The notes under the pieces: model-generated
The model's input: the letters and a program-made list of their open reading frames with translations, nothing else
Told to the model about the DNA's origin: nothing
Databases searched by the model: none
DNA from: Tolypothrix bouteillei VB521301
GTDB taxonomy: Bacteria > Cyanobacteriota > Cyanobacteriia > Cyanobacteriales > Nostocaceae
Reading direction: 5' to 3'
DNA: 64,000 nucleotides
Assembly: GCF_000760695.4 (NCBI RefSeq)
Contig: NZ_JHEG04000001.1
Span: 4,110,885 to 4,174,884, forward strand
Program-made: the position numbers and the translations under genes
Shown here: positions 1-64,000 of the stretch, in pieces
How positions within the stretch are numbered: position 1 is the first letter of the stretch
Layout: each line of letters begins with the position of its first letter

Positions 1-117
1 AATCAATACACCAGATTCTTTTTGCTTTGCGAGTCCCTCTAAATGTGCTTCGCGGTAAGGCGCACGTTTTTCTAGAACATCTTCGCAGTAACTTCCCCAC
101 ATCACATATTTAGGCAT
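1..117 (-). CDS. YciI-like protein, N-terminal part (runs off the window)
   Basis: The minus-strand frame opens with ATG at 117 and stays open for 39 codons to the window edge. It begins MPKYVMWGSYCEDVLEKRAP and continues with a YREAHLEGL segment, which resembles the start of YciI-like (YCII-related, ferredoxin-like fold) proteins. Members are small proteins of about 90-100 residues, mostly of unknown function. Only the N-terminal part is here, so the family call rests on the opening strand and the R-x-x-H-L-x-x-L pattern. It lies upstream of pheT and has the opposite reading relationship to nothing else visible. Confidence 0.6.
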   Translation of the reverse strand, partial: MPKYVMWGSYCEDVLEKRAPYREAHLEGLAKQKESGVLI

Positions 118-225
118 GGTTATTTTTTTGAGAATTATTAACAACCGCAAATGCACGCAGATGCAAGCAGATAATAACCATCATATCAGCGTCCATCTGT
201 GTTCATCTGCGGTCAATAATTCCAA
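118..225. repeat. Intergenic CGCAGATG-type inverted repeat
   Basis: The spacer between the YciI-like start and the pheT stop contains two related, oppositely oriented segments, GCACGCAGATGCAAGCAGAT and the complement of ATCTGTGTTCATCTGCGGT. This word is a widespread intergenic repeat in cyanobacteria. It could fold into an imperfect hairpin at the end of pheT. Confidence 0.45.
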
Positions 226-2676
226 TTAACTTCTTAAGGTCACCCCAAATTTTTCAACCAAAGCTTCGCGTACTTTGTTATGAACGGATTGCACTTCAGC
301 ATCGGTCAAAGTGCGATCGCTCGCCCTATAGAGCAAGCGGAATGCCAAACTCCGCTGTCCTTCGGGGACGTGTTCGCCACGATACTCGTCAAAGAGTTCC
401 ACACCATCTAACAACTCTTTACCCGCTTTGGTAATTGCTTTTTCAATTTCAGCAACGGATACCTTCACGGGTGCAAAGAAGGCGATATCTCGGTCAGAAG
501 CTGGGTAAGTGGAGTAGGGTTTAAAGGGCGGTACGAGAATTTCATCAGCGTCTAAAGAAGTCAACAGCACGCCTAAGTCTAACTGGAACACGTAGACAGA
601 ATCCGGTAAACCTTTTTCTTTCCGGACTTGAGGATGTAGCTGTCCAAAGACACCCAATCTATTACCCCGAAGCCATAAAGAAGCAGTTCGCCCTGGGTGC
701 AAGCGGGAATCTTTGCGATCGGGTTGATACTCTACGTTCAACCCCATATGCTGAAATACACCTTCTAAAATTCCTTTGGCTTCATACCAAGTCATTGGCT
801 CTTCGCGACCGCTTGTTACCCACTTGCTTGAAGTTGTATCACCTCCAAGAATACCAGCAACCGCCTCTGCTTCCCTCAGCCCATCTTCGTCTTGCCAAAA
901 AATCCGTCCAAATTCATAGCCATTGAGCGAACCGTTTCCCTGCTCTATATTGTACTGAAATGCATCAATCAATCCAGCTATGAGGTCAGTTCGCAACGCC
1001 GAATATTCTGCAAACAAAGGATTGCTCAGAACAATCTGTCTGTCTTCCCCAGGTTTTACTAAGGAGTAATGCATCAGTTCGGTCAATCCTGCGGCTCGAA
1101 GCGACGCTCGCAACTTGCGCGTTTGTTCCCAATCAACAGGCAAGTAACCTGCTTCTGCGGTTTCTGGTAAAGTGTCGCAGAACTTATCATATCCGTAGAG
1201 ACGGGCAACTTCTTCTATTAAATCAATTTCTCGTTCTAGGTCACGGTAACGATAGGGAGGAACGGAAACCATCCACCGATTTTCATCAATAGGAGTTAAT
1301 TTGCACCCAAGTGCTGTTAGTGTACGTTCAACATCTTGGCTTTGTAGTTCTCCTGTATCTTCCCCCAAATCGGTAGGACCGAGAACCTGATTTACTCTGT
1401 CCAAACGCAATTCTATCGATCGCACCCAAGTGGAAGGATCGGGGCGGGAGTCAGAAATTTCTTGATGTGCGATCGTACCTTCAGCCAGTTCGCTCAAAAG
1501 TGACAAAGCGCGACGTGTCGCCATCTCCAATTCAGCGCGGTTGACGCCCCGCTCGTACCTAGTGGAAGACTCACTTCTCAAACCCACGCTGCGAGAAGAA
1601 CGGCGAATTGCCACGGAATCAAACAGTGCAGCTTCCAATACCAGGTTTTGAGTTTCATCATGGACTTCAGTGTCTTCTCCACCCATAACTCCCGCGATCG
1701 CAACAGGTCGATCTCCTGCAGTAATCAATAAGTTTTGAGTTGATAGAGTGCGAGTTTGCCCATCCAGAGTTTTAATAGTTTCACCAGCATTGGCAAAACG
1801 GACGCCAATTTCTAAAGAAGTACCGGGGCGCGTCGGCGTACCTGCAACACTCAAGAGACGTTCTCGGTCAAAAGCGTGCAAAGGTTGTCCCCATTCTAAC
1901 ATTACATAGTTAGTAATATCTACAACATTATTTATGGGTCGTACTCCAGCAGAACGCAATCGCTGTTGCAACCAATCAGGTGATGTTGCAATTTTAACAT
2001 TTTCAACGCTCGTCCCGATATACGCGGGACAAGCTTGCGTATCTGCTATTTGGAGAGATAAATTAAACTTACCTTCCGAACTTGATGTTTCACCAGGTTC
2101 GCTGAGCGATAGCTTTGCATTAGTTAGGGCTGCAACTTCACGGGCTATCCCTACCATACATAAAGCGTCAGCACGGTTAGCAGTAGCAGTCACATCTAAA
2201 ATGACATCATCTAAACCTAATAGCGGACGCACATCGCTACCCAAGGGTAAGTTATCTTGAGCAAAAATGTGAATTCCATCCACATCGTTAGGCAAACCCA
2301 GTTCCTTCAAAGAACAAATCATACCTTCAGATGGGACACCGCGTAATTTTGCAGGTTTAATTTTTAAGTCGATGTTAGGTAGGTAAGTTCCTACAGTCGC
2401 TACTGGTACGTAAATATCTGCTCGGACGTTAGATGCGCCACAAACAATATTGAGATTTTCACCCTTACCTATATCGACTTGGCAAACACTCAATTTATCA
2501 GCGTTAGGATGGGGTTGACGTTCCAAGACTCTCCCCACAACAACACCATTTGCCCAAGTTCGGCGATCTTCAATATCTTCTACTTCAAACCCAGCTAATG
2601 TCAGTGTTTCTGCTAACTCTTCCGGGCTAAGTTTTAATTCGACGAGTTCCTGTAACCATTTAAGTGAGATACGCAT
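226..2676 (-). CDS. pheT: Phenylalanine--tRNA ligase beta subunit
   Basis: This is the beta chain of the heterotetrameric enzyme that charges tRNA-Phe in the cytoplasm. The 816 residues are the normal bacterial full length. The order of domains is recognisable: N-terminal [14 protein letters not shown] segment, EMAP-like tRNA-binding domain at about 40-150 ([14 protein letters not shown]), B3/4 editing region at about 215-390 ([16 protein letters not shown]), B5 domain at about 415-505, and a C-terminal anticodon-binding FDX-ACB domain from about 715 ([18 protein letters not shown]). The start is ATG at 2676. pheS is not adjacent, which is common in cyanobacteria. Confidence 0.97.
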
Positions 2677-2737
2677 GAATGTGTTGGGCTGTTCGATGAG
2701 TTTATAAACGCACAGTCTATTCTAAAACTAAATCTTG

Positions 2738-2843
2738 GCTAATAGCTAATAGCTAATAGCTAACTGCTAATTGCTAATTGCTAATTGTTGTTTTTCATCA
2801 GCCATTAACCATTAGCCATTAACCATTAGCCATTAGCAATTAA
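2738..2843. repeat. Heptamer short tandem repeats (STRR)
   Basis: Two blocks of 7-base repeats are visible. At about 2738-2788 the unit is TAATAGC drifting to TAATTGC, about seven copies. At about 2800-2843 the unit alternates CATTAAC and CATTAGC. The second block overlaps the stop codon and last codons of the Hsp70-like gene (stop at 2826-2828), so the repeat supplies the end of that protein. Confidence 0.85.
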
Positions 2844-4793
2844 CAACCTTGCTTTATCGGCTTGTTCTTGAACGCTTTCCTTGAGCCATTCGCCAATGGA
2901 TTTACCAAGTTTGACAGAAATTGTTGGATCTTGTATGAAAGTTTGTTGAATTTGTTGCTGTAACTCCGGTTTCTTCTGACGTGCGAGTTCATCAATTCTA
3001 GTGTCTGAAACGAATTTACGTATCCAAGCGGGTATGTCTGTATCTTTAATGAGAGATTCACCCACAAAGTAAGCTAAGACTCCAACAATCGGTGCAATAA
3101 TTCCCGTAAAAAACAGGATATGAAATAAGCCAGCTAAAATAACTCCGACGATAATACCGACAAGGTGACCGACAAAGACCGAAAGCCCTGTAAAATCATT
3201 AAATGAGATGGAAGTCGGGACTTTTTCAGCGCGATCGCCCAAATCAATGCTTTTATTTCCAAGTGTCCCAATGGGTAAACCATACTTGAGACAAATGGAA
3301 TCTGTTTTTTCTCTCACCTCGTTTTGAACATCTAACAGCCACCGAACTAAACTAGCAGCCATTTTGTCATTGGCTTCACTTCCTGTTAACCAAGTTTTGG
3401 CTTTTTGCTGTATTTCTGATTCAAGAGCAGAGAGGGTTAAAATTTTGCGATCGCGCCATAATTTTACACTAGGAGCAATAACTTGGTCTACCAAACCATC
3501 TGCTAAGTCTTCTGCTAACTTTTCTAGAAAAGCAGGTATGCGATTTCCGACAATACCTGTCAATTCTCGGTCAAGAAATTGACCGATCTCTTCCAAAAAC
3601 CCTTCTGTACGAACATAAACTCGTCCCCAACGCGATAATCCTCTGGCAATAGAAAGTTCTGCTTCTCCATCTCGCTTGCAAGATAAATTTGGAAAGACTT
3701 CCTGAGATATTTTTACAATAAAGCCCATTTTAGAAGCACTCCCTGTGAGGAGAATCGAACTCGGTTGAATTCCTATTTGCTCCAATTTTTGTTTGACTTC
3801 TTGCAATTGGTCGTGAAAAGCATCATACCAACTTTTATTCCCAAGCGCTGGCAAAGGTTCATGGAGGATAGCTTGCATCGTTTTGCCATTCACTACAGGC
3901 AAAAATCTAAATTTTCTTTGAATATCTTCAATCCCGACATTCACTAAATTCTTGTCATAAGAATCCTCATAATTAAAATATTCTTCTTTCGCTTTTCGGC
4001 ATCGGAGTTCGCAGCGATTTTTGTATAATGGGCTTTGCTCGAGCATGCTTTCAAGTTGTGAAATCTCTTCTAGTTGTAAAATTTCTTCATCTCTGAGGAC
4101 TTCTCCCAGTCGTAAAATTTCTTCATGTCCTTCCCTGTATTGCTTGTGACATTTAAGGCTTGTCTTGAGAATTTCTTTATCTATCAGAGATGCACCTAAA
4201 TCGTGTCCGAAATCTATGGGAGTATCAGACATTCCTTTCACAAGAGTGTAATCTGTTGTAGAAGAACCAATATCAACAATTAATACTGACTTTTGCAATT
4301 CATTGATAGTGAATATGCCACTTTCTTTGGCGTGCATTAAAGCCGCTCGTGACTCTTTCACGACTGTGATATTTTGCAATCCCTCTTCCGAAAGAAGTTT
4401 CTTGTATGTTTCAATTTCTTCTTGCCACCATCCTGACGGACAACCTATAAAAAAGTGATTGATATCATCTAATTGAATTTGTTTTGTATCAATGAGATGT
4501 TTGTAAATAGCTTTGACAAACTCTTGAAGACTTTTTTTATATTCTATAACATTAAATTTTCTAGTTTTAAAAGCTATTTCAAAGAGAGTAGCATCAGACA
4601 TTTGACACGCCATTTCACCGATAATCACCCCTTTATTAGGATGATGGGCGATAGCAGTAATTTGGCTTTTTCTATTATTGATGAGTAAGCTTTGCGGTTC
4701 TGACTCTGAATTATCGGCTCTAACCCAAGTTAGTGCTGTTTCCCCGTGTCCTAAATCAAACCCGATAATTTTAATTTCTTGATAGTCGTGCAT
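2826..4793 (-). CDS. Hsp70/actin-fold ATPase-like protein with C-terminal membrane hairpin
   Basis: The N-terminal 400 residues show actin/Hsp70-type nucleotide-binding motifs: phosphate-1 loop around 10-20 (IGFDLGHGET), phosphate-2 loop at 171-181 (LIVDIGSSTTD) and an adenosine motif near 350 (ILLTGSASKMGF). It lacks the normal DnaK substrate-binding domain. Instead, residues at about 535-580 form two hydrophobic stretches (VGHLVGIIVGVILAGLFHIL and FFTGIIAPIVGVLAYFVG), followed by a charged tail. I infer a membrane-tethered Hsp70-like ATPase of unknown client. It is upstream of nothing else on its strand in this unit: its own promoter would lie beyond the 335-residue gene or in the 72-base spacer. 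The last codons lie in a heptamer repeat. The specific role is unknown. Confidence 0.75.
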   Translation of the reverse strand: MHDYQEIKIIGFDLGHGETALTWVRADNSESEPQSLLINNRKSQITAIAHHPNKGVIIGEMACQMSDATLFEIAFKTRKFNVIEYKKSLQEFVKAIYKHLIDTKQIQLDDINHFFIGCPSGWWQEEIETYKKLLSEEGLQNITVVKESRAALMHAKESGIFTINELQKSVLIVDIGSSTTDYTLVKGMSDTPIDFGHDLGASLIDKEILKTSLKCHKQYREGHEEILRLGEVLRDEEILQLEEISQLESMLEQSPLYKNRCELRCRKAKEEYFNYEDSYDKNLVNVGIEDIQRKFRFLPVVNGKTMQAILHEPLPALGNKSWYDAFHDQLQEVKQKLEQIGIQPSSILLTGSASKMGFIVKISQEVFPNLSCKRDGEAELSIARGLSRWGRVYVRTEGFLEEIGQFLDRELTGIVGNRIPAFLEKLAEDLADGLVDQVIAPSVKLWRDRKILTLSALESEIQQKAKTWLTGSEANDKMAASLVRWLLDVQNEVREKTDSICLKYGLPIGTLGNKSIDLGDRAEKVPTSISFNDFTGLSVFVGHLVGIIVGVILAGLFHILFFTGIIAPIVGVLAYFVGESLIKDTDIPAWIRKFVSDTRIDELARQKKPELQQQIQQTFIQDPTISVKLGKSIGEWLKESVQEQADKARLLIANG

Positions 4794-4829
4794 TGTAAAT
4801 TATTATTTTTTAATTGTTAGTTGTTGTTG

Positions 4830-4870
4830 GTTAGTTGTTAGTTGTCTTCTACTACCGACTAACAACTAAC
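4830..4870. repeat. Inverted repeat / hairpin between the Hsp70-like gene and its neighbour
   Basis: The arms GTTAGTTGTTAGTTG (4830-4844) and CGACTAACAACTAAC (4856-4870) pair over 15 positions with one G-U, around an 11-base loop. It is built from TTAGTTG-type short repeats. The distal arm covers the stop codon of the upstream 335-residue gene (4866-4868), so the hairpin could attenuate transcription into the Hsp70-like gene. Confidence 0.7.
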
Positions 4871-5873
4871 TACTAACAGGTTCAATAACAGATCCCGGTA
4901 AAAGGACTTGATTATCTTTAATAAAGGCGTGTTTTAGAGTAATATAATCTGTGACTTGTGGATCGAGACTGGGCTCAAAGTAAAACATTGATAAAGGTTC
5001 CATCTCTAAGTTCTCTTCCTGCAAGGGTTGATAAACTCGAGCCTCAATTCCATAGTGTCTTAAAATTGTTGCTGCTTGTTCAATGCGTCGGCGTACAGCA
5101 GTTGGAAGTTGAGTTTGTTTATCTAAGGCGTCTGCCATTAAGTCTTGTAAGTACTCTAATAAATCTAAATTATTTTCCAACCCTAGTTTGGATGCTTTTT
5201 CTTCTCTGACTCCATAAGCAGCAACAGTTAAATCTATTGACTGAAAAGCTTGATAGAGGTGGTCTAGTAACTTATCAATGTTGATACTTATTTTTGCTTC
5301 TTTCTGCAATTCTACCTGTGATATATTATCTGAATTTTCAGGTAACTTGATTTCCCGAACTATCTTTCCTATAATTCCTCCCGTAACTGCTCCTATTAAT
5401 CCCCACCAATAACCTCCCGCCAAAGTTCCCGCTACACCTCCGGCGAGTAAGCTGCTAATGACTTCGCGATTGTGTTGGATTTGTTGCGAGATGGCTTGCT
5501 TGCGATCGCCCAAGTATTTCTCTAAATGAGCAATGTTGTGCAATGGCAATAGAGTACTCAAGCCAAACTTGGTTAAGCCTTCCTGGTTTTGCGATCGCAT
5601 ATTATCGGCGCTCATTACAGGAGTATCTTGACTGGGGCTTTGCATTTCAACCAATATCAAAATACTTGTGTATCGCTCGAGCATTTTTAGCATGACTGTT
5701 GCAAGACGTGCTTGCTGTGGCGTCAACCCGTTGATGTATTCACTATTAAAGTCTGCAAGTCTGTTAATCTCGTTTTGTACTAGCTGAACAGCTTGCTCGG
5801 ATGTCTCTATATTCTCTAGTTGAGTTTTCAGTTTTTGTTTTTCTTCTTGATAAGAAGATACAAGTGTTTTCAT
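4866..5873 (-). CDS. Coiled-coil protein with glycine-zipper membrane segment
   Basis: I do not recognise a named family. The 335-residue protein opens with a charged, probably coiled-coil region (about 1-60, EEKQKLKTQLENIETSEQAV). Residues at about 143-168 form a glycine-rich hydrophobic stretch (LLAGGVAGTLAGGYWWGLIG, then AVTGGIIGKIV), typical of glycine-zipper membrane helices. A mostly helical C-terminal half follows. It is 72 bases upstream of the Hsp70-like gene on the same strand, which suggests the two form one unit and act together at a membrane. The start is ATG at 5873. Confidence 0.6.
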   Translation of the reverse strand: MKTLVSSYQEEKQKLKTQLENIETSEQAVQLVQNEINRLADFNSEYINGLTPQQARLATVMLKMLERYTSILILVEMQSPSQDTPVMSADNMRSQNQEGLTKFGLSTLLPLHNIAHLEKYLGDRKQAISQQIQHNREVISSLLAGGVAGTLAGGYWWGLIGAVTGGIIGKIVREIKLPENSDNISQVELQKEAKISINIDKLLDHLYQAFQSIDLTVAAYGVREEKASKLGLENNLDLLEYLQDLMADALDKQTQLPTAVRRRIEQAATILRHYGIEARVYQPLQEENLEMEPLSMFYFEPSLDPQVTDYITLKHAFIKDNQVLLPGSVIEPVSS

Positions 5874-6141
5874 GATAAATATTGGGGCATCCCTTCACTC
5901 TTGTTTCCAACCTCTGGCTGGCAATGACTTCAGATGGGTTACTGCGTCCTGTACTCTACTGAATAGGCAAGGCTGAGGCTCTCCGCGTGCATTCCCAAGC
6001 AGCTCCTTGGGAACTAAAAATTCTTGTTTCTTAATTCATTTTAACATTATTTTTCACAGTTGTATGGTTGATTAGTGCTTACATACTAGCTGTGAATTCG
6101 TTTTTTTTGCTCTAGCGATCGGCTTATATTTTTTTACTTAC
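5874..6141. other. Spacer without a gene, containing a cyanobacterial intergenic repeat
   Basis: About 270 bases separate the glycine-zipper gene from the terminator of the SLH-type gene. The part at about 5905-6020 looks like a dispersed repeat (CTCTGGCTGGCAATGACTTC, and TTCCCAAGCAGCTCCTTGGGAA, which is partly palindromic). The remainder is AT-rich. No open frame with protein-like composition is visible. The promoter for the gene starting at 5873 should be here. Confidence 0.5.
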
Positions 6142-6178
6142 AAAAAGAAACCCAGTTTTTTCAAAACCAGGCTCTTTT
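6142..6178 (-). terminator. Terminator-like hairpin after the SLH-type gene
   Basis: Read on the minus strand, AGAGCCTGGTTTT pairs with AAAACTGGGTTTCT around GAA and is followed by a T run. Two pairs are G-U. It lies about 35 bases after the stop of the minus-strand gene at 6213, the expected place for an intrinsic terminator. Confidence 0.55.
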
Positions 6179-6212
6179 CACTATACTTTACAATTTTGGT
6201 GCAAGTTTCCCT

Positions 6213-6542
6213 TTAAGACTGCTCTGTTTGCAAGCGAGAATCTTTTTGGGGTAACTGCTCCTTTTCTGAGGATTGAGGTTGTTGTCGCAATGAGGGTGGA
6301 GTCGCTTGACGAAATGCTCCACAGTAATACATTGTCATCACTGCTTTAAACGCCCAATGGTCGGGTGATACATCGCTAAAAGGTATGGGTAAAGTTTCTG
6401 CTTGGTTGCGGACACAAGCATCAGGAACTTGACTTCCGTGGGTAGGAGGAGTCACAGGCGAATCTTGAGCATTAACAAGAGCAGTGAAGTAGGTAGTATT
6501 TAATACTAGTATACTGGCTGCTACAACTTTAAAGAAATTCAT
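6213..6542 (-). CDS. Small secreted protein with a truncated S-layer-homology segment
   Basis: The 109-residue product begins with a signal peptide (MNFFKVVAASILVLNTTYFT, with a likely cut after ALVNA near residue 25). The mature part carries FSDVSPDHWAFKAVMTMYYC, which matches the first half of an S-layer-homology domain. The tail is Gln/Ser-rich and low in complexity. The SLH match covers a single partial module, while anchored proteins normally have three, so cell-wall anchoring is uncertain. It follows the 45-residue membrane protein gene by 15 bases and is probably cotranscribed with it. Confidence 0.6.
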   Translation of the reverse strand: MNFFKVVAASILVLNTTYFTALVNAQDSPVTPPTHGSQVPDACVRNQAETLPIPFSDVSPDHWAFKAVMTMYYCGAFRQATPPSLRQQPQSSEKEQLPQKDSRLQTEQS

Positions 6543-6557
6543 TGCTGTAAAAAAGTA

Positions 6558-6695
6558 CTAAGTCGTAGAAAACATAACAATCGTTAGTAGTAGCATAACC
6601 ATTCCAACCACCCAAAGCATTAACGAACCCCAACCTACAGAATCTTCCTGTACTTTATGCCAGAAATTAGTTATTAAATTTTGACGAGTAGCCAT
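6558..6695 (-). CDS. 45-residue single-pass membrane microprotein
   Basis: A short frame opens with ATG at 6695 behind a strong ribosome-binding site (GGAGGGAATTGTTATG on the minus strand) and ends with TAG at 6558. The peptide starts MATRQNLITNFWHKVQEDSV and ends in one hydrophobic helix (LMLWVVGMVMLLLTIVMFST). The strong ribosome site, clean hydrophobic helix and 15-base spacing to the SLH-type gene support it as real. The function is unknown. Confidence 0.6.
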   Translation of the reverse strand: MATRQNLITNFWHKVQEDSVGWGSLMLWVVGMVMLLLTIVMFSTT

Positions 6696-6720
6696 AACAA
6701 TTCCCTCCGATTTTTAGTAG

Positions 6721-7143
6721 CTCTTACCAGACGCCACTAACCGAATTTCAACCATTAAGATTCACTAGCACTTGACCGCATTAATTGTGAGAAGCTGCAA
6801 GCTCCCCGACTTCTTTAAGAAGTTGGGTATCTAAGCAAACGAACTCACAACAATGAATGCAGGAGATCGCTAGAGTACAATTTATGTCTTGAAATTCCAC
6901 TAAATATGAGTGTTTAAACTCACTTTCCCAATTCAATAAACACGATTCCAGAAAAGATATTTCTTCTCTGTATATATTTTTATTCTCTCACAAGTAAGAG
7001 TTGACACTTGCACGATCGCACTTTCTTGAGAAAAAACTTAATGCTGATTATTGTTCGCGCTAAAAATATAAACAAAAAGTGACAGGCAATTATCGGATTA
7101 ATACTGCTACAATATCATCTGCTTTCTGCCGTTCATTCCACTC
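6721..7143. other. Intergenic region between divergent genes, with one hairpin repeat
   Basis: Minus-strand genes end their upstream region here and the thioesterase begins at 7144. A hairpin at about 6803-6828 (CCCCGACTTCTT, then AAGAAGTTGGG) is a common cyanobacterial dispersed repeat. The rest is AT-rich and should contain promoters in both directions. I see no protein-like frame. Confidence 0.5.
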
Positions 7144-7554
7144 ATGCAACCATTTAAAACATTACTGCGGGTCAGGCACTACGAAATGGATGCCCTGGGA
7201 CACGTTAATAATGCCGTCTACCAAAATTACTTAGAACAAGCCGCTGTAGAACATTCGGAACACTTAGGTTTGACTCTGGATGTCTATCGAGAATTAGGTG
7301 GCGTGTTTGTTATGCGACGAGTAGAAATTGACTACCTCCGTCCTGCGATCGCGGGTGATACCCTTGAGGTGACAACTTGGCTCAAGGAAATGCGAGGGAC
7401 TCGTGCTTATCGAAGGTACGAAATTCGCAAGCAAAGCCAAGAAGATTTATTGGTCACGGCTGAAGCGTTGTGGGTATGGGTGGATGTTAAAACAATGCGT
7501 CCCCGAGCAATCCCAAATCTTTTGCAAGAAAAATTCTTACAAATAAGTATGTAA
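7144..7554 (+). CDS. Acyl-CoA thioesterase, 4HBT hot-dog family
   Basis: The 136-residue protein is a single hot-dog domain. The 4-hydroxybenzoyl-CoA thioesterase signature is at the start: Y-E-M-D16-A-L-G-H-V-N-N (13-23), with Asp16 as the expected catalytic acid, followed by YQNYLEQAAVEH for the central helix. Cyanobacterial members of this size include the 1,4-dihydroxy-2-naphthoyl-CoA thioesterase of phylloquinone synthesis. That is a reasonable candidate substrate, but the sequence alone does not decide between it and a general acyl-CoA thioesterase. It is a stand-alone gene. Confidence 0.85.
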   Translation: MQPFKTLLRVRHYEMDALGHVNNAVYQNYLEQAAVEHSEHLGLTLDVYRELGGVFVMRRVEIDYLRPAIAGDTLEVTTWLKEMRGTRAYRRYEIRKQSQEDLLVTAEALWVWVDVKTMRPRAIPNLLQEKFLQISM

Positions 7555-7718
7555 TTGTAAAAAATGTTGTTAAAATCTGACCAATCATCACGTAGGCGTG
7601 GCGGTTTGACTTATGAAAGAGTATGATCTACCTTTAGCCTGTAAAGATCTGACTTTATAGGGAGGTGCGGGTGCTGTAACAGTATAGGAGTAAGTGATAA
7701 AGGGGATTGTAAACAGAT

Positions 7719-7961
7719 ATGGATCAAAACGAGCAACAACAGCGCCGTGCTGCTGCTAAGGAGTTTCTTAAATCTCTCAATCAGTTAGAAGATATGCTGC
7801 ATGAGGACACTCTTGAAAATGAAGAAACCATAGAGTTGCCCAATGCTTGTATTGGTGAAACACAGGAAGCCAACGATGCATCAGCAATTGATTTAGAAGC
7901 TTTTGAAGACGCAGTTGCTGACATCGAGCAATATATGGCAAAGAAAAATTATGAATTATGA
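7719..7961 (+). CDS. Small acidic conserved-type hypothetical protein
   Basis: The 80-residue product is acidic, opens with a helical MDQNEQQQRRAAAKEFLKSL segment and is rich in Glu, Asp and Asn. It has no signal peptide or membrane segment. I recognise no domain. The start is ATG with a weak upstream AAAGGGG box. It converges on the RNA methyltransferase gene across a repeat-built hairpin. A function cannot be named. Confidence 0.55.
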   Translation: MDQNEQQQRRAAAKEFLKSLNQLEDMLHEDTLENEETIELPNACIGETQEANDASAIDLEAFEDAVADIEQYMAKKNYEL

Positions 7962-8012
7962 ATGATGAATATTATTTTCATAATTCATAATTCATAATTC
8001 ATAATTTATAAT
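7946..8012. repeat. AATTCAT/ATGAATT heptamer repeats forming a convergent hairpin
   Basis: AATTATGAATTATGAATGAT on one side and repeated CATAATTCAT units on the other side form a long AT-rich inverted repeat between two converging genes (ends at 7961 and 7999). It could end transcription in both directions. The same words reappear in the tandem array at 8721-9293 and at 54537-54612. Confidence 0.7.
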
Positions 8013-8784
8013 TCCTTTGCCTTTGAGCTTCGTAAAGCATTAACGCAGCACAGATCGCAACGTTTAAAGATTCTACACCGGGTTGTAAAGGTATTTTGAC
8101 TTGTACATCTGCCATCGCAGTCAATTCTGTTGATAAACCAGCACCTTCGTTTCCTAACAAAATCAAACTGGGTTTGCACCAGTCTACTTCCCAGTAAGTT
8201 AAAGACGCGTTTGGCAAGGTTGCGACAACTTGCATTCCTTCTTCTTGGCTTTGCTGTACTGTTGTTCTGAGATCCGGGCTAACTGCCGTTGCCAAGCGAA
8301 ACCACTGTCCTGCAGAAGCACGTAACACTTTTGGATTATCTAAATCCACACTATCTTCACTCACCCACAATCCCGATACACCAGCCGCAGCGGCAGTACG
8401 AATTATTGTACCTAAGTTGCCGGGATCTTGTATTGTTTCTAATGCTAACACGATATCGGTAAACGGAACTTTCAGAGTGCGATCGCCTCTTTTTGCTGTT
8501 GCCACGATACCATCGGGTTGTACTGTAGTCGCGATCGCTTTTAAAACTTCTTCGCTGACAGTTTCTGCTCTTTCGCTGAGATTGCAAACTTGCTGCCATA
8601 GAGAAGAATTTGCTGCTTGCCATGCCGAAGTACAGCATACCACCTCTAGAGGATAATTCACGCTTACAGCTTCTTCTACTAAATGCGTTCCCTCTATTAA
8701 AAATAGATCTTGCTTGTGCCTCTCCTTAGAAGAGTGAAGTTTGCGAATTTGCTTTACCAGAGTGTTTTGTAAACTAGTTAACAT
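7999..8784 (-). CDS. SpoU/TrmH-family RNA 2'-O-methyltransferase
   Basis: The 261-residue protein has an N-terminal substrate-binding domain (about 20-95, SKERHKQDLFLIEGTHLVEE) and a knotted SPOUT methylase domain (about 105-255). The three SpoU motifs are visible: ALETIQDPGNLGTIIRTA, ILLGNEGAGLS and IPLQPGVESLNVAICAALML. It methylates a ribose 2'-OH in rRNA or tRNA with S-adenosylmethionine; the target base is not decidable. The coding start (8784) lies inside a 144-bp tandem array, so three further copies of its start region sit upstream. Confidence 0.92.
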   Translation of the reverse strand: MLTSLQNTLVKQIRKLHSSKERHKQDLFLIEGTHLVEEAVSVNYPLEVVCCTSAWQAANSSLWQQVCNLSERAETVSEEVLKAIATTVQPDGIVATAKRGDRTLKVPFTDIVLALETIQDPGNLGTIIRTAAAAGVSGLWVSEDSVDLDNPKVLRASAGQWFRLATAVSPDLRTTVQQSQEEGMQVVATLPNASLTYWEVDWCKPSLILLGNEGAGLSTELTAMADVQVKIPLQPGVESLNVAICAALMLYEAQRQRNYKL

Positions 8785-9293
8785 AGAATGAATTATGAGT
8801 TATGAATGATGAATGTTGAACTTGCTATTCATAATTCATCATTCATCATTCATCATTTTTTGTCTCTCCTTAGAAGAGTGAAGTTTGCGAATTTGCTTTA
8901 CCAGAGTGTTTTGTAAACTAGTTAACATAGAATGAATTATGAGTTATGAATGATGAATGTTGAACTTGCTATTCATAATTCATCATTCATCATTCATCAT
9001 TTTTTGTCTCTCCTTAGAAGAGTGAAGTTTGCGAATTTGCTTTACCAGAGTGTTTTGTAAACTAGTTAACATAGAATGAATTATGAGTTATGAATGATGA
9101 ATGTTGAACTTGCTATTCATAATTCATCATTCATCATTCATCATTTTTTGTCTCTCCTTAGAAGAGTGAAGTTTGCGAATTTGCTTTACCAGAGTGTTTT
9201 GTAAACTAGTTAACATAGAATGAATTATGAGTTATGAATGATGAATGTTGAACTTGCTATTCATAATTCATCATTCATCATTCATCATTTTTT
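8721..9293. repeat. Four-copy 144-bp tandem array carrying the 5' end of the RNA methyltransferase gene
   Basis: Four near-identical units begin at 8721, 8865, 9009 and 9153. Each contains, on the minus strand, the ATG and first 21 or so codons of the methyltransferase plus about 80 bases of upstream sequence, itself made of ATTCATCATT-type short repeats. Only the first unit is joined to the rest of the gene. In the other three, the frame runs out into repeat DNA and stops after 29 codons (for example 8839-8928). Copies of the start codon are at 8784, 8928, 9072 and 9216. Confidence 0.95.
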
Positions 9294-9294
9294 A

Positions 9295-9376
9295 TGCGGA
9301 ACCCGGGACTTGAACCCGGAAGCCTTGCGGCACTAGAACCTGAATCTAGCGCGTCTGCCAATTCCGCCAGTTCCGC
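9295..9376 (-). tRNA. tRNA-Leu (anticodon CAG)
   Basis: On the minus strand, the acceptor arms GCGGAAC and GTTCCGC pair. The D arm GGCGGAATTGGCAGACGC, the anticodon stem-loop CTAGA-TTCAGGT-TCTAG (anticodon CAG), a long variable arm and the T arm CCGGGTTCAAGTCCCGG are all present. This is a class II tRNA of 82 bases including the discriminator A; CCA is not encoded. It decodes CUG. It sits directly beyond the 144-bp array. Confidence 0.96.
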
Positions 9377-9567
9377 GTGTATTTTTTGTGTTATTTTATT
9401 CACAAGTTTTCATTATCTCTCAATGATTTCCAATTGTCAACTAGGAAAATCTAAATTTTGCTACCGGCTACCCCCTATCCCCACTCCCCATTTTCAAGAT
9501 AATAGTGGACAATCAGAATCTATCGTGTAGAATCGAAACCAACTTATATCGTATAAAATAGTTCTTT

Positions 9568-10962
9568 ATGGAGGGTAGGCTTATTATTCCTTCAAGCGGC
9601 TTACCAGATGCCAAATCTTCTGAAGCAGACTCCTCAGTCTTGCAAATACGGGGCGGGCATCGTTTGCACGGTCATGTAAGAATTAGTGGGGCAAAAAATT
9701 CGGCACTAGTCATAATGGCCGGGGCTTTATTATGCTCTGGAGAATGTTATATTCGCAATGTGCCGCTATTGACGGACGTTGCACGGATGGGTCAAGTTTT
9801 GTCAGCTTTGGGTGTTGGCTTGAAGCAAGATGGAGAAATCTTAGAGATTGATGCCAGAGAGATTACAACATCTAAGGCTCCTTACGAACTGGTGACGCAA
9901 TTAAGGGCAAGTTTTTTTGCGATCGGTCCAATTCTAGCAAGGTTGGGAGTAGCACAAGTTCCGTTACCAGGGGGGTGTGCCATTGGAGCAAGACCTGTGG
10001 ATCTCCATGTTCGAGGATTGCAAGCAATGGGGGCTGAAGTTCAGATCGAGCATGGTATTTGTAATGCTTATGTTCCTGGCAATAACAACCGATTGAGGGG
10101 AGCAAAGATCTATTTAGATATTCCTAGTGTGGGTGCAACAGAAACTTTAATGATGGCTGCAACTCTTGCAGATGGCGAAACTATCATTGAAAATGCTGCA
10201 CGCGAACCGGAAGTGATCGATTTGGCAAACTTCTGTATTGCCATGGGAGCAAAAATACACGGTGCGGGAACCAGTACGATTACCATTGTTGGCGTACCCG
10301 AGCTGCATTCCACGGAGTATGATATTATTCCCGATCGCATTGAAGCAGGGACTTTTTTAGTAGCAGCAGCCATTACCCGTTCGGAACTTCTTCTATCGCC
10401 AGTCGTTCCAGAGCACCTCATTCCCGTGATGGCCAAACTTAAAGAGATCGGAGTCACGATTGTTGAGGAAGCCCCTAAATGCTTGCGGACTTTGCCAGCA
10501 GAGACTTTGAGGGCGGCTGATATCGAAACTCTACCCCATCCCGGCTTCCCAACAGATATGCAAGCACCTTTTATGGCATTGCTAACATTGGCTGAAGGGG
10601 ATAGTGTAATTAATGAATCCGTGTTTGAGAATCGTTTGCGTCATGCTTCGGAGTTAAATCGCTTGGGGGCTGACATTCGCGTTAAGGGGAACACAGCATT
10701 TGTTCGAGGAGTTCCCGTGCTTTCAGGCGCACCAGTACTCGGTACGGATTTGCGAGCATCAGCAGCGTTAGTCATCGCCGGACTCGCCGCACAAGGAAAA
10801 ACTGTCGTTCAAGGATTGCGTTACTTGGATCGGGGTTATGACAGGCTCGATATGAAATTACAGCAAGTGGGTGCTAAAGTAGAGCGTTTACCTGCGGTTC
10901 CAGATACGAATGCAGAAGAAACCTCTAGGGTTGTTAATCCTCAAGAGTCGGCGGCGGTTTAA
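9568..10962 (+). CDS. murA: UDP-N-acetylglucosamine 1-carboxyvinyltransferase
   Basis: MurA transfers enolpyruvate from PEP to UDP-GlcNAc, the first committed step of peptidoglycan synthesis, in the cytoplasm. The 464 residues form the usual EPT fold. The substrate-binding SGAKNSAL (Lys43, Asn44) and the catalytic Cys137 in the loop [16 protein letters not shown] are in place, so the enzyme should be fosfomycin-sensitive in type. The C-terminal half contains [14 protein letters not shown] and [13 protein letters not shown], also typical. Compared with short family members, it has a roughly 25-residue N-terminal extension, so a later start is possible, but no better start codon is seen. Confidence 0.97.
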
Positions 10963-10995
10963 ATCAGGTTGAGAGAGAGTATCCCTGTTTTGTAA

Positions 10996-11137
10996 AAATA
11001 CCTGGCGAATAGAATTCGCGCCTATACAACCGAAGTCCGCCTCCCGTGCGGACTAATTACAGCCTGCATAGTGCTTCTTCCCATCTCGTTCCCAGGCTCC
11101 GCCTGGGAATGACTTGTAGGAGGCTCCGCCTCCCATG
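10996..11137. repeat. Cluster of palindromic intergenic repeats
   Basis: Several small hairpins follow murA: GCGAAT-AGA-ATTCGC at about 11004-11019, AGTCCGC-CTCCCGT-GCGGACT at 11034-11054, TTCCCAGGCTCCGCCTGGGAA at 11089-11109 and GGAGGCTCCGCCTCC at 11119-11133. Such GGCTCCGCC palindromes are dispersed repeats in filamentous cyanobacteria. The first two could serve as the murA terminator. The downstream stretch up to 11340 also contains a TCTCCCTTAT/TCTCCCTTGT decamer repeat at about 11298-11340. No gene is supported here. Confidence 0.65.
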
Positions 11138-11384
11138 CGGACTAAAATGTCTTCCTTATCTTCAAAAGATCGAATTTGAAGTAATTCAAGAATTTCCTCA
11201 AGAGTTTCATCAGAAGTTGTTTCAAGTTGTTGAATAGCAAACTCCTTTGTTTGATATGTTGAGCGAGAATATCAGCTCCGTTCATACATCTTAAACTCTC
11301 TCCCTTATCTCCCTTATCTCCCTTGTCTCCCTTGTCTTCATAAAAAGCTATACTAACAATGGTAAGGTCAAAAACACTTTCACC

Positions 11385-12260
11385 ATGTTACTCCCCAAAA
11401 CTCAATTGATTGGTCTCAAAGCTGATTCCTTTCGCCATCCACTCGATCTGGAGGCAACTCAAGCACTGAAGCAGATCCCTGGTGTCGATATGATAGTACG
11501 GAGTATCTTGGGACCTCTGGCGGAGCAGGTGTTTTATGTAGAAAATATTGCATCAAGTGTTCTGGTTGGTGAAAAACAACTGCCTCACTTACACCAGTTG
11601 TTGCTAGACGCTTGCAAAATATTAGATATAGAGCCACCTCAGTTGTATGTGAGACAGCATCCCGCGCCTAACGCTTACACCTTTGCCATGCGGGGGAAAC
11701 AGCCGTTTATTGTGGTGCATACTTCTTTGATTGATATGCTCGAACCCGAAGAAATTCAGGCGGTGATTGCTCATGAGTTGGGACATCTCAAGTGCGACCA
11801 CAGTGTTTACTTGACTCCAGTGAATATATTGATATTGGCAGCAGCAGTGGTGCCAAATGTTGGATCTTTTTTGGCTCAGGCAATACAAGCACAGCTTTTG
11901 GAATGGATACGCTGTGCTGAGTTTACTTGCGATCGCGCCGCGTTGTTGGCAACTCAAAATCCTAGGGTCGTGATGTCGGTGTTGATGAAACTTGCAGGTG
12001 GTTCGCCGACTCTAGCACCGCAGCTTAACCTGGATGCTTTCATTGCCCAAGCTCGTGCTTATGATGAGATTAGCAAGACAGAGTTGGGTGAAATGGTGAA
12101 AGCTACCCGGACATCTCAGTTAACTCATCCGGTACCCGTACTGAGAGCTAGAGAGATCGATCGCTGGGCAAGCAGCAAAGAATATCAAAAGTTGTTGCAA
12201 AATCAAAAAATAGGTTATAATAGTGAAGTTGCTACCAAGGGCGAGTGGCGAAACTGGTAG
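11385..12260 (+). CDS. M48-family zinc metalloprotease (HtpX-like)
   Basis: The 291-residue protein carries the zinc-binding motif H130-E-L-G-H134 within AVIAHELGHLKCDH, and a likely third ligand Glu179 in RCAEFTCDRAAL. A hydrophobic stretch (VNILILAAAVVPNVGSFLAQ) follows the motif. M48 proteins are membrane-associated proteases for damaged or misfolded membrane proteins; the substrate here is unknown. The start is ATG at 11385. The last seven codons and the stop are encoded by the 5' part of tRNA-Leu(CAA), so the gene and the tRNA overlap by 22 bases. Confidence 0.88.
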   Translation: MLLPKTQLIGLKADSFRHPLDLEATQALKQIPGVDMIVRSILGPLAEQVFYVENIASSVLVGEKQLPHLHQLLLDACKILDIEPPQLYVRQHPAPNAYTFAMRGKQPFIVVHTSLIDMLEPEEIQAVIAHELGHLKCDHSVYLTPVNILILAAAVVPNVGSFLAQAIQAQLLEWIRCAEFTCDRAALLATQNPRVVMSVLMKLAGGSPTLAPQLNLDAFIAQARAYDEISKTELGEMVKATRTSQLTHPVPVLRAREIDRWASSKEYQKLLQNQKIGYNSEVATKGEWRNW

Positions 12261-12322
12261 ACGCACCACACTCAAAATGTGGCGACCTTGCGGTCATAGG
12301 AGTTCGATTCTCCTCTTGCCCA
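12239..12322 (+). tRNA. tRNA-Leu (anticodon CAA)
   Basis: Acceptor arms GGGCGAG and CTTGCCC pair with one G-U. The D arm, the anticodon stem-loop CCACA-CTCAAAA-TGTGG (anticodon CAA), a long variable arm (CGACCTTGCGGTCATA) and the T arm AGGAGTTCGATTCTCCT are visible. It is an 84-base class II tRNA with discriminator A and no encoded CCA. It decodes UUG. Its first 22 bases double as the end of the M48 protease gene. Confidence 0.95.
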
Positions 12323-13376
12323 TTAGATCGGGAAACAAAAATTAGTTTTCAGAAGGATTAGGGAGGCTTAGCTTCACCCGCTGTATTTTGGTTAAAATCT
12401 TTGATGAAAATCACCCTTATTTACACAAGACTGCACGGTTTATACTGTGGAATCTATGTTTTTGTAGGTAGTAGGGGTGGGTTATGCCCGGATTTGAATG
12501 GGGTTGGTAGTTCCCATCTCGCGCCGTTAGGTTAATTTCTTGATAAAAAATTACCTGAAAGTTTATACAAATCGATGTATGGCAAAGTTAACATACATAA
12601 TTACAGCCGATTTTAGCTGAATAAACCACACCTTTTGCAAGGGCGCAATGCTTGTGCCCTTGGAAGCACGGTCATTTACCAAAAAATGGCTGCAAGTAGC
12701 GATCGCAAACTATCTCACAAGGACGAATCAATCTTTTGTCTCCTTTAGCATAGCAGCCCTCTGCTTTTTCAAGCAAGTTGATGTATAGGAAATGAGAATA
12801 GTGTATCGGAAGGAAAAATTGGACTGGGAACTCCACCAGAAACTGAACCAACCCTTTTCTGTTGAACCAAATTTCCATTAGATATCTTTATAACTTCTTC
12901 TTTTGGATTTCTACCTATATGTCCGGATAACCGAAACACATAGCGAATACTGATAGTAAGTGTAAATTTTTGATGAAGCAATGTGCGTTTTCTTTTGTCA
13001 AAACACTTTATAAGTAAAGAAGAGAAACTGCGATCGCCTGTGGCAGATGCTCCGTGCATCGCACTTTTTATGTACTTAAAAGATGTGATTTTAAGGATCT
13101 TTCACGTCTATTTCTAGATTTATATCCAGGATATTTTCTAGAAAAAAAGTAATGCTTTTCGTCTACAGCAAGGCTCTCTTTGGATAAGAAATGGTAAAAA
13201 TATGCACGACTTTAATATTCATTCTTATTTATGTTTTTGGGAGCGCAATTTGACGGTAGAAGGACAGCGAATTATAATTTATATAGATACTGAAAACGAA
13301 AGACAAATGTATATGTAGCAGTCAAGGTTTATTTTCTGAGTTTTGTTTCATATTTCTTGAAGTCAAGGTGATAGGT
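12323..13376. other. Gene-poor region
   Basis: Over 1 kb follows tRNA-Leu(CAA) without a confident gene. The minus-strand frames at 12672-12878 and 12769-13059 overlap and could be two halves of a frameshifted decayed gene (see findings), but I cannot match them to a family. HIP1 sites occur. The remainder is AT-rich with stops in all frames. Confidence 0.5.
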
Positions 13377-13643
13377 ATGCGATTGAAAAGGTGGGAGTCT
13401 CCACGACGAGAAGGTAGGAATGACAAAGGTAGAGGTGGGTCTGCAAGGCAGCGACAACTGAAGAAGCAACAGCAAATGCTTCGCAAAAAACTCAAAGAAG
13501 GCGAGCGATCGCCTAAGAGCAAGCTAGATAACAGTAAGAATAAAAAAAAGGGGGGAAGAAAGCTTAATCTTCCCCCCTTTTTTTTGACAAAAACAAAATG
13601 TATCTGTCGTTTGGTAAACAACAGCAGTTGTATGCAGAACTAA
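13377..13643 (+). CDS. Very basic small protein, doubtful; 3' part overlaps a strong hairpin
   Basis: An ATG at 13377 follows an AAGGTG box at 7 bases. The first 58 codons give a strongly basic, Arg/Lys/Gln/Gly-rich peptide (MRLKRWESPRREGRNDKGRG onward, with RQRQLKKQQQMLRKKLKE). The frame then runs straight through the terminator-like hairpin at 13542-13585, which supplies KKGGRKLNLPPFF, and ends 20 codons later. Either a real basic protein has lost its natural stop before the hairpin, or the frame is fortuitous. I recognise no family. Confidence 0.3.
   Translation: MRLKRWESPRREGRNDKGRGGSARQRQLKKQQQMLRKKLKEGERSPKSKLDNSKNKKKGGRKLNLPPFFLTKTKCICRLVNNSSCMQN
13542..13585 (+). terminator. Perfect 18-bp hairpin with A and T flanks, bidirectional terminator type
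   Basis: The arm at 13542-13559 (A8, G6, AAGA) is an exact reverse complement of 13568-13585 (TCTT, C6, T8), around the loop AAGCTTAA. It ends in eight T on both strands, so it is a textbook intrinsic terminator in either direction. It marks the end of a transcript that starts somewhere in 13060-13400. Confidence 0.85.
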
Positions 13644-14068
13644 CAAAATTTGGCTAGATATATTGATTATTTTATGAAAAAAGTATACTAGTTGACAGTT
13701 ATTTCTTAAAAATTGAAGCGTTAGAATTAAATATTTTTCTTTTTCAGAATTTTGATTTTGATTGTTACTTTTCTACCTTTTTATCTAATTTATGAAATTA
13801 ATTTAAAGCAATTATAAATTTATTGTAAAGTTGTCCGTAGAAATGCTAATTTGGCATCTTTTTAGAGTAGATTGCTATAGAGGCTCAGATAAACAAATTA
13901 CTACCAGGGAAGTTAGAGATTTACTGAACAAGCTGCTGCATCTCCATGTGTTAACTTTTGACCTAGATATAAGCCTTAAAGATAGACTGCGATAACATCA
14001 CTAGCTATCTTCAGTCTTACGAAGGGTCGAGTTCCTGTTAATATTCTGTTGGACACAAGGAGTGACTT
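13644..14068. other. AT-rich region upstream of the polysaccharide locus
   Basis: About 420 bases without a protein-like frame. It should contain the promoter of the polysaccharide locus. The gene at 14069 is preceded by AAGGAGTGACTT, a good ribosome-binding site. I could not assign promoter boxes with confidence. Confidence 0.45.
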
Positions 14069-14890
14069 ATGGTAGGAGGAGCTTTTCGGCCTACTCAAAA
14101 AGTGTTAGATTTTCCTATTACTGCCTTGCGCTTTAACGATCAGATGCAGACAATACTTAAGTGGGCTAAAGCTCGCGAAAGCAAAACTGTATGTGTTGCC
14201 AATGTCCATATGCTGATGGAGGCTTATTGGAATCCAGACTTTGGAACTGTATTGCAGAACGCAGATTTAGTGACTCCTGACGGTATGCCTCTTGTATGGA
14301 TGATGAAGCTTTTAGGGGCGCGTTATCAGGACCGTGTTGCAGGGATGGACATATTGTTAGCTGTGTGCGAGTTGGCTCAAAAGCAAAATGTCAGTGTTTT
14401 CTTTGTAGGCTCTCAGACAGAGATTCTTTCTCGTATGAGAAACAGATTGGAGACAGAATTTCCCAGTCTGAAAATAGCAGCTATGGAACCTTTGCCCTTC
14501 CGTCCCATGACTCCTGCTGAAGACGAAGCACTGGTTGACAAGATTAACTCGAGTGGTGCAGGAATAGTGTTTGTGTCTTTGGGGTGTCCAAAGCAAGAGA
14601 ATTGGATGGCTCAGCATAAAGATAGAATCAAAGCCGTCATGATTGGTTTAGGGGGTGTTTTCCCTGTCTATGCAGGGCTTCATAAAAGAGCACCTCGCAT
14701 GGTAAGAGATTTGGGTTTTGAATGGCTCTACCGATTGCTGCAAGAACCCCACCGCCTTTGGAATCGTTATACAACAACTATTCCACCGTTTGTGTGGCTG
14801 GCTTTTAAGCAACTATTGGCATCACCCTCTGTTATCAGTACACCATTACATATCCGCGAACGGTATTTGGGGTGGAAGATAGTGGATTAG
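14069..14890 (+). CDS. WecG/TagA/CpsF-family glycosyltransferase
   Basis: The 273-residue protein is a GT26-type transferase, the family that adds N-acetylmannosamine or a related sugar to a lipid-linked GlcNAc early in wall polymer or surface polysaccharide assembly. Family motifs are LVTPDGMPLVWMMKLLG, DRVAGMDILLAVCE, FFVGSQTEIL, FVSLGCPKQENWMAQH and GLGGVFPVYAGLHKRAPRMV. The length is typical. It acts at the inner face of the plasma membrane. The ribosome site is AAGGAG. It is the first gene of the polysaccharide locus and is followed by a small terminator hairpin, so it may be transcribed separately from the exporter genes. Confidence 0.9.
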   Translation: MVGGAFRPTQKVLDFPITALRFNDQMQTILKWAKARESKTVCVANVHMLMEAYWNPDFGTVLQNADLVTPDGMPLVWMMKLLGARYQDRVAGMDILLAVCELAQKQNVSVFFVGSQTEILSRMRNRLETEFPSLKIAAMEPLPFRPMTPAEDEALVDKINSSGAGIVFVSLGCPKQENWMAQHKDRIKAVMIGLGGVFPVYAGLHKRAPRMVRDLGFEWLYRLLQEPHRLWNRYTTTIPPFVWLAFKQLLASPSVISTPLHIRERYLGWKIVD

Positions 14891-14913
14891 TAGATTGGTG
14901 ACGATGGTGACTT

Positions 14914-14930
14914 AGGGGCTTCAAGCCCCT
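14914..14930 (+). terminator. Terminator-like hairpin after the WecG/TagA gene
   Basis: AGGGGCT-TCA-AGCCCCT folds into a 7-bp GC-rich stem, followed by CTCTAATTTTT. It lies 24 bases after the stop codon. Confidence 0.55.
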
Positions 14931-14983
14931 CTCTAATTTTTAGGAGAATATCCCGAACATTAGAAAAATCTCTTGAAAGGACA

Positions 14984-15905
14984 GGAGCTATTGAGGACGT
15001 CACAATTAACTCTTCAAGTACTGAAGGTATTGCAGGCATTTCCATGCACCGCTTTGCTCCCGGTCCTGCACTCATTAAAAATGTCTCTATCGTTGGATTT
15101 CATTATGGAATTAGCATAGGACAATATGAGTACCACATAACATTGGAAGATATCTTGCTGAAACAACAGCGCGTTGCAGGAAGAAAGAATGACAAGAATA
15201 CTCTTAGCATAAGGGCGCTAAAAAGTACTAATGATGTTCCCGTCATATCTGTACATAGTTCTTATGGATTTGTGATTGTGGCTGACTCCTACCTTAACGG
15301 GGAAACTGAAGCCAGAAAAAACGGTGTTGGTGTGCAGAGTGCTGGAAGATTATTCATAAAAAATGTAAGTGTAAAGAATTATGCCACTGCAGTACAGTAT
15401 CCCACTCCTCTAAGAAATCCCTTGCTATTCGCCATTGTGATTTTTCATCGCACACTAACACAACTGCTGGCACGGGCGACCTCTTCATTGAGGATGTTAT
15501 TGCAAAACTCTCAAGTCTCCATCCTCAGAATGTTTGGGCACGTCAACTTAATAGTGAATGTCAGAATCCACAACTTCGTAACGTGGGCGGCAAAGTCTAG
15601 ATCTTTGCTATGAAGACTGAAGATGCTTATACAGTGCTTGAAGCTTCCAAAGGAAGTCAAACAGAGATTCTTGGTTGAGTATTTCGTCCCAATCAGGATG
15701 CACCAGCTAATACACTTGTTGCGATAATTCGTGACTTTTAGGTGTCGCTTGCATATAGGATAGCAGGGCAAGCGGCTCGAATCGATTTGATTATCCACTT
15801 CACATTAGAGAAGAGCGAGCAGGAACTGTAAAGGAACTATCCCTCGCACAGCTCTCGTCGATGGGTATTGGTCAAACTGTTCCACTATACAACAGTATCA
15901 AATAG
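14984..15905 (+). pseudogene. Decayed beta-helix (pectate-lyase-superfamily-like) gene
   Basis: Reading in changing frames gives pieces that align in order with the intact beta-helix protein at 36409-38373. From 14984, GAIEDVTINSS and KNVSIVGFHYGISIGQYEYH match its GTIENVAIRSD and KDIEVEGFDYGIKLLSGQYG (around residues 196-247). After a frameshift near 15400-15480, GDLFIEDVIAKL and LRNVGGKV match GNVYFEDYCGSF and IHNKGGSL. In-frame stops lie at 15598 and 15676, and a second frameshift leads to a tail ending PLYNSIK at 15905. About 195 N-terminal residues and the signal peptide are missing. It is not functional. Confidence 0.85.
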
Positions 15906-16223
15906 CGGCATCTTAGATATTTGTTTTCCTCATGATAATACTTGTCTTAAAAAGTTTATAAAGTACTTCTACGGTTTTAAGCCTATAGAGCAGTGCTCTT
16001 AAGAAGACTTGATACACTTACATTACAATTCTCGTTTAAATAATAGCTTTTTTTTTAAAGATCGGATAAAAACCTCAGTAAAGATACAGATATGTCCTGA
16101 TATTAAGATTGAGCAATGAAGAAAATAAAAGAATAATAAAGACAGTGTTTTTTTGGGGGACTTAAGTACATGCACTGTAAGCGATCGCAAGTTGTCTAAT
16201 TGATGCAACATACGGATAAGTAG
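15906..16223. other. Spacer with the presumed exporter promoter
   Basis: About 320 AT-rich bases between the pseudogene and the ABC permease. One HIP1 site lies at about 16180. No gene-like frame is supported on either strand. The promoter of the Wzm/Wzt pair should be here. Confidence 0.45.
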
Positions 16224-17051
16224 ATGAACAGCAAAGAACTCATTATTGAGGCGGGTCGAACCGAAAGACAATATTGGAAAGACTTGTGGACATACCGGGA
16301 ACTTTTCTACTTCCTGGCATGGCGTGATATTTTAGTCCGCTACAAGCAGACTGCGATCGGACTTGCTTGGGCCTTGATTCGACCATTTTTGACGATGGTT
16401 GTCTTTACAGTTGTGTTTAGCGTTGTTGCGAAGTTACCCTCCGAGGGAGACACACCTTACCCAATTTTGGTGTTTTCAGCACAGTTGCCTTGGCAGTTTT
16501 TCTCTGGTGCGCTTAGTGAGTGTAGCAACAGCTTAATTAATAACGCTAACTTGGTTTCTAAAGTCTACTTTCCTCGATTGATCGTGCCGACAAGTGCAGT
16601 GATTGTTAGTTTTGTAGATTTTATGATTTCCGGTATGATCCTACTGGGGCTGATGGCATGGTACAACTTTGTTCCAGAGTGGCGTATTTTAACTCTACCA
16701 ATATTTATTTTGATTGCATTTGCAGCAGCAGTAGGTGCAGGATTGTGGTTGGCAGCGTTGAATGTGGAGTACCGAGATTTTCGCTTTATTGTGCCGTTTA
16801 TTGTTCAGTTTGGGCTGTATATCTCTCCCGTAGGATTTAGCAGCAACGTTGTACCGGAAGAATGGCGGTTGCTCTATTCTTTGAACCCGATGGTTGGGGT
16901 CATTGATGGTTTTCGGTGGGCGATTTTGGGAGGAACATCAAGAATTTATGTGCCGGGATTTGTGCTGTCTCTAGGGGTAGTTGTTGCGGTATTTGTGAGC
17001 GGGATTTGGTATTTCCGCAAAACGGAACGTAAATTTGCTGATATAATTTAG
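16224..17051 (+). CDS. ABC-2 type polysaccharide exporter permease (Wzm-like)
   Basis: The 275-residue protein has about six membrane helices and the family opening YWKDLWTYRELFYFLAWRDI-LVRYKQT, then GLAWALIRPFLTMVVFTVVF. The helix ending YSLNPMVGVIDGFRWAILG is also typical. It should form the channel that moves a lipid-linked O-antigen-like or capsule-like glycan across the plasma membrane. It is 15 bases upstream of its ATPase partner. The ATG at 16224 has no strong ribosome site. Confidence 0.9.
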   Translation: MNSKELIIEAGRTERQYWKDLWTYRELFYFLAWRDILVRYKQTAIGLAWALIRPFLTMVVFTVVFSVVAKLPSEGDTPYPILVFSAQLPWQFFSGALSECSNSLINNANLVSKVYFPRLIVPTSAVIVSFVDFMISGMILLGLMAWYNFVPEWRILTLPIFILIAFAAAVGAGLWLAALNVEYRDFRFIVPFIVQFGLYISPVGFSSNVVPEEWRLLYSLNPMVGVIDGFRWAILGGTSRIYVPGFVLSLGVVVAVFVSGIWYFRKTERKFADII

Positions 17052-17066
17052 CGAGGAGTGAGCTAA

Positions 17067-18329
17067 GTGTCTGATACAGTCATTCGAGTTGAAAATTTAA
17101 GTAAAAAGTACGTTTTGGCTCACCAGCAGTTAGGAGGGAGTAGCAGTTATAATTCATTGCGCGATGCGATCGCAACTGGAACCAAGTCTCTAGCTCAAAA
17201 ATTACTGAAGCCTTCAGAACGGAAAAAAATCAACCCGAATCGTGAAGAGTTTTGGGCCTTAAAGGATGTTTCATTTGAAATTAAGCAGGGCGATCGTGTT
17301 GGTATTATTGGACGTAATGGTGCCGGGAAATCAACGCTACTAAAGATTTTGAGCCGAATTGTAGAGCCAACAAGCGGTTCTATCCGGATTAAGGGGAGAG
17401 TTGCTAGTTTACTGGAAGTAGGAACAGGTTTTCACCCAGAGTTGACTGGAAGAGAGAATATTTTTCTCAACGGTGCAATTTTAGGCATGAGCAAGCTAGA
17501 GATTCAACGAAAGTTTGATGAAATTGTGGCATTTGCTGAAGTAGAAAAGTTTTTAGATACGCCAGTGAAGCGGTATTCATCAGGAATGTATGTGCGTTTG
17601 GCGTTTGCAATTGCTGCTCACTTGGAACCAGAAATACTAATTGTGGATGAGGTATTGGCAGTGGGAGATGCCCAGTTCCAGAAAAAATGTTTAGGAAAAA
17701 TGAAGGATATAGGGCAAGAGGGAAGAACAGTACTATTTGTTAGTCATACTATGAAGATAGTAGAAGCGCTTTGTTCAAAAGCTATTTTATTAAAAACTGG
17801 TCAAGTTATAGAGATTGGTCATGTAAGTTCTGTGATGAGAACTTATTCAAATATGCTGGGTGGAAATGCTGGAGGAGAAATATATCATGTTGTAAGTGAT
17901 AAGTTATCTTGGAAAGGTATTGCAAATCGTCAAGATTTAAATACTTTAAGTCATGCAGATGACTTGAACTTGGTGTTGCACTTCAAAACTCATAGTCAAA
18001 AAATTGAAAATTTTTATATTGATTGTGAAATTTTTAATGAACGAAATGACGACGTAATACATCTAAAATCAAAATTTGTATCAGAGGGTTTTAGTGTAGA
18101 TAAGTACACAGATTTTCATATTGAATATCTTATAAAATCACCCAATCTAGCGCCAGGTAACTACCATATGACATTGTACATATATACATATCCTGATAAC
18201 AAAGAAGTTTTTTGGGCAGAAAAAATTGATGTTTGTAATGTTTTAGCATCAAGTCATTTTAACTATTCTGAAGTGTTGGATGGACTAAAAGCGGCAACTA
18301 TACCTGACTTTAATGTTGTGATTAAATAA
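17067..18329 (+). CDS. ABC polysaccharide exporter ATPase with C-terminal glycan-binding domain (Wzt-like)
   Basis: The start is GTG at 17067 behind GAGGAGTG. The ATPase domain (about 1-265) has Walker A at 82-90 (GRNGAGKST), the signature YSSGMYVRLAFAIAA near 168, and Walker B LIVDEVLAVGD near 190. Residues at about 285-420 form a beta-rich extra domain. In characterised Wzt proteins this tail recognises the modified non-reducing end of the finished glycan before export. With the upstream permease it makes a complete exporter. Base composition turns visibly AT-richer from about 17,800, inside this gene. Confidence 0.92.
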   Translation: MSDTVIRVENLSKKYVLAHQQLGGSSSYNSLRDAIATGTKSLAQKLLKPSERKKINPNREEFWALKDVSFEIKQGDRVGIIGRNGAGKSTLLKILSRIVEPTSGSIRIKGRVASLLEVGTGFHPELTGRENIFLNGAILGMSKLEIQRKFDEIVAFAEVEKFLDTPVKRYSSGMYVRLAFAIAAHLEPEILIVDEVLAVGDAQFQKKCLGKMKDIGQEGRTVLFVSHTMKIVEALCSKAILLKTGQVIEIGHVSSVMRTYSNMLGGNAGGEIYHVVSDKLSWKGIANRQDLNTLSHADDLNLVLHFKTHSQKIENFYIDCEIFNERNDDVIHLKSKFVSEGFSVDKYTDFHIEYLIKSPNLAPGNYHMTLYIYTYPDNKEVFWAEKIDVCNVLASSHFNYSEVLDGLKAATIPDFNVVIK

Positions 18330-18363
18330 AATTTTGTTAGAAAAGTATTTTGGAAGGAGAATC

Positions 18364-18456
18364 ATGAGCGCAAACATGAAAATAACTAATAAAAATTATT
18401 TCTTCTTTTGGATGCATTTTTTTATAGTTTGCACAATCTTCAAAACCTTGTCTTAG
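18364..18456 (+). CDS. 30-codon frame, possible remnant of a deleted gene
   Basis: A good ribosome site (GGAAGGAGAATC) precedes ATG at 18364. The frame gives a 30-residue peptide with a hydrophobic middle (FFFWMHFFIVCTIF) and stops at 18456. The strong start signal but tiny frame suggests the 5' end of a lost gene or a membrane micropeptide. The rest of the 18330-18633 spacer is AT-rich and empty. Confidence 0.25.
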   Translation: MSANMKITNKNYFFFWMHFFIVCTIFKTLS

Positions 18457-18633
18457 ATAGTTCTAACATTACCTGAGAATTTAATAAAATTAAAAAGGAT
18501 AAATAATATGAGTTTTTTTATTAAATAAATATGCACGAATAAATTGCTTACACGAAGTAGAATTAAGTGTAATTCTCTAACGCATCTATCTTGAGAAAGT
18601 AGAGTGATATATGCAGGAAAAATATAAATTATC

Positions 18634-19839
18634 ATGAAAGTAATTCTAATCTGTGGTTTTCCACCTGCCAAAGACAATTTAAAGGCACCAACTGCTCTTC
18701 CATATCAAATTTTGAAGTATGCCCCAGAAAACATAGAAATTGATTTATATTACTTTCCACTTTGGTATAAAACAGAAAAATCTCAAGAGACTTTATTAGA
18801 AGAACTTAATCTTTTAAGATTAAAAAAAATTTATAAATTGCAGCGCCCAAATCGTTTGATTCAAAAATACATCAATTGGCGGAATCGTAAGCAAGATTTA
18901 CCAGGTGGGGTTACATTATTTCCTATCGAGCAACAAGCTATCAATCAAATTAATGCATCAAAAGCTGATGTAATTTGGCTTTACCCTCATTGGCTTATTA
19001 ATTGGATTACATATCTAAAATCTAAAAAGATTGTTGTATCAGGTATGGATTGCTCTGTTTTACATTCTGAACGTATGCTCCGGTATGGGGGATGGTCAAC
19101 GATTGATGAAGTTACATCAGAAGTTCATAATCTTCGACAAAATACTAATCTTGAAAAGTTGCTTGGTAAAAAACCTGTAAAGGTTCATATGGTAGGAATA
19201 GAAGATGTAAGTAAATACGAATTTATTTCAGGAACAAGAGGTCAAGCATATTTTGTACCTCATCCACATTCTGATTATGTACCTTTACAAAACAAACTTA
19301 CGCAAACACAGGGTAAAATAACTGTTTTGTTTTCTGGAGGTGGTCACACAGTATATGTAGGAACTCATCTTGAGCAAATAATTAAATCATTAGTAGATGC
19401 ATCTGAAACACTGGCATCTAGGTTTCAGTTCTTATTCATTGGTAATGACTATGAAGTCTTTCAGCAAAAGTTAATCAGTTCTGGTTACTTTGCTGAGCAT
19501 TTTAACTGGGTTGAAAACTACTCCAAAGCTATTTCAAAAGCACAAATTCAGATTTTTCCGATTGCAGTAGGTTCAGGAACCAAAGGCAAGGTGTTGAATG
19601 CTCTCGCTACTGGTCTTTTAGGAATTGGCTCCAAGTTTGCGTTTGAAAATATTAGTGTTCAACCAGGAGAGGATTGCATAATGTATACCGAACCAGAAGA
19701 AGTGTCTCTATACTTATTGAACATTTTGAACAATCTTTCCATTTATGAAAAGATGGCTGATTCAGCTTGTATAAAAGTTAGATTGGAACATTCTCCTGAA
19801 AAAACTTCTGAAATATTTTGGTCAAAACTTTTTAGCTAA
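18634..19839 (+). CDS. GT4-like glycosyltransferase
   Basis: The 401-residue protein has a GT-B outline: a Rossmann-like start (MKVILICGFPPAKDN), a middle with VIWLYPHWLINW and a C-terminal domain with VLFSGGGHTVYVG, QFLFIGNDYEVF and FPIAVGSGTKGKVLNALATG. The last motif resembles the sugar-nucleotide-binding E-x7-E region, but the first Glu is replaced. The donor and acceptor are unknown. Codon use is AT-rich. It ends five bases before the next small frame. Confidence 0.7.
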   Translation: MKVILICGFPPAKDNLKAPTALPYQILKYAPENIEIDLYYFPLWYKTEKSQETLLEELNLLRLKKIYKLQRPNRLIQKYINWRNRKQDLPGGVTLFPIEQQAINQINASKADVIWLYPHWLINWITYLKSKKIVVSGMDCSVLHSERMLRYGGWSTIDEVTSEVHNLRQNTNLEKLLGKKPVKVHMVGIEDVSKYEFISGTRGQAYFVPHPHSDYVPLQNKLTQTQGKITVLFSGGGHTVYVGTHLEQIIKSLVDASETLASRFQFLFIGNDYEVFQQKLISSGYFAEHFNWVENYSKAISKAQIQIFPIAVGSGTKGKVLNALATGLLGIGSKFAFENISVQPGEDCIMYTEPEEVSLYLLNILNNLSIYEKMADSACIKVRLEHSPEKTSEIFWSKLFS

Positions 19840-19843
19840 TAAT

Positions 19844-20038
19844 ATGGAGTTGTTAAAGGAAATGCTTAAAAATGTATACAAATCTTTTACAAATAAGACA
19901 CATACGATCGGAACTCGTAATGAAGCTATTATAAACGCTTGGCTCATTGGCTTTAAGGCACTTACCGAATCTGACGCATTTGCCTTGTCCATAAAGCTTT
20001 TATCAGACACCTCATATTATTTTTATCGCCTTATGTAG
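19844..20038 (+). CDS. 64-residue hypothetical protein, possibly truncated
   Basis: The frame starts five bases after the preceding glycosyltransferase stop and gives a helical-looking 64-residue peptide (MELLKEMLKNVYKSFTNKTH, and later ALSIKLLSDTSYYFYRLM). It has no recognised domain. It could be the remains of a larger gene or a small protein translated by coupling. Support is limited to position and plausible composition. Confidence 0.35.
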   Translation: MELLKEMLKNVYKSFTNKTHTIGTRNEAIINAWLIGFKALTESDAFALSIKLLSDTSYYFYRLM

Positions 20039-20118
20039 CCGAATACAACACACAGTATTAATTCGTCTTTTAGAAGAAAGTTTTTGGTGACAACAATTAT
20101 TGATTGAGTGTTTTTCAA

Positions 20119-21060
20119 ATGATCATTGTTTCTCTTTTTGAAGGATTGGGCAATCAAATGTTTCAGTATGCTATGGCTAGACGCCTAGCTGAGAAACATT
20201 CAACAGTACTCAAGCTAGATGTTTCATCTTTTGAATCAAATAAGCAGCGTCAATATGGTTTACACTGTTTTAATATTCAAGAACATATAGCAACACAAGA
20301 CGAAATTGACGCTCTATTAAAGCGACCAAGAAATAAATTCGAGAGGTTTAATAATAAATTATTGAATAAGATTGGTAAAGTAAGTAGACCAAGCCAAAAT
20401 TTCTTTTTGGAGAAATATTTTCATTTCGATCCTTGTGTTTTAGAAGCACCTAATAATACGTATTTGCATGGATTTTGGCAATCTGAAAAGTACTTTATCG
20501 ATATTCAAGATATTTTAATAAATGAATTTTCATTTAAATATCCTCAGGACGATACAAATAGAGATTTAAATGAAAAAATTAAATTTCATGAATCTACTGC
20601 TATACATATTAGAAGAGGAGATTATATTAATAATGACGAAACTAATCAATTACATGAAGTTTGTAGTTTAGATTACTACAATAAATCCATTACTTATATA
20701 GCTGAGAGAGTTAGCAATCCTCACTTTTTTATTTTCTCTAATGATTTGCAATGGGTAAAAGAAAAATTTCAAATAAATTTTCCCATTACTATTATTGAAT
20801 ATAATAACGGTTTCAGAAGTTATGAAGATTTACGGCTGATGAGCCAGTGCAAGCATAATATTATTGCTAATAGTAGTTTTAGTTGGTGGGGAGCATGGTT
20901 GAATCAAAACCCAGATAAAATAGTTTGTGTACCGCAGCAATGGTTTAGAAAGAAATATCAAGATACAAAGTATTCTCTTCCTAAAGATTGCATACCGTGG
21001 TATAAAGATGATTTCTTAGATACTAAAGATTTAATTCCCAAAAACTGGATACAACTTTAA
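20119..21060 (+). CDS. GT11-family glycosyltransferase (alpha-1,2-fucosyltransferase type)
   Basis: The family opening VSLFEGLGNQMFQYAMARRL is followed by HIRRGDY near residue 165, the GDP-fucose-binding motif of alpha-1,2-fucosyltransferases, and by SSFSWWGAWLN near 255. The length (about 313 residues) is normal. An in-frame TTG at 20104 would add five residues; ATG at 20119 puts the hydrophobic first strand at the start, as in relatives, so I prefer it. It should decorate the repeat unit with fucose or a related sugar. The gene is strongly AT-rich compared with the housekeeping genes. Confidence 0.85.
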   Translation: MIIVSLFEGLGNQMFQYAMARRLAEKHSTVLKLDVSSFESNKQRQYGLHCFNIQEHIATQDEIDALLKRPRNKFERFNNKLLNKIGKVSRPSQNFFLEKYFHFDPCVLEAPNNTYLHGFWQSEKYFIDIQDILINEFSFKYPQDDTNRDLNEKIKFHESTAIHIRRGDYINNDETNQLHEVCSLDYYNKSITYIAERVSNPHFFIFSNDLQWVKEKFQINFPITIIEYNNGFRSYEDLRLMSQCKHNIIANSSFSWWGAWLNQNPDKIVCVPQQWFRKKYQDTKYSLPKDCIPWYKDDFLDTKDLIPKNWIQL

Positions 21061-21207
21061 ACTTGAATTTTCATTCATTTTAAGATTTTTTTTAAATCAA
21101 TGAAAACTAAGAGATACAGTCTTCAGTACGGTTACAACAACTGGTTCATGTTATCCAGAATAATGTCTTCCTCAATCGAATAACTCAGAAATAATTGATG
21201 AATCCAA

Positions 21208-22233
21208 ATGAATGAATCACATTCTTACCGTGCTACAATTTTACCTGTTCGTGATGGAATACAACGGCCTCTCTGGTCAGTGATGATTCCCACTTACAAT
21301 TGCGCTAACTATCTGCGCGAGACACTAGCAAGTGTGTTAGCGCAAGATCCAGGAAAAGACTTGATGCAGATAGAGGTGGTTGATGACCACTCCACTAAAG
21401 ATGACCCAGCAGCAGTTGTTGAAGAACTAGGTCGTGGTCGTGTAGGCTTTTATCAGCAACCAGAGAACGTAGGCTATATCAAAAATTTTGAAACTTGCCT
21501 ACAGCGATCGCGTGGCCAGTTAATCCATCTACTACATGGTGATGATTGCATTAGAGATGGTTTTTATCGCAAGCTACAACGTGGTTTTGATGAGAGACCC
21601 GAAATTGGTGCTGCTTTCTGTCGGCACATATTTATGGATGAACATGGTCATTGGCATGCTGTTTCTGCACTAGAACAGTCTGAGAGTGGCATTCTCAATA
21701 ATTGGTTGGAGCGAATGGCTGTACGACAAATTATCCAGACTCCATCAATAGTAGTACGACGTGAAGTGTACGAAAAACTAGGTGGATTTGATAGCCGTAT
21801 ACGTTGTAATGGTGAAGATTGGGAAATGTGGGTAAGAATTGCTACACAATACCCTGTATGGTACGAAGTCGAGCCTTTAGCATTTTATCGAATGCACTCT
21901 GCCTCTCTTAGTGGACATTCTATGCGTACTGGTGAGAATATACGAGATTTACGTAAAGTGATTAGTATCATCAAACAATATTTACCTCCAGACAAAGCTA
22001 GTTATATTTCGAGTAAAGCATTAGAGTTTTATGCCTTTGAAGCACTTAATTATGCAAGAACATTTGCTGTAAAAGGAGATACAAGTGCAGCCATGATTCA
22101 AATTCAAGAAGCTTTGCAATGTTATTTCTCCCCAAAAGTAATTAATGCTTCTTTAAAGTTATTGACACGTGGATTTCTTCGCTTAATTAAATTAAGGTTA
22201 AATACTAAATTAGGAAAAACCTCTATCAGCTAA
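21208..22233 (+). CDS. GT2-family glycosyltransferase
   Basis: The 341-residue protein shows the GT-A fold of family 2: WSVMIPTYNCANYLRETLAS, the nucleotide-binding VVDDHSTKDD and the metal-binding HLLHGDDC, with NGEDWEMWVRIA as the catalytic ED region. The donor and linkage are unknown. The C-terminal third is helical and lacks membrane spans, so it is a cytoplasmic transferase. The next gene starts 18 bases on, consistent with one transcript. Confidence 0.85.
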   Translation: MNESHSYRATILPVRDGIQRPLWSVMIPTYNCANYLRETLASVLAQDPGKDLMQIEVVDDHSTKDDPAAVVEELGRGRVGFYQQPENVGYIKNFETCLQRSRGQLIHLLHGDDCIRDGFYRKLQRGFDERPEIGAAFCRHIFMDEHGHWHAVSALEQSESGILNNWLERMAVRQIIQTPSIVVRREVYEKLGGFDSRIRCNGEDWEMWVRIATQYPVWYEVEPLAFYRMHSASLSGHSMRTGENIRDLRKVISIIKQYLPPDKASYISSKALEFYAFEALNYARTFAVKGDTSAAMIQIQEALQCYFSPKVINASLKLLTRGFLRLIKLRLNTKLGKTSIS

Positions 22234-22250
22234 AAAAGCAAATATTAAAT

Positions 22251-23177
22251 ATGAAACCACTTCTAAGCGTTATTATTTGCACTCATAATCCACGAAGAGA
22301 TTATTTAGACATGGTATTGCAAGCTCTAAAGGAGCAGTCTTTATCGACCGAGTTTTGGGAACTTTTACTAGTGGATAATGCCAGTGAAAAACGTCTTTCG
22401 TCAGAAATTGACTTAACCTGGCATCCTCAATCACGTCACATTCGTGAAGAAAAACTAGGATTGACTCCTGCTCGCTTAAAAGGTATTGAAGAGGCAGTAG
22501 CTGAAACTTTAGTTTTTGTTGATGATGATAATGTTTTAGACTCAGATTATTTAGAAGTAACACTACAAATTAGCAAAGATTGGAAATTTCTTGGCTCTTG
22601 GGGTGGCCAGATAAGGCCTCAATTTGATGAACCTCCAGCAGAATGGACAAAACCTTATTGGCAATGGTTAGCTATTAGAGAGTTCGATAAAGATATTTGG
22701 TTGAACATAATAGAAGCTAATGTATATCCTTGTGGTGCTGGAATGTGTGTCCGAAAAGTTGTAGCTGAAAAATACGTTAGTTTGGTACTGCACAACTCAA
22801 AGCGTTCTAACTTAGATAGAAAAGGAAATTTATTATTTGGTTGTGGAGACATGGACTTAGCATTCACAGCTTGTGATATTGGCTTAGGCATGGGGTTATT
22901 TGTAGCCTTGAAACTAATTCATCTAATACCAGCAAAACGGCTTCAAGAAGATTATCTTGTGAAATTAGCTGAAGGCAATAGCTACTCGACTTTAATATTG
23001 AATTCTTTTCGAGGTAAGATACCGATTCAACCAAAAAAGTCTTGGAAAGGTAAATTTTATGAATTTTATCGTTTTTGGCGTATGTCTTTAAGAGAACGCC
23101 GATTCTACTGGGCTCACAAACGAGGTGAAACTCTAGCAATCCAAGAAATATTAAACAAACAAATTACACATAATTAG
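22251..23177 (+). CDS. GT2-family glycosyltransferase
   Basis: A 308-residue GT-A protein. Motifs are LLSVIICTHNPRRDYLDMVL, LLVDNAS, the DxD-type VFVDDDNVLDSDY and the late LFGCGDMDLAFTA. It starts 18 bases after the preceding GT2 gene. The substrate is not predictable. A weak similarity to the preceding gene is confined to family motifs, so they are not recent duplicates. Confidence 0.85.
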   Translation: MKPLLSVIICTHNPRRDYLDMVLQALKEQSLSTEFWELLLVDNASEKRLSSEIDLTWHPQSRHIREEKLGLTPARLKGIEEAVAETLVFVDDDNVLDSDYLEVTLQISKDWKFLGSWGGQIRPQFDEPPAEWTKPYWQWLAIREFDKDIWLNIIEANVYPCGAGMCVRKVVAEKYVSLVLHNSKRSNLDRKGNLLFGCGDMDLAFTACDIGLGMGLFVALKLIHLIPAKRLQEDYLVKLAEGNSYSTLILNSFRGKIPIQPKKSWKGKFYEFYRFWRMSLRERRFYWAHKRGETLAIQEILNKQITHN

Positions 23178-23240
23178 CTTTTGTCAACAATCTTTACTTG
23201 TTAGTTAAGATTTAGAAAACCTAAAATTTAGGTACTCAAA

Positions 23241-24447
23241 ATGTTCAAAAAAATATTAGTAATATCTCCTGTACCTTTTGCCCCTCAAGATGCTGGCAAT
23301 AGAGCTAGAATATATGGACTCCTAGTCAACTTACAAAAACTTGGTCATGAAGTACATTTTTTACATATTGAACAAGAAATAAAAGATGTTGACTTAATGC
23401 GCCAAGCTTGGGGAGATAAATTTTATTCTTTACCCTATACAGGAGGTATAGAACGAAAACGAAGCTTATCTCAAAAAATTGTCAGAAAGTTAAGATGCTA
23501 TTTCACGGGTTATCCTAAATATCCCAATGCAATAGATGATTGGTATGATAACTCTGTAAATAAGTTCTTAGTAGAATTGCATGATAAAGTAAAATTTGAT
23601 GTTGTTATTACTGAGTATGTTTTTTTCTCTAAATTTTGCAGTGCTTTGGTAAAGATGTTTAAAATCATCGATACTCATGATATTTTCGCTAACAGAGCAG
23701 AAATTTATCGTAAAGGGTCAAAAATATTATTGGTTTTCTACAACTGTTAAGGAGGAAATTAAAGGGCTTCGGAGAGCTGATTTAATTCTCTCCATACAGA
23801 AGGATGAAGAAAAGTATTTTCAAAATTTAATTGGAAATAAAGTCATTACAGTAGGTCACACAGTTTCATTACGTCAACCAAGGTATATATCAGAAGTTCG
23901 TCAAAAAATACTTTTTGTTGCTTCTAATAATGATACTAACATTCATGGAATTAATTATTTTATTCATGAAGTTTTTCCGAAAGTAAGAATAAAGCTTCAT
24001 GATGTGCAATTATTAATTGCTGGAAATATATGTGATGTAATTCAAGACGATGAGGATCTGATTAAACTTGGGTATGTAAATAATTTGAACGATATTTATG
24101 ATACTTCTGATATAGTTATTAATCCTATCTTATTTGGAACAGGACTAAAAATTAAAACTATTGAAGCTTTAGGACAATCCAAAGTTTTGATAACTACGCC
24201 AGAAGGTGCTAAAGGTCTAGAGAGAGGAGATAAAAAAGCTTTTTTGATTGCAAATGATTCAGAGGAATTTGCAGAATTTTTGATTGAAACTTTAACCAAT
24301 TTAGTGTTATCTAGGAATTTATCCAACAATGCATACTCTTTTGCTAAAAACTATAATGAAGAACTTTTTCATCCTTTGGAAAAATATTTAAACAATAATA
24401 TTTCGCCATCAATAGAAAAAAATGAAAATAATATTTGCCATATATAA
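23241..24447 (+). pseudogene. GT4-like glycosyltransferase broken by a one-base frameshift
   Basis: Two overlapping frames (23241-23750, and the +1 frame to 24447) encode the front and back halves of one GT4-like protein. The front begins MFKKILVISPVPFAPQDAGN and reaches IDTHDIFANRAEIYRKG. The back continues KYYWFSTTVKEEIKGLRRAD and contains NPILFGTGLKIKTIEALG. Removing one A from the five-A run at 23720-23724 restores a single 401-codon frame, the size of its neighbours. The back half is similar in layout to the intact protein at 24516. Natural inactivation, slippage variation and a sequence error are all possible. Confidence 0.85.
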
Positions 24448-24515
24448 AAATTAACAATTCAAAATACTAACATAAATAATCAATTGGTAGCGTTACAAAT
24501 TTATTCATAAACCAA

Positions 24516-25865
24516 ATGCAAAAAAAACCTAAAATTCAATTTGTTAGCAGAGACATTCCAGTTGAAAATACTGCTGGTAATTCTACTTATATTTTAGATT
24601 TTATAGGCTACTTACAACAATCGGGCTACGAAATAGAGTATACACTTGTTAGCTCACCACTCAATGGTAAAATTCCTTGGTATGTCATTCCATCAAAATT
24701 GGCAGAACTAGCCCATGTGTCAGCAAGGGATTATCTACGCATTGGTCGGCTTATAGTTAAAATTAAGCTATCAGACTGGCTCATTGCACCTGTTTGGCTG
24801 GTTTATATGTGGTTGCCAGACAGGTTGAAGAATGTTTACCGTTTTGCTAGAGATAAACAACAAACGAGCGATCGCCCTAAAGGGTGGGATGCTCTAGCAA
24901 AACCTGAAGAAATCGCTTTTGCCAATTCACGATTTGTCAAATTTAAACCTGATGTTGTCATTGCTAATTATGCTTTTTTAGGAAATATTTTAGACTCTCC
25001 TGCTTTAGATGAAACTGCATTAAAAGCCATCCTAACTCACGATGTCCGTCATCAAAGAACTGCTTATTTTAAACAATTAGCAGTTACTGCTCGTGAGTCG
25101 GACTGGACTCAGGAGAAAGAAACTATACAATTACGTAAGGCAGAAGTATTGCTGGCTATTCAGGAAGAAGATGCAAAAGTCTTTCAAGAAATGGCACCTC
25201 AGTGCGAAGTAATTCACTTGCCTATGTCAGCCTTGTCTCATACGCCTGTTGGAAAACAAGTACCAGGGCGTTGTTTATTTGTAGGAAGTTCCGCAGATCA
25301 CAACCTGCTTTCTCTCCAGTGGTTTCTCAGCAATGTATGGCCGATTGTTTTACAATCAGTTCCCCATTGCAGTCTTCATATTTGCGGTTCTGTATGCGAT
25401 GGAATTGAAAAAACTTTTCCAAATGTTCGCTTTCTCGGTAGAGTAGAGGATTTGAAACCCGAATACAGTAGTGCAGAGGTATGCCTCATTCCTCTGATCA
25501 TTGGTAGCGGTTTAAAAATCAAGCTTGTAGAAGCTTTATCACACAATCGGGCATGTATCTCAACAACTGTTGGTATTCAAGGGCTGCTTGAGATAGCAGG
25601 TCGTGCTGTTCTAGTGGCAGATACTCCTGAAGATTTTACAACAGCTATACATACACTGTTAACTAATGCAGAAAAACGCCAATATATGGAAGAACAAGCC
25701 GGCAAGTATGTGACTGAAAAACTTTCCCCTAAAGCAGCATATCAGCCATTTGTAGACAGGATTGAACAACACTTACAACAAGTCGCAAACAGAACCACGA
25801 AACAATCAGTTGATAACGGTTTCACTGGTAGCAGAGACTTGACCTCCAATTTAATAAATAATTAG
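24516..25865 (+). CDS. GT4-like glycosyltransferase
   Basis: The 449-residue GT-B protein opens QFVSRDIPVENTAGNSTYIL and has the C-terminal donor-binding region CLFVGSSADHNLLSLQWFL and CLIPLIIGSGLKIKLVEALS. It shares the plan GSGLKIK-x-x-EAL with the broken gene just upstream, so the two are likely paralogues. The donor and acceptor are unknown. Its base composition is less AT-rich than the preceding four genes. The next gene, glf, starts 11 bases after the stop. Confidence 0.82.
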   Translation: MQKKPKIQFVSRDIPVENTAGNSTYILDFIGYLQQSGYEIEYTLVSSPLNGKIPWYVIPSKLAELAHVSARDYLRIGRLIVKIKLSDWLIAPVWLVYMWLPDRLKNVYRFARDKQQTSDRPKGWDALAKPEEIAFANSRFVKFKPDVVIANYAFLGNILDSPALDETALKAILTHDVRHQRTAYFKQLAVTARESDWTQEKETIQLRKAEVLLAIQEEDAKVFQEMAPQCEVIHLPMSALSHTPVGKQVPGRCLFVGSSADHNLLSLQWFLSNVWPIVLQSVPHCSLHICGSVCDGIEKTFPNVRFLGRVEDLKPEYSSAEVCLIPLIIGSGLKIKLVEALSHNRACISTTVGIQGLLEIAGRAVLVADTPEDFTTAIHTLLTNAEKRQYMEEQAGKYVTEKLSPKAAYQPFVDRIEQHLQQVANRTTKQSVDNGFTGSRDLTSNLINN

Positions 25866-25876
25866 GGAGAGACAGT

Positions 25877-27010
25877 ATGAAATTTGATTGGCTAATTATA
25901 GGCGCTGGATACTCTGCTTGTGTAATAGCTGAACGAGTTGCTAATGAGCTTGGGCAAAGAGTACTGATTGTCGAGAAGAGAGACCACATCGGTGGTAACG
26001 CTTACGATTACTACAACGAGCATGGCATCTTAGTTCATAAATACGGTCCCCATATTTTCCATACCAAATCAAAAAAAGTTTGGGATTATCTCTCGCAATT
26101 TACAGAGTGGAGACCCTACTATCATCACGTGCTTGGAGTGTTGGAAGGTAAAAAAGTTCCTATCCCTTTCAATCTCAACTCTCTCTATGCTCTTTTTCCT
26201 CCAAAATATGCAGAAAAGCTAGAGAATTTGCTTCTAGAGCACTTTGGTTTTGGAGTCAAAGTACCCATTTTGAAACTGCGTGAGAGCGCTAGTGGCGATC
26301 TAACCTTCCTAGCTGATTACATTTATAACAATGTCTTTCTCCACTACACTATGAAGCAATGGGGTGTGAAACCAGAGGAACTCGATCGGGGAGTCACCGG
26401 ACGTGTTCCCGTGTACATTAGTCGGGATAACCGTTACTTTCAAGACCCCTATCAAGCAATGCCCAAACTTGGTTATACTGAAATGTTTCGCCAAATGGTA
26501 GCTCACCCCAATATTAAAGTCCTATTAAACACAGACTACCGTGAGATTATCAACGAAGTTAAGTTTAACAGAATAATTTGCACGGGTCCGATTGATACCT
26601 TCTTCGATTATATGTACGGCGAGTTGCCTTACCGTAGCATCAACTTTAAGTTCGAGACTTTAGACCAAGAAAAGTATCAAGAAGTTGGTACAGTCAACTA
26701 CCCCAACGATTACGACATTACCCGCATTACGGAACAAAAATATCTCTCAGGGCAAACTTCACCCAAAACCACCTTGGTCATGGAATATCCTCAAGCTTAT
26801 GTACCAGGGAAAAACGATCCCTATTACCCTATCCTCAATGAGGAGAACCGCGAATGTCTGGAGCTTTACCTAAAAGAAGTAGAGAAACTCAACGGTACAG
26901 TACTATTTGCAGGGCGTCTGGCAGATTATAAGTACTACGATATGGATCAAGCAGTTATTCGAGCACTTGGTTTGTTTGAAAAAGAAATAGCACAGACTAC
27001 AATAAAATAA
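25877..27010 (+). CDS. glf: UDP-galactopyranose mutase
   Basis: Converts UDP-galactopyranose to UDP-galactofuranose using reduced FAD. The 377-residue length is normal. The FAD-binding start WLIIGAGYSACVIAERVANE is followed by VEKRDHIGGNAYDYYNEHGI, and HKYGPHIFHTKSKKVW carries the conserved active-site region. FAGRLADYKYYDMDQAVIRAL near the end is the second FAD contact. The ribosome site is GGAGAG. Together with the GlfT2-like gene next door, it shows that the glycan contains galactofuranose. Confidence 0.96.
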   Translation: MKFDWLIIGAGYSACVIAERVANELGQRVLIVEKRDHIGGNAYDYYNEHGILVHKYGPHIFHTKSKKVWDYLSQFTEWRPYYHHVLGVLEGKKVPIPFNLNSLYALFPPKYAEKLENLLLEHFGFGVKVPILKLRESASGDLTFLADYIYNNVFLHYTMKQWGVKPEELDRGVTGRVPVYISRDNRYFQDPYQAMPKLGYTEMFRQMVAHPNIKVLLNTDYREIINEVKFNRIICTGPIDTFFDYMYGELPYRSINFKFETLDQEKYQEVGTVNYPNDYDITRITEQKYLSGQTSPKTTLVMEYPQAYVPGKNDPYYPILNEENRECLELYLKEVEKLNGTVLFAGRLADYKYYDMDQAVIRALGLFEKEIAQTTIK

Positions 27011-27126
27011 AAATAATATTTGAGAGAAAAAGGTAATAGCTAGCTATTCAATGAGTAAAGCTCTATTAAATCATGGTACTGCATCTACTAAAGAAACAAA
27101 ATATGTATTGAATAGGTATAAACCAA

Positions 27127-28974
27127 ATGAACATTGTTAGCAGAATTCAATTTCCTCGTACACCCGAAACTTCTGGGTTGTACATGAAATGCAATGAGGC
27201 AGCAGTGCTTAATTTTTATGAAGAAAATACAGAAGTATCCTTAACAAAAAATGGTATTTTATCCTTCAATTCTTACTTTAATTCATTATACGAGAAATTC
27301 TATGCTAAATATACAGAACTTTACTCTCTGTATTACTTATTAAAGCTTGAAGGTGATTTTCAAGTCTCTCTCTACAGAGAATTCCATGATAAAGAAAACA
27401 GGGAGCTTATTCACGTAGAGATCTTTGAAAATTGCCAAAATTCACAACCTGTAAAAATCTTGCTACCAAATTCTTGGCGGAGTGAAGATGCTGGTAGAGT
27501 TTACTTGGAAATAACCTGCTTAAGTGAACGTGGTTCATTCAAGAATGGATTCATAGCAACCGAGCAACCCAGAGTTAGGGAAGTAGCCTTGGGTATTGTG
27601 ACTTGTACATTTAAGAAAGAAACTTATGTTAAAAATACAGTTAACACTATTATAAAAGACAACTTTTTGCAAGATAAAAAACTAAAAATAATTGTTGTTG
27701 ATAACGGGAAAACATTAAAAAAAGATGATTTTATAGACTCAAGAGTTCAATTAATTCCTAACAGAAATTTAGGTGGAGCCGGAGGATTTACTAGAGGCTT
27801 AATACAAGCATTTCAGGAAGCAGTTCACACGCATTTCCTATTTATGGATGATGATATAGAGTTAGAAAGTGAATCTATTTACAGGCTTTTCACTTTGTAT
27901 GAGTATGCAAATCAAGATTTTGCAATTTCTGGTAGTATGTTGGATTTGTATAAGAAGCATATATTGTATGAAGCAGGAGCGCTATATTCTAAATTCTTAA
28001 ATACTGATGGTAGCTATGGATACAATCCATTTGCAGTTGTTCCCTTGAAAAAGAATCTTAATCTTAATAACTTTGCAGATAAAAACAGTTTAATATTTGA
28101 AGATAAACCAGAGTATGGAGCATTTTGGTTTTTCGCTTTTTCGAGAAAAATTATTGAAGAAATAGGTTTACCAATGCCTTTCTTTATAAGGGCAGATGAT
28201 ATAGAGTTCGGCTTAAGGATTACAAAACACCTTGGTAAACAAATAGTAGCTTTCCCTGGTATAGCTGTTTGGCACGAACCTTTTTATACTAAAAATCCTG
28301 TTTGGACTGATTACTATTCATCTCGGAACCAGTTGGTGATACATTCTATCCGTGATTCATTAAAATATTTAAATGCTGTCAAGTTTCTCACTAAAATTTT
28401 GTTGCATAAACTCTTGATTTTTGATTACAACTCAGCGGAAATGATGTTAAGGTCTTTTGAGGATTATATGAAAGGACCTTCGCTACTTAAAACCGAAGAT
28501 CCGGAAACAATACATAATAATATTTTGAAACTAAGTCAAAGCTATAAAACTCAAAATATACAATTTGATGATACATCCCATGGCGATATTAAAATCAAAA
28601 AAGAAACTAATAATAGTAAGAAAAATACTTTTTACAAAGTTCTATTTTTAATAACTATTAATGGTCATTTATTACCAAATTTTTTACTAAGTAATGAGAA
28701 TGTATTTTACTGGATTGGTTCTGAGTATGAGGACTGGTGGACTAAAGTATTTGCAAAAAAGCAAATTTTTATATGCCGAGAAAGTAACCCATCTATTGTG
28801 CGTCATCAAATAAGTAGAACTGTATGCTTTGCCATTTTGTTGAGGTGGTTCCAACTTGTTATTAAAAATGCTTCTAAATGGAAATCGAACAGTTCTGAAT
28901 GGAGAGAGGCTTTCAAAGATTTCACTACCCTTGAATTTTGGAAAGAATATCTCAAGCTCAATGAGCAAAATTAA
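27127..28974 (+). CDS. GlfT2-like galactofuranosyltransferase
   Basis: The 615-residue protein matches the layout of polymerising galactofuranosyltransferases: an N-terminal beta-sandwich of about 165 residues, then a GT-A domain with LGIVTCTFKKETYV, IPNRNLGGAGGFTRGL, the metal site FLFMDDDIEL, the catalytic FIRADDIEFGLRI and AVWHEPFYTKNP, and a helical C-terminal domain. It should add galactofuranose from UDP-Galf made by the adjacent mutase. A 29-codon frame at 27051 overlaps its start and may be a coupling peptide or chance. The C-terminal 130 residues are AT-rich and less conserved in look. Confidence 0.88.
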   Translation: MNIVSRIQFPRTPETSGLYMKCNEAAVLNFYEENTEVSLTKNGILSFNSYFNSLYEKFYAKYTELYSLYYLLKLEGDFQVSLYREFHDKENRELIHVEIFENCQNSQPVKILLPNSWRSEDAGRVYLEITCLSERGSFKNGFIATEQPRVREVALGIVTCTFKKETYVKNTVNTIIKDNFLQDKKLKIIVVDNGKTLKKDDFIDSRVQLIPNRNLGGAGGFTRGLIQAFQEAVHTHFLFMDDDIELESESIYRLFTLYEYANQDFAISGSMLDLYKKHILYEAGALYSKFLNTDGSYGYNPFAVVPLKKNLNLNNFADKNSLIFEDKPEYGAFWFFAFSRKIIEEIGLPMPFFIRADDIEFGLRITKHLGKQIVAFPGIAVWHEPFYTKNPVWTDYYSSRNQLVIHSIRDSLKYLNAVKFLTKILLHKLLIFDYNSAEMMLRSFEDYMKGPSLLKTEDPETIHNNILKLSQSYKTQNIQFDDTSHGDIKIKKETNNSKKNTFYKVLFLITINGHLLPNFLLSNENVFYWIGSEYEDWWTKVFAKKQIFICRESNPSIVRHQISRTVCFAILLRWFQLVIKNASKWKSNSSEWREAFKDFTTLEFWKEYLKLNEQN

Positions 28975-29022
28975 CAGCTTAAATACAAGCGCAATCAAAA
29001 ATTTAAGTCTGAGCATTACCTT

Positions 29023-30141
29023 ATGCAAACACTACAAACTGAGCAGCTACAACCTATTAATCTTACCCCAATCCCAGATAATCCATTAGTTTCAGTATTA
29101 GTTCCAAACTATAACTATGCCAAATACATAGGGGAGGCTTTGGATAGTGTTCTTAGCCAAACTTATCAGAATTTTGAAGTTATAGTCTGCGACGACGGCT
29201 CTGCCGATAACTCTTGTGAAGTTGTCAAAACTTATGTTCAGAAAGACTCTAGAATTAAGCTGATCGATAAGGAGAATGGAGGAGTTGCGACTGCTCTAAA
29301 TCGGGCATATCGCGAAAGTAAGGGAGAGATTATTTGCCTACTAGATGCAGATGACATTTGGATGAATAACAAACTGCAAAGAATTTTAGAGGTATTTAAA
29401 TCCAACCCTCAAAGTGGTCTTGCTATTCATAATGTGATTAAAATTGATGCTCAAGGCAACTTTATCAATTCCACTCCCCACTACCGGAAATTAGCGATAG
29501 GTTGGATGGCACAATTTGCACTGGAAAATGGTGGATTTGTTTACGATATACCTCCAGCTTCTGCATTAAGTATGAGACGTGAAGTAACAAACTTGTTATT
29601 TCCTCTAAATGAGACCTTTAGAAGCAATGCAGATAGTCTGATCTTTCGTCTTGCGCCATTTATAACAGTCATTGGTACTGTAAGCGAGGTGTTAAGTAAA
29701 TTCCGTTTCCACGGAGCAAATACAACAAGCCTATTGACTGTAACAGCAGAACGTTTGGAACGAGAGGAAGTTGTTTTTGAACGCTTGCACCAAGAACAAA
29801 AACGATTTTTAACAGAGGTTTATGGTGCATCAATAGCAAAGAGACTAAGTGACTTGAAGCACAGTGTGTTAGTCTGCAATGCTCGTTACTTAGTTGCTCG
29901 TCTTCGAGATAAACCAGGAAAAGAGCGCAAGCAAGTTCACCAACAGCTTGTTTCTCACCCACAATTTCATGAATATTTTGGGGAAGCTTTATTTCAAAAG
30001 TGGTTAGTGCAATGGGGTCAGTATTGTCCCGATGCATTTTTTGTATTCTTGTTTGACCAAGTTTATGGTTCTGGTTCCCTTAAGCGTATAGCAAGATTTT
30101 TGTTTAAGCGCAAGCAAACTGTAAATTTTGTGGGTGGGTAA
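29023..30141 (+). CDS. GT2-family glycosyltransferase
   Basis: A 372-residue GT-A protein with VSVLVPNYNYAKYIGEALDS, VIVCDDGSADNS, the metal-binding ICLLDADDIWM and a later FRSNADSLIFRLAPF. The first 18 residues are an extra leader before the fold. The C-terminal 100 residues are helical and of unknown role. The donor is not predictable. It lies 48 bases after the GlfT2-like gene. Confidence 0.85.
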   Translation: MQTLQTEQLQPINLTPIPDNPLVSVLVPNYNYAKYIGEALDSVLSQTYQNFEVIVCDDGSADNSCEVVKTYVQKDSRIKLIDKENGGVATALNRAYRESKGEIICLLDADDIWMNNKLQRILEVFKSNPQSGLAIHNVIKIDAQGNFINSTPHYRKLAIGWMAQFALENGGFVYDIPPASALSMRREVTNLLFPLNETFRSNADSLIFRLAPFITVIGTVSEVLSKFRFHGANTTSLLTVTAERLEREEVVFERLHQEQKRFLTEVYGASIAKRLSDLKHSVLVCNARYLVARLRDKPGKERKQVHQQLVSHPQFHEYFGEALFQKWLVQWGQYCPDAFFVFLFDQVYGSGSLKRIARFLFKRKQTVNFVGG

Positions 30142-30400
30142 TTGAAAGTCTTGTAAGCCGAATACCATTGGCTGTTCCGTAACCTTCCGGATAGATGCCT
30201 GAAGCCATGGAAAATATTATTACTTAATGCCCACATACTAAAGCGCGATCGCCCTTCCTGAAATTGGTGAAGTACTTTAGTCCAAACAAAATTGAGCCAC
30301 TACCGGCTTGCTTAGCATCATGTAACATTCTGTAATACTTTGTAGCTAAACGTTGGTCTTCGCACACCTAATGTCCTTTCTATAAAAAGGGATTTGTCAA
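30142..30400. other. Spacer with one unexplained minus-strand frame
   Basis: About 260 bases between GT2 and the methyltransferase. A 47-codon minus-strand frame (30224-30367, GTG start behind AAAGGAC) has protein-like composition (see findings). A HIP1 site lies at 30245. No other feature is seen. Confidence 0.4.
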
Positions 30401-31075
30401 ATGCTGAAACTAAACCTTGGTTGTGGTTCCCAAACTCCAAATGGCTGGGTAAATGTAGATTATGCGCTTGGCGCTTGGATAGCAAAGCTACCAGTTTTTT
30501 CTCTCATAAACAAAGTTTTTAGAATTATTAACATTGATTGGTCAGATGAAATTTTCATGCATGACCTCAGGAAAAGATTTCCTTGGAAAGATAATTCAGT
30601 CAATATTATTTATAGCTCTCATACTCTAGAGCATTTGTCAAAAACTGAAGGACTAAATTTTCTCAGAGAATGTTATCGAGTTTTGAAGCCCAATGGCATT
30701 ATTCGGATCGTAGTTCCAGACTTAAAAGCGATTGTTGACAAGTATCAGCAGGGTGAAATAGCAGCCGATGAAGTCCTCGACCAACTTCATGTCAGCTATG
30801 AGTCGCCTGACGACGGATTCCTGAAGCAAAAACTAGCACCATTTATTCGATTTCCTCATAAGTGTATGTATGACACTCCCACGTTATTACGGGTTATGTC
30901 TGATATTGGTTTTGAGGTTGCTAGCAAGCAGGGTTTTGAAAGTGAGATTGACGACGTAGAGATAGTCGAACTATCAGATCGAACTATTGAGGCTGTCATT
31001 GTGGAAGGGAGAAAAACATCTAGTTACTCTTACAAGGCGAGGGAATTCACGCAGCCTATTTCTGTAGCTGTTTAA
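30401..31075 (+). CDS. Class I SAM-dependent methyltransferase
   Basis: The 224-residue protein starts with the SAM-binding motif LKLNLGCGSQTPNGWVNVDY, then SHTLEHLSKTEGLNFLRECY and RVLKPNGIIRIVVPDLKAI, as in small methyltransferases of polysaccharide loci. It probably methylates a sugar hydroxyl of the repeat unit or the chain end, which would fit a Wzt with a terminus-recognising tail. That link is inference. Confidence 0.85.
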   Translation: MLKLNLGCGSQTPNGWVNVDYALGAWIAKLPVFSLINKVFRIINIDWSDEIFMHDLRKRFPWKDNSVNIIYSSHTLEHLSKTEGLNFLRECYRVLKPNGIIRIVVPDLKAIVDKYQQGEIAADEVLDQLHVSYESPDDGFLKQKLAPFIRFPHKCMYDTPTLLRVMSDIGFEVASKQGFESEIDDVEIVELSDRTIEAVIVEGRKTSSYSYKAREFTQPISVAV

Positions 31076-31139
31076 AGTTTACTAAATAGAGAGTAGAATC
31101 CCCTATCGCTCCTCATCCACAAAAGTTGAAGGCTTTATT

Positions 31140-32408
31140 ATGCAAGATAAATTTCGCTTAGGTGTTGTATTTACACATCCAACCCAACACCACGCGCCTT
31201 TATGGCGAAAACTCAATGAACAACCCGGAGTTTCAGTATCGGCTTTTTACCTCTGTAATGAGAACCAAGTGGGAGGAGATCCAGAACTGAGAAGCACAGA
31301 ACCTTGGGACGTGGATCTAGTCAGTGGTTATCAATACGAGTATCTAAAAACTTTGACCGGAAAAATCTCTTCTCAGGTCAACAAAAAACTGTTCAATCCT
31401 GGGTTATGGACTCGCTTAACACCGCAAAATGTGGATGCAGTTTTTCTACCTAGTTTATCGACATACTCTTACCGCTTAACCGTTCTTCTGTGTAAGTTGC
31501 GGGGTATCCCAATCATCATGCAGAATGATGCAACTATTATCACAGATAATTTTTATAAGAGAACCCGAAAAATTGCAATTTCTGTGCTTTATCCATGGAC
31601 ATTTAATTTGGCAGATTACTGGATTTCTAGTGGTGACCATAATGAAATTTATTTGCGACATTATGGAATCCCTGATGAAAAAATGGTACGTGGTTGCTAC
31701 CCTGTCGATCGGGATAGGTTTGAAGCAACAATTACGCAACATCAACAGGAAATTCAACAAATCCGCCAACAACTTTGCTGGAATGACGATACCTTGCTCT
31801 ATGGCTTTACAGGTAAATACATTGAGCGGAAAAATCCATTTGAATTTATAGAGGCGATCGCCAAAGCTCATCAAAGAGATCCTCGTATCAGAGGAATTAT
31901 GATTGGTGGCGGTGTATTGGAAACCGAAATCAACAAACACCTCGCCGCCTTGAATGGAGAAGTTCTTAACTTAGGCTTCGTTAACCAAAGTCAGCTTCCG
32001 CTGTATTACGCAGCAATGGATATTTTTATTTCCACATCCCGTATCGATCCCCACCCACTAGTCATTTCGGAAGCCATGGCTGCAGGTTGTCCAGCAATTC
32101 TCAGCGATCGCTGTGGTAACTGGGGCTATAATGACACTGTTCAACACCGTTACAATGGACTGGTTTATCCCTGCGGTAATGTCAATGCTTTGGTTGAAGC
32201 AATACTAACCTTAACTGACGGTAATATCCGTAACGCTTACAGCCAACGCGCTAAAGAAGTGTTTTCACATCAAGATTTGAACTGCGAGCTAAACGCATTT
32301 TTAGAAATTATTAGCAAAATAAAAAGCAAGCAGGGAAAAGCGGCTGTGGGCTTACAGCAGACACTGCTTCAAACAAAATCCAACGGAATACCTGTCAAAT
32401 CATCCTAG
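31140..32408 (+). CDS. GT4-family glycosyltransferase
   Basis: A 422-residue GT-B protein. The N-terminal domain opens LGVVFTHPTQHHAPLWRKLN, the linker carries YGFTGKYIERKNPFEFIEAI, and the donor site is DIFISTSRIDPHPLVISEAM followed by AAGCPAILSDRCGNWGY. The Glu of the E-x7-E motif is present (SEAMAAGCPA). It starts 64 bases after the methyltransferase and is 15 bases ahead of the next transferase, so these form one transcript. Confidence 0.87.
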   Translation: MQDKFRLGVVFTHPTQHHAPLWRKLNEQPGVSVSAFYLCNENQVGGDPELRSTEPWDVDLVSGYQYEYLKTLTGKISSQVNKKLFNPGLWTRLTPQNVDAVFLPSLSTYSYRLTVLLCKLRGIPIIMQNDATIITDNFYKRTRKIAISVLYPWTFNLADYWISSGDHNEIYLRHYGIPDEKMVRGCYPVDRDRFEATITQHQQEIQQIRQQLCWNDDTLLYGFTGKYIERKNPFEFIEAIAKAHQRDPRIRGIMIGGGVLETEINKHLAALNGEVLNLGFVNQSQLPLYYAAMDIFISTSRIDPHPLVISEAMAAGCPAILSDRCGNWGYNDTVQHRYNGLVYPCGNVNALVEAILTLTDGNIRNAYSQRAKEVFSHQDLNCELNAFLEIISKIKSKQGKAAVGLQQTLLQTKSNGIPVKSS

Positions 32409-32423
32409 TTATCAAAAGTTACT

Positions 32424-33554
32424 ATGCGCGTTGCAATTCTTCGTAGAACGCCAGGAGTTTTTTTCAGCATGGATGTCTATGCTGATGCTTTGGTTAGTGG
32501 GCTTAAGGCGGTTCGTCCTTCTTGGGAAATTGTTGAATTTGCGCCAGAACTAAATCCCGATAAAAAAGAGAAGTCCTGGTTATATGGTGTTTGGAGCTAT
32601 TATGAACGTTACTGGCGTTATCCTTTAGTGGTAAGAAAAAAACAAGCTGACATCTTCCACATCATAGATCACAGTGATGGTCATCTAGCCCGTTGGCTTA
32701 AGAGAAATCATCAACTAGGTGTAGTAACATGCCACGATTTAATTAATTTAATTCAACCAGAGAACATCTACGACCAGGCAAGGATATCTTTTGTCAGTAC
32801 AGCAGCTTGGAAATTTTCTATCAGAGGAATGCACCAAGCCGATCGTATTATCACTGTTTCATCACACACTGCACAAGATGTCGTGCGTGAATTGAAGATA
32901 GAGCCAGAGCGGATTGCAGTTGTACCAAACGGAGTTGAGCGTATCTTTCACCTCCTTCCTCAGGATGATATAGCATCGTTTAGACAACAACACCGTGTTT
33001 CACCAGAAACTTTATGTATACTCAATGTGGGTTCAAATCATCCACGCAAGAATATTTTTACAGCATTGAAAGTCATTAAAGCGCTTAAAGATAAAGGATT
33101 ATCTATTCAGTTTTGGAAAGCAGGTGCAGATTTTACTGCCGAGCAAAAAAAATTTATTCAAACACACAGCTTAGAAAACTGCGTCACCTATTTAGGTAAG
33201 CCAGACAAAGAGAGCTTAGTTAATATTTATAACGCAGCTGATGTGCTTTTATCTCCCTCACTTTATGAGGGTTTTGGAATAACAATTTTAGAGGCAATGG
33301 CGTGTGGGACAGTTGTCATCACTTCTAATGTAACATCACTTCCAGAAGTCGCGGGTGATGCTGCTATTTTAGTAGCACCAAACGATGTTACAACGATGGT
33401 GAAGGCTGTAGGCGAGCTTTTAGAAAAACCTTTATATCGAAAATCATTAGTCGAACGCGGTTTAGCAAGGGTCAAAATGTTTACATGGGAGAAAACAGCG
33501 GAGCAAGTTGCCACTCTTTATGAAAAACTTCTGGAAAAAGAAAGGAAAAATTAG
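32424..33554 (+). CDS. GT4-family glycosyltransferase
   Basis: The 376-residue protein has the standard GT4 features: CHDLINLIQPENIY, RIITVSSHTAQDVVRELKIE, PERIAVVPNGVERIF, then the donor-binding SPSLYEGFGITILEAMACG with both Glu residues and TSLPEVAGDAAILVAPND. This is the mannosyltransferase-like branch of GT4, though the donor is not certain. It lies 15 bases downstream of the previous transferase. Confidence 0.9.
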   Translation: MRVAILRRTPGVFFSMDVYADALVSGLKAVRPSWEIVEFAPELNPDKKEKSWLYGVWSYYERYWRYPLVVRKKQADIFHIIDHSDGHLARWLKRNHQLGVVTCHDLINLIQPENIYDQARISFVSTAAWKFSIRGMHQADRIITVSSHTAQDVVRELKIEPERIAVVPNGVERIFHLLPQDDIASFRQQHRVSPETLCILNVGSNHPRKNIFTALKVIKALKDKGLSIQFWKAGADFTAEQKKFIQTHSLENCVTYLGKPDKESLVNIYNAADVLLSPSLYEGFGITILEAMACGTVVITSNVTSLPEVAGDAAILVAPNDVTTMVKAVGELLEKPLYRKSLVERGLARVKMFTWEKTAEQVATLYEKLLEKERKN

Positions 33555-33587
33555 TTATCTATGAATTAATTCAAGAGGATTTTTAAA

Positions 33588-34757
33588 ATGCACATTTTAA
33601 GTGTACATAACAAGTATCAAATCCGTGGGGGAGAAGATGAATCTCGCGAATCTGAAGAAAAGCTCCTGCAAGAGATGGGTCACCAAGTAGATGTGTATGA
33701 AGAAGATAATCAGCAAATTGCATCTCTAAATCCAGCACAATTAGGGTTGAAAACAATTTGGTCAAAAGAAGCTTACAATATAGTCAAACAAAAACTTCGT
33801 AGCGCACCCTACGATATTGTCCACATCCAAAATTTTTTTCCTTTAATTTCTCCCTCAGTATATTATGCTGCCAAGGAAGAGGGAGTACCTGTAGTTCAAA
33901 CTTTACATAACTATCGACTGCTATGCCCGAACGCTCTATTTTTCCGAAACGGAGGCATTTGTGAAGACTGTTTGGGTCAGTTAATCCCTTATCCCGCAGT
34001 GATGCATAGTTGTTATCGCAACAGTCAAATTGCTAGTGGCGGAGTAGCAACAATGATTAGCCTGCATCGAAGTATGAATACCTGGACAAAAATGGTAGAT
34101 GCATATATTGCTCTTACAGAGTTTGCAAAACAAAAATTTATTGCAGGTGGTCTTCCTGAAGAAAAGATATTAGTTAAACCAAACTTTGTGAGTCACGATC
34201 CTGGTTTTAGTACAGAGTCTGGTGGCTTTGCGCTTTTTGTAGGGAGACTTTCTGTAGAAAAGGGTTTAGATACTTTATTAACTGCTTGGGAGCACCTTGG
34301 TACACAAATCCCTCTCAAAATTGTCGGTGATGGTCCCCTAGCTGACCAAGTCGTAAAAGCAGCAAAACGACTTCCTCAAGTTGAATGGCTAGGACGCAAA
34401 CCAATGTCAGAAGTTTATACCTTAATGGGTGAAGCAATGTTTTTAGTGTTTCCGTCGAAATGGTATGAAACCTTTGGTCGCGTAGCAATTGAGGCTTTTG
34501 CCAAAGGAACTCCAGTCATAGCTGCTAATATTGGTGCTATTGCAGAACTTGTAGATTCTGGTCGTACCGGGCTGCATTTCTGTCCTGGGGATGCAGGGGA
34601 TTTAGCAGCAAAGGTAGAGTGGGTTTTAGCGAATCCAAAAAAGCTAGCTCAGATGCGTCAGGAAGCGCGGGCTGAGTTTGAAGCCAAGTATACTGCTGAG
34701 AAAAACTACCAAAAGCTTATTGAAATTTATACTAAAATTAATAAGATTGTAGCTTGA
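33588..34757 (+). CDS. GT4-family glycosyltransferase
   Basis: The 389-residue GT-B protein opens LSVHNKYQIRGGEDESRESE, typical of a branch with an NxYxxxGGxD start. Other signatures are VVQTLHNYRLLCPNALFFRN, a Cys pair in GGICEDCLG, FALFVGRLSVEKGLDTLLTA and the donor site FPSKWYETFGRVAIEAFAKG. It starts 33 bases after the preceding gene. The donor is unknown. Confidence 0.9.
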   Translation: MHILSVHNKYQIRGGEDESRESEEKLLQEMGHQVDVYEEDNQQIASLNPAQLGLKTIWSKEAYNIVKQKLRSAPYDIVHIQNFFPLISPSVYYAAKEEGVPVVQTLHNYRLLCPNALFFRNGGICEDCLGQLIPYPAVMHSCYRNSQIASGGVATMISLHRSMNTWTKMVDAYIALTEFAKQKFIAGGLPEEKILVKPNFVSHDPGFSTESGGFALFVGRLSVEKGLDTLLTAWEHLGTQIPLKIVGDGPLADQVVKAAKRLPQVEWLGRKPMSEVYTLMGEAMFLVFPSKWYETFGRVAIEAFAKGTPVIAANIGAIAELVDSGRTGLHFCPGDAGDLAAKVEWVLANPKKLAQMRQEARAEFEAKYTAEKNYQKLIEIYTKINKIVA

Positions 34758-34781
34758 TTAATTGCAGAAAAAGGGTAATAA

Positions 34782-36170
34782 ATGAGATCGGAAATAGAGC
34801 TTTATAAAAAAAAAGACGGATATGTTAGAAACTCCATTCTATTACTATTAGCATTTGCTACTGCTTTCTTTCCTCGAATTATAGACGCTATAGGCGCACC
34901 TCCAACTATTAATTTTGTTCACTTTGTAATTGTTCCTCTTGCTTGTGGAATTATAATTAGTACAACTAAAGTTAGGAATAAAAAGCAGAAATCTATTGCG
35001 AAAATTCTCTTAATAAGCTTATTCGTCCTACTAGGTGTCATGATTATTAGTGCTCTTCTAAATCAAGCTGGAGTTATTAATGTTTTCTTAGATTGGATGT
35101 TGCTTACTGAGCCTTTTCTAGTAATTATAGCAATGGTTTCTATCCCCTTTTCTATTGAAAGGTTCAAAAAGTTTAAAACTTGGATTATGGGCTTTATTAG
35201 CCTACATATTTTTTTGGCTTTTGCCCAGCACTTTCTAATTACCTTTGGCATTCTTCGAGTAACTAGTATGCAGCCCTTTGACAATGTCCAAGGAGTTTTC
35301 TACCTTTCTGGCTCTGGCCATGTTGTTGGTGCTTCTGTTTCTATGTCTTTTGGTTTGTACTTTTGGCTCAGTACAAAAGGAACCCCAATCTGGTTGCGAG
35401 CTTCTGTGTTTACTACAGCCTTCATTCAACTTTTATTTGCTGATGCAAAGCAGGTAATCGTAGTCTGGATGATAGCCTGGGTACTACTGGTACTAACTAG
35501 ATTAAAAGACATAAAAACTGCTCTACAATATATAATAGCTGCTATATTGGTTAGTTATTTGCTATATTGGTGTATATACAACGTGGAAGCCTTTGTTGCT
35601 TTTAAAGGCTGGATTAGACCAGAACTTTACGGTCCTGAAGGTAAAGCTACAATACTTAAGAGTGTACCTTTTCAAATAATTCCTTCGTATTATAAATCAT
35701 CCTTAAATTGGCTATTTGGTTTGGGTCCCGGTCACACTATTGGACGGTTGGGGGGGTGGATGTTAAAAGACTATAGTAGTTTATTAGAGCCATTAGGTGC
35801 TACTATTCATCCTGCTAGTCAAGCTGTTTGGTCTTTCTGGTTCAGTCCAGAGTATTATTGGCTGGACTCAAGTTTTTTCGCTCCTTTATGGGGCTGGGCA
35901 GGAATTTGGGGAGATTTAGGATTTTTGGGTCTGGCAGCTTATTTGTTTATCTGTTCAATCGTCTGGTGTCGGATTTGCCAGGATGACTTTTCCAGGTTTC
36001 AGTTACTTACTGTAATGATTTATGGTTTTATTTTTACTCAGATGGAAGAACCTGGATATATGCTCTCTACAGCAATGCTCATTGGTTTGGCATGGCAAGA
36101 ACGTCAAATTATCAGAGCTACCCGGAAGAGCTTTCTATACCCCAATGGAGCTATTAATCAATCGCTCTAA
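34782..36170 (+). CDS. O-antigen ligase/polymerase-like membrane protein
   Basis: The 462-residue protein is strongly hydrophobic with about ten membrane helices. A long extramembrane loop lies at about 285-375 (YGPEGKATILKSVPFQIIPS, then FGLGPGHTIGRLGGW). This is the plan of Wzy polymerases and WaaL ligases, in which the loop carries catalytic residues. With an ABC exporter in the same locus, a ligase role is at least as likely as polymerisation; sequence alone does not settle it. It lies 24 bases downstream of the last GT4 gene. Confidence 0.75.
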   Translation: MRSEIELYKKKDGYVRNSILLLLAFATAFFPRIIDAIGAPPTINFVHFVIVPLACGIIISTTKVRNKKQKSIAKILLISLFVLLGVMIISALLNQAGVINVFLDWMLLTEPFLVIIAMVSIPFSIERFKKFKTWIMGFISLHIFLAFAQHFLITFGILRVTSMQPFDNVQGVFYLSGSGHVVGASVSMSFGLYFWLSTKGTPIWLRASVFTTAFIQLLFADAKQVIVVWMIAWVLLVLTRLKDIKTALQYIIAAILVSYLLYWCIYNVEAFVAFKGWIRPELYGPEGKATILKSVPFQIIPSYYKSSLNWLFGLGPGHTIGRLGGWMLKDYSSLLEPLGATIHPASQAVWSFWFSPEYYWLDSSFFAPLWGWAGIWGDLGFLGLAAYLFICSIVWCRICQDDFSRFQLLTVMIYGFIFTQMEEPGYMLSTAMLIGLAWQERQIIRATRKSFLYPNGAINQSL

Positions 36171-36408
36171 CTAACGATAGTATTTTTTTTAAATAATTTT
36201 ATAATGTTTATTAAAGATCGTAAATTTTAGAGAATTTTAAGATATTATCCCAACATTATACGTAATTTTAATCTGGATTTTAATGCTTGTTTTTTGAAAG
36301 TCATTAAGTAATAGATTGGTCGGTTATGAACCGTTGAGGTATTCTATAAACTCTTGTAACGTCAATTATATTTTATAAGTAATTTTGACGGAACTATTGT
36401 GGGTAAAA
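36171..36408. other. AT-rich spacer upstream of the beta-helix gene
   Basis: About 240 AT-rich bases with no gene-like frame. The break after a run of tightly spaced genes suggests a separate promoter for the beta-helix gene. Confidence 0.4.
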
Positions 36409-38373
36409 ATGAAACATTTTTCATCAGTCATATTTTTTATACCACTGCTAGGCTGCGTTTACGGAGGCATTTCCTCCATAGCGCAGGTTCAAACCAGTAC
36501 ATCATGTACGCCGAACATCAAAGGTATTCAGGGCAAATACCCTGAAAAAATGAATTTTGTCAACGTTACAGCCTACCCTTTCTGCGTCAAAACAAACCTT
36601 AATCCCGAAAACCGAGAGGCTGTAAGGCGGAATACCATTGCTATTCAAAAAGCAATTGATGAAGTTGCTAATCGGCAATTTGCTATCAAAACATTGTATT
36701 TTCCTAAAGGTGTTTATTATTTCGATAATACCCTTGATTTTACAAATAACGGTTGGCAAAAGCTTCCCCGTTATTTATCCGTATTGGGCGATAGTCCAAA
36801 GGATTCGATTATTAAGCTTGTTGATAACGCGCCAGGTTTCAAAAATCCCGATCGACCTAAGGTCTTCTGGAAAATGGCAAATTCCAACCGGGCGCAGAAC
36901 GACGCGCACAACAATTATGTACGCGACCTTAGTATCAGGACAGGAGCCAATAATCTTGGGGTAGTAGCAGTTGATTACGTTGCTAACAACAATGGTACTA
37001 TCGAGAACGTTGCAATCCGCTCCGACGATCCTCAAAAACGTGGTGCGGTTGGGCTGGGTATGTTGCAAAGGTGGCCTGGTCCTTCGTTCGTCAAAGATAT
37101 TGAGGTTGAAGGCTTTGACTACGGCATCAAACTTTTAAGCGGTCAATACGGCGTTTTCTTTGAGAAAGTTATCCTCAAGGATCAATTGAAAGTCGGCTTT
37201 TATGATAACAATTACGCTGTAGTGCGTAATTTTGTGAGTAGCAATAAAAATCCGGTACCGGCATTCCAATCTAGTAAACAACCAGAGCAGCATTCGACAA
37301 TAATTGATGCCGTTGCTGTATATACCGGGAAAAAAGCAACTGATACGCCTGCATTCGATGTAGGAGCTTCCCAAAGCTTCTTACGTAACGCGACTATCAA
37401 AGGATATAAATACTCTTTGATAAAGGATACAACGAAATTAAGTGGTTTTATTCGCGAGTACGCATCGAAAAAGTCCAAGCTATTCTCCAAAAGCCCAGAC
37501 GTGTCAATGAATATTCCCGTCCCATCCTCTATTCAGTGCGATAGCTGCAACGACCCAAAAAACTGGTATATCATTGAATCAAAAGGTCCAACTCGTAACT
37601 GGGTCGGACATGATTACACTGACGAAATTCAAAAGGCATTTGCATCTGGCAAGCCAGTCATTCAATTTGCACAGATTCCGGGTCTTCCATCCAAAGATAC
37701 ATGGCCCACTAATGTTATTCGCTTCCGTAAACCACTCATCGTTCCTTCCCACGTTAAGCGGATCAATTTCTGGTATCAAGGCAACGATAAAACTACGAAT
37801 TTTCCCGCAGGCAAATCGCTTTACGTTGTAAGTGGCAAAAAAACTGATACTCCACTCATCCTGGATACCCCAGGCGGTGGCGGAATCCATCACATTGGAT
37901 CGCGTACCCTGCTGATTAAATCCTCGTGTATTGACTATAAATCTGTTCCAGGAGCAGGCAATGTCTATTTTGAAGATTACTGTGGCTCCTTTACAGTAGC
38001 CAAAGGACAAAAAGCCTATGGTTGGGCTCTTAATCCAGAAAGAGAGCGGTATATTCACAACAAGGGTGGCTCGTTACGTATTGTTGGATTAAAATACGAG
38101 GGCAATCAGACTGTTATTAAAACATTCGATGGTGGTAAAACTGAATTGCTAGGCGGCTACATTTATGCCTTAGGGGATTGGGCCAAAAATCGAGCTATCT
38201 TTGAAAGCTATGATTCCGAACATTCTCTTATCTATCTCGTCGTCAACCACGGTCATGCCGGTTACGATTGGTCAGTAAAGGAAGTGCGTGGCAACACGGT
38301 GAAGACCCGCAGTGGTGTCTCGGATCGTAACGTGCTTCATGTCGGTTACAAAGCAGTCCCCGCTCCGAGGTAG
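36409..38373 (+). CDS. Secreted beta-helix protein, pectate-lyase superfamily type
   Basis: I choose ATG at 36409 over an upstream TTG because it begins a signal peptide (MKHFSSVIFFIPLLGCVYGG). LLGC could be a lipobox with Cys16, or cleavage may fall after SSIAQ near residue 26. The 654-residue product has the opening of pectate-lyase-superfamily helices (RRNTIAIQKAIDEVANRQ, LYFPKGVYYFDNTLDF), repeated N-G-x-I-x-N-V-type turns, and a second such repeat later (EIQKAFASGKPVIQFAQIPG). Such proteins bind or cut polysaccharides. Its place at the end of the polysaccharide locus suggests a role in glycan trimming or retention. A decayed relative lies at 14984-15905. Confidence 0.8.
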   Translation: MKHFSSVIFFIPLLGCVYGGISSIAQVQTSTSCTPNIKGIQGKYPEKMNFVNVTAYPFCVKTNLNPENREAVRRNTIAIQKAIDEVANRQFAIKTLYFPKGVYYFDNTLDFTNNGWQKLPRYLSVLGDSPKDSIIKLVDNAPGFKNPDRPKVFWKMANSNRAQNDAHNNYVRDLSIRTGANNLGVVAVDYVANNNGTIENVAIRSDDPQKRGAVGLGMLQRWPGPSFVKDIEVEGFDYGIKLLSGQYGVFFEKVILKDQLKVGFYDNNYAVVRNFVSSNKNPVPAFQSSKQPEQHSTIIDAVAVYTGKKATDTPAFDVGASQSFLRNATIKGYKYSLIKDTTKLSGFIREYASKKSKLFSKSPDVSMNIPVPSSIQCDSCNDPKNWYIIESKGPTRNWVGHDYTDEIQKAFASGKPVIQFAQIPGLPSKDTWPTNVIRFRKPLIVPSHVKRINFWYQGNDKTTNFPAGKSLYVVSGKKTDTPLILDTPGGGGIHHIGSRTLLIKSSCIDYKSVPGAGNVYFEDYCGSFTVAKGQKAYGWALNPERERYIHNKGGSLRIVGLKYEGNQTVIKTFDGGKTELLGGYIYALGDWAKNRAIFESYDSEHSLIYLVVNHGHAGYDWSVKEVRGNTVKTRSGVSDRNVLHVGYKAVPAPR

Positions 38374-38405
38374 TGTCGAATACTGTTAACGAATTACACA
38401 AAACC

Positions 38406-39587
38406 TCAATTTGTCAGGTGGGTAATCTTGGCATTGTCCACTTTATGGTTAAGAGGAAATGCTAAGTATTTAGCACCTTTTCTATAAATTAACCAATATA
38501 AGAAAGATTGGATATACAAGAATTTATCTTGCCAACGTTCTCTTACTTGAAGATGGTAAAGGCTTTTGCCAAGAAACCTTTCTGAAGTTCTAACTTCACC
38601 AAAAAGCTCGTTATAGATTTTAGGTAACAAAGTAGGTACTATATTATCTTCTGTTATCTTTTGCCATGTTTCTTTTGGTAAAGCAACTCCAAAAAGATGA
38701 TTCACCAAGTATAGCCCTAAACAAAGTATCCGCCTACAGCCTAAAGTTTGGCTCAATTCGAGGACTTTTTCCCAATTTAGGTTCGGGTGATTTTGAACAA
38801 GCGTAGCAAGATCGCACAGCCATGCTAGTCGTATCCACATATGCCTAGATCCATGTACGCAGAGAATTGGTATCCAATCTTCTAAAGGTAAGTTGGATAT
38901 AGTTGTGCCTGCAAAGGAAAACGGTTCTATATCTTGCCACAAGTGTTTGGGTTCAATGGAAGACACATACTTTGGAGCAATTCGCCAATGCACTTCTATA
39001 AGAATTCCTTTTTGAGGGTGAAAAAAGTCATAGGTATGCTCAGTTTTAGCTCTCAAGTAGTCAAGTTCTTCTGCATAAGTCATTTCAAGTTTGGGTTGAT
39101 ATCCCTGAGAAATCAGCAGTTTTTTAACAGCAAAGATATCTTGTTGCTGAACTAAGATATCCAAGTCTACGAACTGACGCAAAGCTACATTACCGTATAT
39201 TAAGTTTGCTAAAACTGGTCCTTTGTATGGTACGGCGACAATTCCTTGCTCTTTCAAGAAATTTAGGAGCTTAAGAAGTTCTCCAGTAAGAAATAAGTTA
39301 CGCGTAGCAATAGATTGAAAGATGCTGCGGAACTTTTGTAAGGTAGATTCAGAGATATCTTTTGGACAAATCGTATTAAGGCGAGTGTATAGCAAAGGTA
39401 TTACACCATGTGTATATGCTAAGTGAATTAAATTCTCCCAATCTATCTTTTTTTGAACCAATATTTGAATTTTTTGCGTAGTTACATCATCAATTTCTGG
39501 ACGGATACAACAAAGTATTAGCTCTATTTCGGGTTTAGTACTAATTCGTAAATTTTGATTTTCTGGGTTTTTAGATAAAGTTGTCAT
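38406..39587 (-). CDS. Lasso-cluster nucleotidyltransferase family protein
   Basis: The 393-residue protein has PYKGPVLANLIYGNVALRQF followed by VDLDILV (Asp141, Asp143), the metal-binding D-x-D of the uncharacterised nucleotidyltransferase family found beside lasso-peptide and related peptide clusters (PF14907-type). In related lasso clusters such a protein modifies the phosphorylated C-terminus set by the cluster kinase. Its start overlaps the exporter stop by four bases (ATGA), so the two are translationally coupled. It converges with the beta-helix gene 32 bases away. Confidence 0.82.
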   Translation of the reverse strand: MTTLSKNPENQNLRISTKPEIELILCCIRPEIDDVTTQKIQILVQKKIDWENLIHLAYTHGVIPLLYTRLNTICPKDISESTLQKFRSIFQSIATRNLFLTGELLKLLNFLKEQGIVAVPYKGPVLANLIYGNVALRQFVDLDILVQQQDIFAVKKLLISQGYQPKLEMTYAEELDYLRAKTEHTYDFFHPQKGILIEVHWRIAPKYVSSIEPKHLWQDIEPFSFAGTTISNLPLEDWIPILCVHGSRHMWIRLAWLCDLATLVQNHPNLNWEKVLELSQTLGCRRILCLGLYLVNHLFGVALPKETWQKITEDNIVPTLLPKIYNELFGEVRTSERFLGKSLYHLQVRERWQDKFLYIQSFLYWLIYRKGAKYLAFPLNHKVDNAKITHLTN

Positions 39588-41461
39588 AAATGAGTTGAAT
39601 TACCTTTGTGTTGTTTTAAACTTCCAACCACACTACTTTCAAATGAATTGCTTGTACCAGCTTGCATTTGTGATTTCCAAGATTCAGCGTAGAGACTGTC
39701 TTGAGCCAAGAGTTCATCGTGAGTACCTGACTCCACAATCTGACCGGCACGCATAACATGAATAATGTCTGCCCGCATAGCCAAAGTGAAACGGTGAGTA
39801 ATGACAATAGCAGTGCGATCGCTTGCCAAGGTGCGAAATCGTTCTAGCCAGTCGTGTTCAGCCCAAGGGTCCATAGCGCTTGTAGGTTCATCCAAAATAA
39901 TGATTTGAGCGCGTCTAAAAAATGCCCGTGCCAGAGCCAGACGCTGCCATTGGCCACCGCTTAAATCGGTTCCTTCTGGAAACAACTTACCCAACATCGT
40001 GTTATACCCTTGGGGCAGTTGCATAATCTTATCGTCAATACCCGAGGCTTTAGCAGCAGCTTCAATCTCTGTCTGATTCGATGCTGCCCATATATCACCC
40101 AAAGCAATATTTTCACTAACTGTTGTGTAGTAGGGAATTGGAGACTGAAACAAAACAGTAATTAACCTACGGAGTTCTTGTACGGAAAACTCACGTATAT
40201 CTATGCCATCTAATTCAATGCTTCCTGATTCAGGGTCATAAAAGCGACATAAAAGCTTAATCAGCGTACTTTTTCCTGCACCATTATCACCAACAACTAC
40301 CACAATTTTGCCAGCAGGCAATATTAGGTTAAAGTTCTCTAACACTGGTTTTTCTGTACCGGGATAGCGGAACGTAACTTGCCGAAAGTGAATTCCCTGT
40401 TTGGGTATTGCTGGTACGGGCAAAGGATTAGGCGGATTTACAATTTTGGGTTGGATCTGCAAGAACTCAAACAAGTTACTGATAAATAAACCATTACGAT
40501 AAATCTGCCCTAAGTTACCTAACAAAGATTTGACAATACCCTGTCCTTGATTAAACGCCTGAACAAAGAGGGCTAAATCCCCTAAACTCAGAATTCCTAG
40601 CAATACTTGCCTTCCCATCCAAGCTAAAGCAACACCAGAAACGAGCAGCACAAAGATGGCAGCAGCAAATCGACCTAAAGTTTGCTTTTTCAGTAGCTTA
40701 AGTTTTTCTTGTGTGAGTTGTCGATGCAACTTTTTGTAAGACGACTGAAAATAATCACCAAAGTCAAACAGCCGTACTTCCGCCGCCGTTTGGTCACCGG
40801 TCAAAAGCGAGTCATAATAAATTAACCAGCGACGAACAGTTGTTGTTCGTTGCGACCATTGATACTGAATTTTATTTAGATACATTAATATATAGAATGC
40901 AGGGAAAGCACTAACTACTAGAATCATCGGCAGCCAAAGACCATAGGGTAACAAGATTGCTGCCACAGCAAACAGAGTAATGCTATTTTGCAATAAACTA
41001 CCCGTACTTTCTAGTAATGCGAGAGCTCGCCCACTTGCTCCTTCCTTAGCTCGGTTAAGCTTATCGTTATCCTCTGAGGATTCATAAAAGCAGTAATCAA
41101 CAGCAACGCACTGTTTATGAATCAAATCAGTGACATAATCGTGTACTAGTTCTGATTGAGCAGTACGAATCCATTCACCCGCACTACTAAAAAACTCGCC
41201 TACGAGTAACAAACCTCCAATTACCCCTACGGGAGCCAAAATCTTCTGGATGCTCGTCCAAGAAACACCGCCTCCAACAACTACCACCAAATTATCTACT
41301 AGTTGTCGAAGCAGAGTCATGGAGATAGCGGGAAGCAATCCTTGAACTAGCAGCATAATTATCCAAGCTACAGTCCAGTATCGCGATGCGGCCCAAACCA
41401 AGCTAAAAATTTTATGTATTTGAAATAGAATTTTATTCGCGCTACTAAATTGTCTTAACAA
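39584..41461 (-). CDS. Lasso-peptide ABC exporter (D protein type)
   Basis: A 625-residue half-transporter: membrane domain at about 20-330, ATPase domain at about 355-605. Walker A VGDNGAGKST, signature DLSGGQWQRLALARAF, Walker B IIILDEPTSAMD and the switch His in VITHRFTL are all intact, so the homodimer should hydrolyse ATP at both sites. There is no N-terminal C39 peptidase, as expected when leader removal is done by B2. The start is TTG at 41461 with AGAGGTG ten bases upstream. The neighbours indicate export of the mature peptide and self-protection. Confidence 0.88.
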   Translation of the reverse strand: MLRQFSSANKILFQIHKIFSLVWAASRYWTVAWIIMLLVQGLLPAISMTLLRQLVDNLVVVVGGGVSWTSIQKILAPVGVIGGLLLVGEFFSSAGEWIRTAQSELVHDYVTDLIHKQCVAVDYCFYESSEDNDKLNRAKEGASGRALALLESTGSLLQNSITLFAVAAILLPYGLWLPMILVVSAFPAFYILMYLNKIQYQWSQRTTTVRRWLIYYDSLLTGDQTAAEVRLFDFGDYFQSSYKKLHRQLTQEKLKLLKKQTLGRFAAAIFVLLVSGVALAWMGRQVLLGILSLGDLALFVQAFNQGQGIVKSLLGNLGQIYRNGLFISNLFEFLQIQPKIVNPPNPLPVPAIPKQGIHFRQVTFRYPGTEKPVLENFNLILPAGKIVVVVGDNGAGKSTLIKLLCRFYDPESGSIELDGIDIREFSVQELRRLITVLFQSPIPYYTTVSENIALGDIWAASNQTEIEAAAKASGIDDKIMQLPQGYNTMLGKLFPEGTDLSGGQWQRLALARAFFRRAQIIILDEPTSAMDPWAEHDWLERFRTLASDRTAIVITHRFTLAMRADIIHVMRAGQIVESGTHDELLAQDSLYAESWKSQMQAGTSNSFESSVVGSLKQHKGNSTHL

Positions 41462-41542
41462 CGTAACAGCACCTCTTAATATTAGGGATAAAGAATAGAG
41501 TTTGAAGCCACTTGACAGCTAACAGTAAACGATAAAAGGCAG

Positions 41543-42445
41543 CTAGAAAATTCTCGCCATCGTTTTTTGGTCACAATTTGATGTTGGTATCAAGTCATTC
41601 TCAATCAACTTTACAAGTTGTGGTAAATCAGTTAAGCCGGGTTTGCGAGTGAAACGACAGAAACTAATATTTTTAATAAGCTCGCCACACAAACGCATAT
41701 GAGAATTCATAAATTCTGCATCTGTCATGACTTTCATGGCGCGAGTATGACGTACTAACTCAATAAAAGCTTCCTGAGGTTGTAGCTTGACGATTTCGTG
41801 AGATGTTCCTTTAGCAAGTACATAAATTCGCTCAAGCGGTAAGGGAGATGAGTAGAAACCACGAGCAAACTTATAAGATAATTTGGATGCATTTTGGAAA
41901 ACCGGATGCAACCCCTTAGTATCGTGTCCTAAAGAAGTAAGTGCCTCGGGAAAAAGTTTGAACTGAGGATAAGCAGGAATAACAATCGGGTTGCCTGCCG
42001 CAAATTGAATAGCCATGGCATCATCTGTTAATATGTCGTACCCTTTACTATGAAATGCTGCTGCTAAAGTTGACTTACCCCACCCGGAACCACCCATAAA
42101 CGCCACTGCTTTTTTGTCCATACGAATACAACTTGCATGTAGAACTAGTAGTCCCCTTTGACGCAGCAGTACGCATAATACAGGACCTAAAATTACAGTG
42201 CTTAGAAGAGTTTCGTCCACATGCGGTACGGGATTCATAACAATTTCCTGTCCGTCACGAATCAAAAACTCACCTACTTCTGGTATTCCTCCCACAACAT
42301 TTTTGCTACCTTCTTGTTCCCTTGCAGTTGCACGATCTACTTTACCAAATCGTACAATTATATCAGGCTCATCCTCAGTTTCAATTAATTGAGCAAGTGG
42401 CAATTCTGACGCAATGCATAAGTTGTATGCTTTGTAGATTTTCAT
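41543..42445 (-). CDS. HprK-like kinase of the lasso cluster
   Basis: The 300-residue protein has a P-loop FMGGSGWGKSTLAAAF (118-126 in detail) and the HPr-kinase-type DDAMAIQF segment. In the paeninodin-type clusters, a homologous kinase phosphorylates the C-terminal serine of the precursor. Here the precursor ends G-K-L-E, so a C-terminal serine is absent and the target must be different (for example an internal serine) or the tail must be trimmed first. It is downstream of the precursor gene, separated by a 25-base hairpin. Confidence 0.85.
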   Translation of the reverse strand: MKIYKAYNLCIASELPLAQLIETEDEPDIIVRFGKVDRATAREQEGSKNVVGGIPEVGEFLIRDGQEIVMNPVPHVDETLLSTVILGPVLCVLLRQRGLLVLHASCIRMDKKAVAFMGGSGWGKSTLAAAFHSKGYDILTDDAMAIQFAAGNPIVIPAYPQFKLFPEALTSLGHDTKGLHPVFQNASKLSYKFARGFYSSPLPLERIYVLAKGTSHEIVKLQPQEAFIELVRHTRAMKVMTDAEFMNSHMRLCGELIKNISFCRFTRKPGLTDLPQLVKLIENDLIPTSNCDQKTMARIF

Positions 42446-42487
42446 AATAAATCCGAGGTTAGATAAGTATTGCCTACCAAAAGTTTC

Positions 42488-42513
42488 GTAAGGTGGGCAA
42501 TGCCCACCCTACT
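42488..42513 (-). terminator. GTGGGCA/TGCCCAC hairpin between precursor and kinase
   Basis: GGTGGGC (42492-42498) pairs with GCCCACC (42502-42508), extended by a GTA/TAC end. It is a common dispersed cyanobacterial repeat. In this place it may partly stop transcription after the precursor gene, giving more precursor than kinase and exporter message. Confidence 0.55.
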
Positions 42514-42566
42514 TTATCTTTCAAAAGTCCAATAGGATTCCTACATTTGCGCCTTTGCGTCTAACT

Positions 42567-42773
42567 TTATTCCAACTTTCCGCAATTAGCGTTAGATGGA
42601 GCAGGTCCTATACAAAGATCGCTTGAACCCGCGTCGGGGGAAGCCGCAGCACTGGAGTTAACATTGCCGTTGAAGAACAAAAAGTCATTGTTTGATGAGC
42701 TGCCAAGAATTTGGGTAATCTCAGCAACATTACCGTAAACAGTCAGCTTGGGAGCTGTGTATCTACTTTTCAT
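42567..42773 (-). CDS. Lasso-peptide precursor (A)
   Basis: The 68-residue peptide starts MKSRYTAPKLTVYGNVAEIT, which fits the lasso leader motif Y5-x2-P8-x-L10-x3-G14-x5-T20 bound by the B1 recognition domain. With Thr20 at position -2, the core would begin at Ile22 (ILGSSSNND) and Asp30 would be core residue 9. A core from Gly24 would put Asp30 at residue 7. Both ring sizes are known. The core would be 45-47 residues, longer than characterised cores, with two Cys (54, 64). The start is ATG at 42773 behind CAGGAGATAG. It sits between the cyclase and kinase genes. Confidence 0.85.
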   Translation of the reverse strand: MKSRYTAPKLTVYGNVAEITQILGSSSNNDFLFFNGNVNSSAAASPDAGSSDLCIGPAPSNANCGKLE

Positions 42774-42827
42774 GAATCTATCTCCTGATTTTGAGTATAT
42801 AGTTAACGGAGTTATTTGTTGCAGATA

Positions 42828-42963
42828 GCACCAACCTGGACTTACAGCGTAGCTTTTTGATTAAAACCACAACCTGCCAAGCTCTCAGTCTGTGGTGATG
42901 CACCAGCTTAACTGGACTTACGGCGATCGCACTGTTATCTATACAGATTCACCACCTGCCAAG
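42828..42963 (-). promoter_or_regulatory. Tandem structured-repeat leader upstream of the precursor gene
   Basis: Two similar units lie in the 199-base gap between cyclase and precursor. On the minus strand each reads CTTGGCAGGT-x-GTG ... TAAGTCCAG ... GGTGC (42963-42900 and 42881-42828). In each, CTTGG can pair with CCAG(G) to close a stem. Their location in the 5' leader of the precursor message suggests a regulatory RNA or protein-binding repeat, but no known riboswitch fits. Confidence 0.4.
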
Positions 42964-42972
42964 TTTACGTAA

Positions 42973-45003
42973 TTAGGGTACTAATCCTTTAAATTCCAGC
43001 GATAATGCCAAAATCACTGCTTGCCAAACTGCTATACAATCACTGTCAGCGATTTGACTCCCTGGTGATAAGATTCGTTGATAAGCTGCTTGCAAAAAAT
43101 CCAAATCAATATATTTTGCCATGCTTTCTATTTTGTGAGACATGACCTCATCTAGAAGTTGACGATCGCGGTTTAAAAACCCGTCATTGAAATTGGGTGT
43201 CAGATCCGCTTTTCCCCCACGCCATTGAACTTTCTCTGGCAAAATACCTGCCAAACCACGGCGCATAATCATCCGGCTCCAACCTTGGTACAACTTTTGC
43301 TCGGAAGGTAGTGCCAGACAGAATTCAACCAGTCTTTTATCCATAAATGGATGACGAGCTTCCAAGGAAAACATTGCCGCACACCGATCCATCTGCTCTA
43401 GGGTGTATGCTAATATACCCTGAGTTAGATTACGCCAATGCTCTTCTCTTACACTTAGGGGTTGGTTGGTGGAACTAACTAACTGCTGGATACGTTTATC
43501 CAAATCAATACTTTCTGCAAAGTCACGATTGACTAGAGAAGTTTGGGAAGTTGCTGAAGCTAGTGACCTCTTCTGCTTTCTCCGCCACTGGAAAAACTTC
43601 TGTAGTACTCTTGGAAGTAGAGGTTTAAGCCCGTGATGCAAAATTAACTGTTTGCGCGAACTACCAAAATGCTTGTGAATTAACTGCACGGCATTGGCAA
43701 ATTCTATCCAACGCCACTGTTTTGCTAAATTCTTGAGGTAAGGCAGACCGTAACCCCGAAACATAGCACTAGGAGAGAAATTAAAGTGTTGCGAAACTTT
43801 TGTTACTTCCTGTATAAAGGTTTTCCACTTTCCTTGATATGCAAGTTCTGTAAGCCTGCTCATACCGTGACAAACTGTCGTGTCACCGTCAAAACCATCA
43901 AGGCAAATTCGCATCCCTAAATTCTTGATAGTGCGGTTCAAGTTCCAAGGATAAAAATAACTGGAACCAAGCAGGGCTTCATCTTCGTACTGAAAAATGC
44001 AATCGAGGTTAGATAGCGGACTCAGCTGGTCTCCATAAACATAATGAGGAATGCATCCTCCTTGGTCTAATACTGCATTAATATACGGACGTTCGTCACA
44101 CTCGGTAATCTTATCAAAAATAGTTGAGATTGTATATAATTGATATTTTTCTGATTCAGTTAATAAGTTTCGAGCTACACAAGTTACAGCAGAAGAATCT
44201 AATCCACCACTCAAGTGGCTGATTATGGGAAAAGCGCTACGCAGACGGCAACGCACTGCTTCTGTAAAAATTTTTTTAAATTCCTCGGCGTAATCTTCAT
44301 CAGACTCTAACTTAATTTCACGGTTAGGGTCGAGAGACCAGTAAGACCACAGGCGTAGTTCTGATTCATTGACAACCATACTGTGCGCTGGTGGAAGCCG
44401 TAGGATGTCTTTGTAGGTTGTGATGCCTTTGTCTTCCATCATCAAGGTCAAAAAGTCAGCAATTCTAACTTCATCAAGGCAATGAGGTACTTCTGCTAAA
44501 CACAGCAATGCCTTGATCTCAGAGGCAAATAAAAAGCCTTGACGCGGTTGACAATAGTAATAAAAAGGCTTGACTCCAAAATGATCTCGCGCACAGAATA
44601 AACATTTCTTGTGCCTATCCCAAATCGCAAAGGCAAAGTCTCCCAAAAGATGCTCCGGACAAGATTCACCCCACTTCTTATAAGCAGCAAGGATAAATTC
44701 ACTATCTGTAATTTTTTCTATTGGGCGATCGCAGAAATCTAGCTTAGAGATCAACTCCTCTCGATTATCAATACGAGCATCTGCGGTAATAGCTAAATCG
44801 CCTGTTTCATTAACGAGTGGTAGTTTCTCGAATATAGATTCTGGCGTCGTCCACAGCATTCGGTGTCCCAAACCTACAGACCCGCTAACCCAAATGTCTG
44901 CACCATCGGGTCCCCGGTGTACCAAGGTATCAGTCATTGACAGTAGCTCTTGATGCTCTACATAACGATTATCAAGGTAATATATCCCTACAATACCGCT
45001 CAT
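42973..45003 (-). CDS. Lasso-peptide cyclase, asparagine-synthetase-like (C)
   Basis: The 676-residue protein has an N-terminal glutamine-amidotransferase-like domain (about 1-200) and an asparagine synthetase domain with the ATP pyrophosphatase loop SGGLDSS at 265-271. Residue 2 is Ser, not the Cys nucleophile of glutamine-dependent synthetases, so glutaminase activity should be lost, as expected for lasso cyclases, which adenylate the acceptor Asp or Glu and join it to the core N-terminus. It overlaps the B2 gene by four bases. ATG at 45003 follows GGAG. Confidence 0.93.
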   Translation of the reverse strand: MSGIVGIYYLDNRYVEHQELLSMTDTLVHRGPDGADIWVSGSVGLGHRMLWTTPESIFEKLPLVNETGDLAITADARIDNREELISKLDFCDRPIEKITDSEFILAAYKKWGESCPEHLLGDFAFAIWDRHKKCLFCARDHFGVKPFYYYCQPRQGFLFASEIKALLCLAEVPHCLDEVRIADFLTLMMEDKGITTYKDILRLPPAHSMVVNESELRLWSYWSLDPNREIKLESDEDYAEEFKKIFTEAVRCRLRSAFPIISHLSGGLDSSAVTCVARNLLTESEKYQLYTISTIFDKITECDERPYINAVLDQGGCIPHYVYGDQLSPLSNLDCIFQYEDEALLGSSYFYPWNLNRTIKNLGMRICLDGFDGDTTVCHGMSRLTELAYQGKWKTFIQEVTKVSQHFNFSPSAMFRGYGLPYLKNLAKQWRWIEFANAVQLIHKHFGSSRKQLILHHGLKPLLPRVLQKFFQWRRKQKRSLASATSQTSLVNRDFAESIDLDKRIQQLVSSTNQPLSVREEHWRNLTQGILAYTLEQMDRCAAMFSLEARHPFMDKRLVEFCLALPSEQKLYQGWSRMIMRRGLAGILPEKVQWRGGKADLTPNFNDGFLNRDRQLLDEVMSHKIESMAKYIDLDFLQAAYQRILSPGSQIADSDCIAVWQAVILALSLEFKGLVP

Positions 45004-45452
45004 AATTTGACTCCTTGTAAAGATGGCAGTGGAGTAAATCGAGAGAGGTCTATCAAATTACCAATCGCAACTCGTCCTTCATACTCAATCCAAGCATGAG
45101 CCTCTAACCTTCCTGCTGTGTCTTTGGCAACACCTATCCGTAGTTCGGACGAATACCCGTAACGGCTCATTAGCACCCAAGCAGTCAAAGCACGCGCCAA
45201 ACACTTTACCCCATATGGCATATAACGGCTAGCTACGTTTACAGCCCAAATAATTTTGCTCACAGAAACAGAACTGCTAGGAGAAGTAAAAATCAGGAAA
45301 TTCGATTGACCGATCTTGTTCAGAAGTTTAAGTAATACGCGAAACTCCAACAGCCATAACCCCATCCTGATAGTTCCCAACAGAATCACAGTTATTGCTA
45401 ACAGAGAGCGATCGCTCCCTGAAAGTTTGAACAAGCTATGTAGCTGTCTCAT
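45000..45452 (-). CDS. Lasso-peptide leader protease, transglutaminase-like (B2)
   Basis: The 150-residue protein matches the lasso B2 protease plan: Cys84 in PYGVKCLARALTAWVLMSRY and His119 in LEAHAWIEYEGRVAIGN give the transglutaminase-like catalytic pair. An N-terminal hydrophobic part (AITVILLGTIRMGLWLL) may contact the membrane. It cuts the leader from the precursor. It overlaps B1 by 17 bases and the cyclase by four, consistent with one operon. Confidence 0.92.
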   Translation of the reverse strand: MRQLHSLFKLSGSDRSLLAITVILLGTIRMGLWLLEFRVLLKLLNKIGQSNFLIFTSPSSSVSVSKIIWAVNVASRYMPYGVKCLARALTAWVLMSRYGYSSELRIGVAKDTAGRLEAHAWIEYEGRVAIGNLIDLSRFTPLPSLQGVKL

Positions 45453-45750
45453 CCCTTACCTCAACTAGCCCTGTAGTTTTTAAATTATTTAGCAGTTCTA
45501 ATAAGTCACTCATGCAAACTTCTGCTTCAACTTCGTACTCTTGTAGAAGCACTTGTTTAATCTTCTCTACATGCTGAGGTTGCTGAATTAAATTCCAAAT
45601 TTGTGTACCAACCTGATTCAATCCGTGATAAACCCCTGTCTTGAGATTCAAAATTACTGCTTCTCCACCCAGATCTGAAGAAATTTGCTCTCCAACAGCT
45701 ACCACTACAGATGACTCTAACACTTTCCCATCTAGTGATTTTTGTGCCAT
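45436..45750 (-). CDS. PqqD-like leader-recognition protein (lasso B1, RRE)
   Basis: A small PqqD-fold protein, about 104 residues, with SSDLGGEAVILNLKTGVYHG, LNQVGTQIWNLIQQP and a C-terminal helix-rich LLELLNNLKTTGLVEV. It binds the leader of the precursor and presents it to the B2 protease. A TTG at 45792 would add 14 residues; I prefer ATG at 45750 because the longer form adds only a Lys/Ser/Glu-rich tail not typical of the fold. It is the first gene of the lasso operon. Confidence 0.9.
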   Translation of the reverse strand: MAQKSLDGKVLESSVVVAVGEQISSDLGGEAVILNLKTGVYHGLNQVGTQIWNLIQQPQHVEKIKQVLLQEYEVEAEVCMSDLLELLNNLKTTGLVEVRDETAT

Positions 45751-45792
45751 AAGCTTGAGATTTTCCCTTTTTGATTCAATACTTTTTTTCAA

Positions 45793-46473
45793 AATTTTTA
45801 CAAAAAACTCTGTTGCTATAAATTTTTAGCCAAAAATTATTTAGTAACAGATGATTCTCGAACCTTCCCATCTTTCATTGCAAAGGTTTTTTCATCCAGA
45901 TATAGCAATCCTATTTGAAATCTAAACCAGGGAGACAAGGAGGACAAGGAAGACAAGGAAGAGGTGTTTGTAAATCATTTATGATTGCTATAGACTATTA
46001 TTAATTCTGTTGCACGACCAACCTAACAATTTTATTGGCAGTGATTCTTGCAGCATAATAGCCTGACAACGAAACTTTATTGAAAAAAATTACGTTGTAA
46101 CAATTTTTACATTCACATCTTTTTGAAGCAGCGTTTCCCCGATACCATAGTTTTCAAAGATTCAAGGCTTTACTACATTTCACTGTGTATAGTGGTAGAT
46201 TCTCAACCCAAACACAAAACCCTATATTCCCAATTTGGAGATGCTTTTCAATTTCGTTCTCATTCTAGTATACGCTCAATGAGGTTTCTAAAACGATAAG
46301 TAAATTTATAAAAAAAACATATTAATTTTAAGAAATTGTAAATGAATATTTGATAATCCTAGTGAAATCTATTTTTTTGTCAAGAAAGGTTTCAATTCTC
46401 TTTTAAAATATGTTCCTCAATTGATATTGCTTAATTAACCAAACTTGGATAGAAACATTCTTGTAACTGAGTT
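45793..46473. other. AT-rich region upstream of the lasso operon
   Basis: About 680 bases without a supported gene. It contains a GGAGACAAGGA/GGACAAGGA purine repeat at about 45930-45955, the common intergenic word TAAATCATTTATGATTGC nearby, and long AT runs. The lasso operon promoter should lie close to 45800. I see no other structure. Confidence 0.5.
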
Positions 46474-46800
46474 TTACTGTGAATCAACCGTCACCTTTTG
46501 GAGTAAAGCCATCCACATATCTGGTGGCTCGGCATAATAATCAATTTCTGCAACCTGATATCGACATAAAATAGAACCATCCCGCAAAATTATGTAATCT
46601 CCTGGTTTGATACCTTTACCTTGTCCCGTCATATAACCTGTCGTTCCACCCTCTGCTACCTCAAATACATAATCGCAACCGCAAATATACTGAGTGTAAT
46701 CATAAGTTTTGTTCTTCTGGCGTTTTAATTTATTCAGTAGAAAGTTCAGTATTAACAAACAAACGATATTGAAGTTGATGCCTGACCTGATAAAAAACAT
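46474..46800 (-). CDS. Membrane-anchored hypothetical protein
   Basis: The 108-residue product has a hydrophobic N-terminal anchor (NFNIVCLLILNFLLNKL), a basic hinge, and a small domain with GCDYVFEVAEGGTTGYMTGQ and PGDYIILRDGSILCRYQVAE, probably a beta-barrel-like module. I recognise no family. ATG at 46800 is at the edge of an AT-rich spacer with only a weak ribosome site. It is a single gene. Confidence 0.55.
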   Translation of the reverse strand: MFFIRSGINFNIVCLLILNFLLNKLKRQKNKTYDYTQYICGCDYVFEVAEGGTTGYMTGQGKGIKPGDYIILRDGSILCRYQVAEIDYYAEPPDMWMALLQKVTVDSQ

Positions 46801-47091
46801 AAGTTTTTTGAAAATTTACAGAGAATTGGCATGAGAGATGCCCTGATGAGGGCTAGAAATCAAAACCTAAAATGAAAATGAATACCAAGTAAAAGCTAAA
46901 CCTATAGATTGTTATTTTAAGTTATGTCAGCCTTAGATGGCGAATGTAAGCTAAAAAAGCTACTACCTAAAGGTAGAAGTTAAGAAAGCATCGGGTCGAA
47001 GAACATGACAAATCCGGTTGCCTAAAATTAATTGTCAAAGTACTTGACACTTCCCCTGGAGTTACTGCTATATTAATTAACGTGAATGTGA
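46801..47091. other. Spacer before tRNA-Gln
   Basis: About 290 bases with no gene. The part just before the tRNA has TTGACA at 47044-47049 and a TATTAATTAA box about 20 bases later, a plausible promoter for tRNA-Gln. Confidence 0.45.
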
Positions 47092-47163
47092 TGGGGCGTA
47101 GCCAAGTGGTAAGGCAGCGGGTTTTGGTCCCGCCATCCCTAGGTTCGAATCCTAGCGCCCCAG
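47092..47163 (+). tRNA. tRNA-Gln (anticodon TTG)
   Basis: Acceptor arms TGGGGCG and CGCCCCA pair. The D arm, the anticodon stem-loop GCGGG-TTTTGGT-CCCGC (anticodon TTG) and the T arm CTAGGTTCGAATCCTAG are clear. It is 72 bases, with discriminator G and no encoded CCA. It decodes CAA and CAG. Confidence 0.96.
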
Positions 47164-47169
47164 TATTTA

Positions 47170-47199
47170 ACAGGGTAGACATGAAAGAGTCTACCCTGT
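47170..47199 (+). terminator. Terminator after tRNA-Gln
   Basis: ACAGGGTAGAC (47170-47180) and GTCTACCCTGT (47189-47199) form a perfect 11-bp stem with an eight-base loop, followed by AATTTTATG. It starts seven bases after the tRNA. Confidence 0.85.
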
Positions 47200-47527
47200 A
47201 ATTTTATGCGATAATCCTCGCAATTGTTACTGAGTTGACAGGTAACTGGCAAATTTATGTTGCATAATGATACTGTATCTATAATTGTGCATCGCCTCAG
47301 TGTAACTTCTACTCTTCAAAACTTCAAACAGGGTGAATAAGTCGATCTCTCGTTTCTGATAAAGTTTGCATCTCCTGAAGATTGTCAGGAACACGCAATT
47401 AGCGCTTGAATTCATTGATCGAGTGTGTCAAACCACTTAGCAGTTCGACATACGTAAGTGTGTATCCACAATAGAGCTGCACTGTGCAACTACGTAAAAC
47501 CACAAATTAGAAAATTTATACAAGGCT
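47200..47527. other. Spacer upstream of the autokinase gene
   Basis: About 330 bases with no protein-like frame. It separates the tRNA terminator from the autokinase and should hold its promoter. Confidence 0.45.
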
Positions 47528-49714
47528 ATGCTGAAGTCAGAACAATATCAACACCCGTCATCGCAAGCCTATGCCACTCAGTCAAATGAAGATGAAGGGG
47601 GGCTAAATTTAGGTCAAGTGGGAGCATCTCTCCGTCGCCGTGCATTGTTAATCGCTGGTGTAACAGGTGTAGTGGCTACAGCAGCAGTTTTAAAGGCAGA
47701 AACAGATCCTCCAGTCTATGAAGGAAAGTTTGAAATTTTAACCAAACCAGTGACTGGAGAAAGTCGCGCAGTCGCTAACGTTCCTCAAACCTTGGAGTCC
47801 CAAGGCAAAGGAATAGCACCTCCCGAACAAGCAGAACCCGTTGCCACAACAATTCAAGTTCTCAAAAGCCGTGGGATGCTAGATCCAGTCGTTAAAAGAC
47901 TCCAAGTTAAATACCAAACTAAATATCCAAAATTGGATTACCAGAAAATTACAAAACTTTTAGAAATAGAATCACAACAACAAAATATTTTAGAAGTTAA
48001 ATTTACTAGCCCAGACGAGGAGCTAGTCCGAGATACTTTAACTTTGCTGAAAGATGCTTACATTGCCTATAGTTTAAAAGAACGTCGAGGCGAAGTTCAG
48101 CAGGCAATTAATTTTGTGAGAGAACAAAAAACTCCTTTAGAGGCAAAAGTTAGAGCTTGGCAAAGAAAACTGCAAAAAATTCGACAAGAGCATAATTTGG
48201 TAGAGCCAGCACAGAAAGCTCAAGAAGTATCCGCTCAAATTGCTACTTTGACGCAACAGCAGGCAGAAAATCGCGTACAGCTAGAACAGATGATAGCGAG
48301 TTACCAGGACTTGCAAAGGGAGTTGGCGCAACAACCAGGGGATAGGGCTGGTAACTCAGTGCTGAGTGAAAATGTTCGCTATCAAAAGATATTAGATCAG
48401 CTGCAAACAGTGGAAATTGAAGTGAAAAAAGATGCAGCTAAATTCACAGATACAAATCCAAGTCTGCAATTCTTGCAGGAACAGCGAGCAAATTTACTCC
48501 CAATGCTAACGGCTGAAGAAAATCGCGTCAAAAGAGATTATCAAAGCCGCATCCGAGCACTCCAAGCTCGCGATCGCGCTTTGGGTGAAAAAATTAGCTA
48601 CTTTAACACCTACCTGAGAAATTTAGCCAGTGTTATTCGTCAATACGATGATACTCAGAGGGACTTAAAGATTGTTACGGATGGTCTGGTTCAATTTACA
48701 GCCAAAGAACAAGCACTGAAAATCGAACAAGCTCAATCATTGCCATCATGGAAGTTACTTGACCCCCGGCTGGCAGAAGTGACAGAGCCTGAGGCTGTTA
48801 AAGACAGTACTAAACGGAATTTGGCTTTGGGAACGTTGTTAGGTTTACTACTTGGTACAGGCGCAGCTTTGGTGATAGATAAGCTGAGCAACGTTTTTTA
48901 CACATCTAAAGACCTAAAAGAAGCGACTCGATTACCACTGTTGGGAGTCGTTCCTCTAAGAAAAGAGCTTGGCGCAATGGCTTGGCAAGAAGCAGCAAGT
49001 GAGGAGCAACAAGCAGCCCGTGCTTCCTTCTTTGAAGTTTTTCGCTCTCTGTACACTAACATTCTTCTTCTAAGTTCAGATGCTCCGATTCGTTCGCTAG
49101 TTATTAGTTCCCCAGGACAAGAAGATGGCAAGACAACCGTTGCAATACACTTAGCACTTGCAGCCGCAGCGATGGGGCATCGAGTTTTGCTAGTAGATGC
49201 CAATTTACGCAACCCTACCATACACAGTCGTGTTGGTCTAATGAACATTCAGGGACTAACCGATATTATTGCCCAAGACTTAGACTGGAATAATGTTATT
49301 GAGCGATCGCCCTTAGAGGATAACTTGTTTGTGTTGAGTGCTGGTCCAACGCCACCGGACTCCATTCGATTGCTTGCATCTCGTAAAATGCAGGATTTGA
49401 TGAATGACTTACAATCCACGTTTGATTTAGTCATTTATGACACATCCCCTCTAGTTGGTTTTGCAGATGCTAACTTGCTAGCAGTTAACACAAATGGTCT
49501 TGTACTCGTTGCTGGGTTGGGCAAGCTCAAACGGACTATGTTCCAGCAAGCACTAGAAGAACTCCAGGTCTCGGGTACGCCAATTTTAGGAGTCATAGCC
49601 AACAAATCAAAGGATGCCACTACAACCTCTTACAGCTACTATCAGCAATATTACAAGAGTATGAGCGCTGAAAGAGTTGGACACAACGAAGTTTTAGACT
49701 CCATTAATTCTTAG
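47528..49714 (+). CDS. Wzc-like polysaccharide co-polymerase / tyrosine autokinase
   Basis: The 728-residue protein has a first membrane helix near 38-56, a long periplasmic Wzz-type coiled-coil region (about 60-420), a second helix near 430-448 (LALGTLLGLLLGTGAALVID), and a cytoplasmic BY-kinase domain with Walker A SSPGQEDGKTT, Walker A' VLLVDANLRNP and Walker B FDLVIYDTSPL. The tail ends in a Tyr cluster (TSYSYYQQYYKS), the autophosphorylation site. Such proteins control chain length and export of surface glycans. It is separate from the main locus but likely serves it or another glycan. Confidence 0.93.
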   Translation: MLKSEQYQHPSSQAYATQSNEDEGGLNLGQVGASLRRRALLIAGVTGVVATAAVLKAETDPPVYEGKFEILTKPVTGESRAVANVPQTLESQGKGIAPPEQAEPVATTIQVLKSRGMLDPVVKRLQVKYQTKYPKLDYQKITKLLEIESQQQNILEVKFTSPDEELVRDTLTLLKDAYIAYSLKERRGEVQQAINFVREQKTPLEAKVRAWQRKLQKIRQEHNLVEPAQKAQEVSAQIATLTQQQAENRVQLEQMIASYQDLQRELAQQPGDRAGNSVLSENVRYQKILDQLQTVEIEVKKDAAKFTDTNPSLQFLQEQRANLLPMLTAEENRVKRDYQSRIRALQARDRALGEKISYFNTYLRNLASVIRQYDDTQRDLKIVTDGLVQFTAKEQALKIEQAQSLPSWKLLDPRLAEVTEPEAVKDSTKRNLALGTLLGLLLGTGAALVIDKLSNVFYTSKDLKEATRLPLLGVVPLRKELGAMAWQEAASEEQQAARASFFEVFRSLYTNILLLSSDAPIRSLVISSPGQEDGKTTVAIHLALAAAAMGHRVLLVDANLRNPTIHSRVGLMNIQGLTDIIAQDLDWNNVIERSPLEDNLFVLSAGPTPPDSIRLLASRKMQDLMNDLQSTFDLVIYDTSPLVGFADANLLAVNTNGLVLVAGLGKLKRTMFQQALEELQVSGTPILGVIANKSKDATTTSYSYYQQYYKSMSAERVGHNEVLDSINS

Positions 49715-49761
49715 TCTACTTCTTGTAGGAGAAAGAATGGAGAAAAACGTTAATGGGTAAT

Positions 49762-49795
49762 AGTTTATGGTTGCGCTATGGCGCAACTATAAACT
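49762..49795. terminator. Bidirectional terminator hairpin between converging genes
   Basis: AGTTTATGGTTGCGC (49762-49776) pairs with GCGCAACTATAAACT (49781-49795) with one G-U and a TATG loop, followed by a T run at 49800-49805. It lies between the ends of the autokinase and the minus-strand coiled-coil gene. Confidence 0.8.
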
Positions 49796-49830
49796 CAGTA
49801 TTTTTCTAAATACAAGCACCCATTGACTCG

Positions 49831-50310
49831 TCACTTTTCAGGAGATTTCAAAGCCCGATCTAGAATTTGGCGAGCTTCTTCTGCTTTTGTTCTTGCTTCG
49901 TGATAGCGTAGATTAGCTTGAGCATAATTTTTGAGAACTTTAAAACCTTCTTTAAGACGAGCGATCTCCTCTTCTGTCACCGATTTATCTAAGAACAAAA
50001 CATCAACTGCCTTGCGAATTTCCAGAGCTTCCGTGCGTGACTCTTGCACTTTTAGTTTGAGCGTAGCAAGATTGCTTAAAACTTGGACAGCTTGAGAAAT
50101 AGCATCTTCATCACTATTTGTCTCAACTGGGGCTTCTTTCAGTTCAATCAGTTGTTGAGGACCAAAGCCATCTTCTAATTCTGTAGGAAGTTTACCTTCA
50201 TCCATCAGTTTCATCAACTGATCCATTGCTTTCTCACGGGCTTTTGTGGAATCTTTTCCAGGAACGGTAAGAACAATTTCTGGGCTTTGAGCAAGAGTGT
50301 ATTGAACCAT
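49831..50310 (-). CDS. Coiled-coil hypothetical protein
   Basis: The 159-residue protein is soluble and mostly helical. A short beta-like opening (MVQYTLAQSPEIVLTVPGKD) is followed by a charged helix (KAREKAMDQLMKLMDEGKLP) and a coiled-coil second half (KLKVQESRTEALEIRKAVDV and later ARTKAEEARQILDRALK). There is no signal peptide. I recognise no named family; it has the look of a conserved cyanobacterial protein. It starts with ATG at 50310 and stands alone. Confidence 0.6.
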   Translation of the reverse strand: MVQYTLAQSPEIVLTVPGKDSTKAREKAMDQLMKLMDEGKLPTELEDGFGPQQLIELKEAPVETNSDEDAISQAVQVLSNLATLKLKVQESRTEALEIRKAVDVLFLDKSVTEEEIARLKEGFKVLKNYAQANLRYHEARTKAEEARQILDRALKSPEK

Positions 50311-50866
50311 GGTAGGGCAAAAATTTTGCTATTTATCAAGCCGGGGATAATAATTTTAACGCAAAACAAGCTAAAAAATCAGCAGCAGCAAAACCAGATA
50401 AAGTCACTAAACGATTTATTTTGGCATATGCAAATGATTTTTTAGCTTACCTAAATATAATCTAACCTGCGTTGGTTTGCGATCGCCTGTTGTCGTTTGC
50501 GAGCCTACTCCTGCTTCATACCTATTCTGGCTTTATTTGTAATATTTTGTCACACAAAACCGTTTTTGTGTTACATTTCCGGCAACGAGAGGTTTGTAAA
50601 ATTCCTATAAATCGTCTCTAAAGTTTACTCTAGCAAGCATTTAGGTAATTAGCAGTTGATATGAGAAGGTAATTTTCTACTGAGCACAAAGTAAATTTTT
50701 TACCTTAACTGCCAAAACACTACCGAAAAAATAAAGATATGATATACTGCTGCAAGATGGAAACATAAGTGTAGTTGTTGTCAAGGTTAATACTAGTAAT
50801 GACGCACAACCATCGAAAGAGTGACTTCGGGGGCTCTACCAGCTAATGTTACCCGAGGAATGACTC
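50311..50866. other. Divergent intergenic region with a possible operator
   Basis: About 555 bases, divergent promoters expected. AAGGTAA (50666-50672) and TTACCTT (50700-50706) form an inverted repeat; a TATACT box lies at 50743-50748, so the repeat is just upstream of a possible -10 element for the beta-helix gene. One HIP1 site is at 50480. No gene is supported. Confidence 0.4.
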
Positions 50867-52999
50867 ATGGCTATTATCAGCGTTACCAGTGCCGCAGACA
50901 GTGGAGCTGGTTCTTTAAGAGAGGCAGTCGCAAATGCTCAACCAGGAGACACGATTAAATTTGCCTCCAATCTTGCTAACGACAAGATAATTCTCACTAG
51001 TGGTGAAATTGGTATTCTCAAGCCTTTAACTTTTGATGGCTCAGATGCATCAAATTTAGCAATTAGTGGCAATCAACAGAGCCGTATTTTCAATATCGGC
51101 AACCAAGAGAACCGTATTAACGTGACTATCAAGGACTTGGCGTTCGTAGATGGTAGGGCAGTTGCTGGTACTACGAGTGACCAGGATTTTGCAGCAGGAG
51201 GTGCTATCCGGATTCATGACTTCAGCGATGTCGTGGTTGAAAATAGTCTCTTTAAGAATAATGTTGGTGAGCGGAGTGGAGCCATTCGCGTTGGCTTTGG
51301 TGGCTCCCTCACTGTTCGTAACAGTACGTTTGACGGCAATGATGGTTCGATCGCCAATGATGACCACAGTGCGGGAGCAATTTCCACCTATGGCTCCGGA
51401 GGTATACCTGACTTCGATCCGGGTAATGGCTTCGTCAAGATTGAAGGCAGTACTTTTACCAATAACAAGGGTAGTGAAGGTGGAGCTGTCTACAGCCTAC
51501 TTGGTCCTCTGACTATTGAAGATTCCACTTTCAAGAATAATGAAAGTACTAGAGATGGGGGTGCTGTCTTCACTGATGGAGCTGACAAATCGGAAAAAGA
51601 TGACCTAGGTGGTGAAATTACTATCCGTAGGAGTGTTTTTGAAAGCAACAAAGCTAAGGGTCTTGGCGGTGGGTTATCCCTATGGACGTATAACCCCGAT
51701 AAAATTCTGATTGAGGACAGTTCAATCGTTGGCAATTCAGTAACCTATGGAGGAGGAGCTGAAAATAACTCCAAGGGTGGCGGTCTACGTGTTAACAGCG
51801 GTTACTTGACTATTCGCAATACAACCATTGCCAATAACACATCAGAGCACCAAGGTGGAGGAGCTTGGATCGATGGCACTTTAACAGTTAACATTGAAAA
51901 CTCTACTTTCTCTGGTAACTCGGCGAGGGACGATATGGGTGGAGCTCTTACCTTAAATACGCCGGATAACACACCCGTAAATATTACAAATAATACTTTT
52001 GTCAACAACTCAGCAGGACGATACAGCGGAGCTATTTGGTCAAACGATCGCAACAGTGATGACATTACCCTGACCAATACTATCTTCGCTGGTAACACTG
52101 CATCTCCACAACAGATGCATACGAATTACCAGTTGAAAGATGGTGGCGGTAATTTCGTAGAAAAAACTGTAGGCGACCTAGGACCAAAAGTCACAGCAAC
52201 TGCTACATACGTAGATGACCTTAAGCTTAGCGACACTCTCCAATTGGTGGGAAACCGTTTGATGTACGTGCTTGAGAGCGGTAGTCCAGCTATCAGTGGT
52301 GGAACTACAAATGGGGCTACTACAAAAGACCAACGTGGTGTTCTCCGAGACAGTCAACCTGACGCCGGTGCATTTGAATTTGTTCCCAACGGACAGATTC
52401 CAGTACCGAGCAGTGCGAGTAGCAACAAAGGCAACAACAAAACGGATGACTATCAAGTTATGACTCCTGTCGATAGCTTTATTGACTCCCAAAAGCTACT
52501 TATTGACCTGCGTTCGGTTGACCTCGATCGAGACGGTAAGGTCGATAGCAAAGTCTCCGTCACCCTCGACGACATTAAGAGTGACGCTTTCTACAATAAC
52601 TCTGCAGGCTTTTATAAAATCGCTAGTGCAGATGGAGCAGTTCTCGATTCCATGACTAACAAACTGATTTATCCGGAAGATCCTGGCTATGCCCAAGCAG
52701 CACTGAAACAACGGGTATCTGGGGGAGAGATAAATCGGAATACAGGCAAGCTTATCAGCCAATTTGATGGTGGAGCTTTGTACGCACCTTATCTGATCGC
52801 TAATGGTACAGTAGAGCAGTTTCTCAACAATCCATTTGGTAATCTCCAAGCATTCTTTAGCCAAGGAGCGGCAAATCTTGACAAGACAAATCATGTTAAG
52901 CTGTTAGACAACAACCAGTTTGGGTTTGAAGACCTACTCAATGCACAAGATCCAGATTTCAATGACTTGACTTTTAAAGTGAAGATACAAAGTTCTTGA
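50867..52999 (+). CDS. Right-handed beta-helix protein with C-terminal DUF4114 domain
   Basis: The 710-residue protein opens VTSAADSGAGSLREAVANAQ, the standard start of choice-of-anchor Q/beta-helix proteins. Residues at about 60-430 are repeats of S-x-F-x-x-N-x-G-x-x-x-GGA-type turns. The C-terminal DUF4114 domain (about 535-708) ends FGFEDLLNAQDPDFNDLTFK, with the acidic D-x-D-F-N-D calcium-binding look. There is no N-terminal signal peptide, so export would be by a C-terminal route such as type I secretion, or the protein is shed otherwise. It is likely a surface or extracellular protein. Ribosome site GAGGAAT. Confidence 0.85.
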   Translation: MAIISVTSAADSGAGSLREAVANAQPGDTIKFASNLANDKIILTSGEIGILKPLTFDGSDASNLAISGNQQSRIFNIGNQENRINVTIKDLAFVDGRAVAGTTSDQDFAAGGAIRIHDFSDVVVENSLFKNNVGERSGAIRVGFGGSLTVRNSTFDGNDGSIANDDHSAGAISTYGSGGIPDFDPGNGFVKIEGSTFTNNKGSEGGAVYSLLGPLTIEDSTFKNNESTRDGGAVFTDGADKSEKDDLGGEITIRRSVFESNKAKGLGGGLSLWTYNPDKILIEDSSIVGNSVTYGGGAENNSKGGGLRVNSGYLTIRNTTIANNTSEHQGGGAWIDGTLTVNIENSTFSGNSARDDMGGALTLNTPDNTPVNITNNTFVNNSAGRYSGAIWSNDRNSDDITLTNTIFAGNTASPQQMHTNYQLKDGGGNFVEKTVGDLGPKVTATATYVDDLKLSDTLQLVGNRLMYVLESGSPAISGGTTNGATTKDQRGVLRDSQPDAGAFEFVPNGQIPVPSSASSNKGNNKTDDYQVMTPVDSFIDSQKLLIDLRSVDLDRDGKVDSKVSVTLDDIKSDAFYNNSAGFYKIASADGAVLDSMTNKLIYPEDPGYAQAALKQRVSGGEINRNTGKLISQFDGGALYAPYLIANGTVEQFLNNPFGNLQAFFSQGAANLDKTNHVKLLDNNQFGFEDLLNAQDPDFNDLTFKVKIQSS

Positions 53000-53112
53000 C
53001 AAACAGCAGCGCTCGGAAAAAGCAATTCGCAAATATTTAAGTGTCATTGCAATTGCAAGCTTGTTATTAGCTAGCTGCTCGCAAATTCCTGTAAATGGGA
53101 ACCTCCTATAAC

Positions 53113-53150
53113 GTACCTACACCGTACTGAGTACCAGTCGGTGTAGGTAC
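53113..53150 (+). terminator. 12-bp hairpin downstream of the beta-helix gene
   Basis: GTACCTACACCG (53113-53124) pairs exactly with CGGTGTAGGTAC (53139-53150) around a 14-base loop. The tail is only weakly T-rich (TTCATT). It lies about 115 bases after the stop and is the only terminator-like element there. Confidence 0.6.
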
Positions 53151-53252
53151 TTCATTGCTGCATACGTCAGAACTAACGCCATCGGCACTCAATGAAAACT
53201 CAAATTCTATACTAGAAACAGTAAGCTTATTTTTCATTGCGAGGGAAGAGCG

Positions 53253-54548
53253 ATGGCTCCAAATCCCACCATAATGCGAACTGTAGAACAATTGGGTTAT
53301 CGCGTCACCGTTGGAGACGTGGCAACTCAAGCTGGTTTAAATGTTGCAGAGGCAAATCAGGGTTTACTAGCCCTAGCTTCTGATGCTGGCGGACATCTAC
53401 AAGTTTCAGAGACTGGTGATATTGTTTACCTATTTCCTAAAAACTTTCGAGATATTTTACGTAATAAATACTTTCAATTAAGATTGCAGGAATGGTGGCA
53501 AAAAATTTGGGGAATTATTTTTTACCTAATTCGTATTTCCTTTGGAATTTTCCTCATTGCTTCCATTGCTCTGATAACGCTCTCAATTATCTTAATTATC
53601 TCTGCCGCCAACTCGGACCGGGATGGGGATGACAGGGGTAGCAGTTTTAGTTTCTTTTATTTCCCCGATATCTTTTGGTATCTCAGCCCTGACTACGATA
53701 CCCACCAACGACAAAGACGGCGAGAAAAAAGCCATCTCAATTTCTTTGAAGCCGTGTTTTCGTTTTTATTTGGTGATGGTAACCCCAATGCCAATTTAGA
53801 AGAACGCCGATGGCAAGAAATTGCTAGCGTCATTCGCAAGAATCGAGGTGCGATCGTTGCCGAACAGATTGCGCCTTATCTTGATGACATAGGAGAAGGT
53901 TCTGCAAAAGAGTACGAAGATTATATGTTGCCCGTTCTGACTCGTTTTAACGGACAACCTGCAGTCAGCCCCGAAGGAGAAATTGTCTATTATTTTCCAG
54001 AATTGCAAGTGAGTGCAGTACTACAGGGCGGTATCCCGTCGCAGGGATCTGCCAAATCCGTAAGGAGAAGTGATGCTCAACAGCATTATGACCCCCTATC
54101 AGACCATCTCATGGAATTTTCTTGGCGATTCAGTGCAGCAACATCAGGGCAAATTATGTTAAGTGCTGGGCTCGGAGTCGCAAATTTCGTCGGTGCGTTA
54201 GTGTTGGGAAGTTTGTTAAGAGATGGCGTAGTAGCAGCACAGCTAGGGGGATTGGTTGCCTTTGTTCAAGGAATTTACTGGCTGTTATTAGCTTATGGAA
54301 CGGGTTTTCTTGCGATCCCCTTAATCCGATACTTTTGGATTCAATGGCGCAACAGCAAAATTAGCAGCCGCAACCGCGTTCGACAGGAGCGTGCTAGATT
54401 GTTAGCAGATCCAAATACGCAACTGGAGCAAAAAATTTCTTATGCCCGTCAATTTGCCACAGCAAAAGTCATCGGTACTGACGATTTAGCTTACTCTACT
54501 GAAACGGATTTGCTAGAACAAGAATTTAAGAAGAATGATGAATTATAA
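53253..54548 (+). CDS. Conserved membrane protein of cyanobacterial/plastid type, unknown function
   Basis: The 431-residue protein has an N-terminal winged-helix-like part (VEQLGYRVTVGDVATQAGLN), two early hydrophobic segments (about 88-115), a repeated winged-helix-like domain near 185-255 (IRKNRGAIVAEQIAPYLDD, ending EGEIVYYFPEL, which echoes TGDIVYLFPKN of the first domain), and two or three C-terminal helices (about 300-360). The layout recalls plant chloroplast proteins annotated only loosely. I do not assign a function. ATG at 53253 follows GAGGGA. Confidence 0.65.
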   Translation: MAPNPTIMRTVEQLGYRVTVGDVATQAGLNVAEANQGLLALASDAGGHLQVSETGDIVYLFPKNFRDILRNKYFQLRLQEWWQKIWGIIFYLIRISFGIFLIASIALITLSIILIISAANSDRDGDDRGSSFSFFYFPDIFWYLSPDYDTHQRQRRREKSHLNFFEAVFSFLFGDGNPNANLEERRWQEIASVIRKNRGAIVAEQIAPYLDDIGEGSAKEYEDYMLPVLTRFNGQPAVSPEGEIVYYFPELQVSAVLQGGIPSQGSAKSVRRSDAQQHYDPLSDHLMEFSWRFSAATSGQIMLSAGLGVANFVGALVLGSLLRDGVVAAQLGGLVAFVQGIYWLLLAYGTGFLAIPLIRYFWIQWRNSKISSRNRVRQERARLLADPNTQLEQKISYARQFATAKVIGTDDLAYSTETDLLEQEFKKNDEL

Positions 54549-54612
54549 ATTATGAATTATGAATTATGAATTATGAAATTTTTAATTCAGCATTCATAAT
54601 TCATAATTCAAT
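54537..54612. repeat. ATGAATT heptamer repeats forming a convergent hairpin
   Basis: ATGAATTATAAATTATGAATT units face CATAATTCATAATTCAATTT across an A/T loop, between converging genes (ends at 54548 and 54594). The repeat overlaps the last codons of both genes. Confidence 0.75.
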
Positions 54613-56402
54613 TTACCTTTGAACTGACTCATAAATAAGTCATAGTAGAATCCTTGTTTTTGCATCAGTTCGTCATGAGTACCAGTTTCAATAATTTCAC
54701 CTGCCTTAAGCACCAGAATCCGATCCGCATTGCGAATTGTACTCAAACGGTGGGCAATCACAAAGCTAGTACGTCCTTGCATTAATCGATCTAAGGCTTG
54801 TTGAATCTTCTGTTCGGTTCTGGTGTCTATATTGCTAGTCGCTTCATCCAGAATAACCATGCGGGGATTTTGAACCATCATGCGGGCAATGGTTAGTAAT
54901 TGCCGTTGTCCTTGGCTTAAATTACTGCCTCGTTCCGTCAGCATTGTATTGTAACCATCTGGCAGATGCAAAATGAATTCATGAGCATTGGCTTGTTTGG
55001 TCGCCTCAATACAGTCCTGCTCGGTGGCATCTAAACGGGCATAGCGCAGATTGTTCATAACTGTGTCAGAGAACAAAAATGCCTCCTGTAACACAATGCC
55101 AATTTGCCGCCGCAGACTGTCCTGTTGGAAGGTGGCAATGTTATGCCCATCAATCAAAATTTCGCCCCCATCGAGGTCGTAGTACCGAGTAATCAGGTTG
55201 ATAATGGTGCTCTTCCCTGCTCCAGTCGGTCCGCACAAGCCAATTTTTTCGCCCGGTCTGGCTTCAAAGCTGTTGTGCTTCAGGATAGGTCTACCTTGAA
55301 TATAGCTAAAGTTTACATCGCGAGCCAGTACGTGGCCCTGAATTGGTGGCATTTCTGGAGCATTGGGCTGGTCTACAATGGCTGGTCGTTCATCCAAAAT
55401 GCTAAAAATGCGCTCGGCGGCGGCGCTTGCAGCTAGCAAAGTATCTAGGTTATTACCAAGACTCGCAATTGGAATCGAGAACTGACGAGTGTATTGTAAG
55501 AAAGTAGCAACAACCCCGATATTAGCCTCTCCTCGCAAGGTCAGTAGTCCCCCCACTAGTGCTACTAAAGCCACATCCAGGTTCGTCAAAACGAGGGTAA
55601 CCGGACCGCTTACTAATGCTAGCAAGCGTGCCTTGACACCTGCTAAGCGAGCTAAATGACTGATATCCTCAAAGGTTGCGATCGCCTCTTCCTGCTGACC
55701 GTAAGCAATTACCACCTTCTGCCCGCTGACAGTTTCTTCCAATAAGCTGTTGAGTTCGCCAATCTGTGCTTGAAGATTGGCAAACACAGGTCCCGCAATC
55801 TGACTGATGAAGCCTAAAAACAGCACAATCAGTGGGGCAATTGTCAAAGCTGCGATCGCCAGTTTCCAGTTCAGCAGGAACATGGCTAAAACAAGGAAGA
55901 CCAATTGCAACGTTTCGCTAACAACTAAATTCAAGCTGTTACGAAAAAATTGGGCAACTGCATCCGTATCATTGGTAACACGGCTCATTAAGTCACCAAT
56001 CGGTTGGCGATCGAAGAAGTTCAGCGACAGGGTTTGCATCTGCTCAAACAAATCCTGCCGCAAACGATAAAGTGCCCGTTGTATTACGCGATTCAGCATC
56101 AGAGTTTGCCAGAGCATGACACCGGAACTGCAAATAGCTGCGATCGCTATCCCGATAGCCACTTGGGTAATGACCCTTAGATCGGGAGTGCTGCTTAGAT
56201 TGTTCAGCCCTACCCCCAGCCAATAGGGAATAAGCAGGTTTAACACTGTACTCAACAACAATAACGCAATAACTCCGACAACCTCTAAGGCATACCGAGT
56301 GATGTAACCGAGCAATCGTCCCAACACCTTCAAACGTGGCTGGGTTGGGGGCGGGTCTCCTGCTTTAAACTTTACCTTTCGATGCAGCAAGGGCTTGTTC
56401 AT
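54594..56402 (-). CDS. ABC exporter subunit, consensus-site half
   Basis: The 602-residue half-transporter has six membrane helices (about 30-330) and an ATPase domain (about 365-595). Walker A is GPTGAGKST, Walker B MVILDEATSNID has the catalytic Glu, and the switch His is in FVIAHRLST. The signature is LSQGQ instead of LSGGQ. Together with the overlapping partner gene (ATGA overlap) it makes a heterodimeric type IV exporter of the multidrug or lipid type. The substrate is unknown. Confidence 0.9.
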   Translation of the reverse strand: MNKPLLHRKVKFKAGDPPPTQPRLKVLGRLLGYITRYALEVVGVIALLLLSTVLNLLIPYWLGVGLNNLSSTPDLRVITQVAIGIAIAAICSSGVMLWQTLMLNRVIQRALYRLRQDLFEQMQTLSLNFFDRQPIGDLMSRVTNDTDAVAQFFRNSLNLVVSETLQLVFLVLAMFLLNWKLAIAALTIAPLIVLFLGFISQIAGPVFANLQAQIGELNSLLEETVSGQKVVIAYGQQEEAIATFEDISHLARLAGVKARLLALVSGPVTLVLTNLDVALVALVGGLLTLRGEANIGVVATFLQYTRQFSIPIASLGNNLDTLLAASAAAERIFSILDERPAIVDQPNAPEMPPIQGHVLARDVNFSYIQGRPILKHNSFEARPGEKIGLCGPTGAGKSTIINLITRYYDLDGGEILIDGHNIATFQQDSLRRQIGIVLQEAFLFSDTVMNNLRYARLDATEQDCIEATKQANAHEFILHLPDGYNTMLTERGSNLSQGQRQLLTIARMMVQNPRMVILDEATSNIDTRTEQKIQQALDRLMQGRTSFVIAHRLSTIRNADRILVLKAGEIIETGTHDELMQKQGFYYDLFMSQFKGKLNYEL

Positions 56403-58153
56403 GCGGTGACACCTCCCAATTGTGAACGGTAGATTTCCTGATACAGAGAACTGCTGTGAAGGAGTTGCTCGTGGTTTCCCCGGTCAACAATTTTTCCACC
56501 TTCTAGCAGGAAAATAGTGTCCGCAGTGATGACTGTACTGATTCGTTGAGCGACAAATAACATGGTGGTGTCTGCCATTAGGCGTTTCAACGCATCTTGC
56601 ACCCGCGCCTCTGTAGCCATGTCCAGAGCACTGGTGCTATCATCTAGGATGAGAATTCTAGGTTTGACGGTTACCGCACGAGCGATCGAGAGGCGTTGCC
56701 GCTGTCCGCCTGAAAAGTTGGCTCCTCGCCGTGCCACTGTGGCATCATAGCCTTCGGGAATGGCTGACACAAACCCATCGGCATTTGCGGCCCTTGCTGC
56801 CTCAATCATTTCGTCTTCAGTCGCATTTGGTTTGCCGTAGCAAATGTTGTCCCGTACTTTGCCACTAAACAGTACCGACTCTTGGAGGGATACACCTACA
56901 ATTTGGTGCAGGGTTTCCAGAGGAATGTCCCGCACGTCGATGCCATCAATGGTAATTCGTCCCCTTGTCACATCGTAAAAACGAGGAATCAGGTTCACCA
57001 AGGTGGATTTGCCGGAACCTGTCGTCCCCAAGAATGCCACCGTCTGTCCCGGTTCAATTGTCAAATTGATGTTTTGTAAAACGGGTTGCCCCACCCGCTC
57101 ATTGTAACTGGGGTAACTGAAACTAACATCCTCAAATACAATCCGTCCTTTAACAGTCTCTGGGGTTAATTTGGTGGGAGTGGTAGGTTCGGGGATGGTG
57201 GGGATGGTATCGAGAACTTCAAACATCCGTTGGGCAGAGGCTTCTGCTGCTGTCAACTGAGGCGCGATCGCTGCCAGTATCACTAGAGGCACTAGAATAG
57301 TAGCGAGGTATTGGGTAAAGGCTAGCATTTCACCCACAGTCACAGTGCCCCGATCGAAACTATACCCTCCAACCCAAAGGACGGTTGCTGATGCTAAGTT
57401 GATGACCAAATACAAGCCCGGAGGCAGAAATGCCACATATTGCATCGGACGCAGGGTGGCTCGGCGTAAGTCTCGGTTGACGCGATCGTACCGACGATTC
57501 TCGAAGTCACTTTGCACAAAAGCTTTAACCACTCGCACCCCTGCCAGGTTTTCCTGCAACATATTGTTAAGAGCATCTAACTTCTGTTGCTGAATTTGAA
57601 AAAGTGGTCCTATTTTCACCACTAAGACAAAAAGGATCGCCACGATCGCGGGGATAACAACGAACAAAATCCACATCAAACTGGGACTGTTTAGATAAAT
57701 CAGTGCCAATGCGCCGACAAACATGACTGGAACTTGGGCTACAGATAGGATTATCAGTTGAATAGTCGTTTTGATTGCATTGACATCGTTGGTCATTCGC
57801 ACCATGAGATCGCTGGTGGGGAAACGATCTAGGTTGCCAAAGGAAAAAGTTTGAATTTTGCGGTACAGAAACATCCGCACAGCATGGGCTGTATTTTCGG
57901 CAAACGTAACGGCATAAAAAGAATTGGCGAGGGTAAAAACCGCCGCTAGCACGGCAAATAGAACCATCCAAAGCACGCTTTGCACTGTGGCTTCCCGATC
58001 GCCCTGGGATAAGCCCCGATCGATCAAGCTCTGAGTCATCAGGGGAATGAGCAGGGTAAAAATCGTTGCGATCGCCTGCAAAATTTGTGACAGCCAAAAA
58101 GACCACTCATAGCCCTTATAAATCGTGATAAATCGGCGGACATTTGGCAACAT
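56399..58153 (-). CDS. ABC exporter subunit, degenerate-site half
   Basis: The 584-residue partner has the same domain plan. Walker A is GTTGSGKST and the signature FSGGQRQRLSIARAV is near normal, but Walker B reads ILILDDSTSALD with Asp in place of the catalytic Glu, and the switch His is Gln in LFVAQRIST. Its own ATP site should therefore be catalytically weak, as in known heterodimers such as TM287/288 or LmrCD. It is upstream of its partner, with a four-base overlap. Confidence 0.9.
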   Translation of the reverse strand: MLPNVRRFITIYKGYEWSFWLSQILQAIATIFTLLIPLMTQSLIDRGLSQGDREATVQSVLWMVLFAVLAAVFTLANSFYAVTFAENTAHAVRMFLYRKIQTFSFGNLDRFPTSDLMVRMTNDVNAIKTTIQLIILSVAQVPVMFVGALALIYLNSPSLMWILFVVIPAIVAILFVLVVKIGPLFQIQQQKLDALNNMLQENLAGVRVVKAFVQSDFENRRYDRVNRDLRRATLRPMQYVAFLPPGLYLVINLASATVLWVGGYSFDRGTVTVGEMLAFTQYLATILVPLVILAAIAPQLTAAEASAQRMFEVLDTIPTIPEPTTPTKLTPETVKGRIVFEDVSFSYPSYNERVGQPVLQNINLTIEPGQTVAFLGTTGSGKSTLVNLIPRFYDVTRGRITIDGIDVRDIPLETLHQIVGVSLQESVLFSGKVRDNICYGKPNATEDEMIEAARAANADGFVSAIPEGYDATVARRGANFSGGQRQRLSIARAVTVKPRILILDDSTSALDMATEARVQDALKRLMADTTMLFVAQRISTVITADTIFLLEGGKIVDRGNHEQLLHSSSLYQEIYRSQLGGVTA

Positions 58154-58246
58154 AAAGCATCCTCAATTGATAAAATGAGAGCCTCGTTCCGTACTTTGTT
58201 GAGATATGCTGCTGCAAGTGCGATCGTCAATTACCAATTGCCAATC

Positions 58247-59350
58247 CTATTTCACCTGAATTGGAGCGAGAGCGACACCCCGGTAATAGTAGTTTAAAAT
58301 TTGCAAGTGATTGTATCCCCGTAGTGCTAGATTATACGCACCCCACTGACTCATGCCTATAGCATGACCGAAACCAAGCCCTCTTAACGTAAAGCTACCA
58401 TTACCATTACTGACGGTAAAACGAGTGCTCTTGAGCTTGAGTGCTGTACGTACATCCTCACCTCTGAGCACTTTTTCACCTCGATCGCCTACAATTTTTA
58501 GAGCTTTCACACTGCCATAAGGTGAAGTGCTTTCGGGTACAATTTGCTTAACGTTGCCAACCTCAGGAATTTGAGCGCTAATTTCCGCCGGTGAAAAGGT
58601 TTTGACCCAATTGCATTCTCTGATATTTTGGTCAAAGTCAGGAACAGCACGCAGGTAGGGCTCATGGCTTCCCCAAACATTTTCAACATCCTCAGTATGA
58701 CCGCCAGAACAAGCGTGAAACACGGAGAGAATAATTCTATTTTTGTGAGTCAGTACCTTACCTGATGTGGAATCTACAGCCGCGTAAGTAGTAGGCGATT
58801 CACTCACAACGCCTTTGTAAATTTGCCAGCGATCTGGTGTATCGCCGAGATCGTAAATGGGGTTGTTGCGCTGTCTTTCTCGTTCGTAAAGTGCATAAGT
58901 CCGGGCTGCGATCGCTTGTGCTTTCAGTGCTTCTATAGGCCATCGGGAGTCCATCTCCCCACCCAGAACGCTGTAAAGATATTCCTCCATATCCACCCAG
59001 TTAACCGCAGTTAAACCTTTTTGTGAAGGAACAACTAGAGTTCTACCCCGATACCAACGATCTCCGATATAGACATACCCTTTACCTATAGGCTCAATCC
59101 AGAATAAACTAGATTGCCATCTATCTAAAGCAACTCCCCCAGGAACAGCTTGAGCATAGTAAGAACTCAATTGAGGGAGTTGACCTAAAGTACGACCACT
59201 ACCATCTTTTACAACAGCCGCCGTAGAACTACCGACTTTAACTTGATTAACATCCCTCTCAATGGCGACACGTAAAATCACTGATGCTTGAGCCGGAGCA
59301 ACCATCGCTATCCATATCAGGATACCAAGCCACCAATGACGTACTTTCAT
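58247..59350 (-). CDS. SpoIID/LytB-domain protein
   Basis: I choose ATG at 59350 over 59389 because it begins a clean signal peptide (MKVRHWWLGILIWIAMVAPA, cut after AQA). The roughly 367-residue product has the SpoIID core: GRTLVVPSQKGLTAVNWVDM, EYLYSVLGGEMDSRWPIEAL, KAQAIAARTYALYERERQ and the C-terminal FGHAIGMSQWGAYNLALRGY. SpoIID is a peptidoglycan lytic transglycosylase in spore formers; in cyanobacteria the family is likely involved in wall remodelling. It is a single gene. Confidence 0.88.
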   Translation of the reverse strand: MKVRHWWLGILIWIAMVAPAQASVILRVAIERDVNQVKVGSSTAAVVKDGSGRTLGQLPQLSSYYAQAVPGGVALDRWQSSLFWIEPIGKGYVYIGDRWYRGRTLVVPSQKGLTAVNWVDMEEYLYSVLGGEMDSRWPIEALKAQAIAARTYALYERERQRNNPIYDLGDTPDRWQIYKGVVSESPTTYAAVDSTSGKVLTHKNRIILSVFHACSGGHTEDVENVWGSHEPYLRAVPDFDQNIRECNWVKTFSPAEISAQIPEVGNVKQIVPESTSPYGSVKALKIVGDRGEKVLRGEDVRTALKLKSTRFTVSNGNGSFTLRGLGFGHAIGMSQWGAYNLALRGYNHLQILNYYYRGVALAPIQVK

Positions 59351-59521
59351 CTGGGAAAATAAAAAAACTGGGAACAGTTGGAATTTCATGCTAACAACGG
59401 AATTTGCTTGAGTACGTTAGAGGACGCTTGATAAGTGCTTCAGTTTTCTCCCATAGGGATTCACTCAATCAAATATAGATGAACCGTTTAATACTAGCAA
59501 CTGGGAAGGGGCTTTTTTTGG

Positions 59522-60343
59522 TTACGGGTCACTGGCTACTGTTAGCGGCTGTGTCACGAACTGACTTAAACCAATACTACTTAGCAAATCCTTCCAATCT
59601 TCTGCAAGCGTTGCATCGTTGGGATTTTTCTGCCGCAATAGTGCTAGGGTCGTTAGCGCGTCATGCCATATTCCATTATTGGCATAGATAGCAATTTGCT
59701 GTATTGGTTCTGCTTTTTGCAATTGCTCTTGTATGGCTTGCTTCAAATTGACGCGTTGCACCACACCCTCAACAAAAATGGGAGTTTCTTGCTGTTGGCG
59801 ATCGCAGTAAACATTGAGGAACCAGCGATATTGTTTGCCAGCTGTCAAGGGAGGTAGAGGAACGCCAATGACTCCGGCTACATTTGGAAGGGAAATCTCT
59901 GTTTTATAAATTGGAGTTGACTGGTCATCAAGCAGCTCAAAATCAGCCGGATAGTTAGAACTTTTATTATAAGGCGTGTAGAACCACAGGATAGGGCGTT
60001 CTGCTGACGTCAAACCCCAAATATTTGTAACAGTCCCTTGTGACTCAGTGGCTGGAACTAAGGCAGTGAGTTGCAATGGTACGTCTTTTGGACACCCAGT
60101 TCGTCTAGCTCCACCATAACGACGACCACCAGGAGAGGATATGTCTTTAGGAAGTGGAGGTAAAATCAGTCGTATAGGTTGTCTGCGAGTTCTCGATTTA
60201 GACTCAGGCGGAGTGGGGTTAGGGCGTTCTGTCGCACCCGAGCGAGCAGGCTGGGCGGTCACCCAAGTTGAACTCCCCAGTAAACTGAAGCAGCCGAAGG
60301 CAACTGCCAAAATTAGTTTTATCAAACCTGATGTTCTTATCAT
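59522..60343 (-). CDS. DUF928 family secreted protein
   Basis: The 273-residue protein has a signal peptide (IKLILAVAFGCFSLLGSSTW, cut after VTA), a Pro/Arg-rich linker and the DUF928 domain (about 80-260): GGARRTGCPKDVPLQLTALV, ERPILWFYTPYNKSSN, YRWFLNVYCDRQQQETPIFV. The function is unknown; the family is mostly cyanobacterial. It lies 33 bases downstream of the CHAT-CHASE2 gene, in the usual cyanobacterial trio with DUF1822. Confidence 0.87.
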   Translation of the reverse strand: MIRTSGLIKLILAVAFGCFSLLGSSTWVTAQPARSGATERPNPTPPESKSRTRRQPIRLILPPLPKDISSPGGRRYGGARRTGCPKDVPLQLTALVPATESQGTVTNIWGLTSAERPILWFYTPYNKSSNYPADFELLDDQSTPIYKTEISLPNVAGVIGVPLPPLTAGKQYRWFLNVYCDRQQQETPIFVEGVVQRVNLKQAIQEQLQKAEPIQQIAIYANNGIWHDALTTLALLRQKNPNDATLAEDWKDLLSSIGLSQFVTQPLTVASDP

Positions 60344-60376
60344 AACTAATTACTTAAAATTTAATAAATCTAACTT

Positions 60377-62719
60377 TTACTCTTTAACCCCTACCCCCGA
60401 CTTCTGAACCGACGTAGCAAGAACAGTCACAACTAAAGCCAAAGCAGAAGGCACAAATGGCACCCAGTATCCTTGTATTAACATACCAAAGCAAAGTATG
60501 TAGAGAGAGCCAGAAAAAACACCAATGACAAGCACCAATTTAGGAAACGAGCGAACTCGCCAAGCAAACACTCCTCCTAGGACAGACCACCCCAAAATCC
60601 ATACGACTTCAACTAATGGAGATAAAACTTGCAGTTGATTTCGCTTATCCAAAACCGCACTGATAATTTGACTTACCATATGCGCTTGTACAAATACTCC
60701 TGGCATTTGCTCGTCTAACTTACTTCCATAAGGAGTCGCCCAATAATCTGGGTAATCACCTTTAGCAGCTACCCCAATTAAAACAATTTTGTCCTTAACT
60801 GCACTTGGATTAATAGGAGAAGACAGAATTTGTGTCAGTGTGACCTGCTTGGCAATATTTTTGGATGAACGATAATTCAGTAAAATTTGACCGCCATTGG
60901 TATCAATACTTTGATAACCGCCGGTGCGAGGTCGCAAACCGGGAAAAACTGTTTTGCCAAGTTGTAAATCTCCAGTTGGTGTAAACTTTGGTTGAATGCC
61001 GTAAGCCAGTAAATAGCGGAATGCTAGTTGTGTACTGAATGCAAAGGAAGCCGGACACAAGGATATAGCCTCAGGGTCCATGTAAAGCAAATGTCGGCGC
61101 ACAACTCCATCAGGATCGTGAACAAAGTCACTAAATCCCAAGCGTTCTTCTGGAATTTCAGGTGGTGGTTCAATACCGTTTACAGATGAAACTCCATCAC
61201 TCCCCTTACAAACCCCAACTAAATTTTCAGTTTGCTCGAAACGGGTAATCAAATTGGGGTCTTGAGCTTTAAAATCTCTGTAGAGATCCAAACCAATAGC
61301 ACGGGGTTGATATTGCTCGAGTTTTTCCAATAGTTTGTTAAGAGAGGTATCTGAAAGAGATTTTCCATCTAAACGTTCGCCATTGCGCCGTTGTTCTGCA
61401 ATATCAGCATCCTCAATAGTCACTACGAGCAAGCGATCGTCAGGTTTCTCATTCACAATAGCCGAACGTAAAGCGATCGTATTGTCAAAAGCATGCAGTT
61501 CAGCTCCTTGCAGCAATCCTAGAAACCTCAACCCGCACACTAAGGCAGTCACGACTACAGAAGATAAAAATGCTACAGTAATTTTAGGTGAAGGTGGCGG
61601 TGGCGGCAAAGGAAGTGGTTCTAAAGGCAGTAATTCCACGTTGCCAGTAATCTGTTCCCAAGAAGGAGGAGCTTCTGCTAAATTTTGACAAATTGCGGGT
61701 AGCCAGGTAGCACAAGGAAATTTATCTTCAAGACCTTGTAACCGTTCTCTTGCTTCCCGCACCGCCAGGTAGAACGGCTCGCCACTCGCAAACCCTTTTA
61801 AAAAATACTTTAAAAATTCCTGTGCTACCAAATCTGGAACAGGTTCGCGCATTACAATCATTTGGGGAATTTGCAAATCAGCTAAATCTCGCGCCAATCC
61901 CAATCCATCACAGGAGTTAAAAATTGCCAGTTGTAAACCACGTTCCACAGCTTTTCTCAAAGCATATCGGAGTTCGCCGATCGTGAGGCTATCAGTGGGA
62001 TTTAAATATATCCGTCCGGTACAATCTTTCCCTTGACTGGAACTGTGACCTGCAAAGAAAAGAATATCCCAACTGTTACCCCAAAGTTGGTCAGTTAATT
62101 CTTTGCGCTGGGGTTCCACCAAAAAAGTGACATTTGCATCGTTAAGCTGTTGCAGGACATTCAGGTCAGCTTCAGTATCAATTCCCTGACTGTTCCCAAC
62201 AATGGCTAAAATATTTACTCGATCGTTACGTGTTTTTTTGGAAGTGACTCGCTCGTAAGTTGGCGATGCTATAGCTAACTCAGCCTTTGGATAGCGCTCC
62301 AATACATCCCACAGATGCCAGGGCAAACGCTTTAATTGATAATCTTCTGTTTGTAAAATAACTCGTAGCTCATCCGTAGGCTGGAGTTTTTCCAACCATT
62401 TCTCCCGGACAGGACGAAACTCCTCAGATTTTAGCCAGGTGTTAAAACGCGATCGCAAAATATGTGCCGTGTTTTGACAATCCTGAGTCACAGACACATT
62501 TGTCACCTGTACTTTGTCAGCAGAGAGACGATAGCGACTGCCTAACTGTCGGTAACTAACCTGCCAGTGATTGTAATACAATGGCATTTCTGCCGCTGCA
62601 GGCAATCTTCCGGTAATTTCAGTTGAAGGACGCTCACCTTCTTCACCAATTTGAAGGGTAACGGAAAATCCTTGCTCAAAACTACCGTCAGCAAATTTTA
62701 ATACGACTAATTTACACAT
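60377..62719 (-). CDS. CHAT-CHASE2 protein
   Basis: I choose ATG at 62719 (780 residues) over a TTG three codons earlier. The first 350 residues include a caspase-like CHAT domain with the His in DILFFAGHSSSQG (His225) and the Cys in LAIFNSCDGLGLARDL (Cys270), so the catalytic pair is intact. A Pro-rich linker (LPLPPPPPSP) and a membrane helix near 385 follow, then a CHASE2 sensor domain (about 410-680, DDRLLVVTIEDADIAEQ, IGLDLYRDF) and about three C-terminal helices. I infer an outside-sensing receptor coupled to an internal protease. Confidence 0.9.
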   Translation of the reverse strand: MCKLVVLKFADGSFEQGFSVTLQIGEEGERPSTEITGRLPAAAEMPLYYNHWQVSYRQLGSRYRLSADKVQVTNVSVTQDCQNTAHILRSRFNTWLKSEEFRPVREKWLEKLQPTDELRVILQTEDYQLKRLPWHLWDVLERYPKAELAIASPTYERVTSKKTRNDRVNILAIVGNSQGIDTEADLNVLQQLNDANVTFLVEPQRKELTDQLWGNSWDILFFAGHSSSQGKDCTGRIYLNPTDSLTIGELRYALRKAVERGLQLAIFNSCDGLGLARDLADLQIPQMIVMREPVPDLVAQEFLKYFLKGFASGEPFYLAVREARERLQGLEDKFPCATWLPAICQNLAEAPPSWEQITGNVELLPLEPLPLPPPPPSPKITVAFLSSVVVTALVCGLRFLGLLQGAELHAFDNTIALRSAIVNEKPDDRLLVVTIEDADIAEQRRNGERLDGKSLSDTSLNKLLEKLEQYQPRAIGLDLYRDFKAQDPNLITRFEQTENLVGVCKGSDGVSSVNGIEPPPEIPEERLGFSDFVHDPDGVVRRHLLYMDPEAISLCPASFAFSTQLAFRYLLAYGIQPKFTPTGDLQLGKTVFPGLRPRTGGYQSIDTNGGQILLNYRSSKNIAKQVTLTQILSSPINPSAVKDKIVLIGVAAKGDYPDYWATPYGSKLDEQMPGVFVQAHMVSQIISAVLDKRNQLQVLSPLVEVVWILGWSVLGGVFAWRVRSFPKLVLVIGVFSGSLYILCFGMLIQGYWVPFVPSALALVVTVLATSVQKSGVGVKE

Positions 62720-62728
62720 AACACACAA

Positions 62729-62843
62729 GTATGAAGTATGAAGTATGAAGTAGAAGTATGAAGTCTTAAAACAAAAATCGGCTGAAAAAGATTTTCATCC
62801 TTTATCCTTCATCCTTTATCTTTTATCCTTCGTCCTTCACTCA
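62729..62843. repeat. GTATGAA and CATCCTTTATC-type short tandem repeats
   Basis: The spacer between the DUF1822 and CHAT-CHASE2 genes holds about four GTATGAA units (62728-62765) and four to five TCCTTTATCCTTCAT-type units (62798-62840). Confidence 0.8.
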
Positions 62844-63806
62844 CTAAATCACAAAGTGTTCTGTGACACTAGCATCATTTAAGCCTAACTTAACGCTAAA
62901 TTGTTCTCCCGGTTCACCCTGAAACTGTAACTGAATGTAATTATCTGCACTTCTAGCTTGAGATTCCAAAAAAACCGCTCCCGACCCATCAAGCACTGTC
63001 AATTGCAAACCGGGAATTAGGTAACTACTGTTACCAGTAGGATGCACTTGAAGGCGAACACTCGTTTGTGAGTTTATATCTGGTCGAATTTCCACTATTA
63101 ACATGACGGGTTGATTGGCAATTTGGATTCCCAAATCGATCAATTTTCCACGTTTGGTAAGTGAATCGCTTTCTGGCATGCGGTCAACAATTTCACTGCT
63201 GCGAAAAGCATAACCCGGTCTCAATTCTGGCTGGTTCCATAACGATTCGAGAGTCTGCCAACCTGCATCAAAGACACCAGTTAACCATTGACTCAAATTT
63301 ACCAGAGTCTTCGCTGGGGTTTTCTGCAATTCTCCCAAATGTTCGATCAAATTTTCCAAAGGTTGAAGCTGGTTTAATGGCAATCGTTCTGTAGAGATGC
63401 TGGGGACAAAGCCAAGTAAATTGGCGTCCTGAGAAGATTCATTGATTTGAACAACAATATATCCTATCCGTTCTTCCCAAGTTTCTGGAGGAATGTAACA
63501 AAATTGCTCAAAACGTTGTATGGGACGGCACTCCAAACGACCGATTCCAGGCATTTCCAAATCCGCAACGTCAGCACACAAACGTATCACTGGGTTCCAA
63601 CTGTCACTTTTCTTTAAGTTAGTAGGAATACCCAAAAATTCCAAGTACTGATGCACCACCCATACACAAAGAGTATTCAGCCGGACTTGTGCAGCTTTTT
63701 CAGGAGTGGGTTGCTCGTTCGCAAACTTCTCCGCAGTTCTGCGAGCTGCTAACGTGATGGGCAAAGTCAATGGAATATCGTCTAGTTCATAGATGGTGCG
63801 CTTCAT
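62844..63806 (-). CDS. DUF1822 family protein
   Basis: The 320-residue soluble protein opens LPITLAARRTAEKFANEQPT, then AQVRLNTLCVWVVHQYLEFL and DVADLEMPGIGRLECRPIQ, as in DUF1822 proteins. The C-terminal third is beta-rich. The function is unknown. It is the first gene of the trio with CHAT-CHASE2 and DUF928; in relatives a sigma factor often lies further upstream, beyond this window. Confidence 0.88.
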   Translation of the reverse strand: MKRTIYELDDIPLTLPITLAARRTAEKFANEQPTPEKAAQVRLNTLCVWVVHQYLEFLGIPTNLKKSDSWNPVIRLCADVADLEMPGIGRLECRPIQRFEQFCYIPPETWEERIGYIVVQINESSQDANLLGFVPSISTERLPLNQLQPLENLIEHLGELQKTPAKTLVNLSQWLTGVFDAGWQTLESLWNQPELRPGYAFRSSEIVDRMPESDSLTKRGKLIDLGIQIANQPVMLIVEIRPDINSQTSVRLQVHPTGNSSYLIPGLQLTVLDGSGAVFLESQARSADNYIQLQFQGEPGEQFSVKLGLNDASVTEHFVI

Positions 63807-63883
63807 AGTGAAATCCCCAGTAAGAGTGCTGCTAAATACTTATCGCTCCAAGTTAAAGATTTTATGCAACGAAGTTGCTATTA

Positions 63884-64000
63884 GCCCTTCGGGTTCGCCC
63901 TTCGGGTTCGCCCTTCGGGTTCGCCCTTCGGGTTCGCCAGTCCCCTACGGCGGGAAACCCGCCTGCAGGGCTGGTCTCACCAGTCCCCTACGGCGGGAAA
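63884..64000. repeat. GC-rich tandem repeats at the window edge
   Basis: Four exact copies of the 13-mer GCCCTTCGGGTTC run from 63884 to 63935. They are followed by two copies of CCAGTCCCCTACGGCGGGAA (63937 and 63980) at a 43-base period, which continue past the window. Such GC-rich palindromic repeats are dispersed in filamentous cyanobacteria. Confidence 0.9.

Follow-up and report, generated by a model that had tools for sequence, protein, structure and literature searches.

By the sequences of its genes, the seven-gene cassette in the window (the whole 64,000-nucleotide stretch of Tolypothrix bouteillei VB521301 DNA analysed here) is a complete lasso-peptide cluster, and a recurring motif in its precursor suggests an unusual target for the accompanying HPr-kinase-like enzyme. 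The best candidate for the phosphate acceptor is a serine inside the long predicted tail, core Ser29, because it lies in a motif that is conserved among the relatives. We infer both this acceptor and a disulfide in the same tail from conservation, and consider the pathway as a whole, internal tail phosphorylation plus tail disulfide, reasonably probable.

Seven intact open reading frames on the minus strand (38406..45750) encode B1, B2, C, A, kinase, exporter and nucleotidyltransferase. This order, the strand and the full lasso set were correctly given in the first-pass annotation. Its stop-start overlaps hold for three of the six junctions (B1/B2, 17 nt; B2/C, 4 nt; exporter/nucleotidyltransferase, 4 nt), the others being gaps (C/A, 199 nt; A/kinase, 121 nt; kinase/exporter, 81 nt). 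B1 (45436..45750) is a PqqD-type leader-binding protein (RRE) with 64.4 bits against PF05402 and 76.6 bits against NF033536, slightly below the cut-off of 80. It is counted from an ATG; an in-frame TTG at 45792 is an alternative, longer start. B2 (45000..45452), the transglutaminase-like leader peptidase (PF13471, 81.7 bits; NF033537, 114 bits, its family model being passed as in A and C), retains the Cys of KCLARAL and the His of EAHAWIE; its sequence has no match among solved structures. Position 12 after the His, which we take to be the third catalytic residue (Asp) in McjB, is Gly in the window and in 25 of 25 aligned relatives. The Asn-synthetase-like cyclase C (42973..45003) scores 1074 bits against NF033535 (lass_lactam_cya, cut-off 525). 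It opens with MSGI and thus has no glutaminase Cys; M1, S2, G3, I4 and LSGGLDSS (264-271) are invariant in all 13 sequences aligned. A split B1/B2 pair next to such a cyclase is one mark of a lasso cluster. Catalytic motifs lost from C or B2, or a precursor without relatives beside such genes, had been named as signs against this reading. The motifs are kept, with the B2 Gly as a caveat, and the precursors of many relatives adjoin the same genes. Calothrix sp. PCC 7103 (L055) and Scytonema tolypothrichoides VB-61278 (L054) are among the relatives that carry such a cluster.

The ABC exporter (39584..41461, TTG start) matches PF00005 with 108.5 bits, its MsbA-like NCBIfam matches falling under cut-off. 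The nucleotidyltransferase-family protein (38406..39587) matches PF14907 with 215 bits and carries FVDLDILV and EVHW; it has no NCBIfam match at E 0.1 and its sequence none among solved structures. Such a gene lies beside 51 of 111 distinct clusters at the threshold used, some clusters ending at contig ends, and 49 of these 51 proteins have a DxD-type motif, 35 the xHW. The idea that the 9.9-Mb genome holds another lasso cluster was considered and rejected: PF13471 gives a single match at E 0.001 and NF033528 hits one place only. This is the sole lasso cluster detected.

The cluster is a cassette set between a WaaL-like gene on one side and tRNA-Gln and a Wzz/tyrosine kinase gene on the other, all three on the plus strand. 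The WaaL-like membrane protein (34782..36170) of the polysaccharide locus was assigned by structure prediction (AlphaFold2 pLDDT 84.7; Foldseek to 7tpg, WaaL, E 4.1e-4), with no NCBIfam match at E 0.1 and no Pfam match over cut-off. The tRNA-Gln(TTG) (47092..47163) bounds the cassette; of 62 related loci, 25 have a tRNA-Gln at the equivalent place. Over 36000-48000, Rfam found nothing besides this tRNA. The Wzz/bacterial tyrosine kinase (47528..49714), also of the polysaccharide locus, passes the PF02706 and TIGR01007 cut-offs. Copy number in the genome served as control for the significance of these flanks. The WaaL-like protein has one match at E 1e-10; the Wzz/tyrosine kinase is less informative as a neighbour because 14 places match it, some being parts of one gene.

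In related loci the site is either filled or empty. Does the cassette belong to the polysaccharide genes, or is it the passenger of an insertion hot spot? The latter, which concerns the locus and leaves the lasso reading untouched, has in our judgment an even chance. The cluster adjoins a tRNA-Gln gene; where the cluster is absent, the two flanking genes are direct neighbours in 7 of 10 related loci; and in some genomes, whether or not they carry the cluster, this gap holds a pectate-lyase-like gene. Furthermore, 23 of 62 long-tail loci match none of the 17 locus proteins tested. Against a mere passenger, at least one of these proteins lies near 39 of 62 long-tail loci vs 10 of 32 other lasso loci, and paeninodin-like clusters of Bacillota are reported to sit in capsule loci as well, an independent case (PMC13381572). 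At the far end of a coupling to the locus, a long disulfide-looped tail, phosphorylated at its internal G-S-x-D Ser, might be joined via the nucleotidyltransferase and the flanking WaaL-like ligase to sugars or exopolysaccharide, tethering the peptide to the sugar coat; this we regard as improbable. Presence or absence of the cassette at one fixed polysaccharide-locus site in related genomes constitutes a clean natural comparison, which bears on why such clusters occupy capsule or exopolysaccharide loci, as in Bacillota.

The 68-aa precursor A (42567..42773, minus strand, as are all its parts) scores 77.5 bits against NF033528 (lasso_cyano, cut-off 33). Its leader, residues 1-21 (42711..42773; NF033521, 22.5 bits vs 19), has the pattern Y5xxP8xL10xxxG14.....T20 Q21 ahead of an inferred cleavage site. 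For comparison, 94 non-redundant precursors from 61 clusters were used, the window's included. This long-tail group is defined by a cyclase score of at least 760 bits against the window's cyclase, i.e., it comprises the window's relatives. The precursor finder requires the leader pattern with Thr at -2, which is therefore present by construction; precursors without the pattern were left out, L187 and L190 yielding no precursor. Also left out were eight loci repeating another locus, a spurious ORF (L167), an N-masked precursor (L041) and identical cores. Asp occupies core position 9 in 88 of the 94, the window's among them, and position 10 in five and 8 in one of the others. Hence the YxxPxL leader, the Thr at -2 and, within the 7-9 range of a ring-closing Asp or Glu, an Asp at 9, the signature of a lasso precursor, are all present; the lasso assignment and the predicted macrolactam ring, ILGSSSNND (core Ile1-Asp9, 42684..42710), are both readings of sequence. 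A predicted loop plus tail of 38 residues follows (42570..42683). The predicted core has 47 residues in the window, with a median of 43 among the 94, which suggests very long cores across the group.

This kind of cluster is already known. NCBIfam models exist for precursor and cyclase, and the window, passing both NF033528 and NF033535, is a member. The 35-position NF033528 model covers residues 1-35 and ends before the Ser motif and the Cys pair of the tail. The label 'uncharacterised' thus stands for the product, within the literature searched, but not for the family; of the 6 homologues found for the precursor, 2 are already named 'lasso peptide' in a database. Neither the long core nor the tail Ser motif nor the paired Cys was found described in the literature searched. 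A predicted cyanobacterial lasso peptide, that of Cyanocohniella sp. LLY, is similar in that its predicted core is long, at 36 residues (PMC9332814); as far as that account goes, it takes up neither tail Ser, Cys pair, kinase nor locus.

Core Ser29 (precursor Ser50, 42624..42626) belongs to a G-S-x-D motif. G[ST]x[DN] occurs in the tails of 70 of 94 precursors vs 10.9 +/- 3.0 in shuffles (maximum 22 in 2000). Since the compared sequences are related, a subset under 50% identity was made, in which 32 of 40 have the motif (shuffles 4.9 +/- 2.1, maximum 12). The strict motif is absent from 24 of 94 precursors and a wider form from 11; 59 of the 61 clusters have one or more precursors with the wider form, L196 and L200 being the clusters without any tail motif. 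The tail also contains Cys33 (42612-42614) and Cys43 (42582-42584). Because 93 of 94 precursors have either no Cys or a pair (an odd number occurs in one vs 41 expected), a disulfide across 42582..42614 is predicted. Two tail Cys are the mark of class IV lasso peptides, and the prediction suggests a bond as in pandonodin, which likewise combines a long tail with two Cys. Pandonodin has 33 residues and, according to the published accounts, no genes beyond A-D (PMC13352647, PMC9266682), whereas the window has a 47-residue predicted core plus kinase and nucleotidyltransferase.

The putative precursor kinase (41543..42445, minus strand) reaches no family cut-off. Its best Pfam match is PF07475 with 18.6 bits vs 33.3; among three relatives L062 passes (37.9) and L079 (29.9) and L071 (31.3) stay below. 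Searched against solved structures, its sequence gives seven hits at E 1 or below, led by a P-loop kinase (0.095) and including an HPr kinase at 0.34. The AlphaFold2 model (pLDDT 90.3) nevertheless has the HPr-kinase/PEPCK fold. The His-Lys-Asp-Asp set of HprK-like enzymes is present as H103, K124, D141 and D142; these and G121, G123 and S125 are invariant in 33 of 33 sequences. In a larger set of 74 kinases, 72 have Asp at position 141 and two have Glu, while the other motif residues remain invariant. The spacing from H103 (+15 G, +18 G, +20 G, +21 K, +22 S, +38 D, +39 D) is the one reported for BsfK (PMC10368454).

The first-pass annotation had drawn an analogy to paeninodin and pseudomycoidin (PadeK, PsmK, PsmN). 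It holds for the gene set: in these clusters too an HPr-like kinase accompanies the lasso genes, and pseudomycoidin further has a nucleotidyltransferase, the class to which the PF14907 match assigns the window's gene. For the acceptor it is not supported, nor, as stated, is the claim made by this analogy of phosphate and then sugar on the precursor tail. The enzymes there are reported to modify the C-terminal Ser (PMC9266682), and those precursors end in a phosphorylated Ser; the window's ends in Glu (CGKLE), its candidate Ser lying 18 residues before the end. C-terminal phosphorylation is thus rejected for this precursor.

In the proposed pathway, B1 would bind the YxxPxL leader and the kinase would phosphorylate Ser29 while the precursor is still linear. 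B2 would then cleave after Gln21, C would link the Ile1 amine with the side chain of Asp9, and the product would leave through the ABC exporter, Cys33 and Cys43 forming the tail disulfide afterwards. The nucleotidyltransferase-family protein probably modifies the phosphate further, in the manner of PsmN, a role argued from pseudomycoidin, one characterised cluster.

Might threading, export or binding to a target be what keeps the tail motif, with the kinase acting elsewhere, e.g., on a ring Ser/Thr? Such ring residues are present in 84 of 94 precursors, and published accounts place the target of BsfK at ring Ser3 and that of LppK at a Ser3 (PMC10368454, PMC13381572). BsfA/BsfK of Bradymonas sediminis resembles the window in pairing a lasso kinase of equal catalytic spacing with a precursor that lacks a C-terminal Ser. 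However, Ser occupies core position 3, the known ring site, in none of the 94 precursors, and this site is rejected here, whereas the tail Ser sits in a recurring sequence context. A ring acceptor other than position 3 may be used, but altogether we regard this explanation as unlikely.

Somewhat less likely still, the residues beyond the Ser could be a follower that is trimmed away, which would render Ser C-terminal and the kinase an enzyme as in paeninodin. Indeed, 22 of 44 non-redundant precursors from more distant kinase-bearing lasso clusters end in Ser. Yet in 44 of 46 two-Cys precursors both Cys lie C-terminal of the motif Ser, inside the supposed follower, and a discarded piece would not need them; moreover, no second peptidase gene was seen in the window's cluster. 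The kinases also separate. In the only tree built (101 rows, quick method, several long branches flagged unsure), all 54 rows labelled tail-Ser fall in one 62-row clade (SH-aLRT 98); this label was reserved for cores of 28 or more residues with a last residue other than Ser, so that short cores were ineligible. The neighbouring 31-row side (SH-aLRT 82) holds 21 C-terminal-Ser rows and no tail-Ser row; rows of the two labels stand on opposite sides, four rows excepted. This suggests that long-tail kinases form their own clade, an alignment with tail type which shared descent of whole cassettes alone could produce. Finally, a silent or decayed cluster is very improbable given seven intact ORFs with their catalytic motifs.

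If phosphorylation of the internal tail Ser is true, a site within the tail would join C-terminal Ser and ring Ser3 as acceptors of lasso kinases, defined by a recognisable sequence motif and a kinase clade of its own. Such products would be longer than pandonodin, whose 33 residues include an 18-residue tail, named the longest in a 2026 review (PMC13352647). Linear polyphosphorylated peptides (LPP) of Bacillota share the RRE, the HprK-like kinase, an NTP transferase, an MsbA-like exporter and the polysaccharide loci; as described, they differ in having no cyclase and in signal-peptidase-like processing (PMC13381572).

Several kinase columns differ between the groups (56 vs 18 sequences, window numbering): 8 N/G, 95 R/H, 136 Y/H, 235 R/Y and a three-residue insertion. 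These differences are suggestive. R95 is absent from both clusters without a motif, L196 and L200, and R235 from L196. The two arginines are not relied on as motif-linked determinants, since R95 is also missing in L056, L164 and L187, and R235 in L216. A further cluster, L199, speaks against the tail-Ser reading: its kinase falls in the tail clade, yet Ser is the last residue of both its precursors and neither has the strict motif.

Seven intact genes on the minus strand, running from 45750 down to 38406, encode the leader-binding protein B1, the leader peptidase B2, the lasso cyclase C, the precursor A, a kinase, an ABC exporter and a nucleotidyltransferase. This is the full lasso set, in the very order, which the first-pass annotation had described. 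B2, C and A each score above the cut-off of a curated NCBIfam model, C with 1074 bits (NF033535) and A with 77.5 bits (NF033528). Both models are named for cyanobacterial lasso clusters and, judged by sequence, the cluster is a member of lasso_cyano. The nucleotidyltransferase matches PF14907 (215 bits). The genome contains one PF13471 match; therefore, this cluster is the only detectable one of its kind there. Cyanobacterial lasso clusters as such are already in published lists, one of them with a product predicted to have 36 residues (PMC9332814); for NCBI model names such as lasso_cyano the literature search returned no paper.

The 68-aa precursor consists of the leader MKSRYTAPKLTVYGNVAEITQ, the predicted ring ILGSSSNND (Ile1 to Asp9) and 38 further residues ending in CIGPAPSNANCGKLE. 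The last residue is Glu. According to the available parts of PMC9266682 and PMC8498205, the acceptor of the characterised paeninodin- and pseudomycoidin-type kinases is a C-terminal Ser. The analogy to paeninodin and pseudomycoidin as first proposed therefore cannot hold, and for lack of a C-terminal Ser the cluster is no member of the paeninodin type.

The kinase passed no family cut-off in NCBIfam and Pfam profile searches. Its AlphaFold2 model (pLDDT 90.3) resembles PEP carboxykinases and HPr kinases, two groups with a common fold. The catalytic His, the Walker-A Lys/Ser and the Asp-Asp are invariant among 33 aligned kinases; in a larger set the first Asp is Glu in 2 of 74. The motif spacing equals that given for the lasso kinase BsfK in the accessible text of PMC10368454.

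Relatives were collected as 119 clusters, 111 of them with distinct cyclases, also from GTDB genomes which include, among the matches listed, Spirirestis, Scytonema, Calothrix PCC 7103, Pelatocladus, Brasilonema and Mastigocoleus. NF033528 matched 90 of the 217 family genomes at E 0.001, 63 of them above its cut-off; the sole same-genus genome of the 217 gave no match. At E 0.01 the model matched 23 of 386 genomes drawn across the phylum (10 above the cut-off). Clusters with a cyclase scoring at least 760 bits against that of the window, the window included, form a long-tail group of 61 clusters with 94 non-redundant precursors, one spurious ORF having been removed before counting.

A Ser/Thr motif recurs in the tails of this group. 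Beyond the ring, 70 of 94 precursors contain G[ST]x[DN], compared with 10.9 ± 3.0 in per-tail shuffles (maximum 22, 2000 shuffles); in the subset below 50% identity it is found in 32 of 40 (shuffled 4.9 ± 2.1, maximum 12). The wider [GDSTN][ST]x[DN] occurs in 83 of 94 (30.8 ± 4.3, maximum 47) and in 38 of 40 of the subset (14.0 ± 2.9, maximum 24); 59 of the 61 clusters possess it in at least one precursor, L196 and L200 being the exceptions. Among 51 non-redundant precursors of more distant lasso clusters from the same searches, whose cores are short (median 24 residues), 24 end in Ser and three carry the strict motif. The motif Ser of the window is core Ser29, which we infer to be the phosphate acceptor. 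Ser or Thr is found somewhere in the ring of 84 of the 94 precursors; BsfK modifies core position 3, but none of the 94 has a Ser there.

A kinase tree (101 rows, quick method) is in line with this. A clade of 62 rows (SH-aLRT 98) comprises 54 tail-Ser rows, a label restricted to cores of 28 or more residues, four C-terminal-Ser rows, two others and two unlabelled. The four are from the loci L066, L165 and L170, which have the strict tail motif as well, and L199, which lacks it. The neighbouring side of 31 rows (SH-aLRT 82) holds 21 C-terminal-Ser, seven other, three unlabelled and no tail-Ser rows; the remaining eight are labelled other. This split supports a tail-Ser acceptor and does not prove it, because of the core length built into the label and because clusters inherited as a whole can account for some of it.

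The Cys residues follow a rule of their own. Of the 94 precursors 47 have none, 46 have two and a single one has one, whereas random placement of the same Cys total leads to an expected 41 with an odd number (minimum 27 in 2000 trials). Both Cys are located after the motif Ser in 44 of the 46, the first being 4 or 5 residues on in 35 of these. From this number and position a disulfide-looped tail is predicted. Provided nothing is trimmed, 92 of the 94 predicted cores are longer than pandonodin with its 33 residues. One of three precursors of the locus L220 reads G-C-P-D-G where most relatives show G-S, so that a Cys stands in the predicted acceptor position instead of Ser; it is the sole single-Cys precursor.

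Observed here are the gene set, the motifs and the conservation, whereas the acceptor, the disulfide and the sugar are inferred. The pathway probably is as follows. B1 would bind the leader, and the kinase would phosphorylate Ser29 while the precursor is still linear, a timing as published for PadeK and BsfK. B2 would cleave after Gln21, C would close the ring Ile1-Asp9, and the ABC protein would export the product. The pair Cys33 and Cys43 would be oxidised, and the nucleotidyltransferase would act on the phosphate by analogy to PsmN of pseudomycoidin; the product may carry a sugar.

The cluster lies within a polysaccharide locus: it is flanked by WecG, an ABC-2 exporter, UDP-galactopyranose mutase and several glycosyltransferases at one end and by Wzz/tyrosine kinase at the other. 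For the membrane protein closest to it on the WecG side (34782-36170) no Pfam match exceeded a cut-off; its predicted model (pLDDT 84.7) resembles that of the O-antigen ligase WaaL (7tpg, E 4.1e-4, TM-scores 0.56 and 0.62). This WaaL-like protein has one match in the genome (E 1e-10) and, at E 1e-60, a single match in each of 84 of 217 family genomes. The WaaL-like gene is present in 27 and Wzz in 25 of 62 long-tail loci, the window left out; most of these loci span some 20 kb, and several end at contig ends. Among 32 other lasso loci the counts are 2 and 6 (E 1e-10). Of the 62, 23 matched none of 17 tested locus proteins. Wherever both flanks are seen (16 of 16 loci, and in the window) the cluster sits between them on the opposite strand. 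A tRNA-Gln(TTG), in the window at 47092-47163, marks the edge of the site: all 25 of the 62 loci that have one carry it on the opposite strand, upstream of B1, as does the window, whereas any tRNA-Gln at all is seen in 2 of the 32 other loci. In ten comparison loci, from genomes picked for a WaaL-like gene and no lasso_cyano match, the WaaL-like and Wzz genes adjoin with no lasso gene in seven, and the tRNA scan of these seven empty sites located a tRNA-Gln between both genes in six. Thus, the cluster acts like a cassette with a single fixed location in much of the group. The site may be a mere hot spot at a tRNA; equally, it may reflect a function together with the polysaccharide. Paeninodin-like clusters of Bacillota are also found in capsule loci (PMC13381572, as far as available). 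The accessible literature that was searched gave no account of tail Ser, Cys rule or insertion site, although one may exist elsewhere in print.

A pectate-lyase-like gene (36385-38373) separates the cluster from the WaaL-like gene. Relatives occupy the same gap in the loci L201, L216 and L233, the latter having no lasso cluster, and lie beside the cluster in L188.

Cyanobacterial clusters in three further loci (L044, 3540-11748; L049; L050) consist of B1, kinase, B2, exporter, a nucleotidyltransferase relative and two precursors (YSEPELKAHGKISG[LF]TQQVGGSGGF...); no cyclase matched in the surrounding 19.5 kb. In L044 two ORFs between cluster genes are glycosyltransferase-like by eye. These clusters resemble those for linear polyphosphorylated peptides of Bacillota, but B2 replaces the signal peptidase.

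Between the precursor and kinase genes a palindrome (42488-42512) is located in a 121-nt region which folds with z -3.15. With one mismatch at most allowed, its 21-nt core is found at 10 genomic places; it is a dispersed repeat that may serve as an attenuator. Between the cyclase and precursor genes, 14-nt direct repeats form two pairs (42836-42963), about 80 nt apart.
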